Below, one piece after another: positions 1-64,000 of a stretch of 64,000 nt of DNA (position 1 is the stretch's first letter; each line of letters begins with the position of its first letter). Source of the DNA: Streptomyces sp. NA04227. Lineage in GTDB: Bacteria; Actinomycetota; Actinomycetes; Streptomycetales; Streptomycetaceae. Location: positions 3,709,001 through 3,773,000 of the forward strand of contig NZ_CP054918.1 of NCBI RefSeq assembly GCF_013364195.1, in the 5' to 3' direction. Under the pieces are notes generated by a model. The model was not told the DNA's origin. It saw nothing but the letters and a program-made list of their open reading frames with translations, and ran no database searches. Made by a program: the position numbers and the translations under genes.

Positions 1-1301
1 TCACGGAGGACTTCGAGGCCGCCGACCGTGCCTGGGGACCGTTCGTGAACGTGGAGGGTTCCGGTGAGCACAACCCGCACGGCCACCGGGCCGAGCGCCA
101 CGAGAACTACACCCGCGACACCATCAGCGGTGACTACTCCCTGAAGTCCTTCCAGGTCGAGCAGGGAGACGCGTGGCGCTCCATTCCGCAGAACCTCGAG
201 TTCAAGCCGGGGCGCACCTACCGGGTGGGTCTGAAGTACCAGTCGGACAACAACACCCAGTACCGCCTGCAGGTTCGTTCGGGCGGCGCGGGCGACAAGG
301 ACCGCACCCTCGTCGACGACCCGCTCATCGCGACGACCGACCGTCCGCTCGACAGCTGGCCCAAGGCGAGCGACCCGCGGCCCGACGGCTGGAACGACGC
401 CGCGCCGCCGCAGGGCAGCGCGCCCAGCAAGGAGTACGCGACGGTGTTCAGCACCGGCGACGCGGACTGCGGCGACCCGTACCTCGCACTGACCTCGGCG
501 GGCGGCCTCGGGGCCATCACCGTGGACGACCTCGTGGTCGACGACCTCGGTCCGGCCCCGGACTCCGGCGGTGACTGTCCCGCCACCGGGGGGACCGACC
601 TCGCGATCGGCGAAGTCACCGCGAACCCGGGCGAGACGACGCCCCTCACGGCCACGTTCACCAACCGGGCCGACGTGCCCGTGACGGATGTCCGGGTCGA
701 GCTGAACGCCCCGGCGGGGGTCACGCTGAAGCCGGTCTCCGCCACCCGTGCCGAGAGCATCGCACCCGGCGACACCCTGAAGGTCGACTACGAGCTGACC
801 CTCGCGGACGACCTGAAGCTCGGCTCGTACGCGATCACCGGAGAGGTCTCGTCCCACTACCGCGACCAGCGGATCACCGCGACCGCCGAGCGGCGGGTCA
901 CGGTGAACTGTAAGCCGGACCTGCGTTGCGAGGCCGAAGACGTGACGCTCGGGGGCGGCACGGCCGTGGAGACGCTGGCACGTGGCCAGAGCGGCAAGGG
1001 TTATGTCAACTTCCCTGGTGGCAAGGGTGGTTACGTCGAGTGGAAGGTGGACGTCGCCGATGCCGGTGACTACGCCCTGGCCTTCCGCTACGCCCTGACG
1101 ACCGGGGACCGGCCGCTGACCCTCTCCGTCAACGGCAAGGAGATCAGCACGGACAGCTATCCGGTCACCGGTGCGTGGGACAAGTGGTCGGAGGCGAAGG
1201 CCAAGGCGGCTCTGAAGGCCGGGTCCAACACCATCCGCCTCACGGCGGCCAAGGAGGACGGGCCGAATGTCGACTACCTGACGGTCGTTTCGGCCTCCTG
1301 A
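1..1301 (+). CDS. C-terminal part of a secreted GH101-like endo-alpha-N-acetylgalactosaminidase (5' end outside window)
   Basis: The reading frame is open from base 3, so the gene begins before the window and only about 430 C-terminal residues are seen. The first part (TEDFE, WGPFV, then a HRAERHENY stretch followed by a beta-rich region) looks like the galactose-binding-like module behind the catalytic domain of GH101 enzymes, which release the core Gal-GalNAc disaccharide from mucin-type O-glycans. A NEW3/NPCBM-associated beta-sandwich follows (about residues 195-300 of the visible part, starting TDLAIGEVTANPG). The last domain (starting LRCEAEDVTLGGG and ending PNVDYLTVV) is a CBM6/CBM35-type carbohydrate-binding module. 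The missing catalytic domain makes the GH101 call an inference from module order; other secreted glycosidases can carry the same tail. A strong hairpin terminator follows 20 bases after the stop. Confidence 0.7.
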   Translation, partial: TEDFEAADRAWGPFVNVEGSGEHNPHGHRAERHENYTRDTISGDYSLKSFQVEQGDAWRSIPQNLEFKPGRTYRVGLKYQSDNNTQYRLQVRSGGAGDKDRTLVDDPLIATTDRPLDSWPKASDPRPDGWNDAAPPQGSAPSKEYATVFSTGDADCGDPYLALTSAGGLGAITVDDLVVDDLGPAPDSGGDCPATGGTDLAIGEVTANPGETTPLTATFTNRADVPVTDVRVELNAPAGVTLKPVSATRAESIAPGDTLKVDYELTLADDLKLGSYAITGEVSSHYRDQRITATAERRVTVNCKPDLRCEAEDVTLGGGTAVETLARGQSGKGYVNFPGGKGGYVEWKVDVADAGDYALAFRYALTTGDRPLTLSVNGKEISTDSYPVTGAWDKWSEAKAKAALKAGSNTIRLTAAKEDGPNVDYLTVVSAS

Positions 1302-1322
1302 GAAAGCCACCCCCCACACACG

Positions 1323-1362
1323 GCAGGGCCCGCCGCGATCACGGAATCGCGGCGGGCCCTGC
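1323..1362. terminator. Strong bidirectional terminator hairpin
   Basis: A perfect 17-bp stem (1323-1339 GCAGGGCCCGCCGCGAT paired with 1346-1362) encloses a 6-base loop. It lies between the converging glycosidase (+) and DUF2264 (-) genes and can end both transcripts. There is no T-run, as is usual for streptomycete terminators. Confidence 0.9.
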
Positions 1363-1379
1363 TCCATGTTCCGGACGGC

Positions 1380-3440
1380 CTACGCCGTAACCACGGCCGG
1401 CGGTTCACCGGGCGAGACCCGCGCGTGGCGGACCCGGCCCCGCAACACCGTGCCGGCGAGCTCCGGATCGTGCGCCGGCTCCTCCCCGAGCGCGATCAGC
1501 ACCCAGGTGCCGTCGGGGAAGCGCGCGGTGACCGTCGTGCCGTCGACCGCGCATGCCACCTCGCCCGGCTCCTCAATGCCTGCTCCATGGCCTGCTCCGG
1601 CGAGGCCGACGAGCGCCACATGGACCGTCCGCGCCTGGCCGCGCTCCGACGTGGCGTACGGAACAGCGGCGAACGGTCCGAACGCGCTGGTGTTCTCGCT
1701 CGACGCCACGGCCACCACGTCATGTCCGCTCAACGACAGGAAGGTGCTGGTGAGTCCGGAGTCGGCGACGGCCCGCGCGCGCAGGCTGTCGCTGTCGGCG
1801 TGCGGTGGCCGGGCGTCGGCCACCTGCCAGCCGCTGTCGTACAGCCGCAGACCGGCCGGCGCGTCGACGAGATGCGCCCGCAGCTCCCACGCCCCTCGTA
1901 CGACGCTCGCCGTCTCGATGCGTGCGTCGTACTCCCCGGCACCGTCCGTGGAGCCATCCCCGGCACCGTCCGTGGAGCCCTCGGTGGCACCGTCCGTGGA
2001 GCCCGGCCAGAAGGGCCGGTGCCAGGAGGCCGCGTAGTGGTCGGCGATGCGGAGCCGGTGGATACGCGTACGGGACGACAGCCCGCGAACGGGATCCCAC
2101 AGCCCGGCGTGGTTGTCGTCGCTCCCGGGCCCGGACGCTGCGAACGCCGGTGCGGTGGCGGTCGAGTAGGCGAACCGCGCGTAGTGCGGGTCGGAGGGCG
2201 CCGCGCCGGGGATCTGGTTGTCGCTGCCGTGGTTCACCAGCCGCGCGAGCCCGTCGGCCCGTGTCGTCGCGACCAGGAAGCCAGGTGCCGCCAAGGCACG
2301 CACCTCGTCCCGCTGTTCGACCGGGAGCGGCTCCTCCGTCGCGGTCCAGCACGGGTGGTCGGCAGGAAGCAGCAGCCCGAGGAACCCCTTGGAGAGCCAG
2401 TACGGGGAGCCGGGCCCCGAGTACGTCTGCACCATCGGAGGGAAGGGCCCGTACCAGCCGAGGGTGGGGATGCCCCGCGCGTCGCGGAAGCCCCGGTCGA
2501 CGAAGTGTTTCAGGGCACCGCTGGCGATCCGCCTGGTCAGCCCGGGCGTGAGGGGCGTGGCGTCGGCGAGCGCCCCGACCCAGGGGGCGGTCGCGGCGGC
2601 GAACCGGTAGGTCAGGGAGCGTCCTTGGTGGACGGGCGCTCCGTCCGCACCGAAGAAGAGGGCGAAGTCCTCCAGGAACCTGTGCAGCCGTTCCCGGAAC
2701 ACCGGCAGCCGCGCCGCTCCGCGCTCCCCGGCCATCCGCGCCCACAGCACCGGGTAGTGGTGCATGGCCCAGCCGCAGTAGTGGTCGAAACAGTCCGCGA
2801 CGCGGGGGTCACCGCCGTCCCGGTACCAGCCGTCCCCCACGTAGAACTCCTCGATCCGCGCGAGGTCGGCGTCCATCTCGTCCCGGTCGTGCGCGGCGCC
2901 CGCGAGTGCCAGGAACTCACCGACGATCACCCGGAACATGTGCCAGTTGTTGTCCGGGATCACCAGTCCCCAGACTCCCTGCAGCCAGGTCACCACCTGT
3001 TCCTGAACGCGCGACGCGAGCCGGTCCCACAGCCAGGGCCTGGTCAGGTGAAGTCCGAGGGCCAGGGAGCACGCCTCGACCAGGGTCTGGCGGCATGTCG
3101 CGTCGATCGCCGGCCATGCGTCCGGGTGCCCCGGATCCGTCCCGGCCGCGATGCCGTCGGCGTAGGCCTGGAGCAGTCCCGCCGGCGCGTCCCCGCCGGA
3201 ACCCGCGACACGGTAGGCGAGCAGGAGGAACGTCCGCGCGAAGCCCTCCAGTTCGTCCGAGTTCCGGCCCGAGAACGACGGCCGGCCGGGCAGCACGACG
3301 CGCGCACCCGAGGGCGACGCGAACCTGTGGGCATCGGTCAGCATCTGGTCCGCGACGGCCAGCCAGTGGGACCGGTCGTACCCGGTGAAAGGAGACAGGG
3401 ACCGGTCTTCCATCGGGAGGGCTGGTCTGGACATCGCCAT
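1380..3440 (-). CDS. DUF2264 domain-containing protein
   Basis: A 686-residue protein of the DUF2264 family: helix-rich N-terminal half (SHWLAVADQML, FARTFLLLAYRVAG, IPDNNWHMFRVIVGEF, DCFDHYCGWAMHHYPVLW) resembling an alpha/alpha toroid, and a beta-rich C-terminal half. Toroids of this kind occur in glycoside hydrolases and lyases, and DUF2264 genes often sit in sugar-utilisation loci, but no activity can be assigned from the sequence alone. No signal peptide, so probably cytoplasmic. The start at 3440 is chosen because CAGGAG lies 6-9 bases upstream; the open frame extends further but without a ribosome site. Around residue 500 a low-complexity insert of three GSTDGA units is encoded by a 24-bp tandem repeat. 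A DeoR-type direct-repeat operator lies just upstream. Confidence 0.8.
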   Translation of the reverse strand: MAMSRPALPMEDRSLSPFTGYDRSHWLAVADQMLTDAHRFASPSGARVVLPGRPSFSGRNSDELEGFARTFLLLAYRVAGSGGDAPAGLLQAYADGIAAGTDPGHPDAWPAIDATCRQTLVEACSLALGLHLTRPWLWDRLASRVQEQVVTWLQGVWGLVIPDNNWHMFRVIVGEFLALAGAAHDRDEMDADLARIEEFYVGDGWYRDGGDPRVADCFDHYCGWAMHHYPVLWARMAGERGAARLPVFRERLHRFLEDFALFFGADGAPVHQGRSLTYRFAAATAPWVGALADATPLTPGLTRRIASGALKHFVDRGFRDARGIPTLGWYGPFPPMVQTYSGPGSPYWLSKGFLGLLLPADHPCWTATEEPLPVEQRDEVRALAAPGFLVATTRADGLARLVNHGSDNQIPGAAPSDPHYARFAYSTATAPAFAASGPGSDDNHAGLWDPVRGLSSRTRIHRLRIADHYAASWHRPFWPGSTDGATEGSTDGAGDGSTDGAGEYDARIETASVVRGAWELRAHLVDAPAGLRLYDSGWQVADARPPHADSDSLRARAVADSGLTSTFLSLSGHDVVAVASSENTSAFGPFAAVPYATSERGQARTVHVALVGLAGAGHGAGIEEPGEVACAVDGTTVTARFPDGTWVLIALGEEPAHDPELAGTVLRGRVRHARVSPGEPPAVVTA
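1938..2003. repeat. 24-bp tandem repeat, 3 copies, inside the DUF2264 gene
   Basis: The 18-base core GGCACCGTCCGTGGAGCC occurs at 1938, 1962 and 1986, exactly 24 bases apart, and encodes the repeated GSTDGA motif. The period keeps the frame, so copy-number changes only lengthen or shorten a surface loop. Confidence 0.9.
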
Positions 3441-3467
3441 GAGGGGCTCCTGTTTACCGCACGAGAC

Positions 3468-3487
3468 ATGCGCAAACATGCGCGAAC
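3468..3487. promoter_or_regulatory. Direct-repeat operator upstream of DUF2264 gene (DeoR-like)
   Basis: Two adjacent 10-bp repeats, ATGCGCAAAC (3468-3477) and ATGCGCGAAC (3478-3487), begin 28 bases upstream of the DUF2264 start. Read on the gene strand they are TGTTCGCGCA/TGTTTGCGCA followed by a degenerate third TGT unit. Head-to-tail repeats phased at one helical turn are typical of DeoR-family sugar regulators. No DeoR gene lies in the window; the regulator is inferred. Confidence 0.5.
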
Positions 3488-3602
3488 AGAGTCTAGAAAC
3501 AGCAAGTGCGATCAATCCAGTAGCGCGCGGACGACTTCTCTCCAAGGCTTCGCCCTGCGACTTTCTGGAGGCGATGGGCCGCTACATGCCTGCCCGTGCG
3601 CC

Positions 3603-3983
3603 TCAGTGGACCGTCATCCGCCCCGTCCGTAGGGCCTCATGGTTTGCGAAGAGGGCGTCCAGGTGCACGGTGCGGGTCAGTTCGGCCGTCCATTTGGTGT
3701 GGGGCAGGTCCAGGTGCTGGGCGGAGCGGCACATGCGGGCGCGGGAGCACTGGGTGAGGATCCAGCGGGCCAGGGTGTTGCTGGTGGGGGTGTTGGCGTA
3801 CATGGTCGCGGCGAGTTGCCACAGCCGGTCGCCCGGCACTGTGCTGGGCTCGGCGACGCACACGATGGCGATGTCACCGAGGCCGCGTGAGTCGCTGGAC
3901 CGGGTCGTGAAGGCGACCGTCAGTTCTTCCAGGGGGAACAGGGTGAGGCGGCTGATGGCTGAGACCGTTTCCATGGTGGCCAC
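3603..3983 (-). CDS. Hypothetical protein, last gene of a small three-gene leftward operon
   Basis: A 126-residue protein that I do not recognise. It contains FPLEELTVAFTTRSSDSRGLGDIAIVC-like beta/alpha segments and ends with a helical region. GTG at 3983 is preferred because GGAG lies 5 bases upstream; an ATG at 3974 would also be in frame. It follows two other small leftward genes (4039-4293, 4286-4495) by 55 bases and probably shares their transcript. The set is back-to-back with a DUF6879/XRE pair, a context in which uncharacterised small streptomycete proteins often occur, so a role in the same regulatory module is plausible but unproven. Confidence 0.6.
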   Translation of the reverse strand: MATMETVSAISRLTLFPLEELTVAFTTRSSDSRGLGDIAIVCVAEPSTVPGDRLWQLAATMYANTPTSNTLARWILTQCSRARMCRSAQHLDLPHTKWTAELTRTVHLDALFANHEALRTGRMTVH

Positions 3984-4038
3984 GGGGTCTCCGAATTCTG
4001 GAGAAGTAAGGGGGTGCGGGCCCGCCGGGGCGAGGGGG

Positions 4039-4293
4039 CTACTTGCCGCCGCCACGGCGGCTGCTTTCGCCACCATTGGTGAGCGCGGCGAGGAGCCGCA
4101 TCGCGGACCCGATACGAAAGGCACCGAAGTCGACGTACGGAGTACCCGAAGAGCTCACGCGTCCCCGAATCTGGGCGCTCTCGCTCTCAGACAGGCCCAC
4201 TGCCCTGGCCGCGCCCCGGAGCTGTTGAGCCATCGTGTCGGCGAGTACCTGTGCAGCCTCGTACTCGACTTCACAGGTCCGGGGCCTAGCCAC
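4039..4293 (-). CDS. Small hypothetical protein (84 aa), middle gene of the leftward operon
   Basis: This 84-residue soluble protein starts MARPRTCEVEYEAAQV and contains QLRGAARAVGLSESESAQIRGR, probably helical, followed by PYVDFGAFRIGSAMRLL. The start overlaps the stop region of the upstream gene (4286-4495) by 8 bases, so translation is likely coupled. I do not recognise a named domain. Its position beside a DUF6879/XRE pair suggests an accessory or partner protein of that regulatory cassette; this is inference from context only. Confidence 0.65.
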   Translation of the reverse strand: MARPRTCEVEYEAAQVLADTMAQQLRGAARAVGLSESESAQIRGRVSSSGTPYVDFGAFRIGSAMRLLAALTNGGESSRRGGGK

Positions 4294-4495
4294 GGGGCGG
4301 CCTCATCTCGTGCGGGTGCGCCCGCAGTTCAACGTTGAGGTCCGTGACCTTCGACATGTCCCCCTCAGCGCGCGCCCTGCCGCGTTCACTGTCGAGGGCT
4401 GTACACACCCCGCAGCCCGGAGCGGGCTTCGGGTCGGATTCCATGCTCAGTGGCAGGTCGAGGGGTGGTCCCGGATACGTGTTCGACTTCTTCAT
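4286..4495 (-). CDS. Small cysteine-containing hypothetical protein (69 aa), first gene of the leftward operon
   Basis: A 69-residue protein with a GCGVC motif near the middle followed by a charged helix (ERGRARAEGDMSKVTDLNVE) and a terminal HPHEMRP. From memory, small streptomycete proteins with this CxVC-charged helix-NVELRxHPH pattern are found next to XRE/DUF5753 genes; no function is known to me. The Shine-Dalgarno site is weak (GGTACCGGCCCC before the ATG). It heads the three-gene unit and is transcribed away from the DUF6879 gene at 4712, with about 215 bases between the two for divergent promoters. Confidence 0.65.
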   Translation of the reverse strand: MKKSNTYPGPPLDLPLSMESDPKPAPGCGVCTALDSERGRARAEGDMSKVTDLNVELRAHPHEMRPPRG

Positions 4496-4711
4496 GGGGC
4501 CGGTACCGCCAACCAGATCTCAATGTCCTTGTGCATGAACAGCACCGTATGGACGGTGCATTGGCCGAGCCCCCTGAAGTTTCTCGCTGTTTCTTGCGTG
4601 ACCGCTGAAGGTGCGCAACATTTCTCACGTGGACAACTGGACCCCTCGCGCAGCGCGTTGGGCACCGGCAAAACTTGAGGTGTTCAGTCCACGACCGAAA
4701 GGCATGGATCG

Positions 4712-5437
4712 ATGACGCGACGACTTCGCTTCAACGGCACAGGAAGTGGCGACACCGGATGCCCCGCTGTGCACGAGGACATGGACACCCACGAGGTGAT
4801 CGTGCACGGTCCGCCCCTCACCGACCCCGAGGACATCGCTCAGCTTCAGCATCTGAGCCCTGGTGAGGTACCGATCGTGGTGCCACGCGAACTCCTGGTG
4901 GACTGGGGGCCGAAGGACATGACACGTAAGGCGGAGGTCGTCGGCCTGGACGCGTTCAACAAGCTCTTCGAGACTTTCCGGCACAGTGCCTGGAGGCTGG
5001 AGACCCGGCGCCGGTACGCGAGCGACGAAGCAACCGAGACCTACGCCCAGTTCATGGCGTCCGGCGAGGTCAGCTGGGACATGGAGTCGTGGTACTGCGT
5101 CACGATCCGTCGACAGACGGACGACGGCAAGACCGTCGGTCGGGTGCGTGTAGTCGACGACCCGCCTACGCCTGGCCAGCGATACCTCATGCTCAACGCA
5201 CGGCGGAACGCCCTTCTCGGAGAGGACATCCGGAATCTCTCGCGTGCGGACGCGGAGCAACTGCGGCTCGGAGACCAGGACTTCTGGATCTTCGACTCGC
5301 GGCTTGTCGCCGTGCTCAACTTCGATGACGCCGACAATCTGGTAAGCGTCGAACTGATCACGGAACCCGCCGAGGTGGTGCGGTACTCCATGTTGCGGGA
5401 CGCTGCGATGCACCACGCCTTCATCACCGAGCGATAG
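4712..5437 (+). CDS. DUF6879 family protein
   Basis: A 241-residue protein whose central part (FNKLFETFRHSAWRLETRRR, then Y-A-S-D near residue 105) is the signature of DUF6879, a family restricted largely to actinomycetes and almost always encoded beside an XRE/DUF5753 regulator. The N-terminal 70 residues are acidic. AAAGG lies 9 bases before the ATG. The next gene, an XRE regulator, starts 18 bases after this stop, so the two form an operon. By analogy to WhiJ-type loci the partner is thought to modulate the DNA-binding protein; neither substrate nor biochemical activity is known. Confidence 0.8.
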   Translation: MTRRLRFNGTGSGDTGCPAVHEDMDTHEVIVHGPPLTDPEDIAQLQHLSPGEVPIVVPRELLVDWGPKDMTRKAEVVGLDAFNKLFETFRHSAWRLETRRRYASDEATETYAQFMASGEVSWDMESWYCVTIRRQTDDGKTVGRVRVVDDPPTPGQRYLMLNARRNALLGEDIRNLSRADAEQLRLGDQDFWIFDSRLVAVLNFDDADNLVSVELITEPAEVVRYSMLRDAAMHHAFITER

Positions 5438-5455
5438 CGGCGGAATCCGGTACCG

Positions 5456-6304
5456 GTGAGCACGGACCATCAACGAGCACGGGAGGCGCTCGGAGCGCGG
5501 CTCCGGGAGCTTCGGCTCTCCGCTCCGGGCGGGCGGCTCACCGGTACTCGGCTCGCCGAACACTCCGGCTGGGGCAAGTCGAAGGTCAGCAAGCTGGAGA
5601 ACGGCAAGCAGACTCCAACGCCGGACGACCTGCTGCGATGGGTACAAGCCGTGGGTCAACCCGATGCGTACGACGAACTGCTCGGCCGCCTACGGGGGTT
5701 CGAGTCCCATGTCCGCTCCTGGCGACGACAGCTGGCCGCCGGGCACACGCCTGTCCAGCAGAAGATCGCGGCCGAGTACGCGCAGTCCGCAGTCGTCCAC
5801 GGATTCGAGAGCGCCACTATCCCGGGCATTCTGCAAACCGCCGACTACGCGAGGTCGGTGTTCTCACGCTACGCCGAGCTTCATCGCTCGAAGCGCGACA
5901 CCGAAGAGGCCGTGCGTGCTCGGCTCCGTCGTCAGGAGCTGCTGTACGACGGCCGCAAGAGGTTCCTCATTCTCGTCGGCGAGACCGCCCTCCGGTCCCT
6001 GATCTGCCCGCCTTCGGCGCTGGCAGGCCAACTCGACCGCCTGGCAGGGCTCATTGGGCTCGACACAGTGCGCTTGGGCATCATCCCGGTTGGCGCGTCG
6101 ATGAAGATCCCGCCCACAGGGGGCTTCTGGATCCATGACGAACGCCTCGTGGTGATCGAGACCTGGCATGCGGAACTGTGGGTCGACGACGCGGACTCCA
6201 TCGCCCTCTACCTGCGCACGTGGCACGCGCTCCAGGAATCCGCCGTCTTCGGGGCGGACGCTCAGGCCTTGATCGGGCGAGCGCGTCGGGCGCTTGGCGG
6301 GTGA
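5456..6304 (+). CDS. XRE-family regulator with DUF5753 domain
   Basis: A 282-residue protein: an XRE helix-turn-helix at about residues 10-65 (LGARLRELRL, LAEHSGWGKSKVSKLENGK) and a DUF5753 domain from about 95 to 275, with the typical IPGILQTADYAR and IIPVGA motifs. This is the WhiJ-like architecture, of which streptomycetes carry dozens of copies linked to development and antibiotic control. GTG at 5456 is the only sensible start; its ribosome site is weak, which fits coupling to the DUF6879 gene that ends 18 bases upstream. The next feature downstream is the CRISPR relic, with no gene following on this strand. Confidence 0.9.
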   Translation: MSTDHQRAREALGARLRELRLSAPGGRLTGTRLAEHSGWGKSKVSKLENGKQTPTPDDLLRWVQAVGQPDAYDELLGRLRGFESHVRSWRRQLAAGHTPVQQKIAAEYAQSAVVHGFESATIPGILQTADYARSVFSRYAELHRSKRDTEEAVRARLRRQELLYDGRKRFLILVGETALRSLICPPSALAGQLDRLAGLIGLDTVRLGIIPVGASMKIPPTGGFWIHDERLVVIETWHAELWVDDADSIALYLRTWHALQESAVFGADAQALIGRARRALGG

Positions 6305-6780
6305 CGCTTCGGGCTTGAGCAGTGCTTGATGCCATTCGCGCGGGGGCGCGCCGCGCGGACGAGGGGCGACAGAAGCAGCGCATGAAATGTCGGAAACTCG
6401 GGAAGTCAAGGGAAGCCTCCGGTCAGCCGCATAACCTCGCAGGTCGCGGAGGGTGGTCCCCGCGCGTGCGGGGTTGGTCCCTCCGCCTGCCTGCGCGGGT
6501 CGAAGGCGATGTGGTGGTCCCCGCGCGTGCGGGGTTGGTCCCCAGGTCCTGGCCCACCTATTGGCAGACGGCTCGTGGTCCCCGCGCATGCAGGGTTGGT
6601 CCAGTCTCGATGGACTCCTCGGGATGCACGGAGTCGTGGTCCCCGCACATGCGGGGCTCCACACCCCCCCACCCCCAACTCCCCCAGCAGTACGACCCCC
6701 CACCCCCCACCCACCGCAAAGCCGTACCACCACCACCCACCACCCCCGTCAATTCACCCGGCGAACCGCCCCCCTCCCCC
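6305..6780. other. Intergenic region: CRISPR relic plus C-rich tract
   Basis: Bases 6305-6452 hold no recognisable gene and may contain the leader of the CRISPR array. From 6660 to about 6790 the + strand is nearly free of G and rich in runs of C, so the - strand has many G-runs. This tract lies just past the stop of the leftward MMPL exporter and would be the 3' end of its transcript. Confidence 0.7.
6453..6664 (+). CRISPR. Short type I-E-like CRISPR array, 4 repeats and 3 spacers, no cas genes
   Basis: Four 29-base repeats start at 6453, 6514, 6575 and 6636, exactly 61 bases apart, leaving three 32-base spacers (6482-6513, 6543-6574, 6604-6635). Repeats begin GTGGTCCCCGC and form a hairpin (CCCCGCGCGTGCGGGG) followed by TTGGTCC. 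29/32 spacing and this repeat shape are those of actinomycete type I-E systems. Repeats 1 and 2 are identical; repeat 3 has two changes in the hairpin and a changed last base; repeat 4 loses its 3' part. Decay toward the right puts the leader on the left, so the array is transcribed on +. No cas gene is in the window, so the array is either served in trans or dead. Confidence 0.92.
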
Positions 6781-8994
6781 TCACACCCGACTCACCCTCC
6801 GCCCCTCAGCGCCAACCTCCTCCCCCACCGACTCACTGACCCCCACCCGCTCATGCAGCCTCCGCAGCACCCCGGGCGCGTACCAGGCCCCCCGCCCCAA
6901 CACCCGCATAGCCGCCGGAACCAGAATCGCCCGTACCGCCACCGCATCGATCACGATGGCCAGCCCCGTCCCGAGGCCGAACATCTGGAGGAAGGTCACC
7001 TCGCTCGTTCCGAAGGCGAAGAAGCTGACGGCGAGGAGGCCGGCGGCCATGGTGACCATGCGGCCGGTGCGGGTCAGGCCCGCCGTGACCGTCGTCCTTG
7101 CGTCCTCGCCCGCGTCGTGGAGTTCCTTCATGCGGCTCGTCACGAAGACCTCGTAGTCCATGGAGAGGCCGAAGGCGACGCAGAAGAGGAGGACCGTCAT
7201 GGAGGTGTCCAGGGGCATGGGGGTGAAGCCGAGCCAGGAGGACAGGTGGCCGTCCTGGAAGATCCAGACCATGGCGCCTACCGAGGCGGTCAGGCTGACG
7301 GCGTTCAGCAGGAGTGCCCGCAGTGGCTGGATGACGCTGCCGGTGAAGAGGTAGAGCAGGACGAAGGTCGTGATGGTGATCAGGCCGAGGGCCAGGGGCA
7401 GGCGGTCGGCGATCGAGTCCTTGCTGTCGACCAGGCGGGCGTCGTCGCCGCCGACCAGGGGCTCGGTGCCCTGTGGTGCGGGGACGGCGCGGATGTCCTT
7501 GATCAGGTTCTGGGCGGCGTCCGACATGGGTTCGGTCGAGGTCAGGACGACCAGGCGGTCGGCGCCGGGGCGGGACAGGGCGGCGTTCTGCGGGCCGGGC
7601 GGCGTGGCGGTGCCGCGCTGGTAGGTGCCGGGTGAGGCGTCGACCCGTTCGACTCCGGGCAGGCGGGACAACTCCGTTGCGTACGAGGTGAGTTCGGCGC
7701 GGCCCGCGGAGTGGTCGGTGACGATCTGGACGGAGCCGGTGTCGTCGCCGGGGAAGTCCTGCTGTACGGCTTCGGCGACCTTGCGGCTGGAGGCGGACTC
7801 GGGGAGTACGCGTTCGTCGGGGGTGCCGAAGCTTGCGCCGAGGAGGGGGCTGGCCACGAAGAGGAGTACCGCGAGGACGGGCAGCGCGGTGAGTGCGGGC
7901 CTGCGCATGACGGCTCCGGCGATACGGCCCCAGAGCGGCCCGTCGGCGCCGCGCACGGTGTGGGCCCAGGGCAGTTTGCCCTTGTTGACGCGGTGGCCGA
8001 GCAGGGCGAGCAGCGGCGGGACCACGAAGAGGGCGGCCAGTACGGCGACGACGACCACGCCGATTCCCGCATACGCGAAGGAGCGCAGGAAGTACATCGG
8101 GAAGACGAGCAGTGCGGAGAGCGCGGCCGCGACGGTCGCCGCCGAGAAGACGATGGTGCGGCCCGCGGTGCGGACGGTGTGGACGACAGCGTCGGGTACC
8201 TCGTCCCCGGCGGCGAGTTGTTCGCGGAAGCGGCTGACCAGGAGCAGGGCGTAGTCGATGCCGAGGCCGAGTCCCAGTGCGGTGGTGAGGTTGATCGAGA
8301 AGACGGAGACGTCGGTGAGGGAGCCGAGTACGGAGAGTTCGGCGAAGGTGCCGAGGACCGCGATCAGGCCGACCGCGAGCGGCAGTAGTGCCGCGACGAC
8401 GCTGCCGAAGGCGAGCACGAGGAGGAGCAGGGTGAGCGGGACCGCGATGAGTTCGGCGAGGGCGAGGTCCTTGCCGACCTGGTCGGTGATGTCGTTGCCC
8501 GCGGCGGCCTGACCGCCGGCCAGTACCTCCACGCCGTCCTCGTCGCCCGCGTATGTGTCGGCCAACTCCTTTGCGCGGTCGCCGCGTTGCTCGTCGTCGC
8601 CCTTGATGTGCGCGGCGATCAGCGCCGAGTCGGCGTCGCGGGAGGCGAGGCCGGGGCTCTTGGCGTCCCAGTAGGAGACGACGTCGGTCACGGTCGGGTC
8701 GTGGCGCAGGCCGTCGGCGATGGCCTGGCCGCGTTCGGCCACGGCCGGTGACGTCAGGGACACCCCGGATTCCTGCGGCGAGACCAGGAAGACGAGGTCG
8801 CGCTCGCCGCCGAAGCGGTCCTCGATCAGGCGCTCGGCCCGGGTCGAGGGGGAGTCGGGGTCGTCGAAACCTCCGCCGAGCAGCTTGCCGAAGGCGCCGG
8901 TTCCGACCACCGCCATGACGGCCACCAGGGCCGCGGCGAGGGCCAGGACCAGTCGCGCCCGGCGAACGGTCAGCGCGGCGATTGCGGTGAGCAT
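6781..8994 (-). CDS. MMPL-family (RND-type) membrane exporter
   Basis: A 737-residue integral membrane protein with the 1+5+1+5 layout of MMPL transporters: TM1 near residues 12-33, an outer loop to about 175, five helices to about 330, a second large loop from 375 to 525, and a second five-helix bundle including GLSMDYEVFVTSRMKE. It probably uses the proton gradient to export a lipid or drug. GAGGAA lies 6 bases before the ATG. It is divergent from a TetR gene at 9147, with two TetR-type palindromes between them, so repression by that TetR is likely. The C-terminus runs into a C-rich intergenic tract. Confidence 0.92.
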   Translation of the reverse strand: MLTAIAALTVRRARLVLALAAALVAVMAVVGTGAFGKLLGGGFDDPDSPSTRAERLIEDRFGGERDLVFLVSPQESGVSLTSPAVAERGQAIADGLRHDPTVTDVVSYWDAKSPGLASRDADSALIAAHIKGDDEQRGDRAKELADTYAGDEDGVEVLAGGQAAAGNDITDQVGKDLALAELIAVPLTLLLLVLAFGSVVAALLPLAVGLIAVLGTFAELSVLGSLTDVSVFSINLTTALGLGLGIDYALLLVSRFREQLAAGDEVPDAVVHTVRTAGRTIVFSAATVAAALSALLVFPMYFLRSFAYAGIGVVVVAVLAALFVVPPLLALLGHRVNKGKLPWAHTVRGADGPLWGRIAGAVMRRPALTALPVLAVLLFVASPLLGASFGTPDERVLPESASSRKVAEAVQQDFPGDDTGSVQIVTDHSAGRAELTSYATELSRLPGVERVDASPGTYQRGTATPPGPQNAALSRPGADRLVVLTSTEPMSDAAQNLIKDIRAVPAPQGTEPLVGGDDARLVDSKDSIADRLPLALGLITITTFVLLYLFTGSVIQPLRALLLNAVSLTASVGAMVWIFQDGHLSSWLGFTPMPLDTSMTVLLFCVAFGLSMDYEVFVTSRMKELHDAGEDARTTVTAGLTRTGRMVTMAAGLLAVSFFAFGTSEVTFLQMFGLGTGLAIVIDAVAVRAILVPAAMRVLGRGAWYAPGVLRRLHERVGVSESVGEEVGAEGRRVSRV

Positions 8995-9070
8995 GGGCCG
9001 TTCCTCTTTCGTTTTCTGCCGCGGCGGAGCACCGGTGAGGGGTCACCGGTGGCCATGCCGCACTACCTAT

Positions 9071-9085
9071 GTTTACGGCGTTAAC
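9071..9085. promoter_or_regulatory. TetR operator candidate 1 (MMPL/TetR intergenic)
   Basis: GTTTACGGCGTTAAC is a 7-1-7 palindrome with one mismatch. It shares the pattern GTTnACGnCGTnAAC with a second site centred 43 bases away, about four helical turns, between the divergent MMPL and TetR genes. Confidence 0.65.
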
Positions 9086-9113
9086 TCTTCTTCTCGCCAT
9101 CGTGGCAGGAGAA

Positions 9114-9128
9114 GTTAACGACGTCAAC
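9114..9128. promoter_or_regulatory. TetR operator candidate 2 (MMPL/TetR intergenic)
   Basis: GTTAACGACGTCAAC is a 7-1-7 palindrome with one mismatch, matching the first site. It ends 18 bases before the chosen TetR start, so binding here would block the TetR gene itself. Confidence 0.65.
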
Positions 9129-9146
9129 ATGAGGCAGGATGGAGGC

Positions 9147-9926
9147 ATGGCCACTACCAAGGGATCGGGTTCGGGATCTGGACGGGGATCTGCATCGGGA
9201 TCGGCGTCGGATGCCGGGGCGGGCGCTGCCAAGACCCGCTACCACCACGGCGACCTGCGCAACGCGCTCATCGCCGCCGCCGTGACCCTCGCCTCCGAGG
9301 GCGGGCCCGAGCAGGTCGTACTGCGGGAGGCCGCGCGCCGCGTCGGTGTCTCCCCGACCGCCGCGTACCGGCACTTCGCGGGTCAGCAGGAACTGCTGCA
9401 CGAGGTGAAGGTGCGCGGGCAGCTCAGTCTGGCCGAGTCCATGCGGCGCGCCATCGCCGCGGCGCCCGCACCCGCCGACCCGGGCGAGGCCGCCGAGCAG
9501 CGCCTCATCGCGGTCGGACGCGGTTACGTGGACTTCGCCCTCGCCCAGCCCGGCCTGTACCGCGCCGCCTTCTGCAGCCCCCGGCTCACCGGCGACGAAA
9601 GCGGCTGGACCGGCGTCGACCGGGCAGGGCCGGAACCGGAGTACCGGGCCTTCGCCATGCTCAGCGAGACACTCGACGCCCTGGTCCGCACCGGCCGGAT
9701 GCCCGCGGCCAACCGGCCCGGCGCCGAGATCACCGCCTGGTCACTCACCCACGGTCTGTCCATGCTGATCCTGGACGGCCCGATGTCCGCACTCGGCCCC
9801 GCCGAACGGGACGCCGTGATCGACCGCAGCATCGCGACGATCGCTGCCGGGCTCACGACGGATCGGGCGGTCGGCGGAGCCGGAGGCGGGGACGGAGGCG
9901 GGGACGGAGGCGGGGACGGAACCTAA
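9147..9926 (+). CDS. TetR/AcrR-family repressor, probable regulator of the MMPL exporter
   Basis: A 259-residue regulator. Residues 1-30 are a Gly/Ser-rich low-complexity arm. The helix-turn-helix follows (RYHHGDLRNALIAAA to SPTAAYRHFAGQQELL, about 31-85). The rest is a ligand-binding domain of the WHG-type TetR C-terminal family (GRGYVDFALAQPGLYRAAF, about 120-135). The tail is GGGDGGGDGGGDGT, encoded by a 12-bp tandem repeat. ATG at 9147 is chosen since AGGA sits 8 bases upstream and operator 2 ends before it; an ATG at 9129 is in frame but abuts the operator. Divergent from the MMPL gene, with two shared operators, so autoregulated repressor/exporter pair is the likely reading. Confidence 0.88.
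   Translation: MATTKGSGSGSGRGSASGSASDAGAGAAKTRYHHGDLRNALIAAAVTLASEGGPEQVVLREAARRVGVSPTAAYRHFAGQQELLHEVKVRGQLSLAESMRRAIAAAPAPADPGEAAEQRLIAVGRGYVDFALAQPGLYRAAFCSPRLTGDESGWTGVDRAGPEPEYRAFAMLSETLDALVRTGRMPAANRPGAEITAWSLTHGLSMLILDGPMSALGPAERDAVIDRSIATIAAGLTTDRAVGGAGGGDGGGDGGGDGT
9882..9917. repeat. 12-bp tandem repeat, 3 copies, at the 3' end of the TetR gene
   Basis: GGAGGCGGGGAC occurs three times without interruption at 9882, 9894 and 9906. It encodes the Gly-Gly-Gly-Asp tail of the regulator. Confidence 0.95.
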
Positions 9927-9956
9927 GGGCCGGGCCTCGTCCCCCGCGCCGCCTCC

Positions 9957-10853
9957 CTACTTGCCGCTCTCCCCATCCCCGCCTTCGCCATCGCCCCCGC
10001 CATCACCCTCACCCTCGCCCTCGCCCTCGCCCTCGCCCTCCAGCAGCCGGGACCGGAACAAATCCAGCACCTGGTCCAGCGCGGCGCGAGTCGGCTGGCC
10101 CGGCTCGTCGATGAGGTGTTCGGTCAGTACCGCGTGCGGCGGGAGTACGGCGTCGGGGTTGGCCGTGCTGTCGTCGAGTTCGACGGCGATGAAGGCCTCG
10201 CCGAGTTCGCGGCGCAGGAAGTCGAAGCGGTTGCCGGGTGCGAGGCGGTCGCCGCGGAAGCGGAGTCCGAGGACGTTCAGGCCGCCGTTCGCGCAGCGGT
10301 CCTTGACCACGGCGAGTTCGGCCGGGGAGATGTCGATGGCGCGGGAGCGGCTGCCGAGCCCGGGCACCGGCAGCGAGGGCTGGGAGAGCACGGGCGCGAG
10401 CAGACGTTCGTCGGTGGCCATGGCCAGCGCGAAGCCGCCGGTCAGGCACATGCCCACGGCGCCGACGCCGGGGCCGCCGCACCGCTCGTGCTCGTCCGCC
10501 GCGAGCGCCCGCAGCCAGGTCACCACCGGGGAGCTGCGCCCGGTCGCGAACAGCGTGAACTCCCGGCTCACACACACCCGCAGCACCGTGGAGGCGGTGT
10601 AGAGCCCGGACTTGAGCGCGCCGTGCGCGGACGGGTGCGGGTCGTAACCCGGCTTTCCGAACAGCACCGGCAGTACGGCGGTGCAGCCGATGTCCGCCAC
10701 CCGCTCGGCGAACTCGAGGACCTTCGGCGTGATGCCGGGGATCTCGGCGATCACGATCACGGCAGGACCGCTCCCGCGCCGCAGAACCTCGTGCGTACGG
10801 CCCCCGTGGGAGAACCCGCTCCGCTCAAAGCCCGCAAGGTCGTGATCGGCCAT
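9957..10853 (-). CDS. Dienelactone hydrolase family protein
   Basis: A 298-residue alpha/beta hydrolase. The nucleophile motif is GMCLTGG with Cys136, the Cys typical of dienelactone hydrolases in place of Ser; AEIPG near residue 36-40 supplies the Glu that the family uses to activate it. Substrates are probably lactones or esters; the natural one is unknown. The C-terminal 35 residues are a low-complexity Glu/Gly tail from a 6-bp repeat (CCCTCG on the + strand, 10010-10040). AAGGA lies 2 bases before the ATG inside a purine-rich GGAGGGGG stretch. It converges with the TetR gene, leaving 30 bases between stops. Confidence 0.85.
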   Translation of the reverse strand: MADHDLAGFERSGFSHGGRTHEVLRRGSGPAVIVIAEIPGITPKVLEFAERVADIGCTAVLPVLFGKPGYDPHPSAHGALKSGLYTASTVLRVCVSREFTLFATGRSSPVVTWLRALAADEHERCGGPGVGAVGMCLTGGFALAMATDERLLAPVLSQPSLPVPGLGSRSRAIDISPAELAVVKDRCANGGLNVLGLRFRGDRLAPGNRFDFLRRELGEAFIAVELDDSTANPDAVLPPHAVLTEHLIDEPGQPTRAALDQVLDLFRSRLLEGEGEGEGEGEGDGGGDGEGGDGESGK

Positions 10854-10971
10854 GGTCCTTCCCCCTCCGCTCGGCTACGGCGCCCACGCCCCTGGACGTC
10901 GACGCAGCAGTGTTCCGAAGTCCGGCGGTACGTGGGGCAGTTGGGCGGCGTCTGCGAGAAGAACCACAAGG

Positions 10972-10990
10972 GGTTGACTCCCGGTCAACC
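10972..10990. promoter_or_regulatory. Perfect palindrome upstream of the dienelactone hydrolase gene
   Basis: GGTTGAC and GTCAACC pair perfectly around a 5-base spacer. It lies about 120 bases before the hydrolase start and could be an operator; the binding protein is unknown. Confidence 0.35.
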
Positions 10991-11074
10991 GGCTCGGGCC
11001 GCTGTTCGGTATCCGGGCCGCTCACCCGTTGGCGTCCGCCACCCGACCATCGCCCGGCTCCCTACCGCCGCCCT

Positions 11075-12172
11075 TCACACCCCCGGCTCCGCCCAGATGT
11101 CCAGCGGTACGGAGCCGACGCTTCTGCCGTACGGGTCGAGGTGGTGGGCGTGGAGTTTTTCGTGGCGCAGGACGACCGCGCGTTCGGTGAGTTCCAAGGC
11201 CGGGTGCGCCAGGGCGAGTTGGGATTCAAAGCGGGGTACGTCGCGCAGTGAGTGCAGGCTCGCCTCCACGACCAGGTTGCACCGGCCGCTGACCGCCGCG
11301 CAGGTACGGATCTCCTTGCGCTTGACCAACGCCTGCCCCACGTCGTCCAGTTCGGCGGCCGGGACCTTGGCCCACAGCGTCACGGCGACGGCGTATCCGG
11401 CGAGCGGGCGCGCGAAGTCGCAGCGGAAGGTGAGCAGTCGGCGCCGGATGAGCTGGTCCATGCGGCGCTTTACGGTCGAGGCGCTGGTGTTCGTCTCACG
11501 GGCGAGCATCTGGTACGAGGCGCGCCCGTCCCGCAGCAGGGGGACGAGCAGCGACCTGTCGGCCTCCGCGATGGCGGCCGGGCCGGGGTCGGCCTGCTCC
11601 AACTCCGGGACACTGCCGAGGAGTTGGGCACGCTGGGACGGATCGAGGGAGGACAGGCGCCACTGGCCGCCCTGCGCGTACAGGCGGGTGACGATCCTGG
11701 CGCGGACGTCCCTCACTCGCGGCAGCGCGGGCAGGCGGTCAAGGGCGTAGCGGGACATCGCGGGGAGGTCGGCGGTCGCCACCGTGGCCAGGATGTCGGG
11801 GCCGTCCGCGCAGCGTTCGAGGGTGACCATGTGCGGGTGCCCGGCGAGCGTACGGGCGACCTCGGCGGCCCGGCCCGGTGCGCAGTCGATGGTCACGAAG
11901 CCCAGACAGATCTGTTCGAGGAGCCGCCGCCCCGCCGCGGGCTGCACCCACGCCTCGCCCCGCTCACGCAGCCGCGCCCATCGCCTGGCCACGGTGACCG
12001 GGTCGGCGCCGAGCACTTCGCCCAGGACGTTCCAGGGTGCCCGGGGCCGTAGTTGCAGGGCGTGGATGAGTGCGAGGTCGTCCTCGCTCAGCAGCCGGGC
12101 CTCGTCCCGCACACCGCCCCCGTGTCCCGTATCCGGCATCGCTCGGCATCTGTTCGACATCTGTTTGGCCAT
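11075..12172 (-). CDS. Lrp/AsnC-family regulator, double length
   Basis: A 365-residue protein, about twice the size of a standard Lrp. It has two AsnC-type winged helices: one at about 22-75 (LIHALQLRPRAPWNVLGEVLGADPVTVARRWARL) and one at about 205-255 (LLVPLLRDGRASYQMLARETNTSASTVKRRMDQL). Each is followed by a RAM-like ligand-binding fold. Such tandem Lrp proteins are common in streptomycetes and probably act as pre-formed dimers responding to an amino acid or similar small molecule. ATG at 12172 is supported by GGAG 9 bases upstream. It faces no divergent partner, so its target is unclear. Confidence 0.88.
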   Translation of the reverse strand: MAKQMSNRCRAMPDTGHGGGVRDEARLLSEDDLALIHALQLRPRAPWNVLGEVLGADPVTVARRWARLRERGEAWVQPAAGRRLLEQICLGFVTIDCAPGRAAEVARTLAGHPHMVTLERCADGPDILATVATADLPAMSRYALDRLPALPRVRDVRARIVTRLYAQGGQWRLSSLDPSQRAQLLGSVPELEQADPGPAAIAEADRSLLVPLLRDGRASYQMLARETNTSASTVKRRMDQLIRRRLLTFRCDFARPLAGYAVAVTLWAKVPAAELDDVGQALVKRKEIRTCAAVSGRCNLVVEASLHSLRDVPRFESQLALAHPALELTERAVVLRHEKLHAHHLDPYGRSVGSVPLDIWAEPGV

Positions 12173-12647
12173 CCGTACCCGCTCCGGAGTATCCGGGCCG
12201 CTCCGCACCGTAGTCGAAGCAGCGGCCGATTCCCTTCCAGCTGGCCGGAATTGGGCGCCGGGGTGGCGCATGCCTGATCACGGGAGCCTGGCTGGAAGTG
12301 GAGCCGGGGGCGGGACGAAGAGTGCGCCGACGGTTCCCGAAACAGGGAATGCGGGGCTCGAAGGTGTTCGGACATCAGGAGCAGCAAGCAGAAACGAGCA
12401 AGTACAGGAAAGGAAACAGGACCGGGAACGGGAACAGGAACGGGAACGGCCCCGCACGCCAAGTAATTGCGTGCGGGGCCGAATTGAGGATCGAGGATCG
12501 AGGATCGATGCGCCCGAAGGTCAGCCGGATTTCAAGGTCACACCAGGCTTGAGCGCGTCAGTGCCGCTCGATGGGACCGATGCCGCTCGACCGGATCTAC
12601 TGGAAGATCGACTGGATCGACCCGATCGGCAATAACCAGCTGGACGA
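12173..12647. other. Intergenic region with repeats and a terminator
   Basis: No gene is supported here. A run of imperfect GGGAACGGGAAC/GGAACAGGAACG repeats (about 12410-12447) precedes a perfect hairpin (12448-12480). GAGGATC is then repeated three times in tandem (12486-12506). The hairpin is about 170 bases beyond the protease stop. Confidence 0.75.
12448..12480. terminator. Terminator hairpin downstream of the trypsin-like protease
   Basis: Perfect 12-bp stem GGCCCCGCACGC / GCGTGCGGGGCC with a 9-base loop. Being symmetric it may act on both strands; on - it would end the protease transcript. Confidence 0.85.
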
Positions 12648-13616
12648 TCAGTGCGACAGGCCGCCGAGGATCTTCTTCATCTTCTTCCCGGACGGCGTCT
12701 CGTAGAGGGTGTCGAAGAGCTTCTTCGAGCTGGTGGAGGTGTAGACGCCCGGGGCGCCCTGGCCGCCGCAGCCGTCGCCGTAGGAGACGACGCCGATCTG
12801 GTAGCGGATGCCGCGGCCCGCGGTGCGGAACAGCGGGCCGCCGCTGTCGCCCTGGCAGGAGTCCTTGCCCTCGATACCGGCGCAGACGTTCACCTTGCGG
12901 TTGTACTCGGGGTAGCTCAGCTTGCACTCGTCGTGCGACACGATCGGCACGTTGACCTGACGCATCCGGTCGGGGAACTGCTCCATGTCGACGTCGGTGT
13001 TGCCCCAGCCCGTGACGGTGGCCTTGGCGCCGGGACGTATCAGGGCGTCGGTGCCCGGGGTGGGCAGCTTGATGGGGGCGATGCCCTTGACCGGCTTCTC
13101 GAGGACGACGAGGGCGAAGTCGTACGCGGAGTCCTTCACGTAGCGCGGGTGGATCAGGATGCCGCCCGGGTCGCCCTTGCCCTGCTTGGGCATGACGTTG
13201 CGGATCTGGCCCTGGTCGCTGTCCGACAGGACGGTGCGGCCCACCGCGATCTGCATCTTCTTCGAGTCGACGGGCTTGCCGTTCTCGCCGATGACGCAGT
13301 GCGCGGCGGTCAGGATCGTCTGCCGGTCGATCAGGCTGCCGCCGCAGAACTGGCGGTCCTTGAGGCTTCCCTGGCCCCTGGAGGCGAGCGCGGCCATGAA
13401 GGGGTACGTGTCGTTGGCGACGTCGCCACCACCGATGATCGGCTTGCCGACGCTCTGCGCGGGGCTGCCCGGCGCGGCGGGCTTCGGCTCGCCGGCGACC
13501 GCGCCCGCGGGGGCGGCGGTCGCGATCAGGGCGAAGGCGGCACCGGCGGCGGCCGTGGCGGCGGCACCACGGGCGAACACGCGGCCGGAACCGGATCGGG
13601 CGGAGAAGAGTCTCAT
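12648..13616 (-). CDS. Secreted trypsin-like serine protease (S1)
   Basis: A 322-residue preproprotein. Residues 1-42 are a basic then hydrophobic signal peptide, followed by a short Pro/Ala-rich propeptide. The mature chain would start at IIGGG (about 60), matching the IVGG start of trypsins. The triad is His106 (TAAHC), Asp166 (YDFAL) and Ser258 (GDSGGP). Asp252, six residues before the Ser, is the trypsin specificity residue, so cleavage after Lys/Arg is expected. Six Cys form the usual three disulfides. ATG at 13616 is preferred to the longer frame because AAGGAA lies 9 bases upstream. Monocistronic, with a terminator at 12448. Confidence 0.93.
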   Translation of the reverse strand: MRLFSARSGSGRVFARGAAATAAAGAAFALIATAAPAGAVAGEPKPAAPGSPAQSVGKPIIGGGDVANDTYPFMAALASRGQGSLKDRQFCGGSLIDRQTILTAAHCVIGENGKPVDSKKMQIAVGRTVLSDSDQGQIRNVMPKQGKGDPGGILIHPRYVKDSAYDFALVVLEKPVKGIAPIKLPTPGTDALIRPGAKATVTGWGNTDVDMEQFPDRMRQVNVPIVSHDECKLSYPEYNRKVNVCAGIEGKDSCQGDSGGPLFRTAGRGIRYQIGVVSYGDGCGGQGAPGVYTSTSSKKLFDTLYETPSGKKMKKILGGLSH

Positions 13617-13848
13617 GGGGGGTGCTTCCTTTTGGGAAAGAGGGTCTGCGCGCGGTGGCTTTATTCCTTCCTGACAAGGAAGGGAATTGGGCACAACGGC
13701 GAAGTGGACGCGCGAAGGCGGATCGCGCCGTCTGCGCGTCACGCTAGTCAGCGGTTTTACCGCCGGTCAATCGCGCTTTCCCATCAACTGCGTTACAGCG
13801 CCGTTCAGTTGAATCCGGCATGTAATCGTCCCGCATCTGTCTGACGAG

Positions 13849-13887
13849 AAAAATCGGCCGCGGGTTCAGTCATCGGTCGATTTTTTT
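13849..13887. terminator. Canonical Rho-independent terminator, bidirectional, with no assigned gene
   Basis: AAAAATCGGCCG (13849-13860) pairs with CGGTCGATTTTT (13874-13885), one mismatch, 13-base loop, followed by seven Ts on + and preceded by five As (Ts on -). It is upstream of both neighbouring genes, so it terminates something else, perhaps a small RNA. Confidence 0.75.
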
Positions 13888-13948
13888 CTCACTCTTTCTC
13901 ACTTCTCCGTCCCAGAGGTAAGCCGGATGCAGGCGGTGGGCTGGGTGA

Positions 13949-14032
13949 CCGTCGTTGAGCGGCTGTCCTTCAGCAGCTGTCGTTGAGCGGCTGTCGTTGG
14001 GCGACTGTCCTTGGGCGACTGTCCTTGGGCGG
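13949..14032. repeat. 14-bp tandem repeat, 6 copies, upstream of the sigma operon
   Basis: Six consecutive 14-base units of the type CTGTCsTTGrGCGr (for example CTGTCGTTGAGCGG at 13977 and CTGTCCTTGGGCGA at 14005). The first unit starts at 13949 as CCGTCGTTGAGCGG. A non-multiple-of-three period and no good frame argue against coding. Confidence 0.85.
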
Positions 14033-14156
14033 CCGGCGGTCGGCCCGACTCGTAGGCGACCAGCTCCGGTTGGAGCGGGGTGAATCCTTTTCGGGCCTCC
14101 GCGCCTCTTGTCTGCGTACCGGCCGAACGGGCCGACCGAACCAGGAGGAAACACGG

Positions 14157-14252
14157 ATGATGGTCACCAGCCTCGTAGTGATCGGAGCCCTGCTCGTGTG
14201 CGTGTGCGCGTGGCACCTGACGCGGCGCTACCGGAGCCGGAGCCGGGGCTGA
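14157..14252 (+). CDS. Small single-pass membrane protein (31 aa), first gene of the sigma operon
   Basis: A 31-codon gene with a strong AGGAGG 8 bases before its ATG. The product starts MMVTSLVVIGALLVCVCAW, one membrane helix, and ends in a basic tail (RRYRSRSRG), giving a cytoplasmic C-terminus. Two Cys (CVC) lie inside the helix. It is followed after 71 bases by an ECF sigma factor gene, and then by a Cys-containing membrane protein gene. Micro-proteins of this type are usually missed by annotation. A role in controlling the sigma factor or assembling at the membrane is possible but only inferred from position. Confidence 0.6.
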   Translation: MMVTSLVVIGALLVCVCAWHLTRRYRSRSRG

Positions 14253-14323
14253 CCGGCGCCCGCCCGTCGGCCCGCCTGCCCGTGCACGGAGCGCCTGTTG
14301 AGGAATCTGAGGATGAGGAGCGA

Positions 14324-15001
14324 ATGAACCCACGCTTCCCCTGGCCGGACGAGCAGTTGATCAAGGCCGCTCAGGACGGCGACACCGCCTCACTCACCAC
14401 CGTCGTCCTCGCGTCACAGCCTCATGTACGCAGGTTCGCCAGGTCGTTGTGCGCCTCGCCGCAGGACGCGGAGGACGCGGCGCAGGAGGCACTGATCATC
14501 CTCTACCGGAAGATCGGCACCCTGCGGGCCACCGGCGCGCTTGCCTCATGGATGTTCCGGATCGTGCGCAACGAATGCCTGCGGCAGGTACGACTCCTCG
14601 TCTCGCGGCGCGACGACGCGGCAGCCGAACCGGAGGCGGCCGTGGAACCGTCCGCCGAGGACGCGGTGCTGCACCGGCTGGAGGTGGAGCGGATCACTGC
14701 CGCGCTCTGTGCTCTTCCCCCTGACCAGCGACAGGTCCTGATCATGCGGGACGTACAGGGCCTGCCCGGCAAGACCGTGGCCCGTGCGCTCGGTTTGAGC
14801 AGCGCCGCGATGAAGTCGCGGCTGCACAGAGCACGTGCGGCACTGCGCCACTCGCTGACAGCGACCGATCAAACCGTCGATCAACCCGTCCATCAACCTG
14901 TTGATCAACCTGTCGACCAAGTCGTCCGTCAACCCGTCCGTCAACCCGTCCGTCAACCCGTCGAGAAGCCCGTCGAGCAGCCCCTCGGAGGAGACTCGTG
15001 A
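14324..15001 (+). CDS. ECF-type RNA polymerase sigma factor
   Basis: A 225-residue group 4 sigma factor. Region 2 spans about 10-90 (DAEDAAQEALIILYRKIG for core binding, ASWMFRIVRNECLRQVR). Region 4 spans about 118-176 (ALPPDQRQVLIMRDVQGL and the helix-turn-helix KTVARALGLSSAAMKSRLHR). An unusual tail, residues 182-221, is a tandem array of four-residue units of the form xQPV encoded by a 12-bp DNA repeat. No zinc-binding anti-sigma gene is adjacent; instead the stop overlaps the start of a small Cys-rich membrane protein (GTGA), so the two are translationally coupled. GAGGAG lies just 3 bases before the ATG, a short spacing. Confidence 0.88.
   Translation: MNPRFPWPDEQLIKAAQDGDTASLTTVVLASQPHVRRFARSLCASPQDAEDAAQEALIILYRKIGTLRATGALASWMFRIVRNECLRQVRLLVSRRDDAAAEPEAAVEPSAEDAVLHRLEVERITAALCALPPDQRQVLIMRDVQGLPGKTVARALGLSSAAMKSRLHRARAALRHSLTATDQTVDQPVHQPVDQPVDQVVRQPVRQPVRQPVEKPVEQPLGGDS
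14867..14986. repeat. 12-bp tandem repeat encoding (x)QPV units in the sigma factor tail
   Basis: About ten degenerate copies of a 12-base unit resembling CCGTCcrTCAAC run in frame and encode the tail VDQPVHQPVDQPVDQ, VRQPVRQPVRQPV and so on. The third-codon positions vary less than expected for old repeats. Confidence 0.85.
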
Positions 15002-15315
15002 CCGTGAACACCGCGCAGGGGGCGAAGGCACAGGCCCAAGTGCAGCCCGTGCCGTCGCCCGGGGCGAGATTCGCCAGCAAGTCGGTCCCGCGCCATCTGG
15101 CGCGCGGGGCCATCGGCTTCGGGCTGATCGCGGGCTCGATCGCCCTGGTGCCCGTCGTCGGTCTCGCCGCCCTGCTGGCGGTCCCGTTGGCCCTGATCGC
15201 CTTCCGCGGCTGCCCCACCTGCTGGCTGGTCGGCCTGGCGGAGACAGTTTCCCGTGGCCGTCTGGAGCGCCGGTGCGCGGACGACGTCTGCACCCTCACC
15301 AAGACGCACCCGTGA
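14998..15315 (+). CDS. DUF2892-like membrane protein with CPxC motif
   Basis: A 105-residue protein with two closely packed hydrophobic helices (about 38-52 and 54-69) followed by RGCPTCW (Cys72, Cys75) and two more Cys near the C-terminus (93, 98). The pattern helix-helix-CPxC resembles DUF2892/YgaP-type membrane proteins; some of these carry rhodanese or redox functions, but none is shown here. The GTG start overlaps the sigma factor stop (GTGA), so the two proteins are made together. With four Cys and a membrane anchor it could be a redox-sensitive partner of the sigma factor; that is inference. Confidence 0.65.
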   Translation: MTVNTAQGAKAQAQVQPVPSPGARFASKSVPRHLARGAIGFGLIAGSIALVPVVGLAALLAVPLALIAFRGCPTCWLVGLAETVSRGRLERRCADDVCTLTKTHP

Positions 15316-15369
15316 GTCGTTCCCTGGCCCGTCCCTCAGCCGTCCCAACAGCCGTGTCTCAGCCGTCCC

Positions 15370-15451
15370 TCAGCGGTTCTCGTCCGTCCCCTCCGTCCTC
15401 AGTGGTTCTCGTCCGTCCCCTCGGTTCAGTCCTCAGTGGTTCTCGTCCGTC
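15370..15451. repeat. Three copies of a 19-22 bp sequence matching the 3' end of the DHA2 exporter gene
   Basis: TCAGyGGTTCTCGTCCGTC starts at 15370, 15399 and 15433. The third copy is the real end of the exporter gene (codes for TDENH-stop on -). The other two lie just beyond the stop, so the gene's tail appears to have been duplicated twice. Confidence 0.9.
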
Positions 15452-16968
15452 GGCCGTACGTCGCGGGGGACCCAGTACCAGGACATCACGGCCGCGGCGA
15501 GGGAGAGGAGGGCGCCGAGGCCGAAGGCCGGGGTCATGCCGAGGGTGAAGGCGTGCGCGGCCTCGTCCAGCAGGGTCGATCCTGCCGCGCCGCCGAGTTG
15601 GTCGGCGGCGTGGGCGGCCTCGCCGATGGAGTCGTGCGTCGACTCCGGTGCGCCGGACGGGAGATGGTGCCGGTAGAGGGCGGCGGCGAGGGAGCCGAGC
15701 GAGGCCACGCCCAAGGCGGCGCCAAGTTCGTAGCAGGTCTCGTCGATCGCGGCGGCGCCGCCGACGTCCTCTACAGGTGTCACGGCCATCAAGGTCACCG
15801 AGGCGGCGGTGGTCGCGACCCCGGCGCCGAAGCCGAGCAGCGCCAGGCAGAACGCCATCGTCGGGTAGCCGAGGTCGTGGTCGACGCTCTGCACCGCCCA
15901 CGGCAGCGCGAGTCCGGCCGCGGTCACCACCAGGCCGCCGCCCATGACATGGCGTACGGCGACGGTGTGCAGCAGGCGCGGGGTGACCACCGAACTTACG
16001 ATCAGCGCGAGCGGGGCGGGCAGCAGGCGCAGGCCCGCCTGGAGCGGTGAGTGGTCCTGCGCGTACTGGAACCACTGCGTGAGCAGGAACAGCACGGCGC
16101 CGAGTCCGGTCATGGCGAGCAGGATCGACAGCGCGGAGACGGTGAACGCGCGCCGCGTGAACAGCCGTACCTCCAACAGGGGCCGCTCGATGCGCAGTTG
16201 GCGCCGTACGAACACGGTCAGGAAGACGGCGGCGACGGCGAGCAGTACCCAGGGCAGCGGGTCGGCGGGGCCGAGCTTGCCCATTTCCTTGATGCCGCCC
16301 GCGAGCGCCAGCATGCCGGTGATCGACTGGCCCACGCCCGGCCAGTCCCAGCGGCCGGTGCGCGGCGAGCGGGACTCCGGCAGCAGCCAGCCGCCGAGCA
16401 CGATGGCCGCGGCCGCCACCGGCACGTTGAGCAGGAACGCCGCCTGCCAGCCGAAGTCCTCCACCAGGAGGCCGCCGACCAGCGGCCCGAGGGCCATGCC
16501 GCCACCGATGACGGCGGTCCACACCGCGTAGGCGAAGGCACGTTCCTTCGGGTCGGTGAAGACCGCCCGCAGGATCGACAGCGTGGCGGGCATGATCGCG
16601 GCGCCGCCGACACCGAGCAGCCCACGGGCGACGATGACCTGCCAGGGCGCCTGGGCGAACACCGCACCCAGCGAGGCGAGCGCGAACACCGCGAACCCGG
16701 CCAGGAGCAGCCGCTTGCGCCCCCAGCGGTCGCCCAACGCGCCCGCCGTGACGAGCAGTCCGGCGATCGCGAGCGAGTACGCGTCGATGATCCAGAGCTG
16801 TTCGACGGAGTTCGGCCGCAGATCCTCCACCAGGGTCGGGAAGGCGATGTTGAGGATCGTGGTGTCCATCCCGATCAGCAACAGACTGCCCGAGAGGATC
16901 GCCAGGATCACCCAACGTCGCGTGTGGACGGGGTCCTTGACGGGGGCGGTGTCCGGGGCGGTGGGCAT
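15433..16968 (-). CDS. MFS multidrug exporter, DHA2 family (14 TM)
   Basis: A 511-residue drug:proton antiporter. The N-terminal membrane domain carries motif A (GALGDRWGRKR, about residues 77-87) and motif D1 near the first helix (MDTTILNIAFPTL). Motif C is seen as GVGGAAIMPATLS to LGPLVGG. Fourteen predicted helices and length fit DHA2 members such as QacA and many streptomycete antibiotic exporters. AAGGA lies 5 bases before the ATG. A TetR gene lies upstream on the same strand, 272 bases away, and probably controls it. The 3' end is followed by two short duplications of its own terminus. Confidence 0.93.
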   Translation of the reverse strand: MPTAPDTAPVKDPVHTRRWVILAILSGSLLLIGMDTTILNIAFPTLVEDLRPNSVEQLWIIDAYSLAIAGLLVTAGALGDRWGRKRLLLAGFAVFALASLGAVFAQAPWQVIVARGLLGVGGAAIMPATLSILRAVFTDPKERAFAYAVWTAVIGGGMALGPLVGGLLVEDFGWQAAFLLNVPVAAAAIVLGGWLLPESRSPRTGRWDWPGVGQSITGMLALAGGIKEMGKLGPADPLPWVLLAVAAVFLTVFVRRQLRIERPLLEVRLFTRRAFTVSALSILLAMTGLGAVLFLLTQWFQYAQDHSPLQAGLRLLPAPLALIVSSVVTPRLLHTVAVRHVMGGGLVVTAAGLALPWAVQSVDHDLGYPTMAFCLALLGFGAGVATTAASVTLMAVTPVEDVGGAAAIDETCYELGAALGVASLGSLAAALYRHHLPSGAPESTHDSIGEAAHAADQLGGAAGSTLLDEAAHAFTLGMTPAFGLGALLSLAAAVMSWYWVPRDVRPTDENH

Positions 16969-17040
16969 GGGGGTCCTTGCGGGTGGAGGGGGTTGGGAGG
17001 CGCGGGGGCCGGGGGGTCGCGGGGCGGAAGGGCCGGTACG

Positions 17041-17070
17041 GGGGTGTGGCGGGGTGTGGCGGGGTGTGGC
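17041..17070. repeat. 10-bp tandem repeat, 3 copies, between TetR and DHA2 genes
   Basis: GGGGTGTGGC is repeated three times without change. It sits in the 272-bp gap between the TetR stop and the exporter start, close to where an exporter promoter would be. Confidence 0.9.
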
Positions 17071-17240
17071 GGGTCGCGGACGGCGGGAGAGGGCCCGAAC
17101 GGAGTCGGGGCGGAGGGTCGTTCCCCGCGCGGTTCGCGTGGCCTTACGGAGGTCCTACGAGGCCGTACGAGACTCTGCGAGGCCCTGCGAGGCCCTGCGA
17201 GCACCCAACTCCCCGTATCAGCAAGGGAATTCGGGCGGAC

Positions 17241-17843
17241 TCAGACGGGGAACCGCCCGGCGTCCGCGCCCTCCCCCGTGCCGTTTCCGGAGCGGTACGT
17301 GAGCGCTATCAGGCGCCGTACCTCGCGGTGGCCGAAGCGGCCGTCGTCGACTCCGTAGGACGCGGCTTCGAGGAGTCCCCACAGGCTGTACCAGAGCCAG
17401 GAGGGCGGGACGTCGGAGCGCAGCCGTCCGAGGTGCTGGCCGTGCGCGAGGAAGCGGAAGGCCCGTTCGTCCTGGGCCTCGGTGGCGGCGCGCAGGTCCG
17501 GGTCCCCGAGGACTCCGGGGTCGTGGGCCGCGAAACCGTAGAGGTGGATGGCGGGGGCGAGGCCGTCGATCAGGGTGTCCAGGGCGGCGTCGAAGGCGGC
17601 GGCGTCGAAGCGGCCCTCGGCGAGGTCGGCCGCGCCCGGCTCGGCGGCGGCCAGGAGCGCGTCGACGGCCTCGATGGCACGTACGCCGATGGCCCGCATC
17701 AGCTCCTCGCGGCTCGCGTACCGGCGATGCAGCGTGGCGCGGCTGATCCCGGCGCCCTTGGCGATCTGCGCGAGGGCAGCACTGCGGTTGCCGGCCAGGA
17801 CGCGCGCGGCGGCGTCCAGGAGTGCGTCGTCGGACTTGGGCAT
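17241..17843 (-). CDS. TetR-family repressor, probable regulator of the DHA2 exporter
   Basis: A 200-residue regulator. The helix-turn-helix occupies about 5-50 (LLDAAARVLAGNRSAALAQIAKGAGISRATLHRRYASREEL). The ligand-binding part is helical and not closely assigned. ATG at 17843 (MPKSDD) is chosen as AGAGAGG lies 8 bases upstream; two earlier in-frame Met codons would leave no ribosome spacing. It is transcribed in the same direction as the DHA2 exporter, and a palindrome (17865-17882) lies directly upstream of its own ribosome site, suggesting autoregulation. Whether the same protein also controls the exporter cannot be seen directly. Confidence 0.85.
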   Translation of the reverse strand: MPKSDDALLDAAARVLAGNRSAALAQIAKGAGISRATLHRRYASREELMRAIGVRAIEAVDALLAAAEPGAADLAEGRFDAAAFDAALDTLIDGLAPAIHLYGFAAHDPGVLGDPDLRAATEAQDERAFRFLAHGQHLGRLRSDVPPSWLWYSLWGLLEAASYGVDDGRFGHREVRRLIALTYRSGNGTGEGADAGRFPV

Positions 17844-17864
17844 GTGCATCACCTCTCTCGCAGA

Positions 17865-17882
17865 TGAGACAGAAATGTATCA
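17865..17882. promoter_or_regulatory. TetR operator candidate upstream of the 17241-17843 gene
   Basis: TGAGACA-N4-TGTATCA matches its own reverse complement at 6 of 7 arm positions. This ACA/TGT type of palindrome is typical for TetR-family sites. It is nested in a wider CCTCTCTC/GAGAGAGG inverted repeat, and is AT-rich against the local background. Confidence 0.6.
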
Positions 17883-17945
17883 GGAGAGAGGTTGATGTGT
17901 CACGGGCGGGAAGGGGTCACGAGCGGGAAGGGGGAGGGACCGCGC

Positions 17946-17982
17946 GGCGGGGCGCCGAGCCCCCACAGCTCGACGCCCCGCC
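17946..17982. terminator. Terminator hairpin downstream of the small secreted protein gene
   Basis: GGCGGGGCGCCGAGC pairs with GCTCGACGCCCCGCC (one mismatch) around a 7-base loop, 21 bases past the stop of the leftward gene at 18004. Confidence 0.85.
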
Positions 17983-18003
17983 CCGTTCACTTGCTCCGGC
18001 GCC

Positions 18004-18474
18004 TCAGTAGGCGATCCAGCCCTTGCTCTGGTACACGTCCCGGAACTGGACGTAGAAGCCCGAACCGTCCGCCACACCGGTGGCGGCCTCCACCCACCGC
18101 CCCGCCGGGGCGTACTTCCACTTGTTGCACTTCTTGGTGGCCTTGAAGCAGACGCGGACGTCGGTGCCCGCGCTGACGTTCACGTTGATGTCGGCGCAGT
18201 TGGCCGTGGTGTAGGCCCACCGGTTCTGCCCCGGCCAGAAGGAGGGCCGGTCGCCGTTGCGCGGCGTCGCGGTGTACCACTTCTTGTTGCCGTTGCCGAG
18301 ACAGTCGGCCTTGAGCTTCGTGTTCACGTCCGACTTGGCGGCCGTAACCGCGGTGGACGTCGCGGACGTCGAGGTTTCCCCGCCACCGGACGACGCGGCC
18401 ACCGCGGTCGCCGCCCCACCGCCGAGCAGCACACCGGCGAGCGCCAGCGGCACAACACGCCTACGGATTGCCAT
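18004..18474 (-). CDS. Small secreted protein of unknown function
   Basis: A 156-residue protein with an N-terminal signal peptide (MAIRRRVVPLALAGVLLGGG, cleavage likely after the Ala-rich stretch near residue 26). The mature part has four Cys, probably two disulfides (DCLGNG, NCADIN, VCFKATKKCN), and aromatic, basic surface segments (NKKWYTATPRNGDRPSFW). The pattern looks like a small extracellular beta-protein; I do not recognise a family. ATG at 18474 is chosen because AGGGGG lies 7 bases upstream and the signal peptide begins exactly there. A strong terminator follows and the XRE gene at 18806 is divergent. Confidence 0.8.
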   Translation of the reverse strand: MAIRRRVVPLALAGVLLGGGAATAVAASSGGGETSTSATSTAVTAAKSDVNTKLKADCLGNGNKKWYTATPRNGDRPSFWPGQNRWAYTTANCADINVNVSAGTDVRVCFKATKKCNKWKYAPAGRWVEAATGVADGSGFYVQFRDVYQSKGWIAY

Positions 18475-18805
18475 GGTTGATCCCCCTCTGTCGTGCGCTC
18501 CGGGTGAGCGAATCCGCCACCTTGGAGCGGTACGTTCACGAATTTCTTCTTTGCTGTGACTCATGCCGGTATGTGAACCGGTCGAGTCGTCAGCAGAGAC
18601 AGCCCCGGGACACCTGAGGTTGCGGCTGCGCGGCGACTTCATACGTGGGGTTGAGACGGTTCAATCCCAGAGGGCAGAAGGGCACCAGGGGGCGCACGCC
18701 CCCCGGCGTGCGGATGCAACTGGCCCTGGGGTCACATCCGTTGTCGTGATTCTCCAGCCAAAGCTCACCCCGCTGGCTACGTTGAGCTACTGACGGAAGC
18801 GATCA
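18475..18805. other. Divergent intergenic region between secreted protein and XRE regulator
   Basis: No gene is seen. A perfect 8-bp hairpin CGCACGCC-CCCC-GGCGTGCG lies at 18693-18712. Promoters for both flanking genes must be here, but I could not identify convincing -35/-10 pairs. Confidence 0.6.
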
Positions 18806-19675
18806 GTGACGGCCACTGGAGACGCCATGCCCCACATCCGGACACTCGACCCCGACGCCTCGCCCCTCGACCACTTCGGCGCCGAACTCCGCTACCACCG
18901 CGAACGCGCGGGGCTCAACCAACACCAACTCGGCGCAAAACTCTTCTGCACAGGCTCACTTGTGGGCCAGATCGAAACCGCCCACAAGGTTCCTACGCGC
19001 GACTTCGCCAACCGCGTCGACACGGTTCTGGAGACGGGAGGCTCGCTCGGGCGCCTGGTCGGGCTCGTTCTGCGGAGCCAACTCCCGTCCTGGTTCCAGA
19101 AGTACGCGGGGATGGAGGCCAAAGCGACGTACATCTGCTCGTATCAGTCGCAGGTGATCTACGGACTGCTCCAGACCAAGGCGTACGCGCGTGCTGTGCT
19201 GGGTTCTTTCAACCCGGACGGTATTGACGAGAAGGTCGCTGCTCGAATGGACCGCCAGCGCGTGCTGGACCGGGAGAATCCGCCCGTGGTGTGGGTCGTC
19301 ATGAGCGAGTCGGTACTTCTGCAACCGACGGGCGGCCGCGAGGTCATGTGGAACCAACTCGCCCATCTCCTGAGCTTCAGGGACCGGAAGGACGTGAACA
19401 TCCAGGTACTGCCGCTCTCTATCGGCCAACACCCCGGCCAAATGGGCTCGTTCAACCTTCTGCGCTTCGCAGACGACCCGGACATCGTCTACACCGAGGA
19501 CTTCGTCCAGGGGCATGCGACCGCCAATCCCGACGCAGTCAGGGACGGTTACCTCCGCTACGCTCAGCTTCAGGCCTCAGCCCTCTCCGTGGAGGACTCG
19601 GCAGCCCTGATCAGCCGCCTGATGGAGGAGCTTTATGGAGACCGTGCCCAACCTCACGAACGCGACGTGGCGTAA
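18806..19675 (+). CDS. XRE-family regulator with DUF5753 domain
   Basis: A 289-residue WhiJ-like protein. The helix-turn-helix is at about 23-78 (FGAELRYHRERAGLNQHQLGAKLFCTGSLVGQIETAHK). DUF5753 runs from about 95 to 275, with YGLLQTKAYARAVL, the ESVLLQPTGG segment and IQVLPLSIGQHPG. The GTG at 18806 starts the frame; an in-frame ATG at 18830 (MPHIRT) is an alternative. Its 3' end overlaps the DUF397 gene by 41 bases, so the two are co-translated. This is the standard XRE/DUF397 pair of streptomycetes, involved where studied in the timing of development and antibiotic production. Confidence 0.9.
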   Translation: MTATGDAMPHIRTLDPDASPLDHFGAELRYHRERAGLNQHQLGAKLFCTGSLVGQIETAHKVPTRDFANRVDTVLETGGSLGRLVGLVLRSQLPSWFQKYAGMEAKATYICSYQSQVIYGLLQTKAYARAVLGSFNPDGIDEKVAARMDRQRVLDRENPPVVWVVMSESVLLQPTGGREVMWNQLAHLLSFRDRKDVNIQVLPLSIGQHPGQMGSFNLLRFADDPDIVYTEDFVQGHATANPDAVRDGYLRYAQLQASALSVEDSAALISRLMEELYGDRAQPHERDVA

Positions 19676-19988
19676 GTCGAGTTACAGCGGCCCCAATGGG
19701 GGCGAATGCATCGAGTGCGCACCGCTCGGCAACGCGACCTGGCGTAAGTCGAGTTACAGCGGCGACACGGGCGGCGACTGCGTCGAGTGCGCCCCCCTCG
19801 GCAACGCCACCTGGCAGAAGTCCTCGTACAGCGGTGACACAGGCGGCCAGTGCATCGAGGTAGCCCCCCAGCCCTGCCGCATAGCCATCCGCGACTCCAA
19901 GACCCCCGAAGGCCCCGCCTTCCTGGTAACCCCGACCGCCTTCGCGGCCTTCACGACGGCGGCGGCGCAGGGGACGTTCGGGGCGTAG
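19635..19988 (+). CDS. DUF397 protein with internally triplicated motif
   Basis: A 117-residue protein, about twice the normal DUF397 length of 60-70. The signature NATWRKSSYSG followed by GG-x-C-x-E-x-AP occurs three times in a row (about residues 9-32, 33-56, 57-80), each 24 residues. Only the last copy continues into the rest of the domain (IAIRDSKTPEG and FLVTPTAFAAF). GGAGGAG lies 4 bases before the ATG. DUF397 proteins are partners of XRE/DUF5753 regulators; the preceding XRE gene overlaps by 41 bases. The DNA repeats are 72 bp long and very similar, indicating recent duplication. Confidence 0.93.
   Translation: METVPNLTNATWRKSSYSGPNGGECIECAPLGNATWRKSSYSGDTGGDCVECAPLGNATWQKSSYSGDTGGQCIEVAPQPCRIAIRDSKTPEGPAFLVTPTAFAAFTTAAAQGTFGA
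19659..19874. repeat. 72-bp tandem repeat, 3 copies, inside the DUF397 gene
   Basis: Three in-frame units of 72 bases, each beginning AACGCsACsTGGCrkAAGTC and ending near GCsCCsCTCGGC, encode the repeated NATWxKSSYSG block. Copies 1 and 2 share long identical stretches (GGCGTAAGTCGAGTTACAGC). Confidence 0.9.
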
Positions 19989-19996
19989 CCCCATCC

Positions 19997-20989
19997 TCAG
20001 ACCAGCCTGAGCGCCTCCATCCCCTCCCGTTCGACGCGCGACAGCTCACGGAGGAGCGAGCCCGCCTCCGTGAGGTGCTGGACATCGCCGGATTCGCCTG
20101 CTGTCGCGATGAGTTGGGCCACCCTCGTCCAGAGGGTGGCCGCCTCGACGTAGTGACGATGGCCGGTGCGTAGCGGGTCGCTGTCGATCAACTGGGCGCA
20201 CTCGGCGAGGAAGTCCCGGTAGAGGTTGCGGAACAGGGCGCCGCCGGTACCGGCTCGCTCCATGAGCAGGGCGGTCCGTGGCAGGTCCTCGCCTGGATTT
20301 CCGCTGCGTTGGAGCCACTTGGGGACCAGCTTGGCCGCCTTCTCGATGCCCCGGTAGCCCAGGTTCGCGATGGGCGGGTTCAGGAAGGTGTCGGCGCACG
20401 CCCTGATCGCGGGGACGATCCGGTCCTGCGGGGGCGGCGAAGTGTCCGGCACCGTGAGCGTGAAGGAGCGGTGCCTGGCCGTCATGGGGCCGCGTTCGGC
20501 CCGTGCCCTGGCCAGGGCGGCGAGGCTGGAGGCCACGGCTCCGCCCTGCTGGTCGGTGTCCACGAGGTAGGCGTTCTGTTCGTCGTAGCCGTACATGGCG
20601 ACGACGTGTCCGCCGAAGTGGACCTTGGTGGCGAAGTAGTCCAGGTGGTAGCTGTCGAGCTGGAGGCCGACGGGCCGTCCGGCGTCCAGGTGGCCCGTCA
20701 CGTTCCGCCAGGCCTTGCGCGCGGAGGTGGTCTCCTCGACCAGGAGGTGAAGGCCGAGTGTGGCGGCCAGGTTCCTGGTGAGCTCGAACGGCTTCACCCG
20801 GCCGCCCAGGAACGGGAACCCCATGCTCTTGCTGTCCCAGTAGACGAAGGACAGTCCGGAGCCGAGCCCGAACAGCATCGGCTCGGACAGGTCGAGCCCC
20901 TCGTGCCGCAGCAGCACGCCCAGCGCCGACGTCTCGCAGTGCCGCATACCGCCGACCTCGCGGATATCGATGTCCTTCACCATGGTCAT
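19997..20989 (-). CDS. BtrH/DUF4872-type acyltransferase-like protein
   Basis: A 330-residue protein with the BtrH N-terminal domain and a DUF4872 C-terminal domain. BtrH moves an amino-acyl side chain from a carrier protein onto the aminoglycoside butirosin; relatives occur in many natural-product loci. The Cys-protease-like nucleophile is in VGGMRHCETSALG, with His and Asp in FGGHVVAMYGYD and YLVDTD. LFGLGSGLSFVYW is the family signature. ATG at 20989 (MTMVKD) is chosen since AGGAGG lies 9 bases upstream. It is divergent from an arylamine N-acetyltransferase, another Cys acyltransferase. No carrier protein or biosynthetic gene is nearby, so its substrate is unknown. Confidence 0.82.
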   Translation of the reverse strand: MTMVKDIDIREVGGMRHCETSALGVLLRHEGLDLSEPMLFGLGSGLSFVYWDSKSMGFPFLGGRVKPFELTRNLAATLGLHLLVEETTSARKAWRNVTGHLDAGRPVGLQLDSYHLDYFATKVHFGGHVVAMYGYDEQNAYLVDTDQQGGAVASSLAALARARAERGPMTARHRSFTLTVPDTSPPPQDRIVPAIRACADTFLNPPIANLGYRGIEKAAKLVPKWLQRSGNPGEDLPRTALLMERAGTGGALFRNLYRDFLAECAQLIDSDPLRTGHRHYVEAATLWTRVAQLIATAGESGDVQHLTEAGSLLRELSRVEREGMEALRLV

Positions 20990-21152
20990 GCCGCTCATCC
21001 TCCTCCCTCCGCCCCCCGGTACTCCTCCACCCGACCTAAGTCGAAGGGACTGCCCGGCCCGGGAAGCACCGCCCGCCGGTGATCGTTGGAACGGACAGGA
21101 GTACGAAACGAGTACCGCGTACCACGTACGGAAAGAACGAGGCACGAAGCAC

Positions 21153-22097
21153 GTGAGCGTTTTCGAGAAGACCCGTTGGGAAGGCGAACTGCTCGACGCC
21201 GAGGCGTACTTCGGGCACATCGGCTACGAAGGGGAGCGGGCGCCGACGCTCGGCGTGCTGCGGGCCCTGCACCGGGCGCATGTCACCGCGCTGCCCTGGG
21301 AGAACTTCAACGCCGTACTGGGCAAGCCGATCGGGACCGATCTGGCGACCGTGCAGGAGAAGTTTCTGCGGGAGGGGCGCGGCGGGTACTGCTACGAGCA
21401 CAACGTGCTGTTCGCCGCCGTCCTGGAGCGGCTCGGCTACCGCTTCACCGCCCTGCACGGACGGATAACCCTCGGCGCCGACAAGGTGCTGCCCGCCACC
21501 CACGCACTGCTCGCCGTCCGCACCGCCGACGACGAGCGCACCTGGCTGTGCGACGTCGGATTCGGCTCCGGCCCCCTCGAACCCCTTGAGCTGCGCGACG
21601 GCACCGAGGCGGAGTTCGACGGCTGGCGCTACCGGCTCGTACGGAACGAGAGCACGGCCACCGTGGCCACTCTCGGCCACGGCGACGAGAAGGCCGACGT
21701 CTCCGGTCTCGGCGACTGGTGGCTGCACCAGTACGGCCCGGACGGCTGGATCGACCGGAGCACCTTCACGCTCAACCCGCAGTATCCGATCGACTACGTG
21801 GTGGGCAACCACTTCGTGGCCACACACCCGCGCTCGCCGTTCACGCGGCGCCTGTTCGCCCAGCGGTTCACCGCGGCCCGTGCGGAGCAGCTCGACAACG
21901 CCGTGTGGAGTACGACCCTGCCGGACGGCACGAAGACCGAGCGCACCATCGAGCCCGCCGAGCTCCGGAAGATCCTCCGCGAGGTCTTCGACATCGAGCT
22001 CGCCCCGGAGGACGCGGCCGCGCTGGAGCAGAGCGTGGTCCGGAACCTGAGCGAGGCCCGGGACCCGAGCGAGGCCGGGGAGCGGGACGGGGAGTAG
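21153..22097 (+). CDS. Arylamine N-acetyltransferase
   Basis: A 314-residue NAT. The catalytic triad is clear: Cys80 in RGGYCYEHN, His117 in PATHALL and Asp134 in CDVGFG. Family members transfer acetyl (or other acyl) groups from CoA to arylamines and hydrazines; bacterial ones may also release polyketides as amides. GTG at 21153 is used, with GAGG 10 bases upstream; the reading frame extends upstream only through the divergent promoter region. The C-terminal 20 residues (SEARDPSEAGERDGE) are an acidic tail. It is back-to-back with the BtrH-like acyltransferase gene. Confidence 0.92.
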   Translation: MSVFEKTRWEGELLDAEAYFGHIGYEGERAPTLGVLRALHRAHVTALPWENFNAVLGKPIGTDLATVQEKFLREGRGGYCYEHNVLFAAVLERLGYRFTALHGRITLGADKVLPATHALLAVRTADDERTWLCDVGFGSGPLEPLELRDGTEAEFDGWRYRLVRNESTATVATLGHGDEKADVSGLGDWWLHQYGPDGWIDRSTFTLNPQYPIDYVVGNHFVATHPRSPFTRRLFAQRFTAARAEQLDNAVWSTTLPDGTKTERTIEPAELRKILREVFDIELAPEDAAALEQSVVRNLSEARDPSEAGERDGE

Positions 22098-22186
22098 GCC
22101 GCCCTCGCGTCGAGACCGGGACCGGTCTGCGGCGACGACGCCCGGACGCGGCCGCGCGGGACGCTACTCCCCCGGCACCTCGCTCC

Positions 22187-23224
22187 TCACTCCCCCGGCA
22201 CCCCGCCCCTCCGCACGGCCAACGGCGGCACCCCCCACCACCGGCGACAGCACCGCGTGAGGGCGGACTGTTCGGAGAGGCCGAGCAGGGCGGCGACGCG
22301 GCCGAGGGGGAGGTCGGTGGTGAGCAGGTAGCGGCGGGCTGCGCGGCGGCGTTCGTCGTCGACGATCCGGGCGAAGGTGGTGTCCTGCTCGCGCAGGCGG
22401 CGCTGGAGCGTGCGGGGGTGCAGGGCGAGCAGTCGCGCGGTGGCGCCGATCTCCAGCGGGGCGGTGCCGAGCGACTGCCGTACCACCGCCCGTACGCCGG
22501 TGGCCACGTCCCGTTCCTCGCCCGCGGTCTGCTCCGCGAGGAAGGCGAGCGCGAAGCGGCGCAGCTGGGCGTCGCCGCTGGTGAGGGGGCGTTCGGTGAG
22601 GCTGAGCGGGGCGCGCAGCAGGGCCTTGGGGCGGTCGGTGCGTACGGGGGCGCCGAAGAACTCCTCGTAGGTGGCCAGGGGGGCCAGTGGCGGGTGCGGG
22701 AGTTCGACCGAGCGCAGGCCGTACGGGCCGCTCAGGAAGAGTGCGGCGCGGTGGACGAAGCCGAGGGTGAGGTCGGTGGCCTGCGGCGGGGCCTCCATGC
22801 CCTCCCGTACGTCGAAGCGCAGGGCGGCGACGCCGGGGGTGCGGTACGGGTCGGGGGCGAGGGCGATCCGCATCGAGGGGGCGTGGACGAAGAGGTAGCG
22901 GGTGGTGCAGTCGAGGGCGTCGCCGAGGGTCTCGGAGTTCTGGATGGCGAGCGCGAGTGGGCCGAGCATGCCGAGGTCCTGGCGGGTGGCGATGCGTAGT
23001 CCCAGGTCGGGGCAGTCGAGGTCGTCGGCGGCGATCTCCAGGAGCAGCGCCAGGGCCTCGTCGGAGACGAGCAGGTCGTCCGCGTCCAGGGCGGCGACGG
23101 GGAAATCCGCCCTCCTGGCATACTCCTCGGCGTCCCCGCCCAATTCGGCCACGGTGGCCCGAAATCCTCGGGCCCCCGCCGACCTGATCACCGAACCGGA
23201 AGCCTGCGATCCGAAGGGTTGCAT
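22187..23224 (-). CDS. AraC-family regulator with Arabinose_bd-type N-terminal domain
   Basis: A 345-residue regulator. The N-terminal 210 residues match the ligand-binding domain of OruR/ArgR-type AraC proteins (ADDLDCPDLGLRIATRQDLGMLGPLALAIQNSETLGDAL). The C-terminal AraC helix-turn-helix pair is at about 260-340 (LEIGATARLLALHPRTLQRRLREQDTTFARIVDDERR, LGLSEQSALTRCCRRWWG). ATG at 23224 (MQPFGS) leaves a 70-bp divergent promoter region; an earlier in-frame ATG at 23296 would overlap the start of the divergent monooxygenase. Regulators of this subtype often activate adjacent fatty-acid or steroid-like catabolic oxygenases, fitting its neighbour. Confidence 0.85.
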   Translation of the reverse strand: MQPFGSQASGSVIRSAGARGFRATVAELGGDAEEYARRADFPVAALDADDLLVSDEALALLLEIAADDLDCPDLGLRIATRQDLGMLGPLALAIQNSETLGDALDCTTRYLFVHAPSMRIALAPDPYRTPGVAALRFDVREGMEAPPQATDLTLGFVHRAALFLSGPYGLRSVELPHPPLAPLATYEEFFGAPVRTDRPKALLRAPLSLTERPLTSGDAQLRRFALAFLAEQTAGEERDVATGVRAVVRQSLGTAPLEIGATARLLALHPRTLQRRLREQDTTFARIVDDERRRAARRYLLTTDLPLGRVAALLGLSEQSALTRCCRRWWGVPPLAVRRGGVPGE

Positions 23225-23294
23225 GACGCCCAGGGTCAAATAACTGTCGCCCCGGGTCAATTCCCCGACGCTGTGCTTCCGGACACTGAGAACC

Positions 23295-24872
23295 ATGACG
23301 CGTACCGCACACCCCAGCAGCCCCGGCCCCGAGTCCCGTGAGACCGCGCACACCGGCGCCGAGCACCTCGATGTCGTGATCGTGGGCGCCGGTCTGTCCG
23401 GTGTCGGCGCCGCGTACCGGCTCCAGAGCGAGTGCCCGGAGCGCTCGTACACGATCCTGGAGGCCCGGCAGTCGATGGGCGGCACCTGGGATCTGTTCCG
23501 CTACCCGGGCGTCCGCTCCGACTCGGACATGTTCACCCTCGGCTACCCGTTCAAGCCGTGGCGCGACTCGCGGGTGCTCGCCGACGGCCCGTCGATCCTG
23601 GAGTACATCAAGGAGACCGCGGCCGAGTTCGGCATCGACCGGCACATCCGCTACGGGACCAAGGTCACCGGCGCCGACTTCAGCACGGCGACGGCCCGCT
23701 GGACGCTCACGCTGGAGGAGACCGGCGCCGACGGCGAGACCCAACTGCGCACGCTCACCTGCGACTTCCTGTACCTGTGCTCGGGTTACTACGACTACGA
23801 CCAGGGGCACTCGCCGCGGTTCGAGGGCGCCGAGGACTTCACCGGCACCGTGGTCCACCCGCAGTTCTGGCCCGAGGACCTGGACTACGCCGGCAAGCGC
23901 GTCGTGATCATCGGCTCCGGCGCGACCGCGGTGACCCTGGTGCCCGCGATGGCCAAGGACGCCGCGAAGGTGACCATGCTCCAGCGCAGTCCCACCTGGA
24001 TCAGTTCGCTGCCCAGCCGGGACAAGGTCGCCGACGTGGTGCGCAGGGCGCTGCCCGAGGGCGCGGCCCACCGGGTGGTGCGGACCAAGAACATCCTGTT
24101 CGCGATCGGCTTCTACCAGTTCTGCCAGCGGGCGCCGAAGTCCGCGCGCAAGGTGCTCACGGGCCTCAACCGGCGCGTACTGAAGGACGACCAGGTCGTC
24201 AGGGAGCATCTGACGCCCACCTACGACCCGTGGGACCAGCGGCTGTGCGCGGTGCCGGACGCCGACCTGTTCCGGTCGCTGCGGCGCGGTGACGCGGAGA
24301 TCGTCACCGACCACATCGACCGCTTCGTGCCCGAGGGCATCCGGCTCAAGTCGGGGCGGGTCGTCGAGGCCGATGTCATCGTGACCGCGACCGGTCTGCA
24401 GCTGCTCGCCTTCGGCGGGATCACCCCGCACGTCGACGGCACGGCCGTCGAGCCGAGCAAGCAGTTCGTGTGGCAGCACACGATGATGACCGGAGTGCCC
24501 AACTTCGCGCTCTGCGTGGGCTATACGAACGCCTCCTGGACGCTGCGTGCCGACCTCACCTCGCGCCTCGTCTGCAAGGTGCTCAACCACATGCGCGTGA
24601 ACGGCTACGCGGCCGTGGAGCCGAAGCCCGACGGCCCGCTCGCCGAACGCCCGCTGCTCGACCTCTCCTCCGGCTACATCCAGCGCTCCATCGACGCCTT
24701 CCCGCGCCAGGGCGACCGCAGCCCGTGGCGGGTCCGCCAGAACTACGTCCTCGACTCCACGACGACGCTGCGCAGGCGGCTGGGCCGGACGCTGTCGGGC
24801 ACTCCGCTGAGCACGGTCCTCGCGGCGCGGGCACAGGAGGCCGACCGGGGCAGGAAGGTGTCGAAGGGCTAG
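23295..24872 (+). CDS. Flavin-containing Baeyer-Villiger monooxygenase (EthA-like)
   Basis: A 525-residue class B flavoprotein monooxygenase. The FAD-binding GAGLSG is at residues 31-36, the NADPH-binding GSGATA at 207-212, and the Baeyer-Villiger fingerprint FTGTVVHPQFW (FxGxxxHxxxW) at 182-192. It is expected to insert one oxygen next to a ketone using NADPH and O2; relatives include mycobacterial EthA, which activates ethionamide. ATATG lies within a poor ribosome-site context. It is divergent from an AraC regulator, which probably activates it. A hairpin 35-60 bases after the stop can end the transcript. Confidence 0.92.
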   Translation: MTRTAHPSSPGPESRETAHTGAEHLDVVIVGAGLSGVGAAYRLQSECPERSYTILEARQSMGGTWDLFRYPGVRSDSDMFTLGYPFKPWRDSRVLADGPSILEYIKETAAEFGIDRHIRYGTKVTGADFSTATARWTLTLEETGADGETQLRTLTCDFLYLCSGYYDYDQGHSPRFEGAEDFTGTVVHPQFWPEDLDYAGKRVVIIGSGATAVTLVPAMAKDAAKVTMLQRSPTWISSLPSRDKVADVVRRALPEGAAHRVVRTKNILFAIGFYQFCQRAPKSARKVLTGLNRRVLKDDQVVREHLTPTYDPWDQRLCAVPDADLFRSLRRGDAEIVTDHIDRFVPEGIRLKSGRVVEADVIVTATGLQLLAFGGITPHVDGTAVEPSKQFVWQHTMMTGVPNFALCVGYTNASWTLRADLTSRLVCKVLNHMRVNGYAAVEPKPDGPLAERPLLDLSSGYIQRSIDAFPRQGDRSPWRVRQNYVLDSTTTLRRRLGRTLSGTPLSTVLAARAQEADRGRKVSKG

Positions 24873-25261
24873 AAACCGGAAGCCCGGCCGAGGGCGAGAA
24901 CCCGGAAGACCCACCCGGGGAGGGCGGGTCTCCCGGGCCTCGGCAATTCGGTACGTAGGGCCCAGAATTCGGGAAGCGGTACCCCCCACGCATCTACGCG
25001 AGTAACATCCGGCGGAGGTCCGGCACGCTCGCCCGCTCCCCACCGTCTCGCCCAACTTGCCCCCGCATCAGCGCAGTTGAGGCCGTATCAGCGAGTTTCC
25101 ACGTGCCACTCGAATTTAATACGTATCCGTAGTCGGCCCCCCCTTATAGGAACGCGACAACATTGAACGTAAGTTCCATGCACCGGTCCGTCCAGGGTGG
25201 CGCCGGCGTCACCTCGCCGTCATACCGCCGGACAGCCTCGCACGGAAAGATCGACGGATAC
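24873..25261. other. Intergenic region upstream of the orphan solute-binding protein
   Basis: Contains the monooxygenase terminator and then, from about 25060 to 25160, an AT-richer stretch (GAATTTAATACGTATCC, CCTTATAGGAAC) that is the likely promoter region of the lipoprotein gene. No gene is seen. Confidence 0.65.
24908..24930. terminator. Hairpin downstream of the monooxygenase gene
   Basis: GACCCACCC pairs with GGGCGGGTC (one mismatch) around a 5-base loop, 36 bases after the monooxygenase stop. Confidence 0.6.
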
Positions 25262-26845
25262 ATGCGCGTGTTCAGCCCGGTTCGTATGCGGCAGATAGCT
25301 GTGTTGGCCACTCTGTCCCTGACCGCGGTCGCCGGGTGCTCCGTGCTCTCCTCGGGCGAGGGGGACGAGACCATCACCGTCGGCACCACCAGCGCGCCGA
25401 CCACCCTCGATCCCGCGGCCTCCTGGGACAACTCCTGGGAGCTGTTCCGCAACATCTACCAGACCCTGCTCAGCTACCCCTCCGGCGCGACGGCCCCGCA
25501 GCCCGACGCCGCCGAGGGCTGCGACTTCACCGACAGCACCAACCGTGTGTACCGGTGCGAGCTGCGCGAGGGCCTGAAGTTCTCCAACGGGCACGAGCTG
25601 GACGCGAAGGCGGTCAAGTACTCCATCGACCGCATCGGGCGGATCAAGGCCGACGGCGGTCCGCAGGGTCTGCTCGGCAGCCTGGAGCGGGTCGAGGCCG
25701 AGGACGAGCGCACCGTCACCTTCCACCTCAACAAGCCGGACGCCACCTTCCCGTTCGTGCTCGCCACCCCGGCCATGTCGATCGTCGACCCGAAGGAGTA
25801 CCCGGCGGGCAAGGTCCGCAAGGGCAAGACGATCCAGGGCTCGGGCCCGTACACCCTCGAGACCTACGAGGAGGGCAAGCGGGCGGTCCTGGCGAGGAAC
25901 GGTTCGTACAAGGGCTACGCGGACCGCAAGAACGACGGCGTGACCATCCGCTACTACACGGACTCCGCCGCGATGATCGGCGCCCTGCGCAAGAAGCAGA
26001 TCGACGTGACCTACCGCGGTCTGGCCGCCGAGGACATCGTCGCGCTGCAGACCAACAGCGGCGACGAGAGCCTCCAACTCGTCGAGGGCTCGGGCACCGA
26101 GGTGCGCTACCTCGCCTTCAACCCGGAGCACCCGTGGGCGAGCAAGCCCGCCGTGCGCAAGGCCATCGCGCAGATCCTGGACCGCGGCGGCATCGCGCAC
26201 AAGATCTACAAGGACACCGTCGAGTCGCTCTACTCGATGGTGCCGCGCGGCCTCGTCGGGCACGCCACCACCTACTTCGACGTGTACGGCAACCCGGACC
26301 CCGCGAAGGCGAAGAAGATCCTGAGGGACGCCGGGATCAACAAGCCGGTGCCGCTGACGTTCTGGCACACCACCGACCGCTACGGCTCGCAGACCAAGAT
26401 CGAGTTCGAGGAGATCAAGCGGCAGCTCAACGAGACCGGCCTGTTCGAGGTGAAGGTCGAGAGCCGCCCGTGGAAGGAGTACTCGGAGGGGCTGCACAAG
26501 GGCAAGTACCCGGCGGTGGGCAACAGTTGGTTCCCCGACTTCCCCGACGCGGAGAACTTCATCGCCCCGTTCGTCGGCGAGGAGAACGCGCTCGGCATCC
26601 CGTACAAGGCTCCCGAGATCACCGACAAGATCCTGCCCAAGTCCCGCCGTGAGACCGACCGTACGGCCCTGGCGGACCAGTTCAAGAAGGCCCAGAAGAT
26701 CCTGGTCGACGACGCCCGGATGATGCCGCTGTGGCAGGGCAAGCAGTACATCGCCGCGAGCGAGGACATCTCCGGCGGGGAGCGGGCCCTGGACCCGTCG
26801 ACGATCATGATCATGTGGGAGCTGGGGCGTAAGACGAGCTGGTAG
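25262..26845 (+). CDS. Family 5 extracellular solute-binding lipoprotein (peptide/opine type), orphan
   Basis: A 527-residue SBP_bac_5 protein (OppA/DppA type). The signal has a lipobox VAGC with the lipidated Cys at residue 26. Family markers include LREGLKFSNGHELDAKAVKYSIDR and the C-terminal NSWFPDFPDAENF. It should bind peptides, nickel or similar ligands at the cell surface for an ABC importer. No permease or ATPase genes follow, so it either uses a distant importer or acts as a sensor protein. ATG at 25262 is chosen for the signal peptide; the frame extends 33 codons upstream without a good ribosome site. Confidence 0.9.
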   Translation: MRVFSPVRMRQIAVLATLSLTAVAGCSVLSSGEGDETITVGTTSAPTTLDPAASWDNSWELFRNIYQTLLSYPSGATAPQPDAAEGCDFTDSTNRVYRCELREGLKFSNGHELDAKAVKYSIDRIGRIKADGGPQGLLGSLERVEAEDERTVTFHLNKPDATFPFVLATPAMSIVDPKEYPAGKVRKGKTIQGSGPYTLETYEEGKRAVLARNGSYKGYADRKNDGVTIRYYTDSAAMIGALRKKQIDVTYRGLAAEDIVALQTNSGDESLQLVEGSGTEVRYLAFNPEHPWASKPAVRKAIAQILDRGGIAHKIYKDTVESLYSMVPRGLVGHATTYFDVYGNPDPAKAKKILRDAGINKPVPLTFWHTTDRYGSQTKIEFEEIKRQLNETGLFEVKVESRPWKEYSEGLHKGKYPAVGNSWFPDFPDAENFIAPFVGEENALGIPYKAPEITDKILPKSRRETDRTALADQFKKAQKILVDDARMMPLWQGKQYIAASEDISGGERALDPSTIMIMWELGRKTSW

Positions 26846-26984
26846 CAGGGCAGTTGGGCGTCCTGTCAGGGATGCACGGGCTCAACTGAAGGGCCTGCAC
26901 GTCGAGTTCGTCCGCCGCGCGATCAGCCGTGGAGTCAGCCGTACGTTCAGCCGTACGGCCAACTCAACGTTATGCCGCGCGAGT

Positions 26985-27890
26985 TCAGACCGCTCCCGGT
27001 CCCCACTCCTCCACCACGAGCGAATCGCCGACCTTCAGGCGGCCGCCGCGCAGTACGGCGAACTTGGCACCGAACGCGACCCCGCCGCTCTCCGCCCTGC
27101 GGTAGTCGGCGAGGGTGCGCAGTGGTTCGACGCCCGCCTTGACCCCGGCCGCCTGGTCGACGGTGGTGACCGCGCACCGGATGCACGGCTTGGACCAGCC
27201 CCACAGGGTGTCGCCCGCCCGGACGCGGCGGACGCGGTCCTCGGTGTGCGGCTCGTCCCAGCCGTCCACCACGATGTTGGGGCGGAAGCGGTTCATCGGC
27301 AGCGGCGCCTCGTCCCTCTTGGCCAGCCACTCCTGGAGCAGGTCCAGCGAGGAGCGCGAGACCATCATCAGCGCGGTGCTGTCGGCGTAGCCGGAGGTGC
27401 CGGGGGTGGCGCCATCGGTCACCCGGTCGTGCTCCGGCGGTACCCGCACGAGCCTGCTCGCCCCGCCGAGCACCTCGCTCAGCCAGGCCGCGGCCTCGTC
27501 GCCCTGGTCGATGCCCTGGAACGGGTTCTTGAACAGGGTGACGTCGCGGCGGGCACCCTCGGTGTCCACGTCGATCGTCAGCGGCTCGATGCCGGGGGCT
27601 TCGAGGGTGAGGCGGTCGGGGGCGGGAGCCGACGCGAGGTCAACCGATCCGTCCGGTACGGGAGTTGAGGCGTCGGGCGACGGCACGGCCAAGGTCGTGG
27701 CGCTGGTGACCGTCGGCCGGACGACGGCAAGGCGCGGGTCGCGGCGCTGACTGCGGAAGACACCCGCCTCGTCGGTCACCATGAACGACCGGTCGTGCCG
27801 CAGCCCGGCGGCGGTCAGCTCGGCCGCGCGCAGCGACGTACCGGCACAGCCCTTGATCGGATAGCTCACAAGCTCGACTATTTCGGCCAC
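26985..27890 (-). CDS. MOSC domain protein (mARC/YcbX-like molybdenum enzyme)
   Basis: A 301-residue protein with the MOSC N-terminal beta-barrel (about 1-120) and the MOSC domain (about 150-300). NRFRPNIVV (200-208) and WSKPCIRCAVTTVD (232-245) are the motifs of mARC/YcbX proteins, in which a Cys ligates molybdenum cofactor; Cys236 and Cys239 are candidates. Such enzymes reduce N-hydroxylated compounds (amidoximes, hydroxylaminopurines). An additional low-complexity stretch near 65-92 (SPDASTPVPDGSVDLASAPA) is unusual. The GTG start has a weak ribosome site. Convergent with the solute-binding protein gene. Confidence 0.88.
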   Translation of the reverse strand: MAEIVELVSYPIKGCAGTSLRAAELTAAGLRHDRSFMVTDEAGVFRSQRRDPRLAVVRPTVTSATTLAVPSPDASTPVPDGSVDLASAPAPDRLTLEAPGIEPLTIDVDTEGARRDVTLFKNPFQGIDQGDEAAAWLSEVLGGASRLVRVPPEHDRVTDGATPGTSGYADSTALMMVSRSSLDLLQEWLAKRDEAPLPMNRFRPNIVVDGWDEPHTEDRVRRVRAGDTLWGWSKPCIRCAVTTVDQAAGVKAGVEPLRTLADYRRAESGGVAFGAKFAVLRGGRLKVGDSLVVEEWGPGAV

Positions 27891-27914
27891 GTGGCCAGGC
27901 TACTCGGCGCGGGA

Positions 27915-27974
27915 GCGCGGGCGCCGGGGCGGGTGCGCGGGCGCCGGGGCGGGTGCGCGGGCGCCGGGGCGGGT
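27915..27974. repeat. 20-bp perfect tandem repeat, 3 copies, near the MOSC gene start
   Basis: GCGCGGGCGCCGGGGCGGGT occurs three times at 27915, 27935 and 27955 without a mismatch. It lies 25 bases upstream of the MOSC start, so it is within or beside its promoter. Confidence 0.95.
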
Positions 27975-27987
27975 GACCGCGAGCGGC

Positions 27988-28018
27988 CCCGCCGGGACAG
28001 GGTGCGTGTCCCGGCGGG
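27988..28018. terminator. Terminator hairpin downstream of the acid phosphatase gene
   Basis: CCCGCCGGGACA and TGTCCCGGCGGG pair perfectly around a 7-base loop, 65 bases after the stop of the leftward phosphatase gene. It separates that transcript from the following MOSC promoter. Confidence 0.85.
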
Positions 28019-28083
28019 AGCGGCGGCGAGGCGCTCGCGAAGCTGCGGCGAAACGCCGCGAAGCTGCCGCGAAACTGCCGGGT

Positions 28084-28725
28084 TTACGACAACTTGCCGT
28101 CGTAGTCCGGGAGTTTGAAGGTGCGCTCGGCGTGGCCGCCGACCAGGTCGGTGGCGCGGTTGCCGACGTTGGCGATGATCGTGTAGCCGCGGGCCTCGAT
28201 CTTCTCGCGCTCCTCGGTCTTGTACGCGCTGACCTCGTCGAAGATGAGGTCGCCGAGGTCGCGTACGGACAGGCCGTCGACGGGGTAGCCCACGCTCTTC
28301 AGGTTGTGCTCGGTCAGGCTCTTGATGATGCCGGGCCGGGCGGTCACGAAGAAGACGTCCACGCCGCGGGAGTCCGCGTAGCGGGCGAGGTCGAGGGAGC
28401 CCTGGACCGCGGGGGTCGGGAACTCGTACCAGTGGTGGAACTCGGTTTCCAGCGTGGTGTTGTCGATGTCGAAGACGATGGCGCGCTTCTCGCCCGAGGT
28501 CCGGGCGGTGCGCTGCTCCAGGTAGGTGCGCGCCTGGTCGGTGACGGTCGCGACGTCACGCTTCCAGGTGTCGTAGTCGACGTCGCCGGTCGTGGCGGCG
28601 GCGGTCACGGCCTGCGGGGCCGGAGCGGCCGCGGCCGGGGCGGCGGCCTGGGCGGTCAGCCCGAGCCCGAGTGCCGCCACCGCGCAGGCGGCTCCCGCCG
28701 AACGGCGCACACCGAATCTCGCCAT
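28084..28725 (-). CDS. Secreted HAD-family acid phosphatase (class B type)
   Basis: A 213-residue protein with an Ala-rich signal peptide (residues 1-42). The mature enzyme has the HAD motif DIDNTT with nucleophile Asp86 and acid/base Asp88; FFVTARPG is motif II and the C-terminal half carries a basic and a GNRATDL motif with the Mg-binding Asp. This is the Acid_phosphat_B fold, dephosphorylating external phosphomonoesters. AGGA lies 6 bases before the chosen ATG at 28725; an earlier in-frame ATG at 28752 lacks a site and a good signal. Terminator at 27988. Probably phosphate-regulated in related organisms, though no clear PHO box was found. Confidence 0.88.
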   Translation of the reverse strand: MARFGVRRSAGAACAVAALGLGLTAQAAAPAAAAPAPQAVTAAATTGDVDYDTWKRDVATVTDQARTYLEQRTARTSGEKRAIVFDIDNTTLETEFHHWYEFPTPAVQGSLDLARYADSRGVDVFFVTARPGIIKSLTEHNLKSVGYPVDGLSVRDLGDLIFDEVSAYKTEEREKIEARGYTIIANVGNRATDLVGGHAERTFKLPDYDGKLS

Positions 28726-29238
28726 GGTCTTCCTCTTTCCCGTCTCACTCACGCGTGGTGCCGGTCCCCGGGGGTCGTGGACCTCGTACGACGGGATGGG
28801 TTACCCGTCGGTACAGGACCTTCACAAGTCCCGGGGCCCGCCCAGCGACGCACCGGCGACCGGAAGGCAAACACCGGATAACGGGATGAGGGAGGCGGGC
28901 GGGCGGCGGCGAGGGCCGACGCGGGGCGTGGCGTGCCGGGCGCGTACAGACCGGAAGGGACATTCCGCACGCGGTTGTACTCGGCGCCAAGAATCCCGCC
29001 CGCCTTGTGACTCCCGCACATGGTGACCGCACCCGGGCTCGCCTAGATTCGCGGCCGACCAGGCGTTCGGTGCGGCGATCCGGACCGCTTCCGTGCGCCG
29101 AATCGCCGTGCCTTCAAGGGGAGTTGGTCCGGCACAGGCCCACCCCGCCTTTCTCAGCACTTGTTGTTCACCCTCCCCACTCACACGTGTCACACGTGCC
29201 ACTGCCCGCACCCCGTGCACGTTCAAAGGAGAACGCAG
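28726..29238. other. Divergent intergenic region between acid phosphatase and SGNH esterase
   Basis: No gene is supported. TGGTGA-N18-TAGATT (29021-29050) is a reasonable promoter for the rightward esterase, giving a leader of about 180 bases. Two 9-bp direct repeats TCACACGTG at 29181 and 29190 lie between this promoter and the start codon. Confidence 0.6.
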
Positions 29239-30126
29239 ATGCCGAAACGCGCCAAGCGCCGCGTGGCCGCCCTCGCCGCCGCCACCGGCCTCGCCGTCCT
29301 GGGCCTCCAGGCGCCCGCCTCCGCGCAGGCCGCAGAGCCGGCCACCGAGCCGCTCGACTACGTGGCCCTCGGCGACAGCTACAGCGCCGGTTCCGGAGTG
29401 CTGCCGCTCGACCCCGAGGCGCCGTTGCTGTGTGCCCGTACGTCGAAGAACTACCCGCACCTGCTGGCCGCCGCGACCGGTGCGAACCTCAAGGACGTCA
29501 CCTGCGGCGGCGCGCAGACCTCGCACTTCACCGAGGCCCAATACCCGGGCGTGGCACCGCAGTTCGACGCGCTGACCAAGGACACCGACCTGGTCACGCT
29601 GACCATCGGTGGCAACGACAACAGCACCTTCATCAACGCGATCCTGTCCTGCGGCACCGAAGGCGCGCTCCATCTCGGACTGGGCAGCCCCTGCAAGGAC
29701 AAGTACGGGGACTCGTTCAAGAACGACGTCGTGAACAAGACGCTCCCGGCCATCCGGGAGTCGCTGAAGACCATCAAGGAGAAGTCGCCGGACGCCAAGG
29801 TCGCCATCCTCGGCTACCCGTGGATCATGCCCGAGCAGAGCCGGTTCGGCTGCTTCGTGAAGATGCCGGTCGCCACCGGCGACGTGCCCTACGTGCACGA
29901 GCTCCAGGCCACGCTGAACGACGCGGTGAAGACCGCCGCCGAGGACACCGGCGCCGTCTACGTCGACATGAACGAGGTCTCCGAGGGCCACGACGCCTGC
30001 GCCCCGATCTGGGAGCGCTGGGTCGAACCCGCCCTGTTCGGCACCAACTTCGTCCCGGTGCACCCGAACGCGGCGGGCGAGGCCGCGATGGCCGAGCAGA
30101 CCAAGCGCGTCCTCGGCCTGGGCTGA
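29239..30126 (+). CDS. Secreted SGNH/GDSL esterase or lipase
   Basis: A 295-residue secreted hydrolase. Signal peptide at residues 1-32 (KRAKRRVAALAAATGLAVLG, cleavage near ASAQA). The SGNH blocks are clear: GDSYSAG with Ser47, the Gly in the second block, Asn in TIGGNDN, and His in VHPN near the C-terminus. Six Cys form disulfides as in the streptomycete lipases and phospholipases of this family. It should hydrolyse fatty acyl esters outside the cell. AAAGGAG lies 7 bases before the ATG. Preceded by a long intergenic region with a plausible promoter. Confidence 0.93.
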   Translation: MPKRAKRRVAALAAATGLAVLGLQAPASAQAAEPATEPLDYVALGDSYSAGSGVLPLDPEAPLLCARTSKNYPHLLAAATGANLKDVTCGGAQTSHFTEAQYPGVAPQFDALTKDTDLVTLTIGGNDNSTFINAILSCGTEGALHLGLGSPCKDKYGDSFKNDVVNKTLPAIRESLKTIKEKSPDAKVAILGYPWIMPEQSRFGCFVKMPVATGDVPYVHELQATLNDAVKTAAEDTGAVYVDMNEVSEGHDACAPIWERWVEPALFGTNFVPVHPNAAGEAAMAEQTKRVLGLG

Positions 30127-30293
30127 TCCCCGCCCCGGAACCCTTACGTACAACTGCCGTGCCCGGCCCCGGAGTTCACGTCTCGTGCGTGGGCGCCGGG
30201 GCCGGTCTCGTACGCGAAAAATCCGTTGGCGGGCCACGGCGGGGCACTGCTAGCTTTCCCAAGGCCGTGCGAGAGAACGAGGAGGTGGTACCC

Positions 30294-30347
30294 GTGAACG
30301 CAGTATCGACATGGGTGCTCCCCTCCGGGGTCACGGTCGGGCGATAG
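30294..30347 (+). CDS. Possible 17-residue leader peptide upstream of the alpha/beta hydrolase
   Basis: A GTG-started frame of 17 codons, product MNAVSTWVLPSGVTVGR, stands behind an excellent GAGGAGG (9 bases before the GTG) and ends 45 bases before the hydrolase ATG. A TAGCTT hexamer about 40 bases upstream may be its -10 element. A strong ribosome site on such a short frame suggests a translated leader or a small regulatory peptide, but there is no comparative support. Confidence 0.35.
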   Translation: MNAVSTWVLPSGVTVGR

Positions 30348-30392
30348 GTCGTCCGGGAGCGCCGTTCACGCGCATTCCCGAAAGGCACGACC

Positions 30393-31220
30393 ATGCACTT
30401 CACTTCCGAACAGCGCCTCGACGACGGCGTCCTGGAGCGCGAGTTCACCCTCGGCGAGATCCCCGGCATCCTGTGGACGCCCGGATCGGGATCGGCGTCC
30501 GGCTCCGCGTCCGCAGCCGCGTACGGGTCCACCACCGCATCCGCATCCACCTCCGCATCTGCGCCCGTGTCCGTGTCCGTGTCCGCAGAGGCACCCGCGC
30601 CGCTGGTCCTGCTCGGCCACCCCGGCGGACTGCGCGGGATGTACCCCCGGCTCGTGGCCCGGGCGCGGCAGTGTGCGGCGGAGGGCTTCGCCGCGGCCAC
30701 CATCGAGCTTCCCGGCAGCGGGGACCGGCCGCGTTCCGCCGTCGCCGATCAGGCCCGCGCCGACCTGCGCCGGGCGCTGGCGGCGGGCGAGCCGGTCGGC
30801 GAGGAGATCGTGGACCGGCTCGTCCTCCCGCTGGTCGACAAGGCGGTCCCGGAATGGCGGGCGGCTCTGGACGCTCTCCTCGCGCTGCCCGGGATCGGCG
30901 GCCCGGTCGGGTTCTCGGGCGGAGTGATCTCCATCGGGGTCCGGCTGGCGGTGGTCGAGCCACGTATCGCCGCCGCCGTTCTGTTCGCCGGGAGTTACGT
31001 GCCCCGCGCCATGTTCGAGGAGGCCCGGCAGGTCACCGTTCCGCTGCACGTCCTGCTGCAGTGGGACGACGAGGGGAACGACCGGCAGGCCGCCCTGGAC
31101 CTGTTCGACGCCTTCGGCTCCCGGGAGAAGACGCTGCACGCGAATCTGGGCGGGCACACCGGGGTCCCGCGGTACGCGGGGGACGCCGCCAACCAGTTCT
31201 TCGTCCGGCATCTGCGTTAG
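30393..31220 (+). CDS. Alpha/beta hydrolase with low-complexity insert
   Basis: A 275-residue hydrolase. The nucleophile elbow GFSGG has Ser175, with Asp225 or Asp226 (LQWDDEGND) and His255 (LGGHTGVP) completing the triad; the oxyanion segment is LLGHPGG. The fold resembles dienelactone-hydrolase-like esterases. Residues 31-65 are a Ser/Ala-rich low-complexity insert produced by simple DNA repeats and are absent from normal family members. GAAAGG lies 7 bases before the ATG. No signal peptide, so cytoplasmic. The next gene is convergent with only 15 bases between stops. Confidence 0.85.
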   Translation: MHFTSEQRLDDGVLEREFTLGEIPGILWTPGSGSASGSASAAAYGSTTASASTSASAPVSVSVSAEAPAPLVLLGHPGGLRGMYPRLVARARQCAAEGFAAATIELPGSGDRPRSAVADQARADLRRALAAGEPVGEEIVDRLVLPLVDKAVPEWRAALDALLALPGIGGPVGFSGGVISIGVRLAVVEPRIAAAVLFAGSYVPRAMFEEARQVTVPLHVLLQWDDEGNDRQAALDLFDAFGSREKTLHANLGGHTGVPRYAGDAANQFFVRHLR

Positions 31221-31235
31221 CGGCCACCCTCGCCG

Positions 31236-33017
31236 TCAGCGGGCACCCCCGCCGTCGGGCTCCTGTTCCTGTCCCTCTCCCTGTCCCTGTCCCTGCTCCT
31301 CGCCGGGAGCCGCCCGCGACTCGCGCAACGCGACCTCGCGGGCGGCGCCGCGCAGCAGCTTGCCGGTGGGGTTGCGGGGGAGTTCGTCGACGAACAGGAC
31401 CTGGGCCGGGACCTTGTGGCGGGCGAGGTGGGAGCGTACGTGCTCGCGTACGTCCTCCTCGGTCAGCTCGGCGCCGGGGGCGAGGACGACGAAGGCGGCG
31501 AGGCGGGTGCCGAACTCCGGGTGGTCGACGCCGATCACGGCGGCCTCGGTGATGTCCTCGTGGGTCCAGAGCAGGTTCTCGACCTCGCCGGGGAAGACGT
31601 TCTCGCCGCCGCAGAGCACCATGTCGTCGTCGCGGCCGTCCAGGAAGAGCAGCCCCGAGGTGTCGAAGTGGCCCATGTCGCCGGTGCTCATGAGCCCGTC
31701 GATCTCCTGCTTGGTGCGGCCGTCGGTGTAGCCGCCGAACTTCATGCCGTTGCCGACGAAGACCCGCCCGCGCCGGTCGGCGCCGGTCAGCCGGTGCCCC
31801 TCCTCGTCGTAGAGGCCCACATCGCAGCCGACGAGCGGACGGCCCGCGGTGGTCGGACTGGCGCGCAGTTCGTGCGGCTGGGCGACGGTGGCCAGGGCGA
31901 CCTCGGTCGAGCCGTACAGGTTGTAGAGGACGTCACCGAAGGCATCCAGGGCCCCGTGCACCAGGGCGGGGGCCAGCGGCGCGCCCGCGCTCAGCATGAT
32001 CCGCACCCGCGAAAGGTCGTACTCCGCAAGGGTTTTGGGGCCGAGCGCGACCATCCGGTGCAGCATCGTCGGCACCAGCACCATCCCCGTACAGCGATGC
32101 TCCGCCAGCGTACGGACCGCCCCCAGCGCGTCGAAGCGGCGCTGGACCACGATCGCGGAACCGAGGCTCACGGCCAGGCCCGCGTGCGCGAGACCGGTCG
32201 CGTGGAACAGCGGCGAGGAGATCAGGGTGCGCTCGCCGGGCTGCCAGGGCACCCGGTCGAGCAACTGCACCACGAACTTGGGGCCCTTGACCTGCCGCGG
32301 CGCGCCCTTGGGCACCCCCGTCGTCCCGCTGGTCAGCAGCACCAGGGTGCCGACCTCCGAGGGCTGAGGCAGCCGCCCCGGCGCGGTGTCGGTGATCAGC
32401 TCCTCGATACGCGGGTACGGAGCCGCCGCCGCTTCGTCCTCGGTCCAGGCGAGGAACCGTACGACGTCGTCCGGAAGTTGAGTGACGACGTCCTCGAACT
32501 CCTCGTCGTACACGACGACTTGGACACCCTCACGCTTGACCACATCCGCCAACTGGGGCCCCGCGAAACCCGTGTTGAGCAGCAACAGGCGCGCGCCCGA
32601 CTTGGCCGCCGCGAACAGCACGTCGAACAGGCCGCGATGGTCCCGGCACAGCAGCCCGATCACGGCGCGGTCCGCGATACCGTCCGCCCGCCAGGCGGTG
32701 GCGAGCGCGTCGGAGCGTGCGTCGAGTTCGGCGTACGTGAGCTCACCGCGCTCGTCGATCAGGCCGACGGCGTCCGGGTGGCGGTCCACGGCGCCGCGCA
32801 GCGAGGCGGTCATCGGGCCCAGCCGGCGCGAGTCGAGTCCGAAGCGCAGCGAGCGGTCCGGCCGCAGCGGGTCGAACAGCCGCGCCTGGTGGAGAAGGCT
32901 CAGCCCACGCCTCGCCTCGGCGGCGCGGTCGATCACGGCGGCGAACAACGAGGAAAGCGGCGAGCCGTTCCCCGAAGGGGATTCCGTACCAGATGCCGTA
33001 CGCGTTTCCGAGCCCAT
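31236..33017 (-). CDS. AMP-dependent fatty-acyl-CoA synthetase (FadD-like)
   Basis: A 593-residue adenylate-forming enzyme. The P-loop motif LLTSGTTGVPKGAP lies near residue 210, YGSTE near 360, STGDMGHFD near 430, and the catalytic Lys in the terminal motif RNPTGKLLRG near 565. It activates a carboxylic acid, probably a medium- or long-chain fatty acid, with ATP and CoA. N- and C-terminal arms are low-complexity (Gln/Gly/Glu at the end). ATG at 33017 has GGAGG close upstream; the alternative start nine codons earlier has none. It lies next to an SDR gene transcribed the other way and may act on the same lipid or polyketide-like substrate pool. Confidence 0.9.
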   Translation of the reverse strand: MGSETRTASGTESPSGNGSPLSSLFAAVIDRAAEARRGLSLLHQARLFDPLRPDRSLRFGLDSRRLGPMTASLRGAVDRHPDAVGLIDERGELTYAELDARSDALATAWRADGIADRAVIGLLCRDHRGLFDVLFAAAKSGARLLLLNTGFAGPQLADVVKREGVQVVVYDEEFEDVVTQLPDDVVRFLAWTEDEAAAAPYPRIEELITDTAPGRLPQPSEVGTLVLLTSGTTGVPKGAPRQVKGPKFVVQLLDRVPWQPGERTLISSPLFHATGLAHAGLAVSLGSAIVVQRRFDALGAVRTLAEHRCTGMVLVPTMLHRMVALGPKTLAEYDLSRVRIMLSAGAPLAPALVHGALDAFGDVLYNLYGSTEVALATVAQPHELRASPTTAGRPLVGCDVGLYDEEGHRLTGADRRGRVFVGNGMKFGGYTDGRTKQEIDGLMSTGDMGHFDTSGLLFLDGRDDDMVLCGGENVFPGEVENLLWTHEDITEAAVIGVDHPEFGTRLAAFVVLAPGAELTEEDVREHVRSHLARHKVPAQVLFVDELPRNPTGKLLRGAAREVALRESRAAPGEEQGQGQGEGQEQEPDGGGAR

Positions 33018-33424
33018 GGTCCTCCGCTTCCTCCGCTTCATCACTCGCGGGACGCGTCAGGACGGGCACGCGGGGATCGCCCACAGGTGCGCGCCAAGGG
33101 CCCGGAGCCGCTGTCAGTGGTGGTCGTCGAAGCCGGTCTCGCGACCGTACTCGGGGTAACCAGGGCCTTCAATAGGCGTGTGCGCACTTCGCTTCAACGG
33201 GCGGACGGCGGGCGGAGCGCGCGGGTGGGACGGGGCTCAGGGGTGGGGTGGGACGGGACTCACAGGTGCGGTGGGGCGGGCGCGGCACGCCAGGGCCGCG
33301 GATCCCGGGTGTGGGCGGCGGCGCGGCCGATGATCGGAAACCGTTCTTCGGGCAGCCGGGCCGGGCGGAGGGCCCGTGACGGATGCCCCGGGCCGCGGGC
33401 CCGCCTACCACCTACGGAGCGCTC
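33018..33424. other. Divergent intergenic region with G-rich direct repeats
   Basis: No gene is seen. GTGGGACGGGGCTCA (33225) and GTGGGACGGGACTCA (33248) are 15-base direct repeats, 23 apart. Promoters for the acyl-CoA ligase and SDR genes must be here but are not clear. Confidence 0.6.
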
Positions 33425-34219
33425 ATGAGGATCGATCTGTCCGGCCGCACCGCCCTGGTCACCGGGTCCACGCAGGGCATCGGCGCCGCCATCGCCCGCG
33501 GCCTCGGGGGCTCCGGGGCGCGGGTCGGCGTCAACGGCCGCAGCGAGGACCGGGTACTGCGCGCGATCGAGAAGCTCGGCCGGGAGGTTCCGGGCGGCGA
33601 CTTCGTCCCGGTGGTCGCCGACGCCACCACCGAGGAGGGCGCCGCACACGCCGCCGAGCGGCTCCCCGAGCTCGACATCCTCGTCAACAACCTGGGGATC
33701 TTCGGCTCACAGCCCGCCCTGGAGATCAGCGACACGGAATGGCGGCGCTACTTCGACGTCAACGTCCTCTCCGCGGTGCGCCTGACCCGTACCTTCCTGC
33801 CCGGCATGACCCGGCGGGGCCGGGGCCGCGTCCAGTACATCGCCAGCGACTCGGCCGTCGTGGTCCCCGCCGAGATGATCCACTACGGCATGTCCAAGAC
33901 GGCGCTGCTCGCGGTCAGCCGCGGCTTCGCCAAGGAGGCCGCCGGTACGGGGGTCACCGTCAACTGTGTGATGGCGGGCCCCACGCACACCGGCGGAGTG
34001 GAGGACTTCGTGTACTCCCTGGTCGACCGGGAGCTGCCCTGGCCCGAGGCCCAGCGTGCCTTCATGCGCGAGTACCGGCCGCAGTCCCTGCTCCAGCGCC
34101 TGATCGAGCCGGAGGAGATCGCCCACATGTGCGTCTACCTCGCCTCCGACTTCGCCTCGGCGACCACGGGGGGTGCGGTGCGCGTGGACGGCGGGTACGT
34201 GGACTCGATCCTGCCGTGA
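33425..34219 (+). CDS. Short-chain dehydrogenase/reductase
   Basis: A 264-residue classical SDR. Cofactor motif TGSTQGIG at 13-20, NNLG (89-92 region) in place of NNAG, structural Asn113, catalytic Ser (141 or 143), Tyr154 and Lys158 (YGMSK). Arg40 after the second strand (NGRSED) suggests NADP(H). The product terminates GGAVRVDGGYVDSI, the usual SDR end. ATG at 33425 has GGAG 5 bases upstream. Role: oxidation or reduction of an unknown carbonyl/alcohol. Convergent with a TetR gene. Confidence 0.92.
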   Translation: MRIDLSGRTALVTGSTQGIGAAIARGLGGSGARVGVNGRSEDRVLRAIEKLGREVPGGDFVPVVADATTEEGAAHAAERLPELDILVNNLGIFGSQPALEISDTEWRRYFDVNVLSAVRLTRTFLPGMTRRGRGRVQYIASDSAVVVPAEMIHYGMSKTALLAVSRGFAKEAAGTGVTVNCVMAGPTHTGGVEDFVYSLVDRELPWPEAQRAFMREYRPQSLLQRLIEPEEIAHMCVYLASDFASATTGGAVRVDGGYVDSILP

Positions 34220-34253
34220 GGGGCGGCCCCGGCAACCCCTCCGGCGGCCCGGC

Positions 34254-34892
34254 TCAGCGTACGAACACTCCGGCGCGGGCCGCGGCCGCCGCCGCCTCGG
34301 CGGCCCGGTCGGCGGCGGGTTCGTCGGGGGCGGTGCCGGAGGTGAGCAGTACGTAGTACAGCGGGGCGGAGACCGCGCGGATCACCTCGGCGGGGTCGGT
34401 GCCCTTCGGCAACTCACCGCGTTCCACGGCCTGTTGGACGCAGGGGGCCCACTCGGCCACGCGTACCTCGTAGAAGTCGGCCAGCGCCCGCGCCGTACGC
34501 GTGTCCCAAGTGGCCGCCGCCACCACGGACTTGAACAGCGGGCCCTGGCGGGCGTCGGCGAGGGTGCGCTGCACGAGGCGGGCGTTGGCCCGCAGGTCGC
34601 CGAGGAGTTCGCCGGTGTCGGTGCGCGGCAGGGACTGTTCGGCCATGTCGGCGAGGAGGTCGGCGACGAGCGCGGCGGGCGTGCCCCAGCGGCGGTAGAC
34701 GGTGGTCCTGCCGACCTCGGCGCGGCGGGCCACATCCGCCAAGTCGAGCCCACCGAAGCCGAGTTCGGCCAGCGCGTCCCCGGCCGCCCGCAGGACGGCG
34801 GCCCGCACCCGGGCGGTACGGCCACCGGGACGCACGGCACCAGGGGCACCGTCGGCGGCGGACCGCGGCGCGGCGGCACGTGGCTCAGTCAT
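34254..34892 (-). CDS. TetR-family repressor, divergent from aldo/keto reductase
   Basis: A 212-residue TetR protein. Helix-turn-helix at about 27-75 (AVLRAAGDALAELGFGGLDLADVARRAEVGRTTVYRRWG); the C-terminal part is of the TetR_C_16-like helical type (GPLFKSVVAAATWDTRTARALADFY). ATG at 34892 is taken; an in-frame GTG at 34904 is possible and neither has a strong ribosome site. The divergent region contains four 18-bp repeats and then a perfect palindrome AACGGGACTCCCGTT, with a second related site closer to the reductase. It most likely represses the reductase gene at 35156 and perhaps itself. Confidence 0.85.
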   Translation of the reverse strand: MTEPRAAAPRSAADGAPGAVRPGGRTARVRAAVLRAAGDALAELGFGGLDLADVARRAEVGRTTVYRRWGTPAALVADLLADMAEQSLPRTDTGELLGDLRANARLVQRTLADARQGPLFKSVVAAATWDTRTARALADFYEVRVAEWAPCVQQAVERGELPKGTDPAEVIRAVSAPLYYVLLTSGTAPDEPAADRAAEAAAAAARAGVFVR

Positions 34893-34934
34893 GTCGACGC
34901 TCACTCACTACGTGGCTCGGGCGTATCGGAAGGG

Positions 34935-35006
34935 CACTACGGGTCGGAACGGTGCTACCGGCCGGACCGGCACTACGGGCCGGAACGGCATTACCGGTCG
35001 GACCGG
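34935..35006. repeat. 18-bp tandem repeat, 4 copies, between TetR and aldo/keto reductase
   Basis: Units at 34935, 34953, 34971 and 34989, alternating CACTACGGGTCGGAACGG with TGCTACCGGCCGGACCGG types (so also a 36-bp super-period). They occupy the TetR side of the divergent promoter region. Confidence 0.9.
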
Positions 35007-35025
35007 CACTACGAGGTTCGAGCGT

Positions 35026-35040
35026 AACGGGACTCCCGTT
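35026..35040. promoter_or_regulatory. Perfect palindromic TetR operator candidate
   Basis: AACGGGACTCCCGTT is a perfect 7-1-7 palindrome between divergent TetR and reductase genes. A second, longer-spaced version AACGGGA-N6-TCCCATT lies at 35081-35100. A possible -10 hexamer TATCTT for the reductase lies between the two, so binding at both could block it. Confidence 0.7.
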
Positions 35041-35155
35041 CCCTTAACGCTCGGACCCTGCTATCTTCGCATCAGAACTTAACGGGACTGAGATCCCATT
35101 AGGGGAACCCTTCGGGGTGCCCCGCTGGCGTGAGACGCGAAGGAGCGCACAGCAC

Positions 35156-36343
<1,188 letters not shown>

Positions 36344-36387
36344 GGGGAACGGCGATGTCGGGTGGCGGGGGGCGGCGGACCCCTGAG

Positions 36388-37545
36388 TCAGTCCGTCCGC
36401 CCCGCGTTGATCCGGGCGGCGCGGCGGGTCAGGTAGTCGCGTTCGGCGAGGTTGGGGGCGGTGCGGGCGGCCTCGGTGTAGAGGCGGGCCGCCGTGGTGA
36501 GGTCGCCGTCGCGTTCGTGGAGGTAGGCGGCCACGGCGGTGTGGCGGGGCAGGCCGTCGTCCAGGCCGGCGAGTGCCGCGAGTCCGGCACGCGGGCCGTC
36601 GGCCTCACCGACGGCGACCGCGCGGTTGAGACGGACGACCGGGCTGTCGGTGAGCAGCGCCAACTCGTCGTACCACTCCACGATTTGGACCCAGTCGGTC
36701 TCCTCGGCGGTGGGCGCGTCGGCGTGCAGGGCCGCGATGGCGGCCTGGGCCTGGAACTCGCCGAGCCGGTCGCGGGCGAGCGCCGCCTGAAGGATCTCCA
36801 CGCCCTCGGCGATCGACCGGGTGTCCCACCGCCCGCGGTCCTGCTCGGCGAGCGGCACCAGGCTGCCGTCGGCCGCGGTCCTGCTCGCCCGCCGCGCGTG
36901 GTGCAGCAGCATGAGCGCGAGCAGCCCCGCCACCTCCGGGTGGTCGATGGTGGCCGCGAGCTGCCGGGTGAGCCGGATGGCCTCGGCGGCGAGGTCGACG
37001 TCGCCGGAGTAGCCCTCGTTGAAGACCAGGTAGAGGACGCGCAGCACGGTGGCGACGTCGCCGGGCCGGTCCAGGCGCACCTTGGAGACGGTGCGTTTGG
37101 CGCGGCTGATGCGCTGCGCCATCGTCGCCTCCGGCACCAGATACGCCGCGGCGATCTGGCGGGTGGTGAGCCCGCCGACGGCGCGCAGGGTGAGCGCGAC
37201 CGCCGACGACGGCGTCAACGACGGGTGGGCGCACAGGAAGTAGAGCTGGAGCGTGTCGTCCGCCGAGGGCGCGGGCCCGGCCGCCGGCTCCTCCTCGACG
37301 AGGTCCTCGCGGCGGCGCCGGGCGGCGTCCGCCCGGGTCGCGTCGAGGAACCGCCGCCAGGCCACCGTGATCAGCCAGCCCTTCGGGTCCCTCGGCGGGT
37401 CCTCGGGCCAGACGCGGACCGCCTCGACCAGTGCGTCCTGTACGGCGTCCTCGGCCGCCGCGAAGTCGGCTCCGCGGCGGACGAGGATGCCGAGCACACT
37501 CGGCGTGAGGCTCCGGAGCAGGGCCTCGTTCATCGCGGTGGTCAC
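36388..37545 (-). CDS. ECF42-type RNA polymerase sigma factor with TPR-like extension
   Basis: A 385-residue protein: sigma region 2 at about 5-75 (AEDAVQDALVEAVRVWPEDPPRDPKGWLITVAWRRFLD), region 4 near 105-160 (LTTRQIAAAYLVPEATMAQRISRAKR), then about 210 residues of helical repeats (LVFNEGYSGD, AEAIRLTRQL, DWVQIVEWYDELALL, LNRAVAVGEADGP). That long C-terminal helical domain is the mark of ECF42 sigma factors, which replace an anti-sigma factor by this extension and are linked to DGPF-family proteins. The DGPF gene lies directly upstream and overlaps it (GTGA), so the pair is co-translated. An ATG at 37533 is an alternative start. Confidence 0.92.
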   Translation of the reverse strand: MTTAMNEALLRSLTPSVLGILVRRGADFAAAEDAVQDALVEAVRVWPEDPPRDPKGWLITVAWRRFLDATRADAARRRREDLVEEEPAAGPAPSADDTLQLYFLCAHPSLTPSSAVALTLRAVGGLTTRQIAAAYLVPEATMAQRISRAKRTVSKVRLDRPGDVATVLRVLYLVFNEGYSGDVDLAAEAIRLTRQLAATIDHPEVAGLLALMLLHHARRASRTAADGSLVPLAEQDRGRWDTRSIAEGVEILQAALARDRLGEFQAQAAIAALHADAPTAEETDWVQIVEWYDELALLTDSPVVRLNRAVAVGEADGPRAGLAALAGLDDGLPRHTAVAAYLHERDGDLTTAARLYTEAARTAPNLAERDYLTRRAARINAGRTD

Positions 37546-37949
37546 TCCGTGATGGTGGGCGGCGCGGCCAGGAACGGGCGCAGCTCCAGCCACTCGTGGA
37601 TCGGCTTCCCGCCCGCCCCGGGCGCGGCCGACAGTTCCCCGGCCAGCTCGACGGCGCGCTCGTAGCTGTCGACGTCGATCACCATCCAGCCCGCGATGAG
37701 GTCCTTGGTCTCGGCGAACGGTCCGTCCGTGACCGGCGGGCGCCCCTCACCGTCGTACCGGACCCAGGCCCCCTCCGGGGCCAGCGCCTGCCCGTCGACG
37801 AACTCGCCCGTCTTCTCCAGACGGTCCGCGAAATCCTGCATGTACCGCACGTGTGCCGAGATCTCCTCGGGCGTCCACTTGTCCATGGGCACGTTGTTGA
37901 CCGCGTCCGGAGCGCCCTTGTAGTGCTTCAGCAGCAGGTACTTGGCCAT
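37542..37949 (-). CDS. DGPF/YCII-related protein, partner of the ECF42 sigma factor
   Basis: A 135-residue protein of the YCII-related DGPF family; the diagnostic TDGPFAETKD is at about 74-83. DGPF proteins are the conserved neighbours of ECF42 sigma factors and probable members of their regulon, with no enzymatic function shown. GAGGAG lies 7 bases before the ATG at 37949. Its stop overlaps the sigma factor GTG, placing it first in the operon. Confidence 0.93.
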   Translation of the reverse strand: MAKYLLLKHYKGAPDAVNNVPMDKWTPEEISAHVRYMQDFADRLEKTGEFVDGQALAPEGAWVRYDGEGRPPVTDGPFAETKDLIAGWMVIDVDSYERAVELAGELSAAPGAGGKPIHEWLELRPFLAAPPTITE

Positions 37950-38222
37950 CGTCGTTCTCCTCAGGTGCCGATGCGACCCATCCTGGCCGCATTCAACACG
38001 GGGACGGAGCCGGTCACGGGTTCTCGACATCGGCGGGCAGATTTTTTCGCGGAGTTCAGAAGAGTTCCGGCGGGGGGTGCGCGGACGGGGTTCCGGGGCG
38101 GGCCGAGGGAGCCCGGGCGGGCGTACGCACCGAGCGGTTCGGAGCCGTCGGTGGCCCAGTCACCTCCCGGAGTTTGCGTGCAGCACACCCGGTGGTCGGC
38201 GAGGGCCGCAAGGCTCGGTCCC

Positions 38223-39737
38223 ATGCCAACCGACCGGACGTCCCCGGGCCGTGGGCTCGCGCAGACCGTCCTCCAGACCGTTCCGTTGACGGCGGCGGCC
38301 GTGGTGCTCCTCGACACGGCGACCGACTTCTTCCCGGACGAGCCACTGACCGGGGTCCTCACCCCCGTACGTCTGACGCTGCTGCTCGGTCTGGTGGCGC
38401 TGCTCGCGGCGCCCGGCGAGCTGTTCGCGGACAAGCCGTTCGCACGGCGGCTCGGCCTGCTGCGGACCCGGCTCGACCTGCCGGTCGCGCTGCTGGTCCT
38501 CGCGGCCGCCGCGACCACGTACCACGGCGGTCACTCCACGGCGCCGCTGCGCTCCCTGCTGACCTCGCTCGCCTGCTTCTACCTGGTGGTCGGGGTGCGG
38601 CGGTCGCGGCCCGAGTCGTGGCGGGCGGTCGGCACGCTGGCGCTGGTGGCCACGGGGGCCGCGGGGGCGGCGGCCTTCTCGCAGTTCACCAACGACACCC
38701 CGACGGGCTTCTGCCGTACCGGTCTCTTCACCGACGTCTCCTGCGAGTCTGGCGCCGCCGGAACCCTGATCCGGGCCACCGGCACCTTCGCCAACCCCAA
38801 CCTGCTCGCGGCGTACCTGGTCCTGCTCCTCCCGTTCGTCCTGCTCGCCGCCGTCGCCACGGACGAGGCCACGGCCCGCACCGTCGTGATCGCCCTCGGC
38901 CTGCTCGGTTACGGCGCGGTGCTCACGACCTTCTCCCGGGCCGGATACGTCGCCGCGGCCGCCGGTCTGCTCGTACTGGGCGCCGCGTACTGGCGGACGC
39001 CGAAGTCCCAGAGCAGCGGACCTCCGCGCCGTGGACTCGCCCTCGGGCTCGGCGTCTTCGCCGTCCTCGCGGTGGCCGGGGCCCTCGCCGTGCTCTCGCG
39101 TGCGGGCAGTTCCCTGGGCGTGCGGGGCGAGGCGTGGGAGGCCGCCGTACGACTGGGTACCGAGAACCCGCTCGGCGTCGGCCTGGGACGCGCGGGCACC
39201 ACCGTCTCGGCGGCCGTCCCCAGCCCGCGCACCTTCGTCCACTCGCACAATCTGTGGCTCAACTGGCTTGCGGAGGCCGGGCTGTTGGGGCTGCTCGCGA
39301 TCCTCTCGGTGACCGGGGTCGCCCTTTACTCGGCTCTGCGAGCGGCCCGCGCGAAATCGGCCATCGGCATCGTCGGCCTCGCCGGTCTCACCGGGTTCCT
39401 GCTGATGTGCATGCTGGACCACCCGGCCAACCTGGAACGCGTGGACCTGCTGTTCTGGCTCGCCCTCGGCTTCGTGATGGCCGAGGCGCCCGCGTCCTGG
39501 CGGAGGTCCGCGACCGAACCGCCGCGCATCGCCCCTCCCCGGCACGGCCCTCGCCACGGCCGCACGGCACGTACTCCCGGCGGCATCCCCGGCAGTGCCC
39601 CCGGCAGCACTCCCAGCAGCACTCCCAGCAGCTCGGCAGCCCCCCTCCCGGGACCGGTGGGTGCGGCGCCCATGTCCGCGGCACCCGTGAGCGCCGCACC
39701 CGGCGACCGGCCGCCCGCCCCGTACTCGGGGTCATAA
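38223..39737 (+). CDS. O-antigen ligase/polymerase-like membrane protein
   Basis: A 504-residue polytopic protein with about 11 predicted helices and the large Wzy_C loop (near 290-355: VRGEAWEAAVRLGTENPLGVGLG to FVHSHNLWLNWLAEAGLLG), whose H-N-x-x-L motif is the family hallmark. Such proteins ligate or polymerise surface polysaccharide or teichoic-acid-like chains from lipid carriers. The C-terminal 85 residues are a cytoplasmic low-complexity Pro/Ser/Gly arm with a 9-bp DNA repeat (AGCACTCCC). AAGG lies about 11 bases before the ATG. No other polysaccharide genes are near. Divergent from the ECF42 operon. Confidence 0.85.
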   Translation: MPTDRTSPGRGLAQTVLQTVPLTAAAVVLLDTATDFFPDEPLTGVLTPVRLTLLLGLVALLAAPGELFADKPFARRLGLLRTRLDLPVALLVLAAAATTYHGGHSTAPLRSLLTSLACFYLVVGVRRSRPESWRAVGTLALVATGAAGAAAFSQFTNDTPTGFCRTGLFTDVSCESGAAGTLIRATGTFANPNLLAAYLVLLLPFVLLAAVATDEATARTVVIALGLLGYGAVLTTFSRAGYVAAAAGLLVLGAAYWRTPKSQSSGPPRRGLALGLGVFAVLAVAGALAVLSRAGSSLGVRGEAWEAAVRLGTENPLGVGLGRAGTTVSAAVPSPRTFVHSHNLWLNWLAEAGLLGLLAILSVTGVALYSALRAARAKSAIGIVGLAGLTGFLLMCMLDHPANLERVDLLFWLALGFVMAEAPASWRRSATEPPRIAPPRHGPRHGRTARTPGGIPGSAPGSTPSSTPSSSAAPLPGPVGAAPMSAAPVSAAPGDRPPAPYSGS

Positions 39738-39738
39738 C

Positions 39739-39788
39739 TCCTTCACTACATGTGACACTTCCTTCACTCCATGCGATAGTTCCTTCAC
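39739..39788. repeat. 21-bp tandem repeat, 3 copies, after the O-antigen ligase-like gene
   Basis: TCCTTCAC recurs exactly every 21 bases at 39739, 39760 and 39781, the surrounding units being similar (TCCTTCACTACATGTGACACT and TCCTTCACTCCATGCGATAGT). It lies directly after the stop codon. Confidence 0.85.
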
Positions 39789-39915
39789 CCCGTGTAGAGG
39801 TCTTGCCGGAACGGGGTCTTCGGGGCTTTGGTGGAATCAGTGGTACCGGTTGTGCCGGGCTCCGCACCCGCGACCGGTGGCACTGCCTCATCGGGAGGCA
39901 GGAGGTGCGTGAACC

Positions 39916-40500
39916 ATGGCGGTCACCGGTCCCACACGACAACGGTTCTGGCACTGGCGGCACAACGATCTACGGCGTGCCAGCGACCGGTTCGAGGCGT
40001 GGATGCTGCTCTCCGCCTGGACCCTGGCCGTGGTCGGCGGCTCGGCCGCGGGTGCGACCGCCGCGGGCATGGTGGTCGCCGCCGCCGAGCAGCAGCAGGC
40101 CGACCGCCAGGAGATAACCGCGACCGTCGCCGACACTGCCCCCGCACAGACGCCCTCGGAGGCGGGCATCGGCGACGGACGGGTGAGCGCCCCCGTCCGC
40201 TGGACCGACGACCTGGGCCGCGTCCACCACACCCACGCCAAGGTGCCGCCGCAGACCCACGAGGGCGCCAAGATCGCCATCTGGGTCGGCCCCGACGGCC
40301 TCCCCATCTCCCAACCCCCCAGCACCGGCGAACAGTTGGGCGGCGCGGTGGCCACCGGCAGCCTGACCGCCCTCGGCGTCGGCGGCACCGTCCTGCTCAC
40401 CGAACGCGGCTGCCGCTACGTACTCGACCGCCGCCGCCTGCGGCAGTGGGAACGGGAGTGGGAGGTCGTGGGGCCGACGTGGCGGCGGAAGGCGATGTGA
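39916..40500 (+). CDS. Rv1733c-like two-helix membrane protein
   Basis: A 194-residue protein with one helix at about 30-55 (LLSAWTLAVVGGSAAGATAAGM), an exported domain of about 85 residues with conserved WTDDLGRVHHTHAKVPP and IWVGPDGLPISQPP, and a second helix near 142-162. The layout matches the actinomycete Rv1733c family of membrane proteins, whose function is unknown. AGGAGG lies 10 bases before the ATG. The downstream convergent hairpin separates it from the protease. Confidence 0.82.
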   Translation: MAVTGPTRQRFWHWRHNDLRRASDRFEAWMLLSAWTLAVVGGSAAGATAAGMVVAAAEQQQADRQEITATVADTAPAQTPSEAGIGDGRVSAPVRWTDDLGRVHHTHAKVPPQTHEGAKIAIWVGPDGLPISQPPSTGEQLGGAVATGSLTALGVGGTVLLTERGCRYVLDRRRLRQWEREWEVVGPTWRRKAM

Positions 40501-40571
40501 AGGTCGGGAGAGAGCCGGGAGACGGTCGGGAGAGGGATCGGGAGAGGGCCGGGACAAGGCCGGGAATGGGT

Positions 40572-40606
40572 GCGGCCCGCCTCCCCGGGGGTGGAAAGCG
40601 GGCCGC
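40572..40606. terminator. Shared terminator between Rv1733c-like gene and secreted protease
   Basis: GCGGCCCGC and GCGGGCCGC pair perfectly (9 bp) around a 17-base loop that can itself fold. It sits between convergent stops at 40500 and 40649. Confidence 0.75.
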
Positions 40607-40648
40607 GGTCGGTGGGGCACGGTGCCCGTACGGGGCCGTGCCGGTTCG

Positions 40649-41686
40649 CTACGAGGTCTGCGCCTGCTCGTAGAGGTTCTTGGCGTCGTCCCCGAAGTAC
40701 GGGCCGAACATCGCGCCGGGCAGGAAGGTGTACTTGAAGCTGTTCACCGAGGACTGCAGACCGGTACCGGTCGACTCGTCGAACCGCGTGAACCACGGGC
40801 CGCCGCTGGAGCCTCCGGTCATGTCGCAGTTCAGTCCGTGGTCGCCGGTGAGCAGGAAGTCCCGGAAGGCCGTGCCGCTGCAGTAGATGAACTTCTCACC
40901 GTCGTACGGGTCCGCGGCCGGGAAGCCGAAGGCGTACATGGCCTGGTTGTAGCCCGAGTTGAAGGCGAGTCCCTGGCCGCCGACCACCTCGGTCAGCCGC
41001 TTGCCGTCCAGCGGGGCGACCACGGCGGCGCCCACGTCGTAGTTCATGTCCTCGCTCGCCGTCCACTGGGGTGTGGACAGGGTCTTGGCGGCGGTCCACT
41101 TGCCGTGCGGCGCCTGGCCGTCGTGATAGCCGGGCACGAAGGTCCAGTCGGTGTGCCACTTGCCCTCCAGCTTCACGCAGTGCCCGGCGGTGATCACCGT
41201 GCTGGCGTTCGTACTGGTGACGGCGTTGCCCGAGCAGGAGGCGGTGCGCCCGTCGTAGGTGAAGAACACCCGGCCCGCCGTACTGACCACCTTGCCGCCG
41301 CCCGTCCACGGCCCGCCGCCCTCGGGGAAGGCCGCGGGGCCGACCGGCGCCACCGTGCTTGCCCTGCCCGGGAGTTGAGCGCCCGGCGTCCGGTCACCGC
41401 GGTCCGCCCCCGAGCTCGACCCGGCAGGACGGATGTCGGCAGGGTTCGCGTCGAGCAGGTCGAGCGGCAGCGCCTGCCGCATCCGCTCGGGGGTCCAGAA
41501 GTCGCTGACCCGCTCGTGCTGTGCGACGGTGGCGGCGGCCGTGTGCACGACCGGCGCCGCACCCGAGGCGGCGGGGCCGGGATCACCAACGGCCGCCCCG
41601 GCCGGGAGAGTTGTCGCGAGCAGAGCGCCCGAGGCGAACAGCACGCCCAGGACGGAACGGGGGACGGTGCGCACGAGGCGTCTCAC
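40649..41686 (-). CDS. Secreted serine protease of the S1/V8-like type
   Basis: A 345-residue secreted protease. GTG at 41686 is chosen: AAGGAG stands 5 bases upstream and the signal peptide begins there (RRLVRTVPRSVLGVLFASGALL), cleaved near AGA-AVG. After a 100-residue propeptide the catalytic domain carries His169 (ITAGHC), Asp217 (MNYDVGA) and Ser294 (GGSSGGPW). Cleavage specificity cannot be read directly, though the GGSSGGP serine loop is shared with glutamyl-endopeptidase-like trypsin-fold enzymes of streptomycetes. Four Cys are visible. A perfect inverted repeat lies about 150 bases upstream. Confidence 0.9.
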   Translation of the reverse strand: MRRLVRTVPRSVLGVLFASGALLATTLPAGAAVGDPGPAASGAAPVVHTAAATVAQHERVSDFWTPERMRQALPLDLLDANPADIRPAGSSSGADRGDRTPGAQLPGRASTVAPVGPAAFPEGGGPWTGGGKVVSTAGRVFFTYDGRTASCSGNAVTSTNASTVITAGHCVKLEGKWHTDWTFVPGYHDGQAPHGKWTAAKTLSTPQWTASEDMNYDVGAAVVAPLDGKRLTEVVGGQGLAFNSGYNQAMYAFGFPAADPYDGEKFIYCSGTAFRDFLLTGDHGLNCDMTGGSSGGPWFTRFDESTGTGLQSSVNSFKYTFLPGAMFGPYFGDDAKNLYEQAQTS

Positions 41687-41839
41687 GCGGTCTCCTTCTG
41701 CGACGGCCGCGCGACCCTCCGCGCGGATGTGGAGCCGGGGCCACGGGGGCGGCAACACCGGCGTGCAGGCGGTGCGTTGTGACTGCGGAAGGGCAGAGTG
41801 TCACCTGGAGCGGGAAATGGTCAGGGGCACGTCAATGAT

Positions 41840-41866
41840 TGGGTGAAGTTGGCTCGAATTCACCCA
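41840..41866. promoter_or_regulatory. Perfect inverted repeat upstream of the secreted protease gene
   Basis: TGGGTGAA-N11-TTCACCCA, 8-bp perfect arms. It lies about 155 bases before the protease start on -, next to a TTGACG hexamer (41830-41835 on the opposite strand), and may be a regulator-binding site. Confidence 0.45.
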
Positions 41867-41944
41867 TGGGTTAGTTAGTCGGTTGTCCGGCCGGGGGGGG
41901 TGGGCCGGTGGCCGTACACGGGTTCGGGGCGGTGGCAGGTGCGG

Positions 41945-43387
41945 TCAGCCCTCCCGGACACGCTCCCGCTCGCGTGCGCGCTCACGCGCCAACAGGCCCC
42001 GGCTCGCGAGGAGAAGAACGAGAGCGAAGGCCTGGATGAGGAGGACGACGGTGACCAGGACCGGTACCGACCGCTCGTACAGCGCGCCTGTCAGCAACCC
42101 GCCGAGGAACGCCGCCCCGCCGACCACGGCCGCGAACAAGCCGTAGGCGGTGGCCCGGCGTCCGACCGGGACCAGGTCCGCGACGGTCGCCCGCAGCGTC
42201 GACTCCTGCACCCCGGTCGCCGCGCCCCACATCACGGCCCCGGCCAGTACGGCCCAGAGCGTGTCGCCGAAGGCGAGCAGGGCGGTGAGGCCGGAGAGCA
42301 CGGGCAGCACGACGAGTACGCGCGGGCCGGTGCGGTCGTAGGCCCAGCCGGTGGCCAGCGCCGCCACCGCGTCCGCCGCCATCGCCACGACGTAGACGAG
42401 GGGGACCGCCGCGGCCCCCACCAGGTCGCTCTCGACCAGGTGGAAGGAGAGCACACCGAAGGTGGCGAAGCCGGTGAGGGTGACGGCGGTGAAGCAGGCG
42501 TAGACCCAGAAGGCGCGCGGGAGTTGGGCGGGTTCGGCGACCGCCGCTCGGGACTTGGCACGCCCCTTCGGCGCCGCGCTCTCCTCGTATGCCTGCGGCA
42601 CCTCGTACGTCTGCGGGTTCGGGACGCGGGCGCGGAGCCAGAGCAGCACGAGGAGGACGAAGAGGCCGGGGAGGGCGAGTACGGCGAGGGTGGGCGCGTA
42701 GTCGTCGCCGGTCAGGGCGAGCATGCCCGCCACGGTCAACGGGCCGAGCAGGGCGCCGATTTGGTCCATCGCCTCGTGCACGGCGAAGCCGCGGCCCCGG
42801 CCGGTGGCCGCCGTCGCGTGCGAGAGCAGGGTGTCCTTCGCGGGACTGCGGACCGCCTTGCCGACCCGCTCGGCGATCACCAGGGCGCAGGCGACCCAGA
42901 GCACCCCGCTCACACCGAGCAGCGGCACGCTCGCCACGGTCAGCGCGTAACCGCCGATCGTCCAGCTCCAGAAGCGTCCGGTCCGGTCGGCCAGCGGCCC
43001 CGAGCCCAGCCGCAGCAACAGCGCCGCCGCCTCCCCCGCACCGGTCACCGCACCGACCACCATCGCGGACGCCCCGAACGAGGCGAGCAGCGGGCCGGTC
43101 ACCGAACGGGCCCCCTCGTAGACGAAGTCCGCGAGCAGACTGACGACTCCGAAGGCGACGACGAAGCGCCAGGGGCTCAGGCCGGGGGTGTTGGGGCCAG
43201 CGGTGTTCCGGCTGGGGACGATCTCGGCGGGATGGTGCGTGTCGGGACGGTTCTCGTCGGCAGGGTTCTCGTCGGGATCGGTCCGGCCGTGTCCCTTTCG
43301 GCCGGGTGGGCCGACGCGCTCCGGCTCCGGTTCGCGCTCCCGCTCCGGTTCGTCGTCCGTGGCTGCCTGGTCCTGTCCCGGGTTCAC
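41945..43387 (-). CDS. MFS transporter, last gene of the fluoride-export operon
   Basis: A 480-residue MFS permease with 12 predicted helices; motif A appears as GPLADRTGRFW (near 148) and as ATGWAYDRTGPRV in the second half. A Pro/Glu-rich, charged N-terminal arm of about 65 residues precedes TM1. Substrate unknown; its position at the end of the crcB operon suggests an anion- or stress-related role. The GTG at 43387 overlaps the crcB stop (GTGA), so it is translationally coupled. It could equally be an unrelated exporter that has joined the operon. Confidence 0.87.
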   Translation of the reverse strand: MNPGQDQAATDDEPEREREPEPERVGPPGRKGHGRTDPDENPADENRPDTHHPAEIVPSRNTAGPNTPGLSPWRFVVAFGVVSLLADFVYEGARSVTGPLLASFGASAMVVGAVTGAGEAAALLLRLGSGPLADRTGRFWSWTIGGYALTVASVPLLGVSGVLWVACALVIAERVGKAVRSPAKDTLLSHATAATGRGRGFAVHEAMDQIGALLGPLTVAGMLALTGDDYAPTLAVLALPGLFVLLVLLWLRARVPNPQTYEVPQAYEESAAPKGRAKSRAAVAEPAQLPRAFWVYACFTAVTLTGFATFGVLSFHLVESDLVGAAAVPLVYVVAMAADAVAALATGWAYDRTGPRVLVVLPVLSGLTALLAFGDTLWAVLAGAVMWGAATGVQESTLRATVADLVPVGRRATAYGLFAAVVGGAAFLGGLLTGALYERSVPVLVTVVLLIQAFALVLLLASRGLLARERARERERVREG

Positions 43388-43758
43388 GCCCAGAGGGCTT
43401 CCCCGAGGGCGACGCCCGCGAACACCGCGAGCAGCCCGGCCACCAGGGTGGCCGCCACATTGGCCAGCGCGAACAGCCTCGCGCCGCTCTCGCTCAGGCG
43501 CAGGGTCTCGTACGAGAAGGTCGAGTACGTGGTCAGGGCTCCGCACAGACCGGTGCCGAGCAGCAGCGCGAGGTCCGAGTCGGCGGCGCCCGCGGTGACC
43601 GCGCCGGTGAGGGTGCCCAGTACCAGGCTGCCGATCACATTGACGGTGAAGGTGCCCCACGGGAACACGCTGTCGTGCCGGGACTGGACGGCCCGGTCGG
43701 TGAGATACCGCAACGGCGCCCCGACCACGGCTCCGGCGAGGACGAGCAGCCAGTTCAC
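43384..43758 (-). CDS. crcB: CrcB/Fluc fluoride channel (second copy of the pair)
   Basis: A 124-residue, four-helix Fluc channel. Family marks: GAPLRYL near the start, [16 protein letters not shown] (30s-40s) with the Asn lining the pore, and [15 protein letters not shown] with the Phe-box and the break helix. Fluoride leaves the cell through a dual-topology dimer; two adjacent copies in Gram-positive bacteria form a heterodimer. The GTG overlaps the DUF190 stop (GTGA) and the stop overlaps the MFS start, so all three are coupled. Confidence 0.95.
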
Positions 43759-44270
43759 GCCTCGGTGCCGGGGTCCAGGTCGGGGTCGGCGCCGGGGCGG
43801 GGGCCGAGTCCGGAGCCGGGGCCGGGGCTGTCGTGCGGGTCTGCCCCCTCCCCCCGTTCCTCGCTCAGGCGCACGATCTCGCAGGGGTCGAGGACGGCGG
43901 TGCCGTCGGGCAGTACGTCCCGCAACTGCGGCAGGAACTCCCGCACCTTCTCCGCCCGGTCGACGATGACGACGAGTACGGGCAGGTCCTCGCTGAGCGA
44001 GAGCAGCCGCTGCGTGTGCACGACCGAGGAGGCCCCGAAGCCCTCGATGCCCCGGAACACGCTGGCCCCGGCCAGCCCCGCGCGATGCGCCCGGTGCACG
44101 ATCTCCGCGTACAGCGGCCGGTGCCGGTACTGATCGCTCTCCCCCACCAGGACGGTCAGTCGCAGCCCGGAGAGCTGGGCCGGGGCGTCGTCCGGCAACC
44201 GCGGCTGGGGCTGTTCCGGCTCGGGCTTTCCCTGCTCGGGCTGTCCCGGCTCCGGCGAGGGTGTCGTCAT
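43755..44270 (-). CDS. DUF190 protein between the two crcB genes
   Basis: A 171-residue protein with a DUF190 domain at about 33-140 ([45 protein letters not shown]), a ferredoxin-like fold found in many crcB operons. Function unknown; from the context it may sense or bind a ligand linked to fluoride stress. The N- and C-terminal arms are Pro/Glu/Gly-rich and low-complexity. Overlaps the second crcB by GTGA. Confidence 0.9.
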
Positions 44271-44366
44271 GAGGGGTCTGTCCGTTCTTGTGCGCGGGAT
44301 CGGGATCGGGATCGCAGTTGGGGACGGGGGTTCGGGTCGGAGTCGGGGTCGAGGTCGGGGTCGGAT

Positions 44367-44852
44367 TCAGGTTCCTTCCCGTGCCCTGGACGCTGCCACC
44401 AGGACGCGCCGGGTCAGCGCCGATGCGGCCGCTACGGCGAGGAGGGCGGCGAGCGGAGTGAGGGCGAGGTAGGCGAAGGCGACGGGGAGACGGTGATGAT
44501 CCGTCAGGCGCTGGATGTCGGCGGCGTACGTGGAGAAGGTGGTGAAGCCGCCGAGTACCCCCGTACCGAGGAAGGGCCGGACCAGCGGATGCGTCGTACG
44601 GGCCTCGGTGATCACCACCATGAGCACGCCCATCAGCGCGCAGCCGACGACGTTCACGAGCAGGGTCGTCCAGGGGAACCCCGAGGCGCCGTTCGGCCAC
44701 AGCAACCCGGCCCCGTACCGCCCCGCCGCCCCCACCGCCCCACCGAGCGCGACCGCCACGAGCACCCGGCCCTGGCCCCGTAGTAGCGCGGGCCGTGGGC
44801 CCCGCCCGGCCGTGGCGCGGGCGGGGCCCACGGCGGCACGGCGGGGTCCCAT
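44367..44852 (-). CDS. crcB: CrcB/Fluc fluoride channel (first copy of the pair)
   Basis: A 161-residue Fluc channel with about 25 extra N-terminal residues. Family motifs: [32 protein letters not shown] (Asn in the pore) and [16 protein letters not shown] with the conserved FTTFST. Ends in a charged [12 protein letters not shown] helix. It heads the crcB-DUF190-crcB-MFS operon; the gap to DUF190 is 96 bases and contains GTCGGGGTC-type repeats. I looked for a fluoride riboswitch upstream and saw none. Confidence 0.95.
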
Positions 44853-44915
44853 GGCGCCAGGCTAACGACGCCGCCCGGATCACCGCCTCTGTCTCCGCCT
44901 CCGCCTCCGCGTCCA

Positions 44916-44966
<51 letters not shown>

Positions 44967-45046
44967 GGACCATCGCGTACGACCGCCGCGACACCGCGCA
45001 CCGTCCACGCTCCGTCCCGGCCCCGTCCGCGCGCTCCGTCCTCTGC

Positions 45047-46090
45047 CTACCTGGCCACGTCCGCCTGCGCCGCCCGTATCGCGGCGGCCGCGTCCTGCGC
45101 GGGGGCCAGCGCGAACCGCTCGTTCAGCCAGGCGAGGTACTGCGCGTGCCCGGGACTCGGCTCGCACGCGCGCAGGCGCGGGCCTGGGAGGTTGTGGTCG
45201 TCGCTGTCGTCGCTCTCGTCGCCGTCACCGCCGCCCCCGACGTATACCTCCAGGCCGCAGAGCGCTCCGAGGAACTGGAGAAAGTCGAGTACGTTCCGTG
45301 CGACGACGTGGAAGTCGCCCTCGTCCCCGACCACCACGACGGGCAGGGTGGCGAGATCGGCACGGTCGTCGCGCCGCCACAGCGCGAAGGCGTCACCGTC
45401 GTCGTTGGCGGAGGCGAAGACCAGCAGATCCGCGGTGCCGTCCGCGCCGCCCGCCTCGTCCTCGGGGGCGTGCAGGGTGGTCCCGCCCGCATAGCGTTCC
45501 GTGACGCCGTCCTCGAACCGTTTGAGGAGGTTGAGTTCGGCGACGGACGAGAAGACGGCGTCCGGCAGGAGCGGGTGGATCCACCGGGTCCACTCCTTCT
45601 CCAGCTCGTCCTGGGCCTCCAGGATGATGTCCCACGCCTCCTCGGGCGGGGCGAGCCCGAAGTTCCGCTCCAGCCAGGCGAGATAGTCCGCCTGCCCGGG
45701 CAGCTCCTCCTCGTCCCGCTCGTAGACGTTCTCCCAGTCGCAGGCGAGACCGGCCTCGAGCGCGCCCAACAGCCGTAAGAATTCCCGGAGATCACGGGCG
45801 ACGACATGCAGCCCGCCCTCGTCGCCGAGCAGCACGACCGGCAGCGTGGCGAGATCAGCACGGTCATCGCGCCGCCACAGCGCGTAGAGCGAGCCGCTGC
45901 CGTTGGCCGACGCGAACCGCAGCAGCCCGTCCCGCAGTTCGGGGTCCTCGCCCAGGAACGACATCTCCCCGAAGTCGTCCAGCCACCCCCACTGCGCGTA
46001 GGGCTCCTCGCAGTTGTCCTCGAATTCCTTGAGCAGGTTCAGCTCCGGGACGGGCGAGTACGTAGGCGATGTGGGTGACGTGTGCACCAT
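45047..46090 (-). CDS. SMI1/KNR4-like protein with tandem domain duplication
   Basis: A 347-residue, very acidic protein built of two similar halves. Each has ELNLL(K)xFED, a segment LLxFASANxxGxxxALWRRDDRADLATLPVV, then xVARxxxxFLxxLGAL and YLAWLxxxFxLAP (first half about 16-165, second about 180-335). The pattern resembles SMI1/KNR4 (SUKH) domains, which occur in immunity proteins against polymorphic toxins and in scaffolding proteins. No toxin gene is adjacent. ATG at 46090 is used with GGAG 11 bases upstream. The two copies differ enough to be an old duplication. Confidence 0.65.
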   Translation of the reverse strand: MVHTSPTSPTYSPVPELNLLKEFEDNCEEPYAQWGWLDDFGEMSFLGEDPELRDGLLRFASANGSGSLYALWRRDDRADLATLPVVLLGDEGGLHVVARDLREFLRLLGALEAGLACDWENVYERDEEELPGQADYLAWLERNFGLAPPEEAWDIILEAQDELEKEWTRWIHPLLPDAVFSSVAELNLLKRFEDGVTERYAGGTTLHAPEDEAGGADGTADLLVFASANDDGDAFALWRRDDRADLATLPVVVVGDEGDFHVVARNVLDFLQFLGALCGLEVYVGGGGDGDESDDSDDHNLPGPRLRACEPSPGHAQYLAWLNERFALAPAQDAAAAIRAAQADVAR

Positions 46091-46215
46091 GGATGGTTCC
46101 GCTCCGTGATCAAGTGAGTACGAAGGGAACGGTAGTGGGGCCCACTGACAACGACCGTGCACACTGACAACAGCCGGGCGCACGGGCGCCGGAGGGGGAG
46201 CACGGAGGCCGACAC

Positions 46216-46671
46216 ATGATCCTGGTGGTGATCCTCGCCGTCCTGACCGGCGCGGCGGTGGCGGCGGTCTACGGGATGAGCACGCTGGCCCAGCACGGCA
46301 TCCGGGACTCCGCCCCCGGAGTCCGGCTGCGCGCGGGCGCCGCGCTCGCCGCCGCCACCACCTGCGCGATGTACCTCTGGGGCGCCGCCCAACTCGTACT
46401 CGACGAGACGATGACCGACATGGCCTGCAAGAAGGCGGCACCGGAGGGGCAGGCTGTCTACGTCTCCGGCACCGACATCTCGTACCTGCCGCTGCGCCTC
46501 AACTGCCATGTCCCGTACGGCGATTCGTACGGGGCCGCCGTCCCGGACTACGTCAACCCCGCCCTGCTCGTACTGGCTCTGCTCACGGTCCTCCTCGGGG
46601 TGTGCGCGGCCGTGGAGTCCGAGCTACGGGCCAGGGCCGAGTCCTCATCCGGCGACAGCAACCCCGCCTGA
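46216..46671 (+). CDS. Small membrane protein of unknown function
   Basis: A 151-residue protein with three predicted helices (about 2-22, 38-62, 116-137) and an external loop with two Cys (MACKKAAPEG, RLNCHVPYGD), likely a disulfide. GGAGG lies 7 bases before the ATG. Divergent from the SMI1-like gene; convergent with the RidA gene. I do not recognise the family. Confidence 0.75.
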   Translation: MILVVILAVLTGAAVAAVYGMSTLAQHGIRDSAPGVRLRAGAALAAATTCAMYLWGAAQLVLDETMTDMACKKAAPEGQAVYVSGTDISYLPLRLNCHVPYGDSYGAAVPDYVNPALLVLALLTVLLGVCAAVESELRARAESSSGDSNPA

Positions 46672-46715
46672 GACGTGTGGAGTTGGGACGTACCGAGTTA
46701 CCGGTGACCTCCCGA

Positions 46716-47195
46716 CTACCGGACGACGAGCCCGATCGCCTCGATCTCGATCATCCACTCGGGGTCGGCGAGCGAGGACACCTCCACGAACGACTCCGCG
46801 AGGTGCGGCTTGTTCGGGAAGTGCTCCGCACGCAGCTTGGCGAACACCCCCTGCTGAGCAGCGATATCGGTGACGAACACGGTGGCCTTCACAACCTCGG
46901 CCAGGCTGGAACCCGCATTCGTCAGCACGGTCGACAGGTTCGCCAGCGCCTGACGGGCCTGCGCCTCGAAGTCCCCGACGCCGACAGTGCTCCCGTCGGC
47001 GCCGATCGGCCCCTGCCCCGAAGTGAAGACCAGATTCCCGACCCGGACTCCGAGCGAGATACCCGCCGACTCGTACCAGTCGGGTTCGGCGGAGACGCGG
47101 ACCCGTTCGACGGCGGGCTGTGCGGTGGATTCAGTGGACGCGGTGGATGCGGTGGATGCGGTGGATGCGGCGGACGTGGTGGATGCGGTGGACAT
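46716..47195 (-). CDS. RidA/YjgF/UK114-family protein
   Basis: A 159-residue protein with the RidA fold (GNLVFTSGQGPIGADG, QARQALANLSTVLTNAGSSLAEVVKATVFVTDI, and the closing IEIEAIGLVV). RidA proteins hydrolyse reactive enamine/imine intermediates from amino-acid metabolism; this is the divergent YjgF-like subgroup and the catalytic Arg is not obvious. Residues 2-25 are a Ser/Thr/Ala arm (STASTTSAASTASTASTAST) from a 9-bp DNA repeat. ATG at 47195 has GAGGGAG 9 bases upstream. Confidence 0.88.
   Translation of the reverse strand: MSTASTTSAASTASTASTASTESTAQPAVERVRVSAEPDWYESAGISLGVRVGNLVFTSGQGPIGADGSTVGVGDFEAQARQALANLSTVLTNAGSSLAEVVKATVFVTDIAAQQGVFAKLRAEHFPNKPHLAESFVEVSSLADPEWMIEIEAIGLVVR
47125..47180. 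repeat. 9-bp repeat at the 5' end of the ridA-like gene
   Basis: GGTGGATGC-type units repeat on the + strand (GATGCGGTGGATGCGGTG), encoding the Ser-Thr-Ala repeats of the N-terminus. The period of nine keeps the frame. Confidence 0.85.
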
Positions 47196-47422
47196 GGTTC
47201 GGCACTCCCTCAAAGCAACACGCAGACATGATCCGCTCACGACAGCTACGGCGGACGGTGATCCATTCCCCTAGACGTGCACCTCTCACGCCCCGCTGGG
47301 TAGTTGGTTCGGGCTCCTGGCGTGCCGGCCACTCACGGCATTCGACGGGTAACCCCAGTACCTGCCATGGACCGGAGGCAGGCGACCGCCATAAACTCTG
47401 CCTACGTCGGGGCAAGTCTTAC

Positions 47423-48094
47423 ATGTGCACTGAAAAGGACACTTCGAGCATCGTGTTCTCATTACGCTCCCACGTTCTGGCACCCATGGCCGCACTGGCC
47501 ATCGGTACGGTTTTCGGGGCGCTCGCCCCCCTCCTCGAAGCATCCGACGGCATGGGCCACGTGGCACATGTCGTCTTGGCTGCTGGATGGACGTGGGCCG
47601 CACTCGCCTTTTGTGTAGGCCTCGCGAGAAAATCAAGAGTTGAATCTGCCGCCCTGGCTGCCGTTTCCCTTACCAGTGCGGTGATCGCCTACTATGCGAC
47701 AAAATTCAAGCAAGGGGAATTTCAGGTGGCGAACCTGGCTGACCCTTCTGGTGCGGCACAGGTTTCTTGGGACAGTTTCCTGTCGAAAACGATCGCCTGG
47801 TGCGTAGTCGCCCTGTTCCTCGGACCTCTTTTGGGGCTCGCAGGAAATCTGGCCCGTGCCGATGGACTGCGCGGCCTGCCGTTTCGCGTGCTGGTGCCTG
47901 TGGTGACACTCGTCGAAACGACGCAGCGCTTGCGGTTTGAGGCGTCCCTGCAAGGGACTGTCGCCCGCGCAACGTGGACCGTCGTTCTCGTTGCGGCGGG
48001 GGTCCTGCTTATCGGCTTGGTAGGACACGCGGTGCTCGCCCGACGGCCACGTGCTTCTGCCGAGCGGGCACCCTCTCTTGAGGGGCGTCGGTAA
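47423..48094 (+). CDS. DUF6518-like membrane protein with a TTA codon
   Basis: A 223-residue polytopic protein with about six helices (from LAPMAALAIGTVFGALAPLL to VVLVAAGVLLIGLVGHAVL). The repeating small-residue helices resemble DUF6518, a streptomycete family of unknown role. Codon usage is unusual for this window: many T- or A-ending codons, a clearly lower GC content, and a leucine TTA at 47462-47464, which needs the rare bldA tRNA. ATG at 47423 lacks a good ribosome site; a GTG at 47453 would be the alternative, with AAGGA upstream. The compositional difference suggests acquisition from elsewhere. Confidence 0.65.
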   Translation: MCTEKDTSSIVFSLRSHVLAPMAALAIGTVFGALAPLLEASDGMGHVAHVVLAAGWTWAALAFCVGLARKSRVESAALAAVSLTSAVIAYYATKFKQGEFQVANLADPSGAAQVSWDSFLSKTIAWCVVALFLGPLLGLAGNLARADGLRGLPFRVLVPVVTLVETTQRLRFEASLQGTVARATWTVVLVAAGVLLIGLVGHAVLARRPRASAERAPSLEGRR

Positions 48095-48170
48095 AAACGA
48101 CCCCGCTGCCACCATCAGCCCCAGGGCTCCGCCCGCAGACAGCGCCCCGTATGCACGGAAGGTTCTGCAG

Positions 48171-48740
48171 ATGGCCGCACCATGGCACAAGGTCCATGTC
48201 CCGGAGGGCTTGTTCGGACTCCTGGACGACCACGAGGTCCCCCACTACGGAGCCGACTGGTCCAACGGCCTGATCGCCCCGATGCGGGCAGGCGGAGCCT
48301 TCATCAACTCCGGCATCCACACCGGCAACGTGCACGCCCGCACCAAGTACCTCACCACCCGGCCCGAGGACCTGGACACGTCCCTGGACTGGGACGAGAT
48401 CGTCGAAGCCAGCGTCCACGCACCCCGCGACGGACTCCGCCTCGAATCCCTCGACCAGGGACCCGCCGACGACGGCAGCCCGCTCGCCGGGCATGGCGCG
48501 ACCGACTACCGCGTCCGCGTCCACGCACACGGCCGCGAAATCGCCTGGGACAAGACCGCCAGCACCCCGACCGAGACCTACCTGCTGCTCGTATGGCCCG
48601 CCGAGCCCGCACCGGCGCAGACGCTGCGCTTCAGCGGCCGTCTCGGCCAGACCCAGGAGGCCCACGACCCACACCGCCTCGCGCCACTGGACGAGCCGCC
48701 GACAACTCCCGCGGACGTCCCGATCCCCCGCCCGAACTGA
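48171..48740 (+). CDS. Hypothetical protein (189 aa)
   Basis: A 189-residue soluble protein I do not recognise. It has a beta-strand-rich layout (MAAPWHKVHVPEGLFGLLDD, GGAFINSGIHTGNVHARTKYL, TDYRVRVHAHGREIAWDKT, ETYLLLVWPAEPAP). GAAGG lies 8 bases before the ATG at 48171; the frame continues upstream to 48051 but overlaps the previous gene. It may form a unit with the DUF6518-like gene that ends 76 bases earlier. Residues W182-type hydrophobic core positions are kept in regular spacing, so this looks like a real folded protein, but no family can be named. Confidence 0.7.
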   Translation: MAAPWHKVHVPEGLFGLLDDHEVPHYGADWSNGLIAPMRAGGAFINSGIHTGNVHARTKYLTTRPEDLDTSLDWDEIVEASVHAPRDGLRLESLDQGPADDGSPLAGHGATDYRVRVHAHGREIAWDKTASTPTETYLLLVWPAEPAPAQTLRFSGRLGQTQEAHDPHRLAPLDEPPTTPADVPIPRPN

Positions 48741-48883
48741 CAAGCCAACCAAGCCGAACGGGCGTGGGCGGGCGCCGGCCCCGGCCCACGGTAAAGCGGC
48801 CAACTACGCGCTTCAACAGGCCCGGGAGACCGTTCTCCAGGAACTGGAGGAACCGCTCTACGACTTGGCCAACCCACAAGCCC

Positions 48884-50260
48884 CTAACGCCGCGTCTGGG
48901 CCTCCACCGCCACCCGCAGGATCTCCCCTACCTGCGCCACGATGTCGGCCCGGTTGCGGAGGAAGTCCGGGTCGGTGACGGTGCCGGTCGCCGGGTCGGT
49001 GTTGCCGGGGCCGAACTCCAGTACAGGGGTGTGCACATGACCGCCGGGGAGGGTGTCGAGGCCGAGGCGGTCGCGTAGGAGGGTGGCACGGTAGGCGATT
49101 TCGTTGGAGAGGTAGTCGCCGCCGCCTCCGGCACGGGCGGTGGAGTCCTCGGTCGGACCGTCCGGACGGACCACGGGCTCGGTGCCGCCCGCCGGAATCT
49201 CGGTGACCTGCCTGTTGTCGTAGACCGGGTAGCGCCCGGTGTCCGCCTCGGTGATCTCCTTGTACGGGAGGGTGGTTGACGTCCACTGGGGCTGCGTGGC
49301 CGGGTCGCTCACCGGCACGGTCTCGGTGCGCGAGAGGTTGTCGTTGTCGCCGAAGCCGCCGCGCCAGGCGCCGTTGGTGCGCTCGATGTCGAACTTGCCC
49401 TTGCGGCCCTGGCTCACGGTCGTGAACAGGTCGACGTCCGGCAGGTGCGGGGCGAGCGCGCGTTCCACGGCCTGCTCGCCGAAGTCGGCCCAGCGGACGG
49501 GGAAGACGACCGTCTCGACGCGGGCCGGACCGTCGGCGGTCTCGATCACGGTGCCGTCGAGCGCGAGGGCGGCGGCGCCGGACGGGTTGCTGATCCGGAT
49601 GTCCCGGTCGAGGGTGAAGGGGTCGAAGCCGGTGAGGAGGATGCGCTTGATGCCGTGAGCGGCGTCGCGCCGCCGGTCGTTGGCTGCGCCATCTGCGCCG
49701 TCTGCGCCATCGCCGCCGCCGGGGTAGCGGACGTCGTCCTGGCCGCGTGAGGTGGTTTCCAACGTGCGGAAGAGAGCGGCGCGTTGGGTGTCTGTGAGCT
49801 CGAACTGCGGTGTCCAGCCCCGCAGTTCGCGGGTCATGGTGAGCCGGGCCCAGTACAGCGGGCGGTCGTCGTCTCGACTCAGGTCGCCCGAGGCCGCCTT
49901 CCGCCCCTGCACCCGCTCGACGGCACGCTGCCACAGGGCCGAACCCCGCCCGGCCACGACCCGCTCGGCATCCTCGTACGACTCCGCACCTGCCAACGCC
50001 TTCGCGAACCGGGGACCGAGCACGTCGAAGCCGCTGCGGCGCAGGAGTTCCTGAGGGACGGGGCGGTCGAGTCGTTGTTCCTCGATGGTCGGGGCGGATG
50101 CGGCACCGGCCGGAACCTCGGCCGACACGGCGGGAGTTGGGGTGACGACTGGTACGGCCAAGGACGCGGCCAGTGCCACGCCGAGCGGACCGAGGCGCGG
50201 GCAGACGGAGCGCTTCCGGCGTGCGGGGCTCCGGTCAGGTAGCGGCTGCGAGGAACTCAC
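48884..50260 (-). CDS. Secreted pyroglutamyl-peptidase (C15)-like protein with catalytic Cys replaced by Ser
   Basis: A 458-residue protein. An export signal (about 23-48, RLGPLGVALAASLAVPVVT) is followed by a 155-residue helical domain of unknown type and then a C15-like fold: RILLTGFDPF (206-215), SNPSG (224-228), DIERTNG with the Glu (293), and GGHVHTPVLEF with the His (408/410). The active-site segment, usually Y-[LIV]-C-N, reads GDYLSNEIAY, placing Ser385 where the nucleophilic Cys should be. Two further inserts (about 300-375) are absent from bacterial Pcp. It may be a non-catalytic or altered enzyme. GTG at 50260 has AAGGA about 11 bases upstream. Confidence 0.75.
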   Translation of the reverse strand: MSSSQPLPDRSPARRKRSVCPRLGPLGVALAASLAVPVVTPTPAVSAEVPAGAASAPTIEEQRLDRPVPQELLRRSGFDVLGPRFAKALAGAESYEDAERVVAGRGSALWQRAVERVQGRKAASGDLSRDDDRPLYWARLTMTRELRGWTPQFELTDTQRAALFRTLETTSRGQDDVRYPGGGDGADGADGAANDRRRDAAHGIKRILLTGFDPFTLDRDIRISNPSGAAALALDGTVIETADGPARVETVVFPVRWADFGEQAVERALAPHLPDVDLFTTVSQGRKGKFDIERTNGAWRGGFGDNDNLSRTETVPVSDPATQPQWTSTTLPYKEITEADTGRYPVYDNRQVTEIPAGGTEPVVRPDGPTEDSTARAGGGGDYLSNEIAYRATLLRDRLGLDTLPGGHVHTPVLEFGPGNTDPATGTVTDPDFLRNRADIVAQVGEILRVAVEAQTRR

Positions 50261-50405
50261 TGGGCACAGGTCCTTTCCCAGGGGAGGTGGGGGCCGCAAG
50301 TATTGCCTCGGGCTCGGCCTCTCGTCACGGGTTGGGGCAGTGCACAGGAACTCACGCGGTTTCGCCTACGTGAACGCGCATCCCGGATCATTCCGTGCGG
50401 GGGTC

Positions 50406-50972
50406 TCAGCCGCCGGGCGCGCAAAGCCTCCGGGAGAGGGCGACCCTGCGGCGCTCCCTGTCGACTTCGGTGACGACGACCCGTACCTCGTCACCGACCT
50501 GTACGACATCGGCCGGGTCCGCCACCGGCACCGTGCTCAGCTCCTCAAGACGCACCAGCCCCTGAATCCCGTCGGCCACCTCGACGAAGGCGCCGAACGG
50601 GACCAACTTGCGCACGGTCCCGGGGACTTCCTGCCCGACTGCCACCTCGTCGGCGTACGCCTGGAAGAAGTCCGGCTGCAACGCACGCAGGGACAGCCTG
50701 GCCTCCATGTTCCGTGTGTCGAACTGGAGGAACTCGCCCCTGACGCGCTGTCCGACCCGAACGACGTCGGTCACCGCGTCCAGCCACCGCCAGGACAGTT
50801 CAGGGAAGGTGACGAAGCCGACGCCGGGAAAGACCGGGTGCGGCGGACCGTCGTCCAGCGCCACGAACACCCCGAAGGGTTCGATGGCCGCCACGGTGCC
50901 CGCGAGGATGTCGCCTCGGCGCAAGGCTCCCAGGAATTCATGGAGTTCAGGATTCTCGAAGCGATCGTCCAT
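50406..50972 (-). CDS. Double S1-domain RNA-binding protein
   Basis: A 188-residue protein of two S1/OB domains: about 18-92 (GDILAGTVAAIEPFGVFVALDDG, GQRVRGEFLQFDTRNMEARLSLRAL) and 110-183 (GQEVPGTVRKLVPFGAFVEVADGIQGLVRLEEL, GDEVRVVVTEVDRERRRVALS). Domains of this sort bind RNA, as in ribosomal protein S1 and Rps1-like factors; a small free-standing pair such as this probably acts in translation or RNA turnover. The ATG at 50972 lacks a clear ribosome site; an ATG four codons upstream is an alternative. It follows the HATPase gene by 49 bases on the same strand. Confidence 0.87.
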   Translation of the reverse strand: MDDRFENPELHEFLGALRRGDILAGTVAAIEPFGVFVALDDGPPHPVFPGVGFVTFPELSWRWLDAVTDVVRVGQRVRGEFLQFDTRNMEARLSLRALQPDFFQAYADEVAVGQEVPGTVRKLVPFGAFVEVADGIQGLVRLEELSTVPVADPADVVQVGDEVRVVVTEVDRERRRVALSRRLCAPGG

Positions 50973-51021
50973 GGGGCCCAGCATCCCACGGGCGCTTCGC
51001 GCGCGGCCTCGCTGCCGGACC

Positions 51022-51576
51022 TCACACGGGCCGGTTGGCGGGAACTTCTCTCGTCGTCCCCGGAGCAGCCTCGGGAAGAGCGGTCGACCGGGCAGCGCAC
51101 TGCTGCGGCGACGTCATGTCCAGCTCCGCGAACACCGTCTTGCCCACCGTGCGCGGCGTCGTGCCCCAACGGGCCGCCAGACTCCGGACGATGAGCAACC
51201 CGCGCCCGGTGCTCTCCTCCTGTTCCGCGTCCCTGGGCTGCGGCATCCGTTCGCCGCGTGGATCACTGACCTCGATACGCAGCAGCTCTGCGGTCATGGT
51301 CAGCCGAACCTGGAACAACCGGTCGCGCAGGCAGCCGTGAAGTAAGGCATTCGTCGCCAGTTCGCTGACCAACAGCGCGGCGTCGTCGGCGAGTTCGGGG
51401 CACCCCCACTCGCCTACCAGCCTCTTGGTCCGCCGCCGCGCCAATCCGACGCTGCCTGCTTGGGGGCTGTACATGAGGCAGTCCTCGTGGAGAACGGGAG
51501 TTGGGGGCGAGGCCGCCTCCGGTTCGGTGATGGTCTTTCGTCCGGGTGGGGGGCACGGCTTTCGGGCAGCGGGCAT
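51022..51576 (-). CDS. SpoIIE-type ATP-binding regulator (anti-sigma-factor kinase-like)
   Basis: A 184-residue HATPase_c_2 protein: N-box ADDAALLVSELATNALLHG (near 60-80), G1-box EVSDPRGERMPQPRD, G2-box ESTGRGLLIVRSLAARWG. This is the RsbW/SpoIIAB-like class that streptomycetes encode beside XRE/DUF397 genes. It may phosphorylate or bind a partner; no partner is shown. ATG at 51576 has AAGGAG 10 bases upstream. It is divergent from the XRE/DUF397 pair at 51811. Confidence 0.87.
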   Translation of the reverse strand: MPAARKPCPPPGRKTITEPEAASPPTPVLHEDCLMYSPQAGSVGLARRRTKRLVGEWGCPELADDAALLVSELATNALLHGCLRDRLFQVRLTMTAELLRIEVSDPRGERMPQPRDAEQEESTGRGLLIVRSLAARWGTTPRTVGKTVFAELDMTSPQQCAARSTALPEAAPGTTREVPANRPV

Positions 51577-51810
51577 CGGCGGGCATCTCCTTGTCCGGGA
51601 GGCAGTAGAGAACGGGGGAGCGCGCGTCCGCGCATGGTGCAGCACGGGCAGAGATATCAACTGACGTCGCTGCGCATGCGAATGCGTACTCAAAGTAGCG
51701 ACCGCAGCACTATGCAGCAAGCTGTTCGTGCAGAAAATTCTCTGCCCCGAAGTTGTGTTCGGCAGTGTCGGGCTCACAGACTTGGGGCGAGTAGACCGGA
51801 GGGACCACGC

Positions 51811-52692
51811 ATGGCTGGCAGCAACCCAGATCGTGGACGCACAGTCTCAACTGTGCTGGGACGCAAGCTCGGCGGAGAGTTGCTCCGCATGCGCGAGACG
51901 CGCGGCCTCAAACAAACCGACGCCGCAGAGGCCCTCACAGCGTCGGTAGCGAAGGTGGCCAAGATCGAACGCGGGCAAGTACCGCTCCGGGACCCGGACG
52001 TGCGCGCCCTCTTCCACTTGTACGGGCAGGATGATCCCGAGGCCATAGAGCGGCTGTTGGCCTTGGCGAAGGCCGATCGAGAGCGCCGCAAGATGAAGGG
52101 CTGGTGGCTCAACACCCCGTCCGCCGAAGAGCTTTCCGAGTACATCTCGGCCGAGCATGTCGCACGCCGGATCCGCACCTGGCAGATGTCGTTTGTTCCC
52201 GGACTCTGCCAGACGGCGGATTACACCCGGTCACTGGTAGCCCGCGCCGGGTCATGGCACGAACGGGAGGAGGCCGAGGGAATCGTCGACATCAGGCGAA
52301 AGCGGCAGGAACGGCTCACTGGCCCCAACCCTGTTCAACTCCACTGCGTGATCTGGGAAGCGGCGCTGCGTCAAGAGGTCGGTGGGCCCAAAGTCATGCG
52401 TGCTCAGCTGGGGCGACTCCTGGATCTGATGGACCTGCCCAACGTGCGCGTGCAAGTGCTGCCCTTCCAGACCGGCGCACATCCGTGCATGGCAGGCCCC
52501 TTCGGCCTCATGTCGTTTTCCGAGACCGATGCCATGGATGTTGTCTATCGCGATGTGTATGGCGGCACAGTATGGGTGGAGAACGAAATCGAGAGCAGTC
52601 AATTCGCCAAGCACTTTGACGAATCTGCGCGGCACGGTCTCTCGCCAGAAGAATCAGCCGCTCTCATCATCCGCATACAGAAAGGTTTCTGA
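51811..52692 (+). CDS. XRE-family regulator with DUF5753 domain
   Basis: A 293-residue WhiJ-like protein. Helix-turn-helix at about 20-75 (LGGELLRMRETRGLKQTDAAEALTASVAKVAKIERGQV), DUF5753 from about 105 to 285 (FVPGLCQTADYTRSLV, VQVLPFQTGAHPCMAGPFGLMSF). GGAGGG lies 7 bases before the ATG. The next gene, a DUF397 protein, starts 3 bases after the stop. Codons toward the 3' end are less GC-biased than neighbours. Together with the divergent HATPase this is the three-part developmental cassette known from streptomycetes. Confidence 0.92.
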   Translation: MAGSNPDRGRTVSTVLGRKLGGELLRMRETRGLKQTDAAEALTASVAKVAKIERGQVPLRDPDVRALFHLYGQDDPEAIERLLALAKADRERRKMKGWWLNTPSAEELSEYISAEHVARRIRTWQMSFVPGLCQTADYTRSLVARAGSWHEREEAEGIVDIRRKRQERLTGPNPVQLHCVIWEAALRQEVGGPKVMRAQLGRLLDLMDLPNVRVQVLPFQTGAHPCMAGPFGLMSFSETDAMDVVYRDVYGGTVWVENEIESSQFAKHFDESARHGLSPEESAALIIRIQKGF

Positions 52693-52694
52693 CC

Positions 52695-52886
52695 GTGGAT
52701 AGTTTCGTTTTCGTGAAATCCACATGCAGCGCCAACGGCATGGATTGCGTCGAGGTCGCCCGCAACATCCCCCACGTCGTAGCCATCCGTGACTCCAAGC
52801 GCACCGACAGCCCCGTCATACAGGTCTCGCCCCAGTCCTGGACGGCCTTCGCCCACAACCTCCGTACCGAAACGCCGCTGAACTAG
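52695..52886 (+). CDS. DUF397 protein, partner of the XRE regulator
   Basis: A 63-residue DUF397 protein of normal length (MDSFVFVKSTCSANGMDCVEVAR, AIRDSKRTDSPVIQVSP). GTG start follows the XRE stop by 2 bases. The usual WRKSSYSG start is replaced by FVKSTCSANG, so the N-terminus is divergent. Its last 4 bases overlap the end of the convergent baeRF gene. Confidence 0.9.
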   Translation: MDSFVFVKSTCSANGMDCVEVARNIPHVVAIRDSKRTDSPVIQVSPQSWTAFAHNLRTETPLN

Positions 52887-54043
52887 CCGAACCCCGGCTC
52901 ATGCGGCGGCTGTTCCCCCTGGTTCGGCCACCGCAGCAGTGCGCCCAGGCCGCCCAGCGGAGCCGGTGTGCCGGGCTCCGGGTGGACCAGTACCGCGTCG
53001 GCGCCCGCCATGGCCGCCGAGCGGAGCAGCGCGTCGTCGGCGCGGGCCGGGAAGGGGTCGGTGGCGCCGAGGTACTGGACCTGGGTGCGGCGGACCGCGA
53101 TCTGGTCGGGATCCGGGCCCGCCCAGACCTGGCGGCGGGTCTCGGCGCCCTCGGGGCTCAGGAACAGTTCGGCGATGCGGTGTTCGCGCGCCGCGTCGAC
53201 CAGTGCGGGCACGCCCTCCGTCGCGTCGATGTGGCCCGAGGTCGGGGTGCGGGCGGCGAGGAACCGGCTCAGTTCCTCCTGGACGTGGCGTTCGGTGAAG
53301 GCGTGGCGGGCGGCGTCCACGTGCTCGTCGAGCAGCCGGGAGGCGGAGCCCTGGGCGCGGCCGCCGTGCTCGGTCTCGATGACCTGGGCGCGCAGGTGCT
53401 GCGGCAACTTCTCGTGTACGGAGCGCCGTTCACGCTCGTCGCCCGCGAGGATCACCAGGCCCGCGCCCGTCTGTTCCACACAGTCCTGGAGTGCCTGGGC
53501 GACGGTCAGCGCGTTCTCCTCCCAGGTGTTCTCCACGCTGAGCTGGAAGTGGCGCTCCGACCAGTCCGCGTTCGACGTACGGTGCACCGGCCAGTCCCAG
53601 CCGTCGACCCCGCCCGCCGGACTGCGCCGGGTCGCGGTGCGCACCTCGAAGTCGGCGCCGATGCGGTCGATGTAGGCGACCAGGCACAGCGGTTCGTCGG
53701 GTGCGTAGTCGAGCAGCGGGGCCATGTGCGGCAGCGAGGCCCAGGTGCTCGACACGCCCTGGGGCGGGCGCAGGGACAGCGGCGGATCCAGTACCACCTC
53801 GCCGTGCGCCGCGAAGACGGCCATGCCCGGATGGCCCGACCCGTAGGCCGCCTCGCCGAGGGCTTCCTGTACGGCGTGGCAGGTCGCGTCGTCAGCACCC
53901 TGTTCGGCGAGTTCGCGGGCGGCCTGGCGGGCCTGTAGGGGGCGGCGGTCTACGGTGCGCTCGTCGGCGAACCCGGTATCGGCGTAGACGCTTGCCCAGG
54001 GGCCGGGTCGTTCGAAGAGCGGGGCGAGGGGTGCGAGGTTCAT
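52883..54043 (-). CDS. baeRF2/Rv2629-like release-factor-family protein
   Basis: A 386-residue protein of the bacterial archaeo-eukaryotic release factor family 2 (Rv2629-like): N-terminal domain, then a central RNase-H-like domain (GAGLVILAGDERERRSVHEKL) and a C-terminal L7Ae-like domain (IAELFLSPEGAE, LLRSAAMAGADAVLVHPE). Relatives of eRF1 and Vms1 may hydrolyse or bind peptidyl-tRNA during ribosome rescue, but the GGQ motif is absent, so the activity is unclear. AAGGAGG lies 8 bases before the ATG at 54043. In mycobacteria, members of this family are linked to dormancy and stress. Confidence 0.85.
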   Translation of the reverse strand: MNLAPLAPLFERPGPWASVYADTGFADERTVDRRPLQARQAARELAEQGADDATCHAVQEALGEAAYGSGHPGMAVFAAHGEVVLDPPLSLRPPQGVSSTWASLPHMAPLLDYAPDEPLCLVAYIDRIGADFEVRTATRRSPAGGVDGWDWPVHRTSNADWSERHFQLSVENTWEENALTVAQALQDCVEQTGAGLVILAGDERERRSVHEKLPQHLRAQVIETEHGGRAQGSASRLLDEHVDAARHAFTERHVQEELSRFLAARTPTSGHIDATEGVPALVDAAREHRIAELFLSPEGAETRRQVWAGPDPDQIAVRRTQVQYLGATDPFPARADDALLRSAAMAGADAVLVHPEPGTPAPLGGLGALLRWPNQGEQPPHEPGFG

Positions 54044-54604
54044 GGGGTGGTCCTCCTTCGGCCTGTCCGGCCCGCCCTGTGGGCTACCGGTCCGGGCTTG
54101 GGTGGTCCGTGGTTGGTCCGTATTTCGTGTCCTGAGCTGCGCCTGCATCTGTGCCCGGACTGTCCGTCTCTTGTCCCCCCTCCTCTATCCCCTCCTCTAT
54201 CCCCTTCTCTGCCCCCTCCTCTATGTCCCCCTCTTGCGCCTCTTCTGCTCCTGCGCCCCTTCTGCCTCTCGCGCTTGTGTCTCGCTTCTCTGTCCTGCGC
54301 GTTGTGTCTCGTTTTCTCGCGCGCCCTCAGGGGCCCTCGGTGCCTTCCAGTGTGCGCGCCCGGCACGAATGGTGCGAAGTGGTCGCCTGGTGCGTAGTGG
54401 CCGCCGGGCGTCGGGCCTGCCGGACCGTCCCGTCGACTTGCCGTGTCACGCGACCGGGTGTGCCCTGGATGAGGAGAACGTTCGCGTACGCGGGAGCGCC
54501 AGGGCGCCGGTGCGACCGGAGCCGAGCGGCCCGTAAGCCCCGGGAACGGAACGGGAACGTACGTACGGACGTATATGTACGCGCACGCCGGAGAGGAGCG
54601 GGCG
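54044..54604. other. Intergenic region with a long pyrimidine tract
   Basis: No gene is supported in 560 bases. From about 54170 to 54330 the + strand is almost all C and T, with CCCCTCCTCTAT-like units repeated several times. The region also lies upstream of the membrane-protein gene at 54605, so its promoter must be at the right end. Confidence 0.75.
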
Positions 54605-55018
54605 ATGGCTCATGCGACGCACCATGCGACCCAGGTGCCCGGCAGCCACGCGGGAGCCGGGCAACAGCGTCTGGTGTCCCCGGCCTGGGCGGTGATCCTG
54701 CCCGTGATCGGCGGGCTCGTCTACGGAGTGTGGGCCGCGGGGAACCGTAGGGACGCGGGTCCCATCACCACCGGCAACGTGCTGTTCGGCGTGGTCTGCG
54801 GCGCGGCCTTCGCGCTGGTCTGCCTGCTGCTGCACTCGGCGAAGAACAGGATGATGCGCGAGGTGCGCGCCCTGAGCTGGACGGCCTTCGCGGGCATCGC
54901 CTTCGGCTTCCTGTACAGCCAGTCCGGAGGCACCGTGCTGCGGTCGACGATCATGGCGTGCGGCGTGGCCTTCTCCGTGTTCGTGGTGCTCTTCTACCGG
55001 TACTACACGACGGAGTAG
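54605..55018 (+). CDS. Small membrane protein of unknown function
   Basis: A 137-residue protein with four predicted helices (about 25-42, 53-76, 87-105, 110-131) and a basic stretch between the second and third (SAKNRMMREVR). GAGAGGAG lies 6 bases before the ATG. A His-rich N-terminus (MAHATHHATQV) is notable and could bind metal, but this is speculative. A strong hairpin terminator shared with the convergent hydrolase follows. Confidence 0.75.
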   Translation: MAHATHHATQVPGSHAGAGQQRLVSPAWAVILPVIGGLVYGVWAAGNRRDAGPITTGNVLFGVVCGAAFALVCLLLHSAKNRMMREVRALSWTAFAGIAFGFLYSQSGGTVLRSTIMACGVAFSVFVVLFYRYYTTE

Positions 55019-55115
55019 CGACGACGGAGTAGCGCCGCCCGCGGCAGAGCGGCCCCCTCGCGACCCCCTCTTTCCCGCACGCCGGTCCGGAGCGCTCTCG
55101 ACGGACCGGCCCCGA

Positions 55116-55156
55116 AGCCGACCGCCCGGTCCCGCGAACGAGCCGGGCGGTCGGCT
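55116..55156. terminator. Strong shared terminator, convergent genes
   Basis: AGCCGACCGCCCGG pairs perfectly with CCGGGCGGTCGGCT (14 bp) around a 13-base loop, between the membrane protein (+) and the beta-lactamase-fold hydrolase (-). Confidence 0.9.
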
Positions 55157-55189
55157 GCTACTCCCACCGGTCCACGCCGCCGGCCCTGC

Positions 55190-56320
55190 CTACCGAGCCG
55201 CCTCGGCCGCGTCGGCCGCTCCGGCCTGCCCGCCGCCGAACACCTCCTTGACGAGCCTTTGCGTCGCCTTCTGGAACGCCTCTCCCATGGACAGTGCGGC
55301 GTCGTCGACATAGTTCAGCGCGGCGGTCAGGGTCCTGCTGCCGTCGGGCGTGCTGTACATCAGCGCCGCGTGGCCCGCCATGCCGCCGTTGTGGGTGATG
55401 ACGGTGCCGCCGTTTTCGCCCGCGTCCTGCACGAACACCCCTAGTCCGTAGCCGACCTTGGGATGCGGCTCGCACATCTCGGCCAGCAGCGGGGCCGGCA
55501 GGAGCTTGCCGCCCATCAGCGCGGAGATGAACGTGTGGAGGTCCCGGGTCGTGGAGATCATGTCTCCGCCGGTGGAGATCCAGGAGGGGTTCTGGCGGGT
55601 GACGTCGACGGTCTTCTCCCGGCCGGTGTCCTCGTACCGGTAGTAGGCGTGGGCGTGCGGCTCGGAGATCTCCGGGTCGGTCTCCGGCGCGACGGTGTCC
55701 GACAGCCCGAGCGGCCCCAGGATCAGCCGCCGCATCTCCTCGGCGAGCGAGTGGCCGGTAACCTTCTCGATCAGCAGCCTGGCCAGCACGTAGTTGGTGT
55801 TGGAGTAGCTCCAGTCCGTCCCCGGCTCAAACCGCGCCGGCTTGGACAACGCCAGCCGTACCAGCTCTTCGGGCCGGTAGGTCCTGAACCGGTTGTCCAC
55901 CCACTCCTGGCCCGCGGTCGTGGCGGGGATCCCCGGCGCGAAGGTCCCGTCGTCGTAGTACTCGCCGGTGAAGTTGAACACCCCGCTGGTGTGCTGCAGC
56001 AGCATCCGCACCGTGATCCTCGGGTCCAGCCCGAATCCCGGCAGGTGGTCGGCCACCGGGTCGTCCAGCGCGATCGGGCCCTCGGCCACCAGTCGCAGCA
56101 CCACGGTCGCGGTGAAGGTCTTGGTGTTGCTGCCTATCCGGACGTGTCCGTTGCTCGGCGGCTTCGCGGTCTCGCCCAGCTTGCGCACCCCGGCGCTGCC
56201 GACCCACTCGCCTCGCTCGTCGTGCACGCGCATCGTCACCCCGGTGAAACCGGATTCGACCATCTCCTCGATGGCCTTCCGCAGCTCCGGGCGGTCCTGG
56301 TCGGTAAGAGTGAGGGACAT
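55190..56320 (-). CDS. Beta-lactamase-family (class C-like) serine hydrolase
   Basis: A 376-residue serine beta-lactamase-fold protein. Motifs: SxxK as GSNTKTF (Ser near residue 64), YxN as WSYSNTNY, and the KTG-equivalent ITHNGG near 310. It is in the range of esterases and D-alanyl-D-alanine carboxypeptidases of streptomycetes. No signal peptide is seen, so the role is probably a cytoplasmic esterase or peptidase. ATG at 56320 has GAGGAG about 9 bases upstream. It is followed on the same strand by no gene; the DUF4097 gene upstream is 72 bases away and could be co-transcribed with it. Confidence 0.88.
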   Translation of the reverse strand: MSLTLTDQDRPELRKAIEEMVESGFTGVTMRVHDERGEWVGSAGVRKLGETAKPPSNGHVRIGSNTKTFTATVVLRLVAEGPIALDDPVADHLPGFGLDPRITVRMLLQHTSGVFNFTGEYYDDGTFAPGIPATTAGQEWVDNRFRTYRPEELVRLALSKPARFEPGTDWSYSNTNYVLARLLIEKVTGHSLAEEMRRLILGPLGLSDTVAPETDPEISEPHAHAYYRYEDTGREKTVDVTRQNPSWISTGGDMISTTRDLHTFISALMGGKLLPAPLLAEMCEPHPKVGYGLGVFVQDAGENGGTVITHNGGMAGHAALMYSTPDGSRTLTAALNYVDDAALSMGEAFQKATQRLVKEVFGGGQAGAADAAEAAR

Positions 56321-56392
56321 GGTGGTGGGCTCCTCGAGAACTGTCACGGAAGGGATTTCAGCTGAGCGGAAGGGCGTCGCGGGGTGCCCCGC

Positions 56393-57067
56393 TCACAGGC
56401 TGCGGGCGCTGATGTCGCCGTAGGCGGTGGTCGCGTGGATGGTCAGGGCGGCGTCGGCGCCGTCGGTGTTCTTGAGCGCGTTGTGGATCCGGCCGTAGGA
56501 GGTGCCGGCGTCCAGGGAGGCGGAGACTCCGCGGGCGACGCCGACCGAGATCTCGCCGGACTCGGTGCGCAGCGTGACCGTGCCGCGCACGGCCTCGGCG
56601 ATGCGGAGGTCGCCCTTCTGGGTGCTGATCTGCGCGGGGCCGCCCAGGCGGCCGACCGAGATGTCGCCGGACTGGAGGGCCAGGCGGACACTCGCGGCCT
56701 CGTCGAGCTTGACCGAGCCCTGCGCGCCCTCGAAGGAGACGTCGCCGAGCCGTCCGACGCCCCGGAACTCGCCGAGGGACGCCTTCGCTTCAACGTGGGA
56801 GCCAGCGGGGAGCTGGACGGTCACCTCGATGGATCCGGAAGGGCCGAGGATCTGGTTCTTCGCCTCCGGGGCCTTGATCCGCAGGACGCCGTCGTCGCCG
56901 TATGCGACCTCGGTCTGCTCCGCCGCCTTCACGTCGCGGCTCTTGGAGGCGTTCGCGGGGAGTACCTCGACCGCGATGTCGGCCCGGTCGGCGGCGATGA
57001 ACTGGATGCGGCCGGCGGGGACGTCGAGGACTGCGGTCACCGGGGTGTGGGTGTCGAACTTCTGCAT
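56393..57067 (-). CDS. DUF4097 beta-repeat protein
   Basis: A 224-residue protein of the DUF4097 type, a series of parallel beta-strand repeats (GDVSFEGAQGSVKLDEAASVRLALQSGDISVGRLGG and GEISVGVARGVSASLDAGTSYGRIHNAL). Function unknown; related proteins occur with anti-sigma and stress genes. AAGGAA lies 8 bases before the ATG at 57067. TTGCCG-N17-TAGCTT is an excellent promoter on -, and the divergent MarR gene with shared GTTGC/GCAAC half-sites is its probable regulator. The hydrolase gene downstream may be in the same operon. Confidence 0.88.
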   Translation of the reverse strand: MQKFDTHTPVTAVLDVPAGRIQFIAADRADIAVEVLPANASKSRDVKAAEQTEVAYGDDGVLRIKAPEAKNQILGPSGSIEVTVQLPAGSHVEAKASLGEFRGVGRLGDVSFEGAQGSVKLDEAASVRLALQSGDISVGRLGGPAQISTQKGDLRIAEAVRGTVTLRTESGEISVGVARGVSASLDAGTSYGRIHNALKNTDGADAALTIHATTAYGDISARSL

Positions 57068-57104
57068 CGGACTTTTCCTTCGCTCGTTGTTTCCGATGAG
57101 GGAA

Positions 57105-57133
57105 AAGCTACGTTGCGTTTCTAAGTACGGCAA
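57105..57133 (-). promoter_or_regulatory. Promoter of the DUF4097 gene
   Basis: On the - strand, TTGCCG (-35, 57128-57133) and TAGCTT (-10, 57105-57110) are separated by 17 bases. They precede the DUF4097 start by about 37 bases. The -35 element lies within a GCAAC half-site, so repressor binding would block it. Confidence 0.7.
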
Positions 57134-57232
57134 CTAGGTCGTTGCGCACCATTGCCATCACAGCAGGTAGAGGCAGCAAATTCGTTGCAATGATTTGAGA
57201 TCTAATGCAACAGTCGCCACTCGCTTCGTTGC
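57112..57232. promoter_or_regulatory. Six GTTGC/GCAAC half-sites, putative MarR-binding region
   Basis: Half-sites at 57112 (GTTGC), 57130 (GCAAC), 57141 (GTTGC), 57184 (GTTGC), 57207 (GCAAC) and 57228 (GTTGC). TTCGTTGCAATGA occurs twice, at 57181 and 57225. They overlap the promoters of both divergent genes, as expected for an autoregulating MarR. Confidence 0.65.
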
Positions 57233-57258
57233 AATGAATCAAGAGTGAACGCTATCCT
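57229..57258 (+). promoter_or_regulatory. Promoter of the MarR-family gene
   Basis: TTGCAA (-35, 57229-57234) and TATCCT (-10, 57253-57258), 18-base spacer. Transcription would begin near 57265, which favours the ATG at 57290 over the GTG at 57245. The -35 overlaps one GTTGC half-site. Confidence 0.7.
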
Positions 57259-57289
57259 GGAGACACCACGGACCACGAAGGAGACCGCG

Positions 57290-58027
57290 ATGCCGGGAGG
57301 CAGACTCACCCAGCAGGAACGCCAGCAGATCGCGCTGGGACTGGCGGACGGCCTCGCCTACGCGGAGATCGCCAGACGTCTCGACCGCCCGACCTCGACG
57401 GTCACGCGTGAGGTGATGCGCAACGGCGGCCCCACCGCCTACCGCGCCGACCTCGCCCACCGCGCCACCGAACACCGCGCCCACCGCCGCAGAAAGGCCG
57501 TGCCCCCGGATCCCCACACGCCCCCGCAGGCCCACGGGCGCGATGCCGACGCCGTACGCGAGTACGAGGAGACGTTCACCACCGTCTTCATGCAATCGGG
57601 CCTGCCCAAGATGACGGCCCGGGTGCTGGTCGGCCTGTACACCACCGACGCCGGCAGCCTCACCGCCTCCGAACTCGCCGGGCGACTTCAGATCAGCCCG
57701 GCTTCCGTCTCCAAAGCGGTCACGTTCCTCGAAAGCCAGGGCCTCATCCGCCGGGAGCGCGACGACCGCCGCCGCGAGCGCTACGTCGTCGACGACGACG
57801 TCATGTACCAATCCACGATGGCCAGCGCCCGCGCCACCGCCCACCTCGGCGAGGTCGCCCGGCAGGGCGTCGGCATCCTCGGCACGGGCACCCCGGCCGC
57901 CGCCCGCCTGGAGAACATCGCGCGCTTCGTCGACTTCGTCTCCGAGAGCATCGCCCGCGCCGCGGACCAGGCCCGCGAGATCCTCCACACGAAACCCGAG
58001 AAAACGGCCTCGGACGGCCCTGACTGA
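57290..58027 (+). CDS. MarR-family regulator with N-terminal helix-turn-helix of IS30-like type
   Basis: A 245-residue protein with two DNA-binding parts. Residues 1-55 (GGRLTQQERQQIALGLADGLAYAEIARRLDRPTSTVTREV) form a helix-turn-helix of the HTH_38/IS30 type. Residues about 100-210 are a MarR winged helix (SGLPKMTARVLVGLYTTDAGSLTASELAGRLQISPASVSKAV). ATG at 57290 has AAGGAG 6 bases upstream and lies downstream of the mapped promoter. It probably binds the GTTGC/GCAAC repeats and represses both itself and DUF4097. Confidence 0.88.
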   Translation: MPGGRLTQQERQQIALGLADGLAYAEIARRLDRPTSTVTREVMRNGGPTAYRADLAHRATEHRAHRRRKAVPPDPHTPPQAHGRDADAVREYEETFTTVFMQSGLPKMTARVLVGLYTTDAGSLTASELAGRLQISPASVSKAVTFLESQGLIRRERDDRRRERYVVDDDVMYQSTMASARATAHLGEVARQGVGILGTGTPAAARLENIARFVDFVSESIARAADQAREILHTKPEKTASDGPD

Positions 58028-58133
58028 GCCGCCTTCGGATCGCGGTCAGGCAGCGGGTCCGACCACGCCGGTACTCACGAACGAGAGCCCCGCGCAAGCC
58101 AGTTCGTACGGCTACGCCCCGCTCCCGCCCCCG

Positions 58134-61100
58134 TCACCGCGCCCGGTAAACATTGAGCGGGGACAGGCCGTTCGGGCCCGCCTGGACTCCGCCCACGGTC
58201 GGGCTGACCGGGTAGACCGGGCGCGGCACGTACATCGGGACCGCCGCCGAGGCGGCGAGGACCCGGTCGTTCACCTCGGCCCACCGGTCCCCGGCCTCGG
58301 CGAGGTCTTCCGTGGCGTAGGCCTCGTCGATGCTCCGGTCCACGGCGGGGTCCTTCAGCCGCGCGTAGTTGGCGGTGTTCGGGGCGGTGAGGCGGCCGTC
58401 GAAGAGGACGGGGAGCAGGGCGGAGGCGACGGGGGCGTCCGGGAGGTAGCCGACCTGGAAGAAGTGGAAGTCGCCCGCGGCTGCCCTGCGGTAGTACTCG
58501 CCCGCCTCGACGTCCTCGACGGTGACCTCGAAGCCCGCCTTGCGCAGCGCGGCGGAGACCACCTCGGTGGTGGCGGTCGAGTCGGGCGTACGCATGCGGG
58601 GCAGGGTGATGCGGTAGCCGTCCTCGCCCGCCGATTCGAGCAGCTGCCGGGCGGCCTCCGTGTCCCCGCTGCCGGGGCCGTCCGGGTCCGCCTGGTCGGA
58701 CGGCTGCCCGCCGCGCAGGCCCGGCGGGATCAGGCTGTGGTGGCGCTTGCCCGTGTCGCCGGTCGCGCGCATGACGTCGTCGGCGGGGAGCGCGGTGAGC
58801 AGGGCCTGCCGTACCCGCTCGTCCTTCACCTTCTGCGTGTTGACCATGTAGTACTTCACGTACGACGCCTCGGCGGCGAGGCGGCCGTTCTTGTCGGCGC
58901 CGGTGTTCGAGGCCGAGCTCTTGGAGAGCATCCCGGTGAAGGTCATCAGGGGGTCGGTGCCGGTGCCGGTGGCGGCACGGATCCGGTACTCGATCTGCGG
59001 GGCGGGCTGCATCAGGCTGATCTCGTAACGGTCCGGGTAGGCCGTGCGCAGGGGATCGGTCTTCGCGTCCCACCGGGAGTTGCGTACGAGGACGGCCTTC
59101 TGCCCGGGAGTGATGCTCTCGGTCCGGTAAGGCCCGCTGCTGGGCGGGTTCTTGGCGCCGCCCGGCTTCTGGGTGAAGGAGACCGGTACCGGGGCCGTCG
59201 AGAAGTCGGTCAGCACGGCGTTGAAGTCGTGGTGCGGCTGGGCGAGGCGGAAGACGATCGTACGGTCGTCCGGGGTACGCATCACGGTCTCGGCGCTGAC
59301 CTCGGTGGAGCCGAAGCCACCCGTGTTGGAGGCGCCGAGCAGGAACAGCCGCAGGGTGCTGCTGCCGGTGCCGTCCGGGCCGAGGGTGCGCTCGATCCCG
59401 TGCCGGATGTCCGCCGACCGGATCGGCGTACCGTCCGCGTACTTCAGCCCCGGCTTCAGCCGGAAGGTCCACGTCCGGCCGCCGTCGGAGGACTTGCCCG
59501 CGTCCTCGGCGAGGTCGCCGACCACCTTGACCGTGCCGTCCGGCGCCGTCTTCAGGCCCGTCAGGGAGCGGTGGGTGAGGCCCATGACGGCCCGCTCGGT
59601 GTTGTCGATGACCGCGGCGGGGTCCAGCGTGGCGAGGTCACCGGGTTCCAGGACGCCGATCGTGCCGCCGGGCTCGGCCGCGCGTACGGCGGGCGCGGGG
59701 CCCCGGGAGTCCTCGGCGGTGCCGACGCTCAGGGTCTCGGTCCTGGCCGCCTTCGCCACCTCTCCCGGGGTGCCCTTCCCGTCGTCATCGGGATTGGCGC
59801 CCTTGTCACCCTTGTCACCCTTGTCGCCCTGGGAGTTGTCGTCCGAGCCGCCGTCGCCGGAGAAGAGGGAAAGTCCGTCGAAGGGCTGCACGACGGCGAC
59901 GGTTCCGACTCCCGCCACCAGGGCGGCGGTTACTCCGAGGGCGGCCCAGCGTCGCCGGTTGCGCGCGGCGCCTCGGGGTCGGGTGCCGGGGCCCGGGGGG
60001 AGGGTGGGGCCGCCCAGGGTGGCTGGGCCCGGGGTGGCCGTAACCGGGGTGTGCGTAACCGGGGTGGATGCGCTCAGGGCGGCCGCGCCGGGAGTGGAGG
60101 GCGGGGCAGGTGGGAGCGGGGGCGGTGCCGTTCCTGCGGAGGGGGCTGTGGGAACGGCGGCGTTCGCGGGCTGGGGTGGGGGCGGGCCGTACCCGGCCGG
60201 AGTCGGAGTCGGGGCCGGGGCCGCGGTGGGGGCTGGGGTCGGGGCCGGTCCGTTGCCGGGCAGGGGTGGAGCGAGCAGGAAGGCGCCGGTATCGGTGTTG
60301 CTGTTGGTGGTGTTGGTGTCGCTGTGGTTGTCCGCGGCCTTGGGAGTCGGGGACTTGGGAGTCGGGGGTGCGTGCGCGGGCGCGGGTGGGGCCGGGGGCT
60401 TGTCCGTGACGCCGGGGGTGGCGGGGGCCGCCGGGCCCGGTTCCCGCTGGGCGTCGGTGGCCAGGGCCTCGAGGGCGGCCTGTGCGTGGCGGGCGTCGGG
60501 GCGCTGGTCGATGTCCTTGGCGAGCATCCCGCGTACGAGGTTGTCCCAGGCGGGCGCGAGGCCGGGGCGCCGCGCGGAGGGCGGGCCCGGGGTCTCGTAG
60601 ACGTGGGCGTGCATCAGGGCCACCGCCGAGCCGCTGTCGAAGGGCGGGGCGCCGGTGAGCATTTGGTGGACCATGCAGCCGAGGGCGTAGACGTCGGTAC
60701 CGCCGTCGTCGCCCTGGCCGGTGAACCGCTCCGGGGCCATGTAGTGCAGGGTGCCGACGGGCGCGTCCCCGGAGGAGGTCAGATAGCCGGGGGCGGTCGT
60801 CGCGTCCACGAACTTCGCCACTCCGAAGTCGAGGATCTTGACCGTGTCCTCCCCGGTCACCATCACGTTCGCCGGCTTGATGTCCCGGTGCACGATCCCG
60901 GCCGCGTGCGCCGTCGCGAGCGCACGGCAGACCTGGGCACCGATGGTCGCCACCTGCCGCAGCGGCAACGGCCCCGAGGCGGCCAGCAGATCCCCCACCG
61001 TGCTGCCCGCGATCAGCGGCATCACCAGATAGGGCACGTCCTCGTGCATACCGTGGTCAAAGACCGGCACGATGTACGAGCTGTCCAGCGCCGCCGCGGC

Positions 61101-61292
61101 CCGCGCCTCGCGGACGAACATGGCGAGCAGCCGTTCCCGCGTCTCACCCCCGGTGCCCTGCGGCACGCTGAGCAGTTTGACGGCGACCCGCCGCCCGAGC
61201 CGGGTGTCCTCGGCCCGCCACACCTGCCCCATGCCGCCCGCACCGATCCGGTCCAGGAGCTCATAGCGCCCGTCCAGCACCGCGCCCTGCAT
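58134..61292 (-). CDS. Transmembrane Ser/Thr protein kinase fused to a family 5 solute-binding domain
   Basis: A 1052-residue protein with four parts. Residues 10-275 are a complete Hanks-type kinase: G-loop GAGGMG (17-22), Lys39 (AVK), HRDIKPAN (135-142), DFG (155-157) and APE (186-188). Residues 280-440 are a Pro/Ala/Thr-rich linker. A single helix spans about 449-469, then a collagen-like run GDKGDKGDKG (489-498) and, from about 540 to the end, a complete OppA/DppA-like solute-binding domain (VIDNTERAVMGLTHRSL, LKPGLKYADGTPI, GYLPDAPVAS). With the kinase in the cytoplasm this makes a receptor kinase whose external domain could bind peptides. GGAGG lies 5 bases before the ATG. Confidence 0.92.
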   Translation of the reverse strand: MQGAVLDGRYELLDRIGAGGMGQVWRAEDTRLGRRVAVKLLSVPQGTGGETRERLLAMFVREARAAAALDSSYIVPVFDHGMHEDVPYLVMPLIAGSTVGDLLAASGPLPLRQVATIGAQVCRALATAHAAGIVHRDIKPANVMVTGEDTVKILDFGVAKFVDATTAPGYLTSSGDAPVGTLHYMAPERFTGQGDDGGTDVYALGCMVHQMLTGAPPFDSGSAVALMHAHVYETPGPPSARRPGLAPAWDNLVRGMLAKDIDQRPDARHAQAALEALATDAQREPGPAAPATPGVTDKPPAPPAPAHAPPTPKSPTPKAADNHSDTNTTNSNTDTGAFLLAPPLPGNGPAPTPAPTAAPAPTPTPAGYGPPPPQPANAAVPTAPSAGTAPPPLPPAPPSTPGAAALSASTPVTHTPVTATPGPATLGGPTLPPGPGTRPRGAARNRRRWAALGVTAALVAGVGTVAVVQPFDGLSLFSGDGGSDDNSQGDKGDKGDKGANPDDDGKGTPGEVAKAARTETLSVGTAEDSRGPAPAVRAAEPGGTIGVLEPGDLATLDPAAVIDNTERAVMGLTHRSLTGLKTAPDGTVKVVGDLAEDAGKSSDGGRTWTFRLKPGLKYADGTPIRSADIRHGIERTLGPDGTGSSTLRLFLLGASNTGGFGSTEVSAETVMRTPDDRTIVFRLAQPHHDFNAVLTDFSTAPVPVSFTQKPGGAKNPPSSGPYRTESITPGQKAVLVRNSRWDAKTDPLRTAYPDRYEISLMQPAPQIEYRIRAATGTGTDPLMTFTGMLSKSSASNTGADKNGRLAAEASYVKYYMVNTQKVKDERVRQALLTALPADDVMRATGDTGKRHHSLIPPGLRGGQPSDQADPDGPGSGDTEAARQLLESAGEDGYRITLPRMRTPDSTATTEVVSAALRKAGFEVTVEDVEAGEYYRRAAAGDFHFFQVGYLPDAPVASALLPVLFDGRLTAPNTANYARLKDPAVDRSIDEAYATEDLAEAGDRWAEVNDRVLAASAAVPMYVPRPVYPVSPTVGGVQAGPNGLSPLNVYRAR

Positions 61293-61569
61293 CTGTTCCT
61301 CCCCCGAGCGAGCGGCGATTCGCCGCTCCCGCGGACAACCTACCCAGTACGGGGCGGCCACGGACGGCCGACGCCCGCCGCACGCACGGCAGTTGACGCC
61401 CGGCAGCCGTATCCGGGAATGATCTTCGCGGCCTTCCTTCAAGCCACGAGGGTCACCAGGCCCAGGCCGGTACTGGAGGATCACCAGGCCGGTTCCAGGA
61501 ACCACGTCCGCTCGGAAACCGATCCCCCTCCGGGCCTCATCCCCTTCCGGGCCTCATCCCCTCGGAGCC

Positions 61570-63855
61570 TCAGTCCCTCGGAACCCCCGGGATCTCCCGC
61601 GCCAGCTCGTCCCGTACCTGCCTCGCCACCTTGTACGTGTCCCCCTCGGCACGCTCGGCCAGTCGGCCCGGGTTGTCGAGCCAGCCCCGTTCGACGGTGT
61701 ACCAGTCGACAGGCGTGGGCTCGGTGCCGTCCTCAAGGGACTGGGCGAGGGTGTCGAAGTAGGTCTTCCAGCGCAGGCGGTACAGGCCGCGAGTGAGGCC
61801 CGCCCACTCGCGGTTGGCGTAGTCGTGGAGCTTGCCGGTGCCGGAGTGGGCACGGGCTCCCCAGGTGGTGAGCAGGGTGAGGGCGTCCTCCTGGAGGCGG
61901 TCGCGTTCGGCGTCGTCGGCGCCCCAGGCGCGGGCCTCGGCGACCCAGCGGCCGAGGAGGTGGTCCCGGTCAGTGGCCGCGAGCAGGTCGAGCAGGTCGA
62001 TACGGTCCAGCCAGATGCCGGTGAGCCGGTCGAAGGCGGCGCGGTCGGCGTCGTCGTAGGCCTTCTTGATCCAGGGGAGCAGGAGGCGGCTGTCGTTGGC
62101 GAGGCACTGGCGGGCGACGTCGAACAGGTCGCGGCGGTAGGCGGTGGAGCCGCGCAGTGCGAGTGCCACGTCGAGCAGGGCGTCCAAGGCCCGGGCCAAC
62201 TCCACGCCGTCGTACCGCAGTTGCTTCGGTGACCAGCTCGCCGCGCGGGTGACCGTCAGGCTCGGGCGGGCGGCGAAGAGGGAGTCGGCGGGCTCGCTCC
62301 AGCGGTCGGCGCGGGTGGTGCCGTAGGCCGAGCGGCGCAGCAGGTCCCAGGCTTCGGCGGCCTTGCGGTCGGCGGCACCGTAGCGGGAGAGCGCGTACTG
62401 CGAGAACCAGTCGGTGAGGTCGGGGCTCTGCTCGGTCCACGGCAGCTCGGAGAAGAGCTGGAGGGCGACCGGGTTGTTGTCGGCGGCCTCCGGCATCAGC
62501 GCGATGCCGGACATCGTGCTGCCCTCGCGGCCGAGCCAGGAGTGGTAAAGGGCCGCCCAGTCGGGGGTGTTGGCGCCGAGCGCGGTGTGGCCGCCGAAGT
62601 TGAAGATCGAGCCGAAGGCGTACGGCGTGCCCAGCCAGTCCCCCTCCCGGTCCGTCACCTCGGGGAAACGGTCCGAAAGGCCGTCCAGGACAAGGACCTT
62701 GGCCCGGTCGGCCGCACCGAGGAGCTCCTTCGTCGGGTTCTTCTGCCAGCCGAGAATCGCCCAAAGGGCTTCCGGGTGCGCGGAGTTGAGCGCACCCTGC
62801 ACCCCGTGTACCGCGTCCGCCACCGGTACGTCACCCGGGTCGCCGCCCTCGTGCAGCAGGTCCATCTTGTACAGCGTGGAGGCGCCGAAGAGTTCCGCGT
62901 GAATGCGGTAGTAGGCGGCGGCGACGCGGCGGAAGTGGTCGCCCCGCGGGTCGAGCCAGTCCGGGCGCGGGAATTCGGCCCAGGTGCCCTGCGGGACGAG
63001 ATGGGCGCCCGGATTGCGGTCGGCGAAGCCGGGCGGGACGGTGCCGAAGTAGCCCGGGAAGACCGGGGTCATACCGAGCTCGCGCAGCCGGTCGCAGATA
63101 CGGCGGCCGAGCGCGGCCCGCCGGTCGAGAAGCTGCCGCGAGACCGGACCCCCGAACGCCGACATGTTCTGCAGCAGCCACCACGGCTGGTGGGCCGGGC
63201 CCGGGATCCAGGCGAGGAGTTCGCCGTCGCTGTAGCCGAACTCCTGGAAGAGGCGGTGGTAGACGGCGTCGGCACCGGCGTAGACGAGCACCTCGTTGTA
63301 GCCGTGCAGCGCGAGGGTGTCGATCTCGCGCTCCCAGTAGTCCCAGTCACGGTACGGGCCGGTGTAGCCGTCGTTGGTGTCGTTCAGGACGAACCGGTGC
63401 GGGACGTTCGCGGAGCGCGCGAGCGGGGTGGGCACGGCGGGCAACCGGTCCGGCAGGGCGTCCAGCTGGTCACCGGCCCAGGTCAGGCTCGCGCGTGCGG
63501 TGTGCGCGAGGTACCAGTACATCCCGCGCAGCCGCACCGCCGCCGTCGTCCCCTCCACCAGAATCGCGCCCTCGCCCCCCGACACCCGGAACGCGTCCCG
63601 TCCGGTACGGGCGGACGGCAGCGCACGGAAGGTGAACTGGTCCCAGTGCCGGGGCAGCAGACGGCGGGCGGCACGTACGTCGGCGTCCGTCGCCGACGAC
63701 GGCAGCGGGCGCGGCTTGGCGTCACCTGCCGCCGGGTCCGGTCCGCCGCCGCTCCCGTCCTCCCTGGCGAGAGTGAAGGCGCCGAGCGCCGCGGCGGAGG
63801 CAGCCGTCGCGACGGTGGCGGCGGCGCAGACGAAGGCGCGGCGCTTCATGGGCAT
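61570..63855 (-). CDS. Tat-exported GH89 alpha-N-acetylglucosaminidase
   Basis: A 761-residue protein with a twin-arginine signal (MPMKRRAFV, followed by an Ala-rich helix). The GH89 catalytic region includes RFVLNDTNDGYTGPYRDWDYWEREIDTLALHGYNEVLVYAG, GMTPVFPGYFGTVPP, YKMDLLHEGG with a catalytic Glu candidate, and LMPEAADNNPVALQLFSELPW with the second. Enzymes of this family release terminal alpha-linked GlcNAc; human NAGLU and bacterial CpGH89 are relatives. Length is normal. ATG at 63855 has AGGAGG 5 bases upstream. About 280 bases of intergenic DNA separate it from the kinase gene. Confidence 0.9.
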   Translation of the reverse strand: MPMKRRAFVCAAATVATAASAAALGAFTLAREDGSGGGPDPAAGDAKPRPLPSSATDADVRAARRLLPRHWDQFTFRALPSARTGRDAFRVSGGEGAILVEGTTAAVRLRGMYWYLAHTARASLTWAGDQLDALPDRLPAVPTPLARSANVPHRFVLNDTNDGYTGPYRDWDYWEREIDTLALHGYNEVLVYAGADAVYHRLFQEFGYSDGELLAWIPGPAHQPWWLLQNMSAFGGPVSRQLLDRRAALGRRICDRLRELGMTPVFPGYFGTVPPGFADRNPGAHLVPQGTWAEFPRPDWLDPRGDHFRRVAAAYYRIHAELFGASTLYKMDLLHEGGDPGDVPVADAVHGVQGALNSAHPEALWAILGWQKNPTKELLGAADRAKVLVLDGLSDRFPEVTDREGDWLGTPYAFGSIFNFGGHTALGANTPDWAALYHSWLGREGSTMSGIALMPEAADNNPVALQLFSELPWTEQSPDLTDWFSQYALSRYGAADRKAAEAWDLLRRSAYGTTRADRWSEPADSLFAARPSLTVTRAASWSPKQLRYDGVELARALDALLDVALALRGSTAYRRDLFDVARQCLANDSRLLLPWIKKAYDDADRAAFDRLTGIWLDRIDLLDLLAATDRDHLLGRWVAEARAWGADDAERDRLQEDALTLLTTWGARAHSGTGKLHDYANREWAGLTRGLYRLRWKTYFDTLAQSLEDGTEPTPVDWYTVERGWLDNPGRLAERAEGDTYKVARQVRDELAREIPGVPRD

Positions 63856-64000
63856 GGGGGCCTCCTGACGTGTATTGGCGGGTGGGGATGGATGCTGCTC
63901 TGTACTGACTTGACGTTGGGTGCATATGTTGACGCGGATATGTACTGCTTGATGCAGGTAGTCAATGATGGACAGCAATGATCGTTAGTTGACTGATTAA

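What the first reader, a model, noticed from the sequence alone, without database searches (positions are those of the whole stretch)
58134..61292. A Ser/Thr receptor kinase whose extracellular sensor is a whole OppA-like solute-binding protein
Seen: one uninterrupted 1052-codon frame with a complete Hanks kinase (all catalytic motifs), a Pro-rich linker, one membrane helix, a collagen-like GDK run and a full family 5 solute-binding domain. Known: bacterial receptor kinases usually carry PASTA, NHL or short sensors; SBP_bac_5 proteins normally feed ABC importers. Inference: peptide or similar ligand binding outside the cell could directly control kinase activity, a combination I do not recall as characterised. 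The solute-binding part is complete at both ends, so it is not a remnant.
Basis: partly seen in the sequence, partly recalled or inferred. Interest (0 to 1): 0.78.

Follow-up and report, generated by a model that had tools for sequence, protein, structure and literature searches.

The report
Receptor kinase with OppA-like outer domain
This Streptomyces gene makes one protein that joins an intracellular signalling kinase to a complete nutrient-binding protein that probably lies outside the cell; such fusions were already mentioned in print, but this type arose at least twice and its binding site is altered in most relatives, so what it senses is an open, testable question.

Summary
On the minus strand (61292 to 58134) one frame of 1052 codons encodes a complete PknB-like Hanks kinase, a disordered linker, one predicted membrane helix and a full family 5 solute-binding protein (SBP), nearest in structure to Streptomyces clavuligerus OppA2. 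It is no frameshift: 66 database clusters share the architecture (every organism named is Streptomyces). It is rare: 8 of 392 Streptomyces genomes, a lower bound. No ABC-transporter gene was found within about 10 kb. Novelty is only partly right: PMC6069109 (2018) already mentions kinase and SBP domains in one polypeptide. Found here: a second family (B) joined an unrelated kinase to the same SBP type independently. Nearly all free relatives, and family B, keep the Trp and acidic residue that anchor a peptide N-terminus; 66 of 67 family A sequences lack both, and the window protein keeps the Asp, with Tyr for Trp. The family A site is thus remodelled and 'peptide' is not a safe guess. Best reading: a ligand-sensing receptor kinase, ligand unknown, regulation untested. 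Purifying selection on the outer domain is shown between close relatives, not for the window's own lineage.

The parts
58134..61292 (-). whole gene: receptor-like Ser/Thr kinase with C-terminal SBP_bac_5 domain, 1052 aa plus stop
   Evidence: start by comparison with homologues
60441..61292 (-). Hanks kinase domain, residues 1-284, PknB-like, presumably cytoplasmic
59946..60440 (-). disordered Pro/Ala-rich juxtamembrane linker, residues 285-449
   Evidence: translation; pLDDT under 50 nearly throughout
59889..59945 (-). single predicted transmembrane helix, residues 450-468, basic residues on the kinase side
   Evidence: hydropathy; not resolved by AlphaFold2 (pLDDT under 50)
59775..59888 (-). 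short linker with the GDK run, residues 469-506
   Evidence: pLDDT under 50 nearly throughout
58137..59774 (-). outer OppA2-type solute-binding domain, residues 507-1052, incl. the DSRGPAPAV segment shared with free lipoprotein SBPs
58437..58448 (-). Y949-L-P-D952: positions equivalent to OppA Trp416 and Asp419 (peptide N-terminus anchor)
   Evidence: alignment to 1b05 and 2wok; counts

Best explanation
The gene encodes a single-pass membrane receptor kinase. The N-terminal PknB-like kinase lies in the cytoplasm and the C-terminal OppA2-type solute-binding protein is tethered outside, in place of the lipid anchor of its free relatives. The most likely working is that a small ligand closes the two lobes of the outer domain, which changes the pairing or spacing of receptors and so the autophosphorylation of the kinases inside. 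Shown by computation: the domains and their completeness, one hydrophobic helix, conservation of the fusion, purifying selection on the outer domain between close relatives, and a second independent fusion of the same domain type. Inferred: membrane topology, ligand binding, and coupling across a long disordered linker. The ligand is unknown. For the window protein a peptide or amino acid with a free amine stays possible (D952 kept); for most of the family a different ligand is likelier.
For: Complete kinase and SBP by Pfam and by fold. 66 clusters with the same architecture among the 120 listed of 1286 hits; HRD motif in 65 of 66 and one hydrophobic helix in 65 of 66. Between close members the outer domain is constrained about like the kinase: L001-L081 dN/dS 0.0174/0.139 outer, 0.0084/0.111 kinase; L001-L083 0.095/0.449 and 0.094/0.358. 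The same SBP type was joined to an unrelated kinase independently. No ABC gene among the neighbouring frames scanned within about 10 kb on either side (5, 1, 9, 10), and no neighbour gene shared by the four fusion loci compared, whereas two free relatives in the same genome sit with Opp permease and ATPase genes. Precedent: GlnH, a solute-binding protein, is linked to PknG activity through GlnX (PMC6069109, abstract and passages).
Against: No binding, localisation or kinase assay exists here. 66 of 67 family A sequences lack both anchor residues of peptide binding, which could also mean loss of ligand binding. Constraint is not shown for the window's own outer domain: against distant members its dN/dS is high (e.g. 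0.54/0.76 with L001, 0.49/0.57 with L008, dS near saturation), its branch on the SBP tree is long (0.9 against 0.21 on the kinase tree), and I found no close relative to test. The linker between kinase and helix is about 165 disordered residues, which does not favour rigid signal transfer. The helix rests on hydropathy only.
Confidence: 0.6

Rival explanations
1. The outer domain no longer binds a small solute; it is a protein-protein contact module (wall, transporter or another receptor) that positions the kinase.
For: 66 of 67 family A sequences lack both Trp and Asp of the peptide anchor, and 26 further positions that are at least 80% uniform in free SBPs have another majority residue in family A, e.g. 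Y to S/A at P0003 713, R to V/G at 803, G to S/T at 1030. The window's outer domain evolves fast.
Against: The two-lobed fold is complete and confident; several changed positions are rather uniform inside family A (G in 54 of 67 at the Asp position, S in 55 of 67 at 1030), which looks more like a new site than decay; the window protein keeps the free-type residue at 8 of the 28 positions, the Asp among them; family B keeps Trp and an acidic residue in 4 of 4.
Confidence: 0.22
2. A tethered SBP that works with an Opp-type ABC importer, so that the kinase reports on transport rather than on the free ligand.
For: Two free relatives in the same genome lie with opp genes; the genome has 17 SBP_bac_5 match stretches, some of them pieces of one frame, so partner permeases exist.
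Against: No ABC gene among the neighbouring frames scanned and no neighbour gene shared by the four fusion loci; the site is remodelled relative to the free SBPs.
Confidence: 0.13
3. Artefact: two neighbouring genes joined by a sequencing error or a chance open frame in GC-rich DNA.
For: High GC gives long chance frames here, such as the antisense frame 58464-61796.
Against: 66 clusters carry the same fusion; 8 of 392 genus genomes have it in one frame with no stop inside.
Confidence: 0.01

Closest known systems
SBP-domain Ser/Thr kinases such as MSMEG_1200/StpK7 (mentioned in PMC6069109; NCBIfam NF052427)
   Same: Hanks kinase and solute-binding domain in one polypeptide, reported for Mycobacterium and Streptomyces (passage).
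   Different: NF052427 is 601 positions long, too short for a family 5 SBP plus kinase (inference from length); the window protein scores 193.5 bits against a cut-off of 900. StpK7 acts in a phage-susceptibility gene island (passage of the review PMC13355554), a context not seen here.
PknG-GlnH-GlnX of mycobacteria
   Same: A solute-binding protein feeds a nutrient signal to a Ser/Thr kinase (PMC6069109, passages).
   Different: Three separate proteins with GlnH as an amino-acid binder. Here one protein with a family 5 binder.
OppA2 of Streptomyces clavuligerus (2WOK, 2WOP)
   Different: OppA2 is free, without a kinase; it has W..D at the anchor where the window has Y..D and 66 of 67 family A sequences have neither residue.
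PASTA kinases (PknB, PrkC, StkP)
   Different: Outer part is an SBP, no PASTA repeat found; NF033483 292 bits against cut-off 450.

Membership tests
Hanks-type Ser/Thr kinase | PF00069 over its cut-off | tested here: met
   152.3 bits, cut-off 31.7
Hanks-type Ser/Thr kinase | VAIK Lys, alphaC Glu, HRD, Asn, DFG, APE | tested here: met
   all present, invariant in 57 aligned members (HRD and DFG)
Hanks-type Ser/Thr kinase | phosphorylates Ser/Thr | not testable with these tools
   needs an in vitro assay
transmembrane receptor kinase | one membrane helix between kinase and outer sensor | tested here: inconclusive
   single hydrophobic segment 450-468 in the window protein; one segment in 65 of 66 family members; hydropathy only, topology not tested
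family 5 solute-binding proteins (OppA/DppA) | PF00496 over its cut-off, two-lobed fold | tested here: met
family 5 solute-binding proteins (OppA/DppA) | own export signal with lipobox, as a free protein | tested here: not met
   lipobox pattern around the start of the match (100 residues before to 30 after) in 0 of 9 fusions and 24 of 24 free SBPs among the loci; the domain is tethered through the kinase protein
family 5 solute-binding proteins (OppA/DppA) | Trp416/Asp419 peptide anchor | tested here: inconclusive
   window: Tyr949 and Asp952; family A 0 of 67 Trp, 1 of 67 Asp; family B 4 of 4 Trp and 4 of 4 acidic; free 127 of 129 Trp, 123 of 129 Asp. Role of Asp419: passage in PMC5736914
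family 5 solute-binding proteins (OppA/DppA) | works with an ABC permease | tested here: inconclusive
   none among the neighbouring frames scanned; a distant partner cannot be excluded
StpK7/MSMEG_1200 (NF052427) | curated score cut-off | tested here: not met
   193.5 bits against 900
PASTA kinase (NF033483) | curated score cut-off and PASTA repeats | tested here: not met
   292 against 450; no PASTA hit
anti-phage kinases of PADLOC (PD-T4-6, mad6) | match beyond the kinase and adjoining linker | tested here: not met
   in the 25 of 34 families shown for the window protein the best stretch lies within residues 1-381; the other 9 were not shown

The most novel reading that the evidence does not exclude
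Streptomyces has twice turned a peptide-transport binding protein into the sensor of a receptor kinase. In family B the original peptide site was kept; in family A it was rebuilt for a new ligand, perhaps a small secreted metabolite or a peptide without a free amine, so that family A is a set of dedicated external chemoreceptors that control Ser/Thr phosphorylation directly, with no part in uptake.
Probability: 0.33. Interest if true: 0.68.

Novelty: new variant of a known kind. Interest (0 to 1): 0.47.

Why it matters
PMC6069109 calls the stimuli of bacterial protein kinases an outstanding question (abstract). Here the sensor is a whole ligand-binding protein of a well-studied fold with a solved relative, so ligand screens, structures and chimeras are straightforward. 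Two independent fusions that differ in whether they kept the ancestral peptide site give a natural comparison of how a transport protein becomes a receptor.

Tried and rejected
Frameshift or chance frame: rejected. Anti-phage kinase: the PADLOC hits shown stay within the kinase and adjoining linker and say nothing special. Operon with ABC or other partner genes: none found. Operon with the upstream NAGLU gene: 277 bp apart, and nothing like NAGLU near three other fusion genes. An earlier tblastn of the neighbours returned nothing for L002 although L002 holds the fusion, and missed the fusion's own kinase in L008; I do not rely on it for neighbours. Kinase plus another SBP type for P0069, suspected from its NCBI name: Pfam gave no SBP hit for P0069 or P0075, so I do not claim it. 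Third independent fusion for L147: on the kinase tree it joins family B (97/86); on the SBP tree it stands just outside B in the best tree, but holding them together is not rejected (AU p 0.06), so it is counted in B. Rfam: nothing in the window. Promoter and terminator scans: nothing.

Literature: ten searches, of which 48 and 81 were about OppA, found no functional study of a kinase fused to a family 5 SBP in the held open-access library. I saw passages only, of PMC9602780, PMC11303876, PMC6069109, PMC13355554, PMC12363180, PMC6213207, PMC5736914 and PMC6305025. Most subscription papers are not held, so this is not proof of absence.

Limits: the trees are of method 'quick' except the kinase tree. 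The motif counts use 63 of the 66 family A clusters (P0063, P0064, P0065 left out) plus 4 genome loci, and include close relatives, so they are not 67 independent cases. A2, used for genome searches, has 5 rows; divergent family A members such as P0066-P0068 may fall under the 1e-125 cut-off, so 8 of 392 is a lower bound. On holding the report against the calls I lowered the main confidence from 0.62 to 0.60 and raised the contact-module rival from 0.20 to 0.22, because constraint on the window's own outer domain is not shown.

Full report
The gene. From the ATG at 61292 it has 1052 codons. A longer GTG frame (1123 codons) exists, but homologues begin at the same M[RQ]G.VLDGRY and a GGAGGAA stands just upstream of the ATG. 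Long frames on the other strand (58464-61796) are what DNA of about 73% GC gives by chance.

The protein. Pfam finds a complete kinase and a complete SBP_bac_5 domain. The AlphaFold2 model, built from 57 family members, is confident in the SBP domain and most of the kinase and not in the kinase activation loop or residues 285-506. Foldseek and VIA-align place the kinase with PknB and the outer domain with OppA2 of S. clavuligerus, crystallised with bradykinin and with arginine; sequence alone says the same. The only hydrophobic segment is 450-468, with basic residues on the kinase side. The membrane helix is thus likely but unproven.

A family. One search lists 120 of 1286 hits; 66 of them (P0003-P0068) have this architecture by precomputed Pfam domains, and each of these rows that names an organism names Streptomyces. 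The HRD motif is in 65 of 66 and one hydrophobic helix in 65 of 66; P0064, whose N-terminus is missing, lacks the first and P0043 the second. I call this family A. By genome search with the outer-domain alignment at E 1e-125, 8 of 392 genus genomes hold it, each in one frame of 942-1139 codons that also holds the kinase; in the order 4 of 197 genomes, all in the same genus; in the class 3 of 296 matched, two of the genus and one a 608-codon free SBP in another family. These draws overlap. In an earlier draw of 150 genus genomes at the looser 1e-90, 125 matched; of the 30 best loci fetched, 5 stood apart at over 500 bits and carry the family A kinase, 1 (L087) carries another kinase, and 24 are free SBPs with a lipobox.

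Selection. Between close members (L001, L081, L083) the outer domain is under purifying selection about like the kinase. Between distant members it diverges much faster (window against L001: 46% against 72% identity), with dN/dS of 0.70 outer and 0.29 kinase at dS near saturation. No close relative of the window gene was found, so constraint on its own outer domain is not shown. The pattern fits a sensor whose specificity shifts, and does not exclude relaxed constraint in the window's lineage.

Origin. Free lipoprotein SBPs share with the fusions not only the fold but also the DSxGPAP segment before the first strand, so the outer domain descends from a lipoprotein of this group whose signal peptide was replaced by kinase, linker and helix (inference). 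Two such free relatives in the own genome lie beside Opp permease and ATPase genes.

A second fusion. Locus L087 holds a 989-codon frame with PF00069 and PF00496. A homology search (120 of 857 hits listed) shows only two other full-length relatives, P0124 (S. tuirus) and P0125 (named only 'Actinomycetota bacterium Odt1-20B'); after these come free SBPs (up to 55% identity), and for the kinase part Streptomyces kinases at up to 62%, many with PF13845. L147 adds a fourth member. On the kinase tree families A and B are apart, and holding them together is rejected (AU p 2e-26). On the outer-domain tree B nests among free SBPs and A is a separate clade. So the same type of SBP was fused to a Hanks kinase at least twice. 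Genome G278 carries both.

The binding site. One search aligns the family to OppA (1b05) and OppA2 (2wok) and places two family positions on chain residues Trp416 and Asp419 of OppA. PMC5736914 (passage) says that Asp419 bonds the amine of the peptide's first residue; PMC6305025 (docking and simulation; passages) also lists Trp416. One search counts: Trp in 127 of 129 free SBPs, 4 of 4 family B, 0 of 67 family A; Asp in 123 of 129 free SBPs, Asp or Glu in 4 of 4 family B (1 Asp, 3 Glu), and Asp in 1 of 67 family A. The one is the window protein, with Tyr949 and Asp952. Most of family A has Met, Val or Leu and Gly there. In all, 28 positions that are at least 80% uniform in free SBPs have another majority residue in family A; family B keeps the free type at most of them, and the window protein at 8. 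This tells against the simple reading that family A senses peptides as OppA does. It leaves a new ligand, or no ligand. The window protein, with its Asp, is the one family A sequence for which an amine-bearing ligand remains most plausible.

Context. The neighbours are NAGLU (61570-63978, same strand), a MarR/HTH protein (57245-58027) and a beta-lactamase-fold protein (55190-56347). Further out lie an alpha/beta hydrolase, an extracellular M7 protease, a LysR regulator and a PhoX phosphatase on one side, and an S1-domain protein, a HATPase_c_2 protein, a DUF5753 regulator, a release-factor-like protein and a DUF4097 protein on the other; no ABC component among the frames scanned. Comparing all frames of 80 codons or more around four fusion genes (window with about 10 kb on each side, L001, L002, L008), the only match outside the fusion gene itself was a second kinase near the L008 fusion. 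The gene is one of 47 kinase match stretches in this genome; among the 29 other own kinases in the tree, the one grouped with family A (own_L116, support 93) carries PQQ/beta-propeller matches in its C-terminal part.

What is known. [quoted passage not shown] The paper links GlnH and GlnX to PknG. PMC9602780 (passage) counts Ser/Thr kinases among receptors activated by separate SBPs. Database labels such as 'serine/threonine protein kinase/ABC-type transport system substrate-binding protein' show the architecture is known to annotation pipelines. So the kind is known. The family 5 variant, its two origins and the rebuilt site were not found in the searches I could run (listed under Tried and rejected).

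Verdict. Real, intact, conserved but rare; a new variant of a known kind. That ligand binding controls the kinase is the best explanation, and it is untested.

Noticed in passing
L087 (G008:C1), L147 (G278:C1), P0123-P0125: A second, independently formed kinase-SBP_bac_5 fusion family that keeps the peptide-anchor residues (4 of 4).
   Followed up: yes
P0072, P0076, P0082: Proteins of about 1890 aa with kinase and AAA domains plus SBP_bac_5 (two SBP stretches in P0072); a different architecture, not followed beyond Pfam.
   Followed up: partly
window 25163-26845 +: A separate SBP_bac_5 protein (255 bits); the next frame scanned, 26985-27890 -, encodes a MOSC protein, not an ABC component.
   Followed up: partly
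window 61570-63978 -: A three-domain alpha-N-acetylglucosaminidase (NAGLU) directly upstream of the kinase gene on the same strand.
   Followed up: no
window 57245-58027 +: Regulator with HTH_38 and MarR domains, convergent with the kinase gene.
   Followed up: no
L152 5659-6318 - and 6816-7868 +: An extracellular M7 neutral protease and a LysR regulator next to each other, about 8 kb upstream of the kinase gene and about 6 kb beyond the window end; a possible peptide source nearby, but not shared by the other fusion loci.
   Followed up: no
L014, L016, L017, L020, L027, L038: Six Brevibacterium free SBPs have Gly at the Asp419 position but keep the Trp.
   Followed up: no
P0069, P0075: NCBI names them bifunctional kinase/ABC transporter substrate-binding protein, yet Pfam finds no SBP domain.
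   Followed up: partly
L008 18786-21575 +: A second kinase gene some 7 kb from the fusion gene of S. physcomitrii.
   Followed up: no
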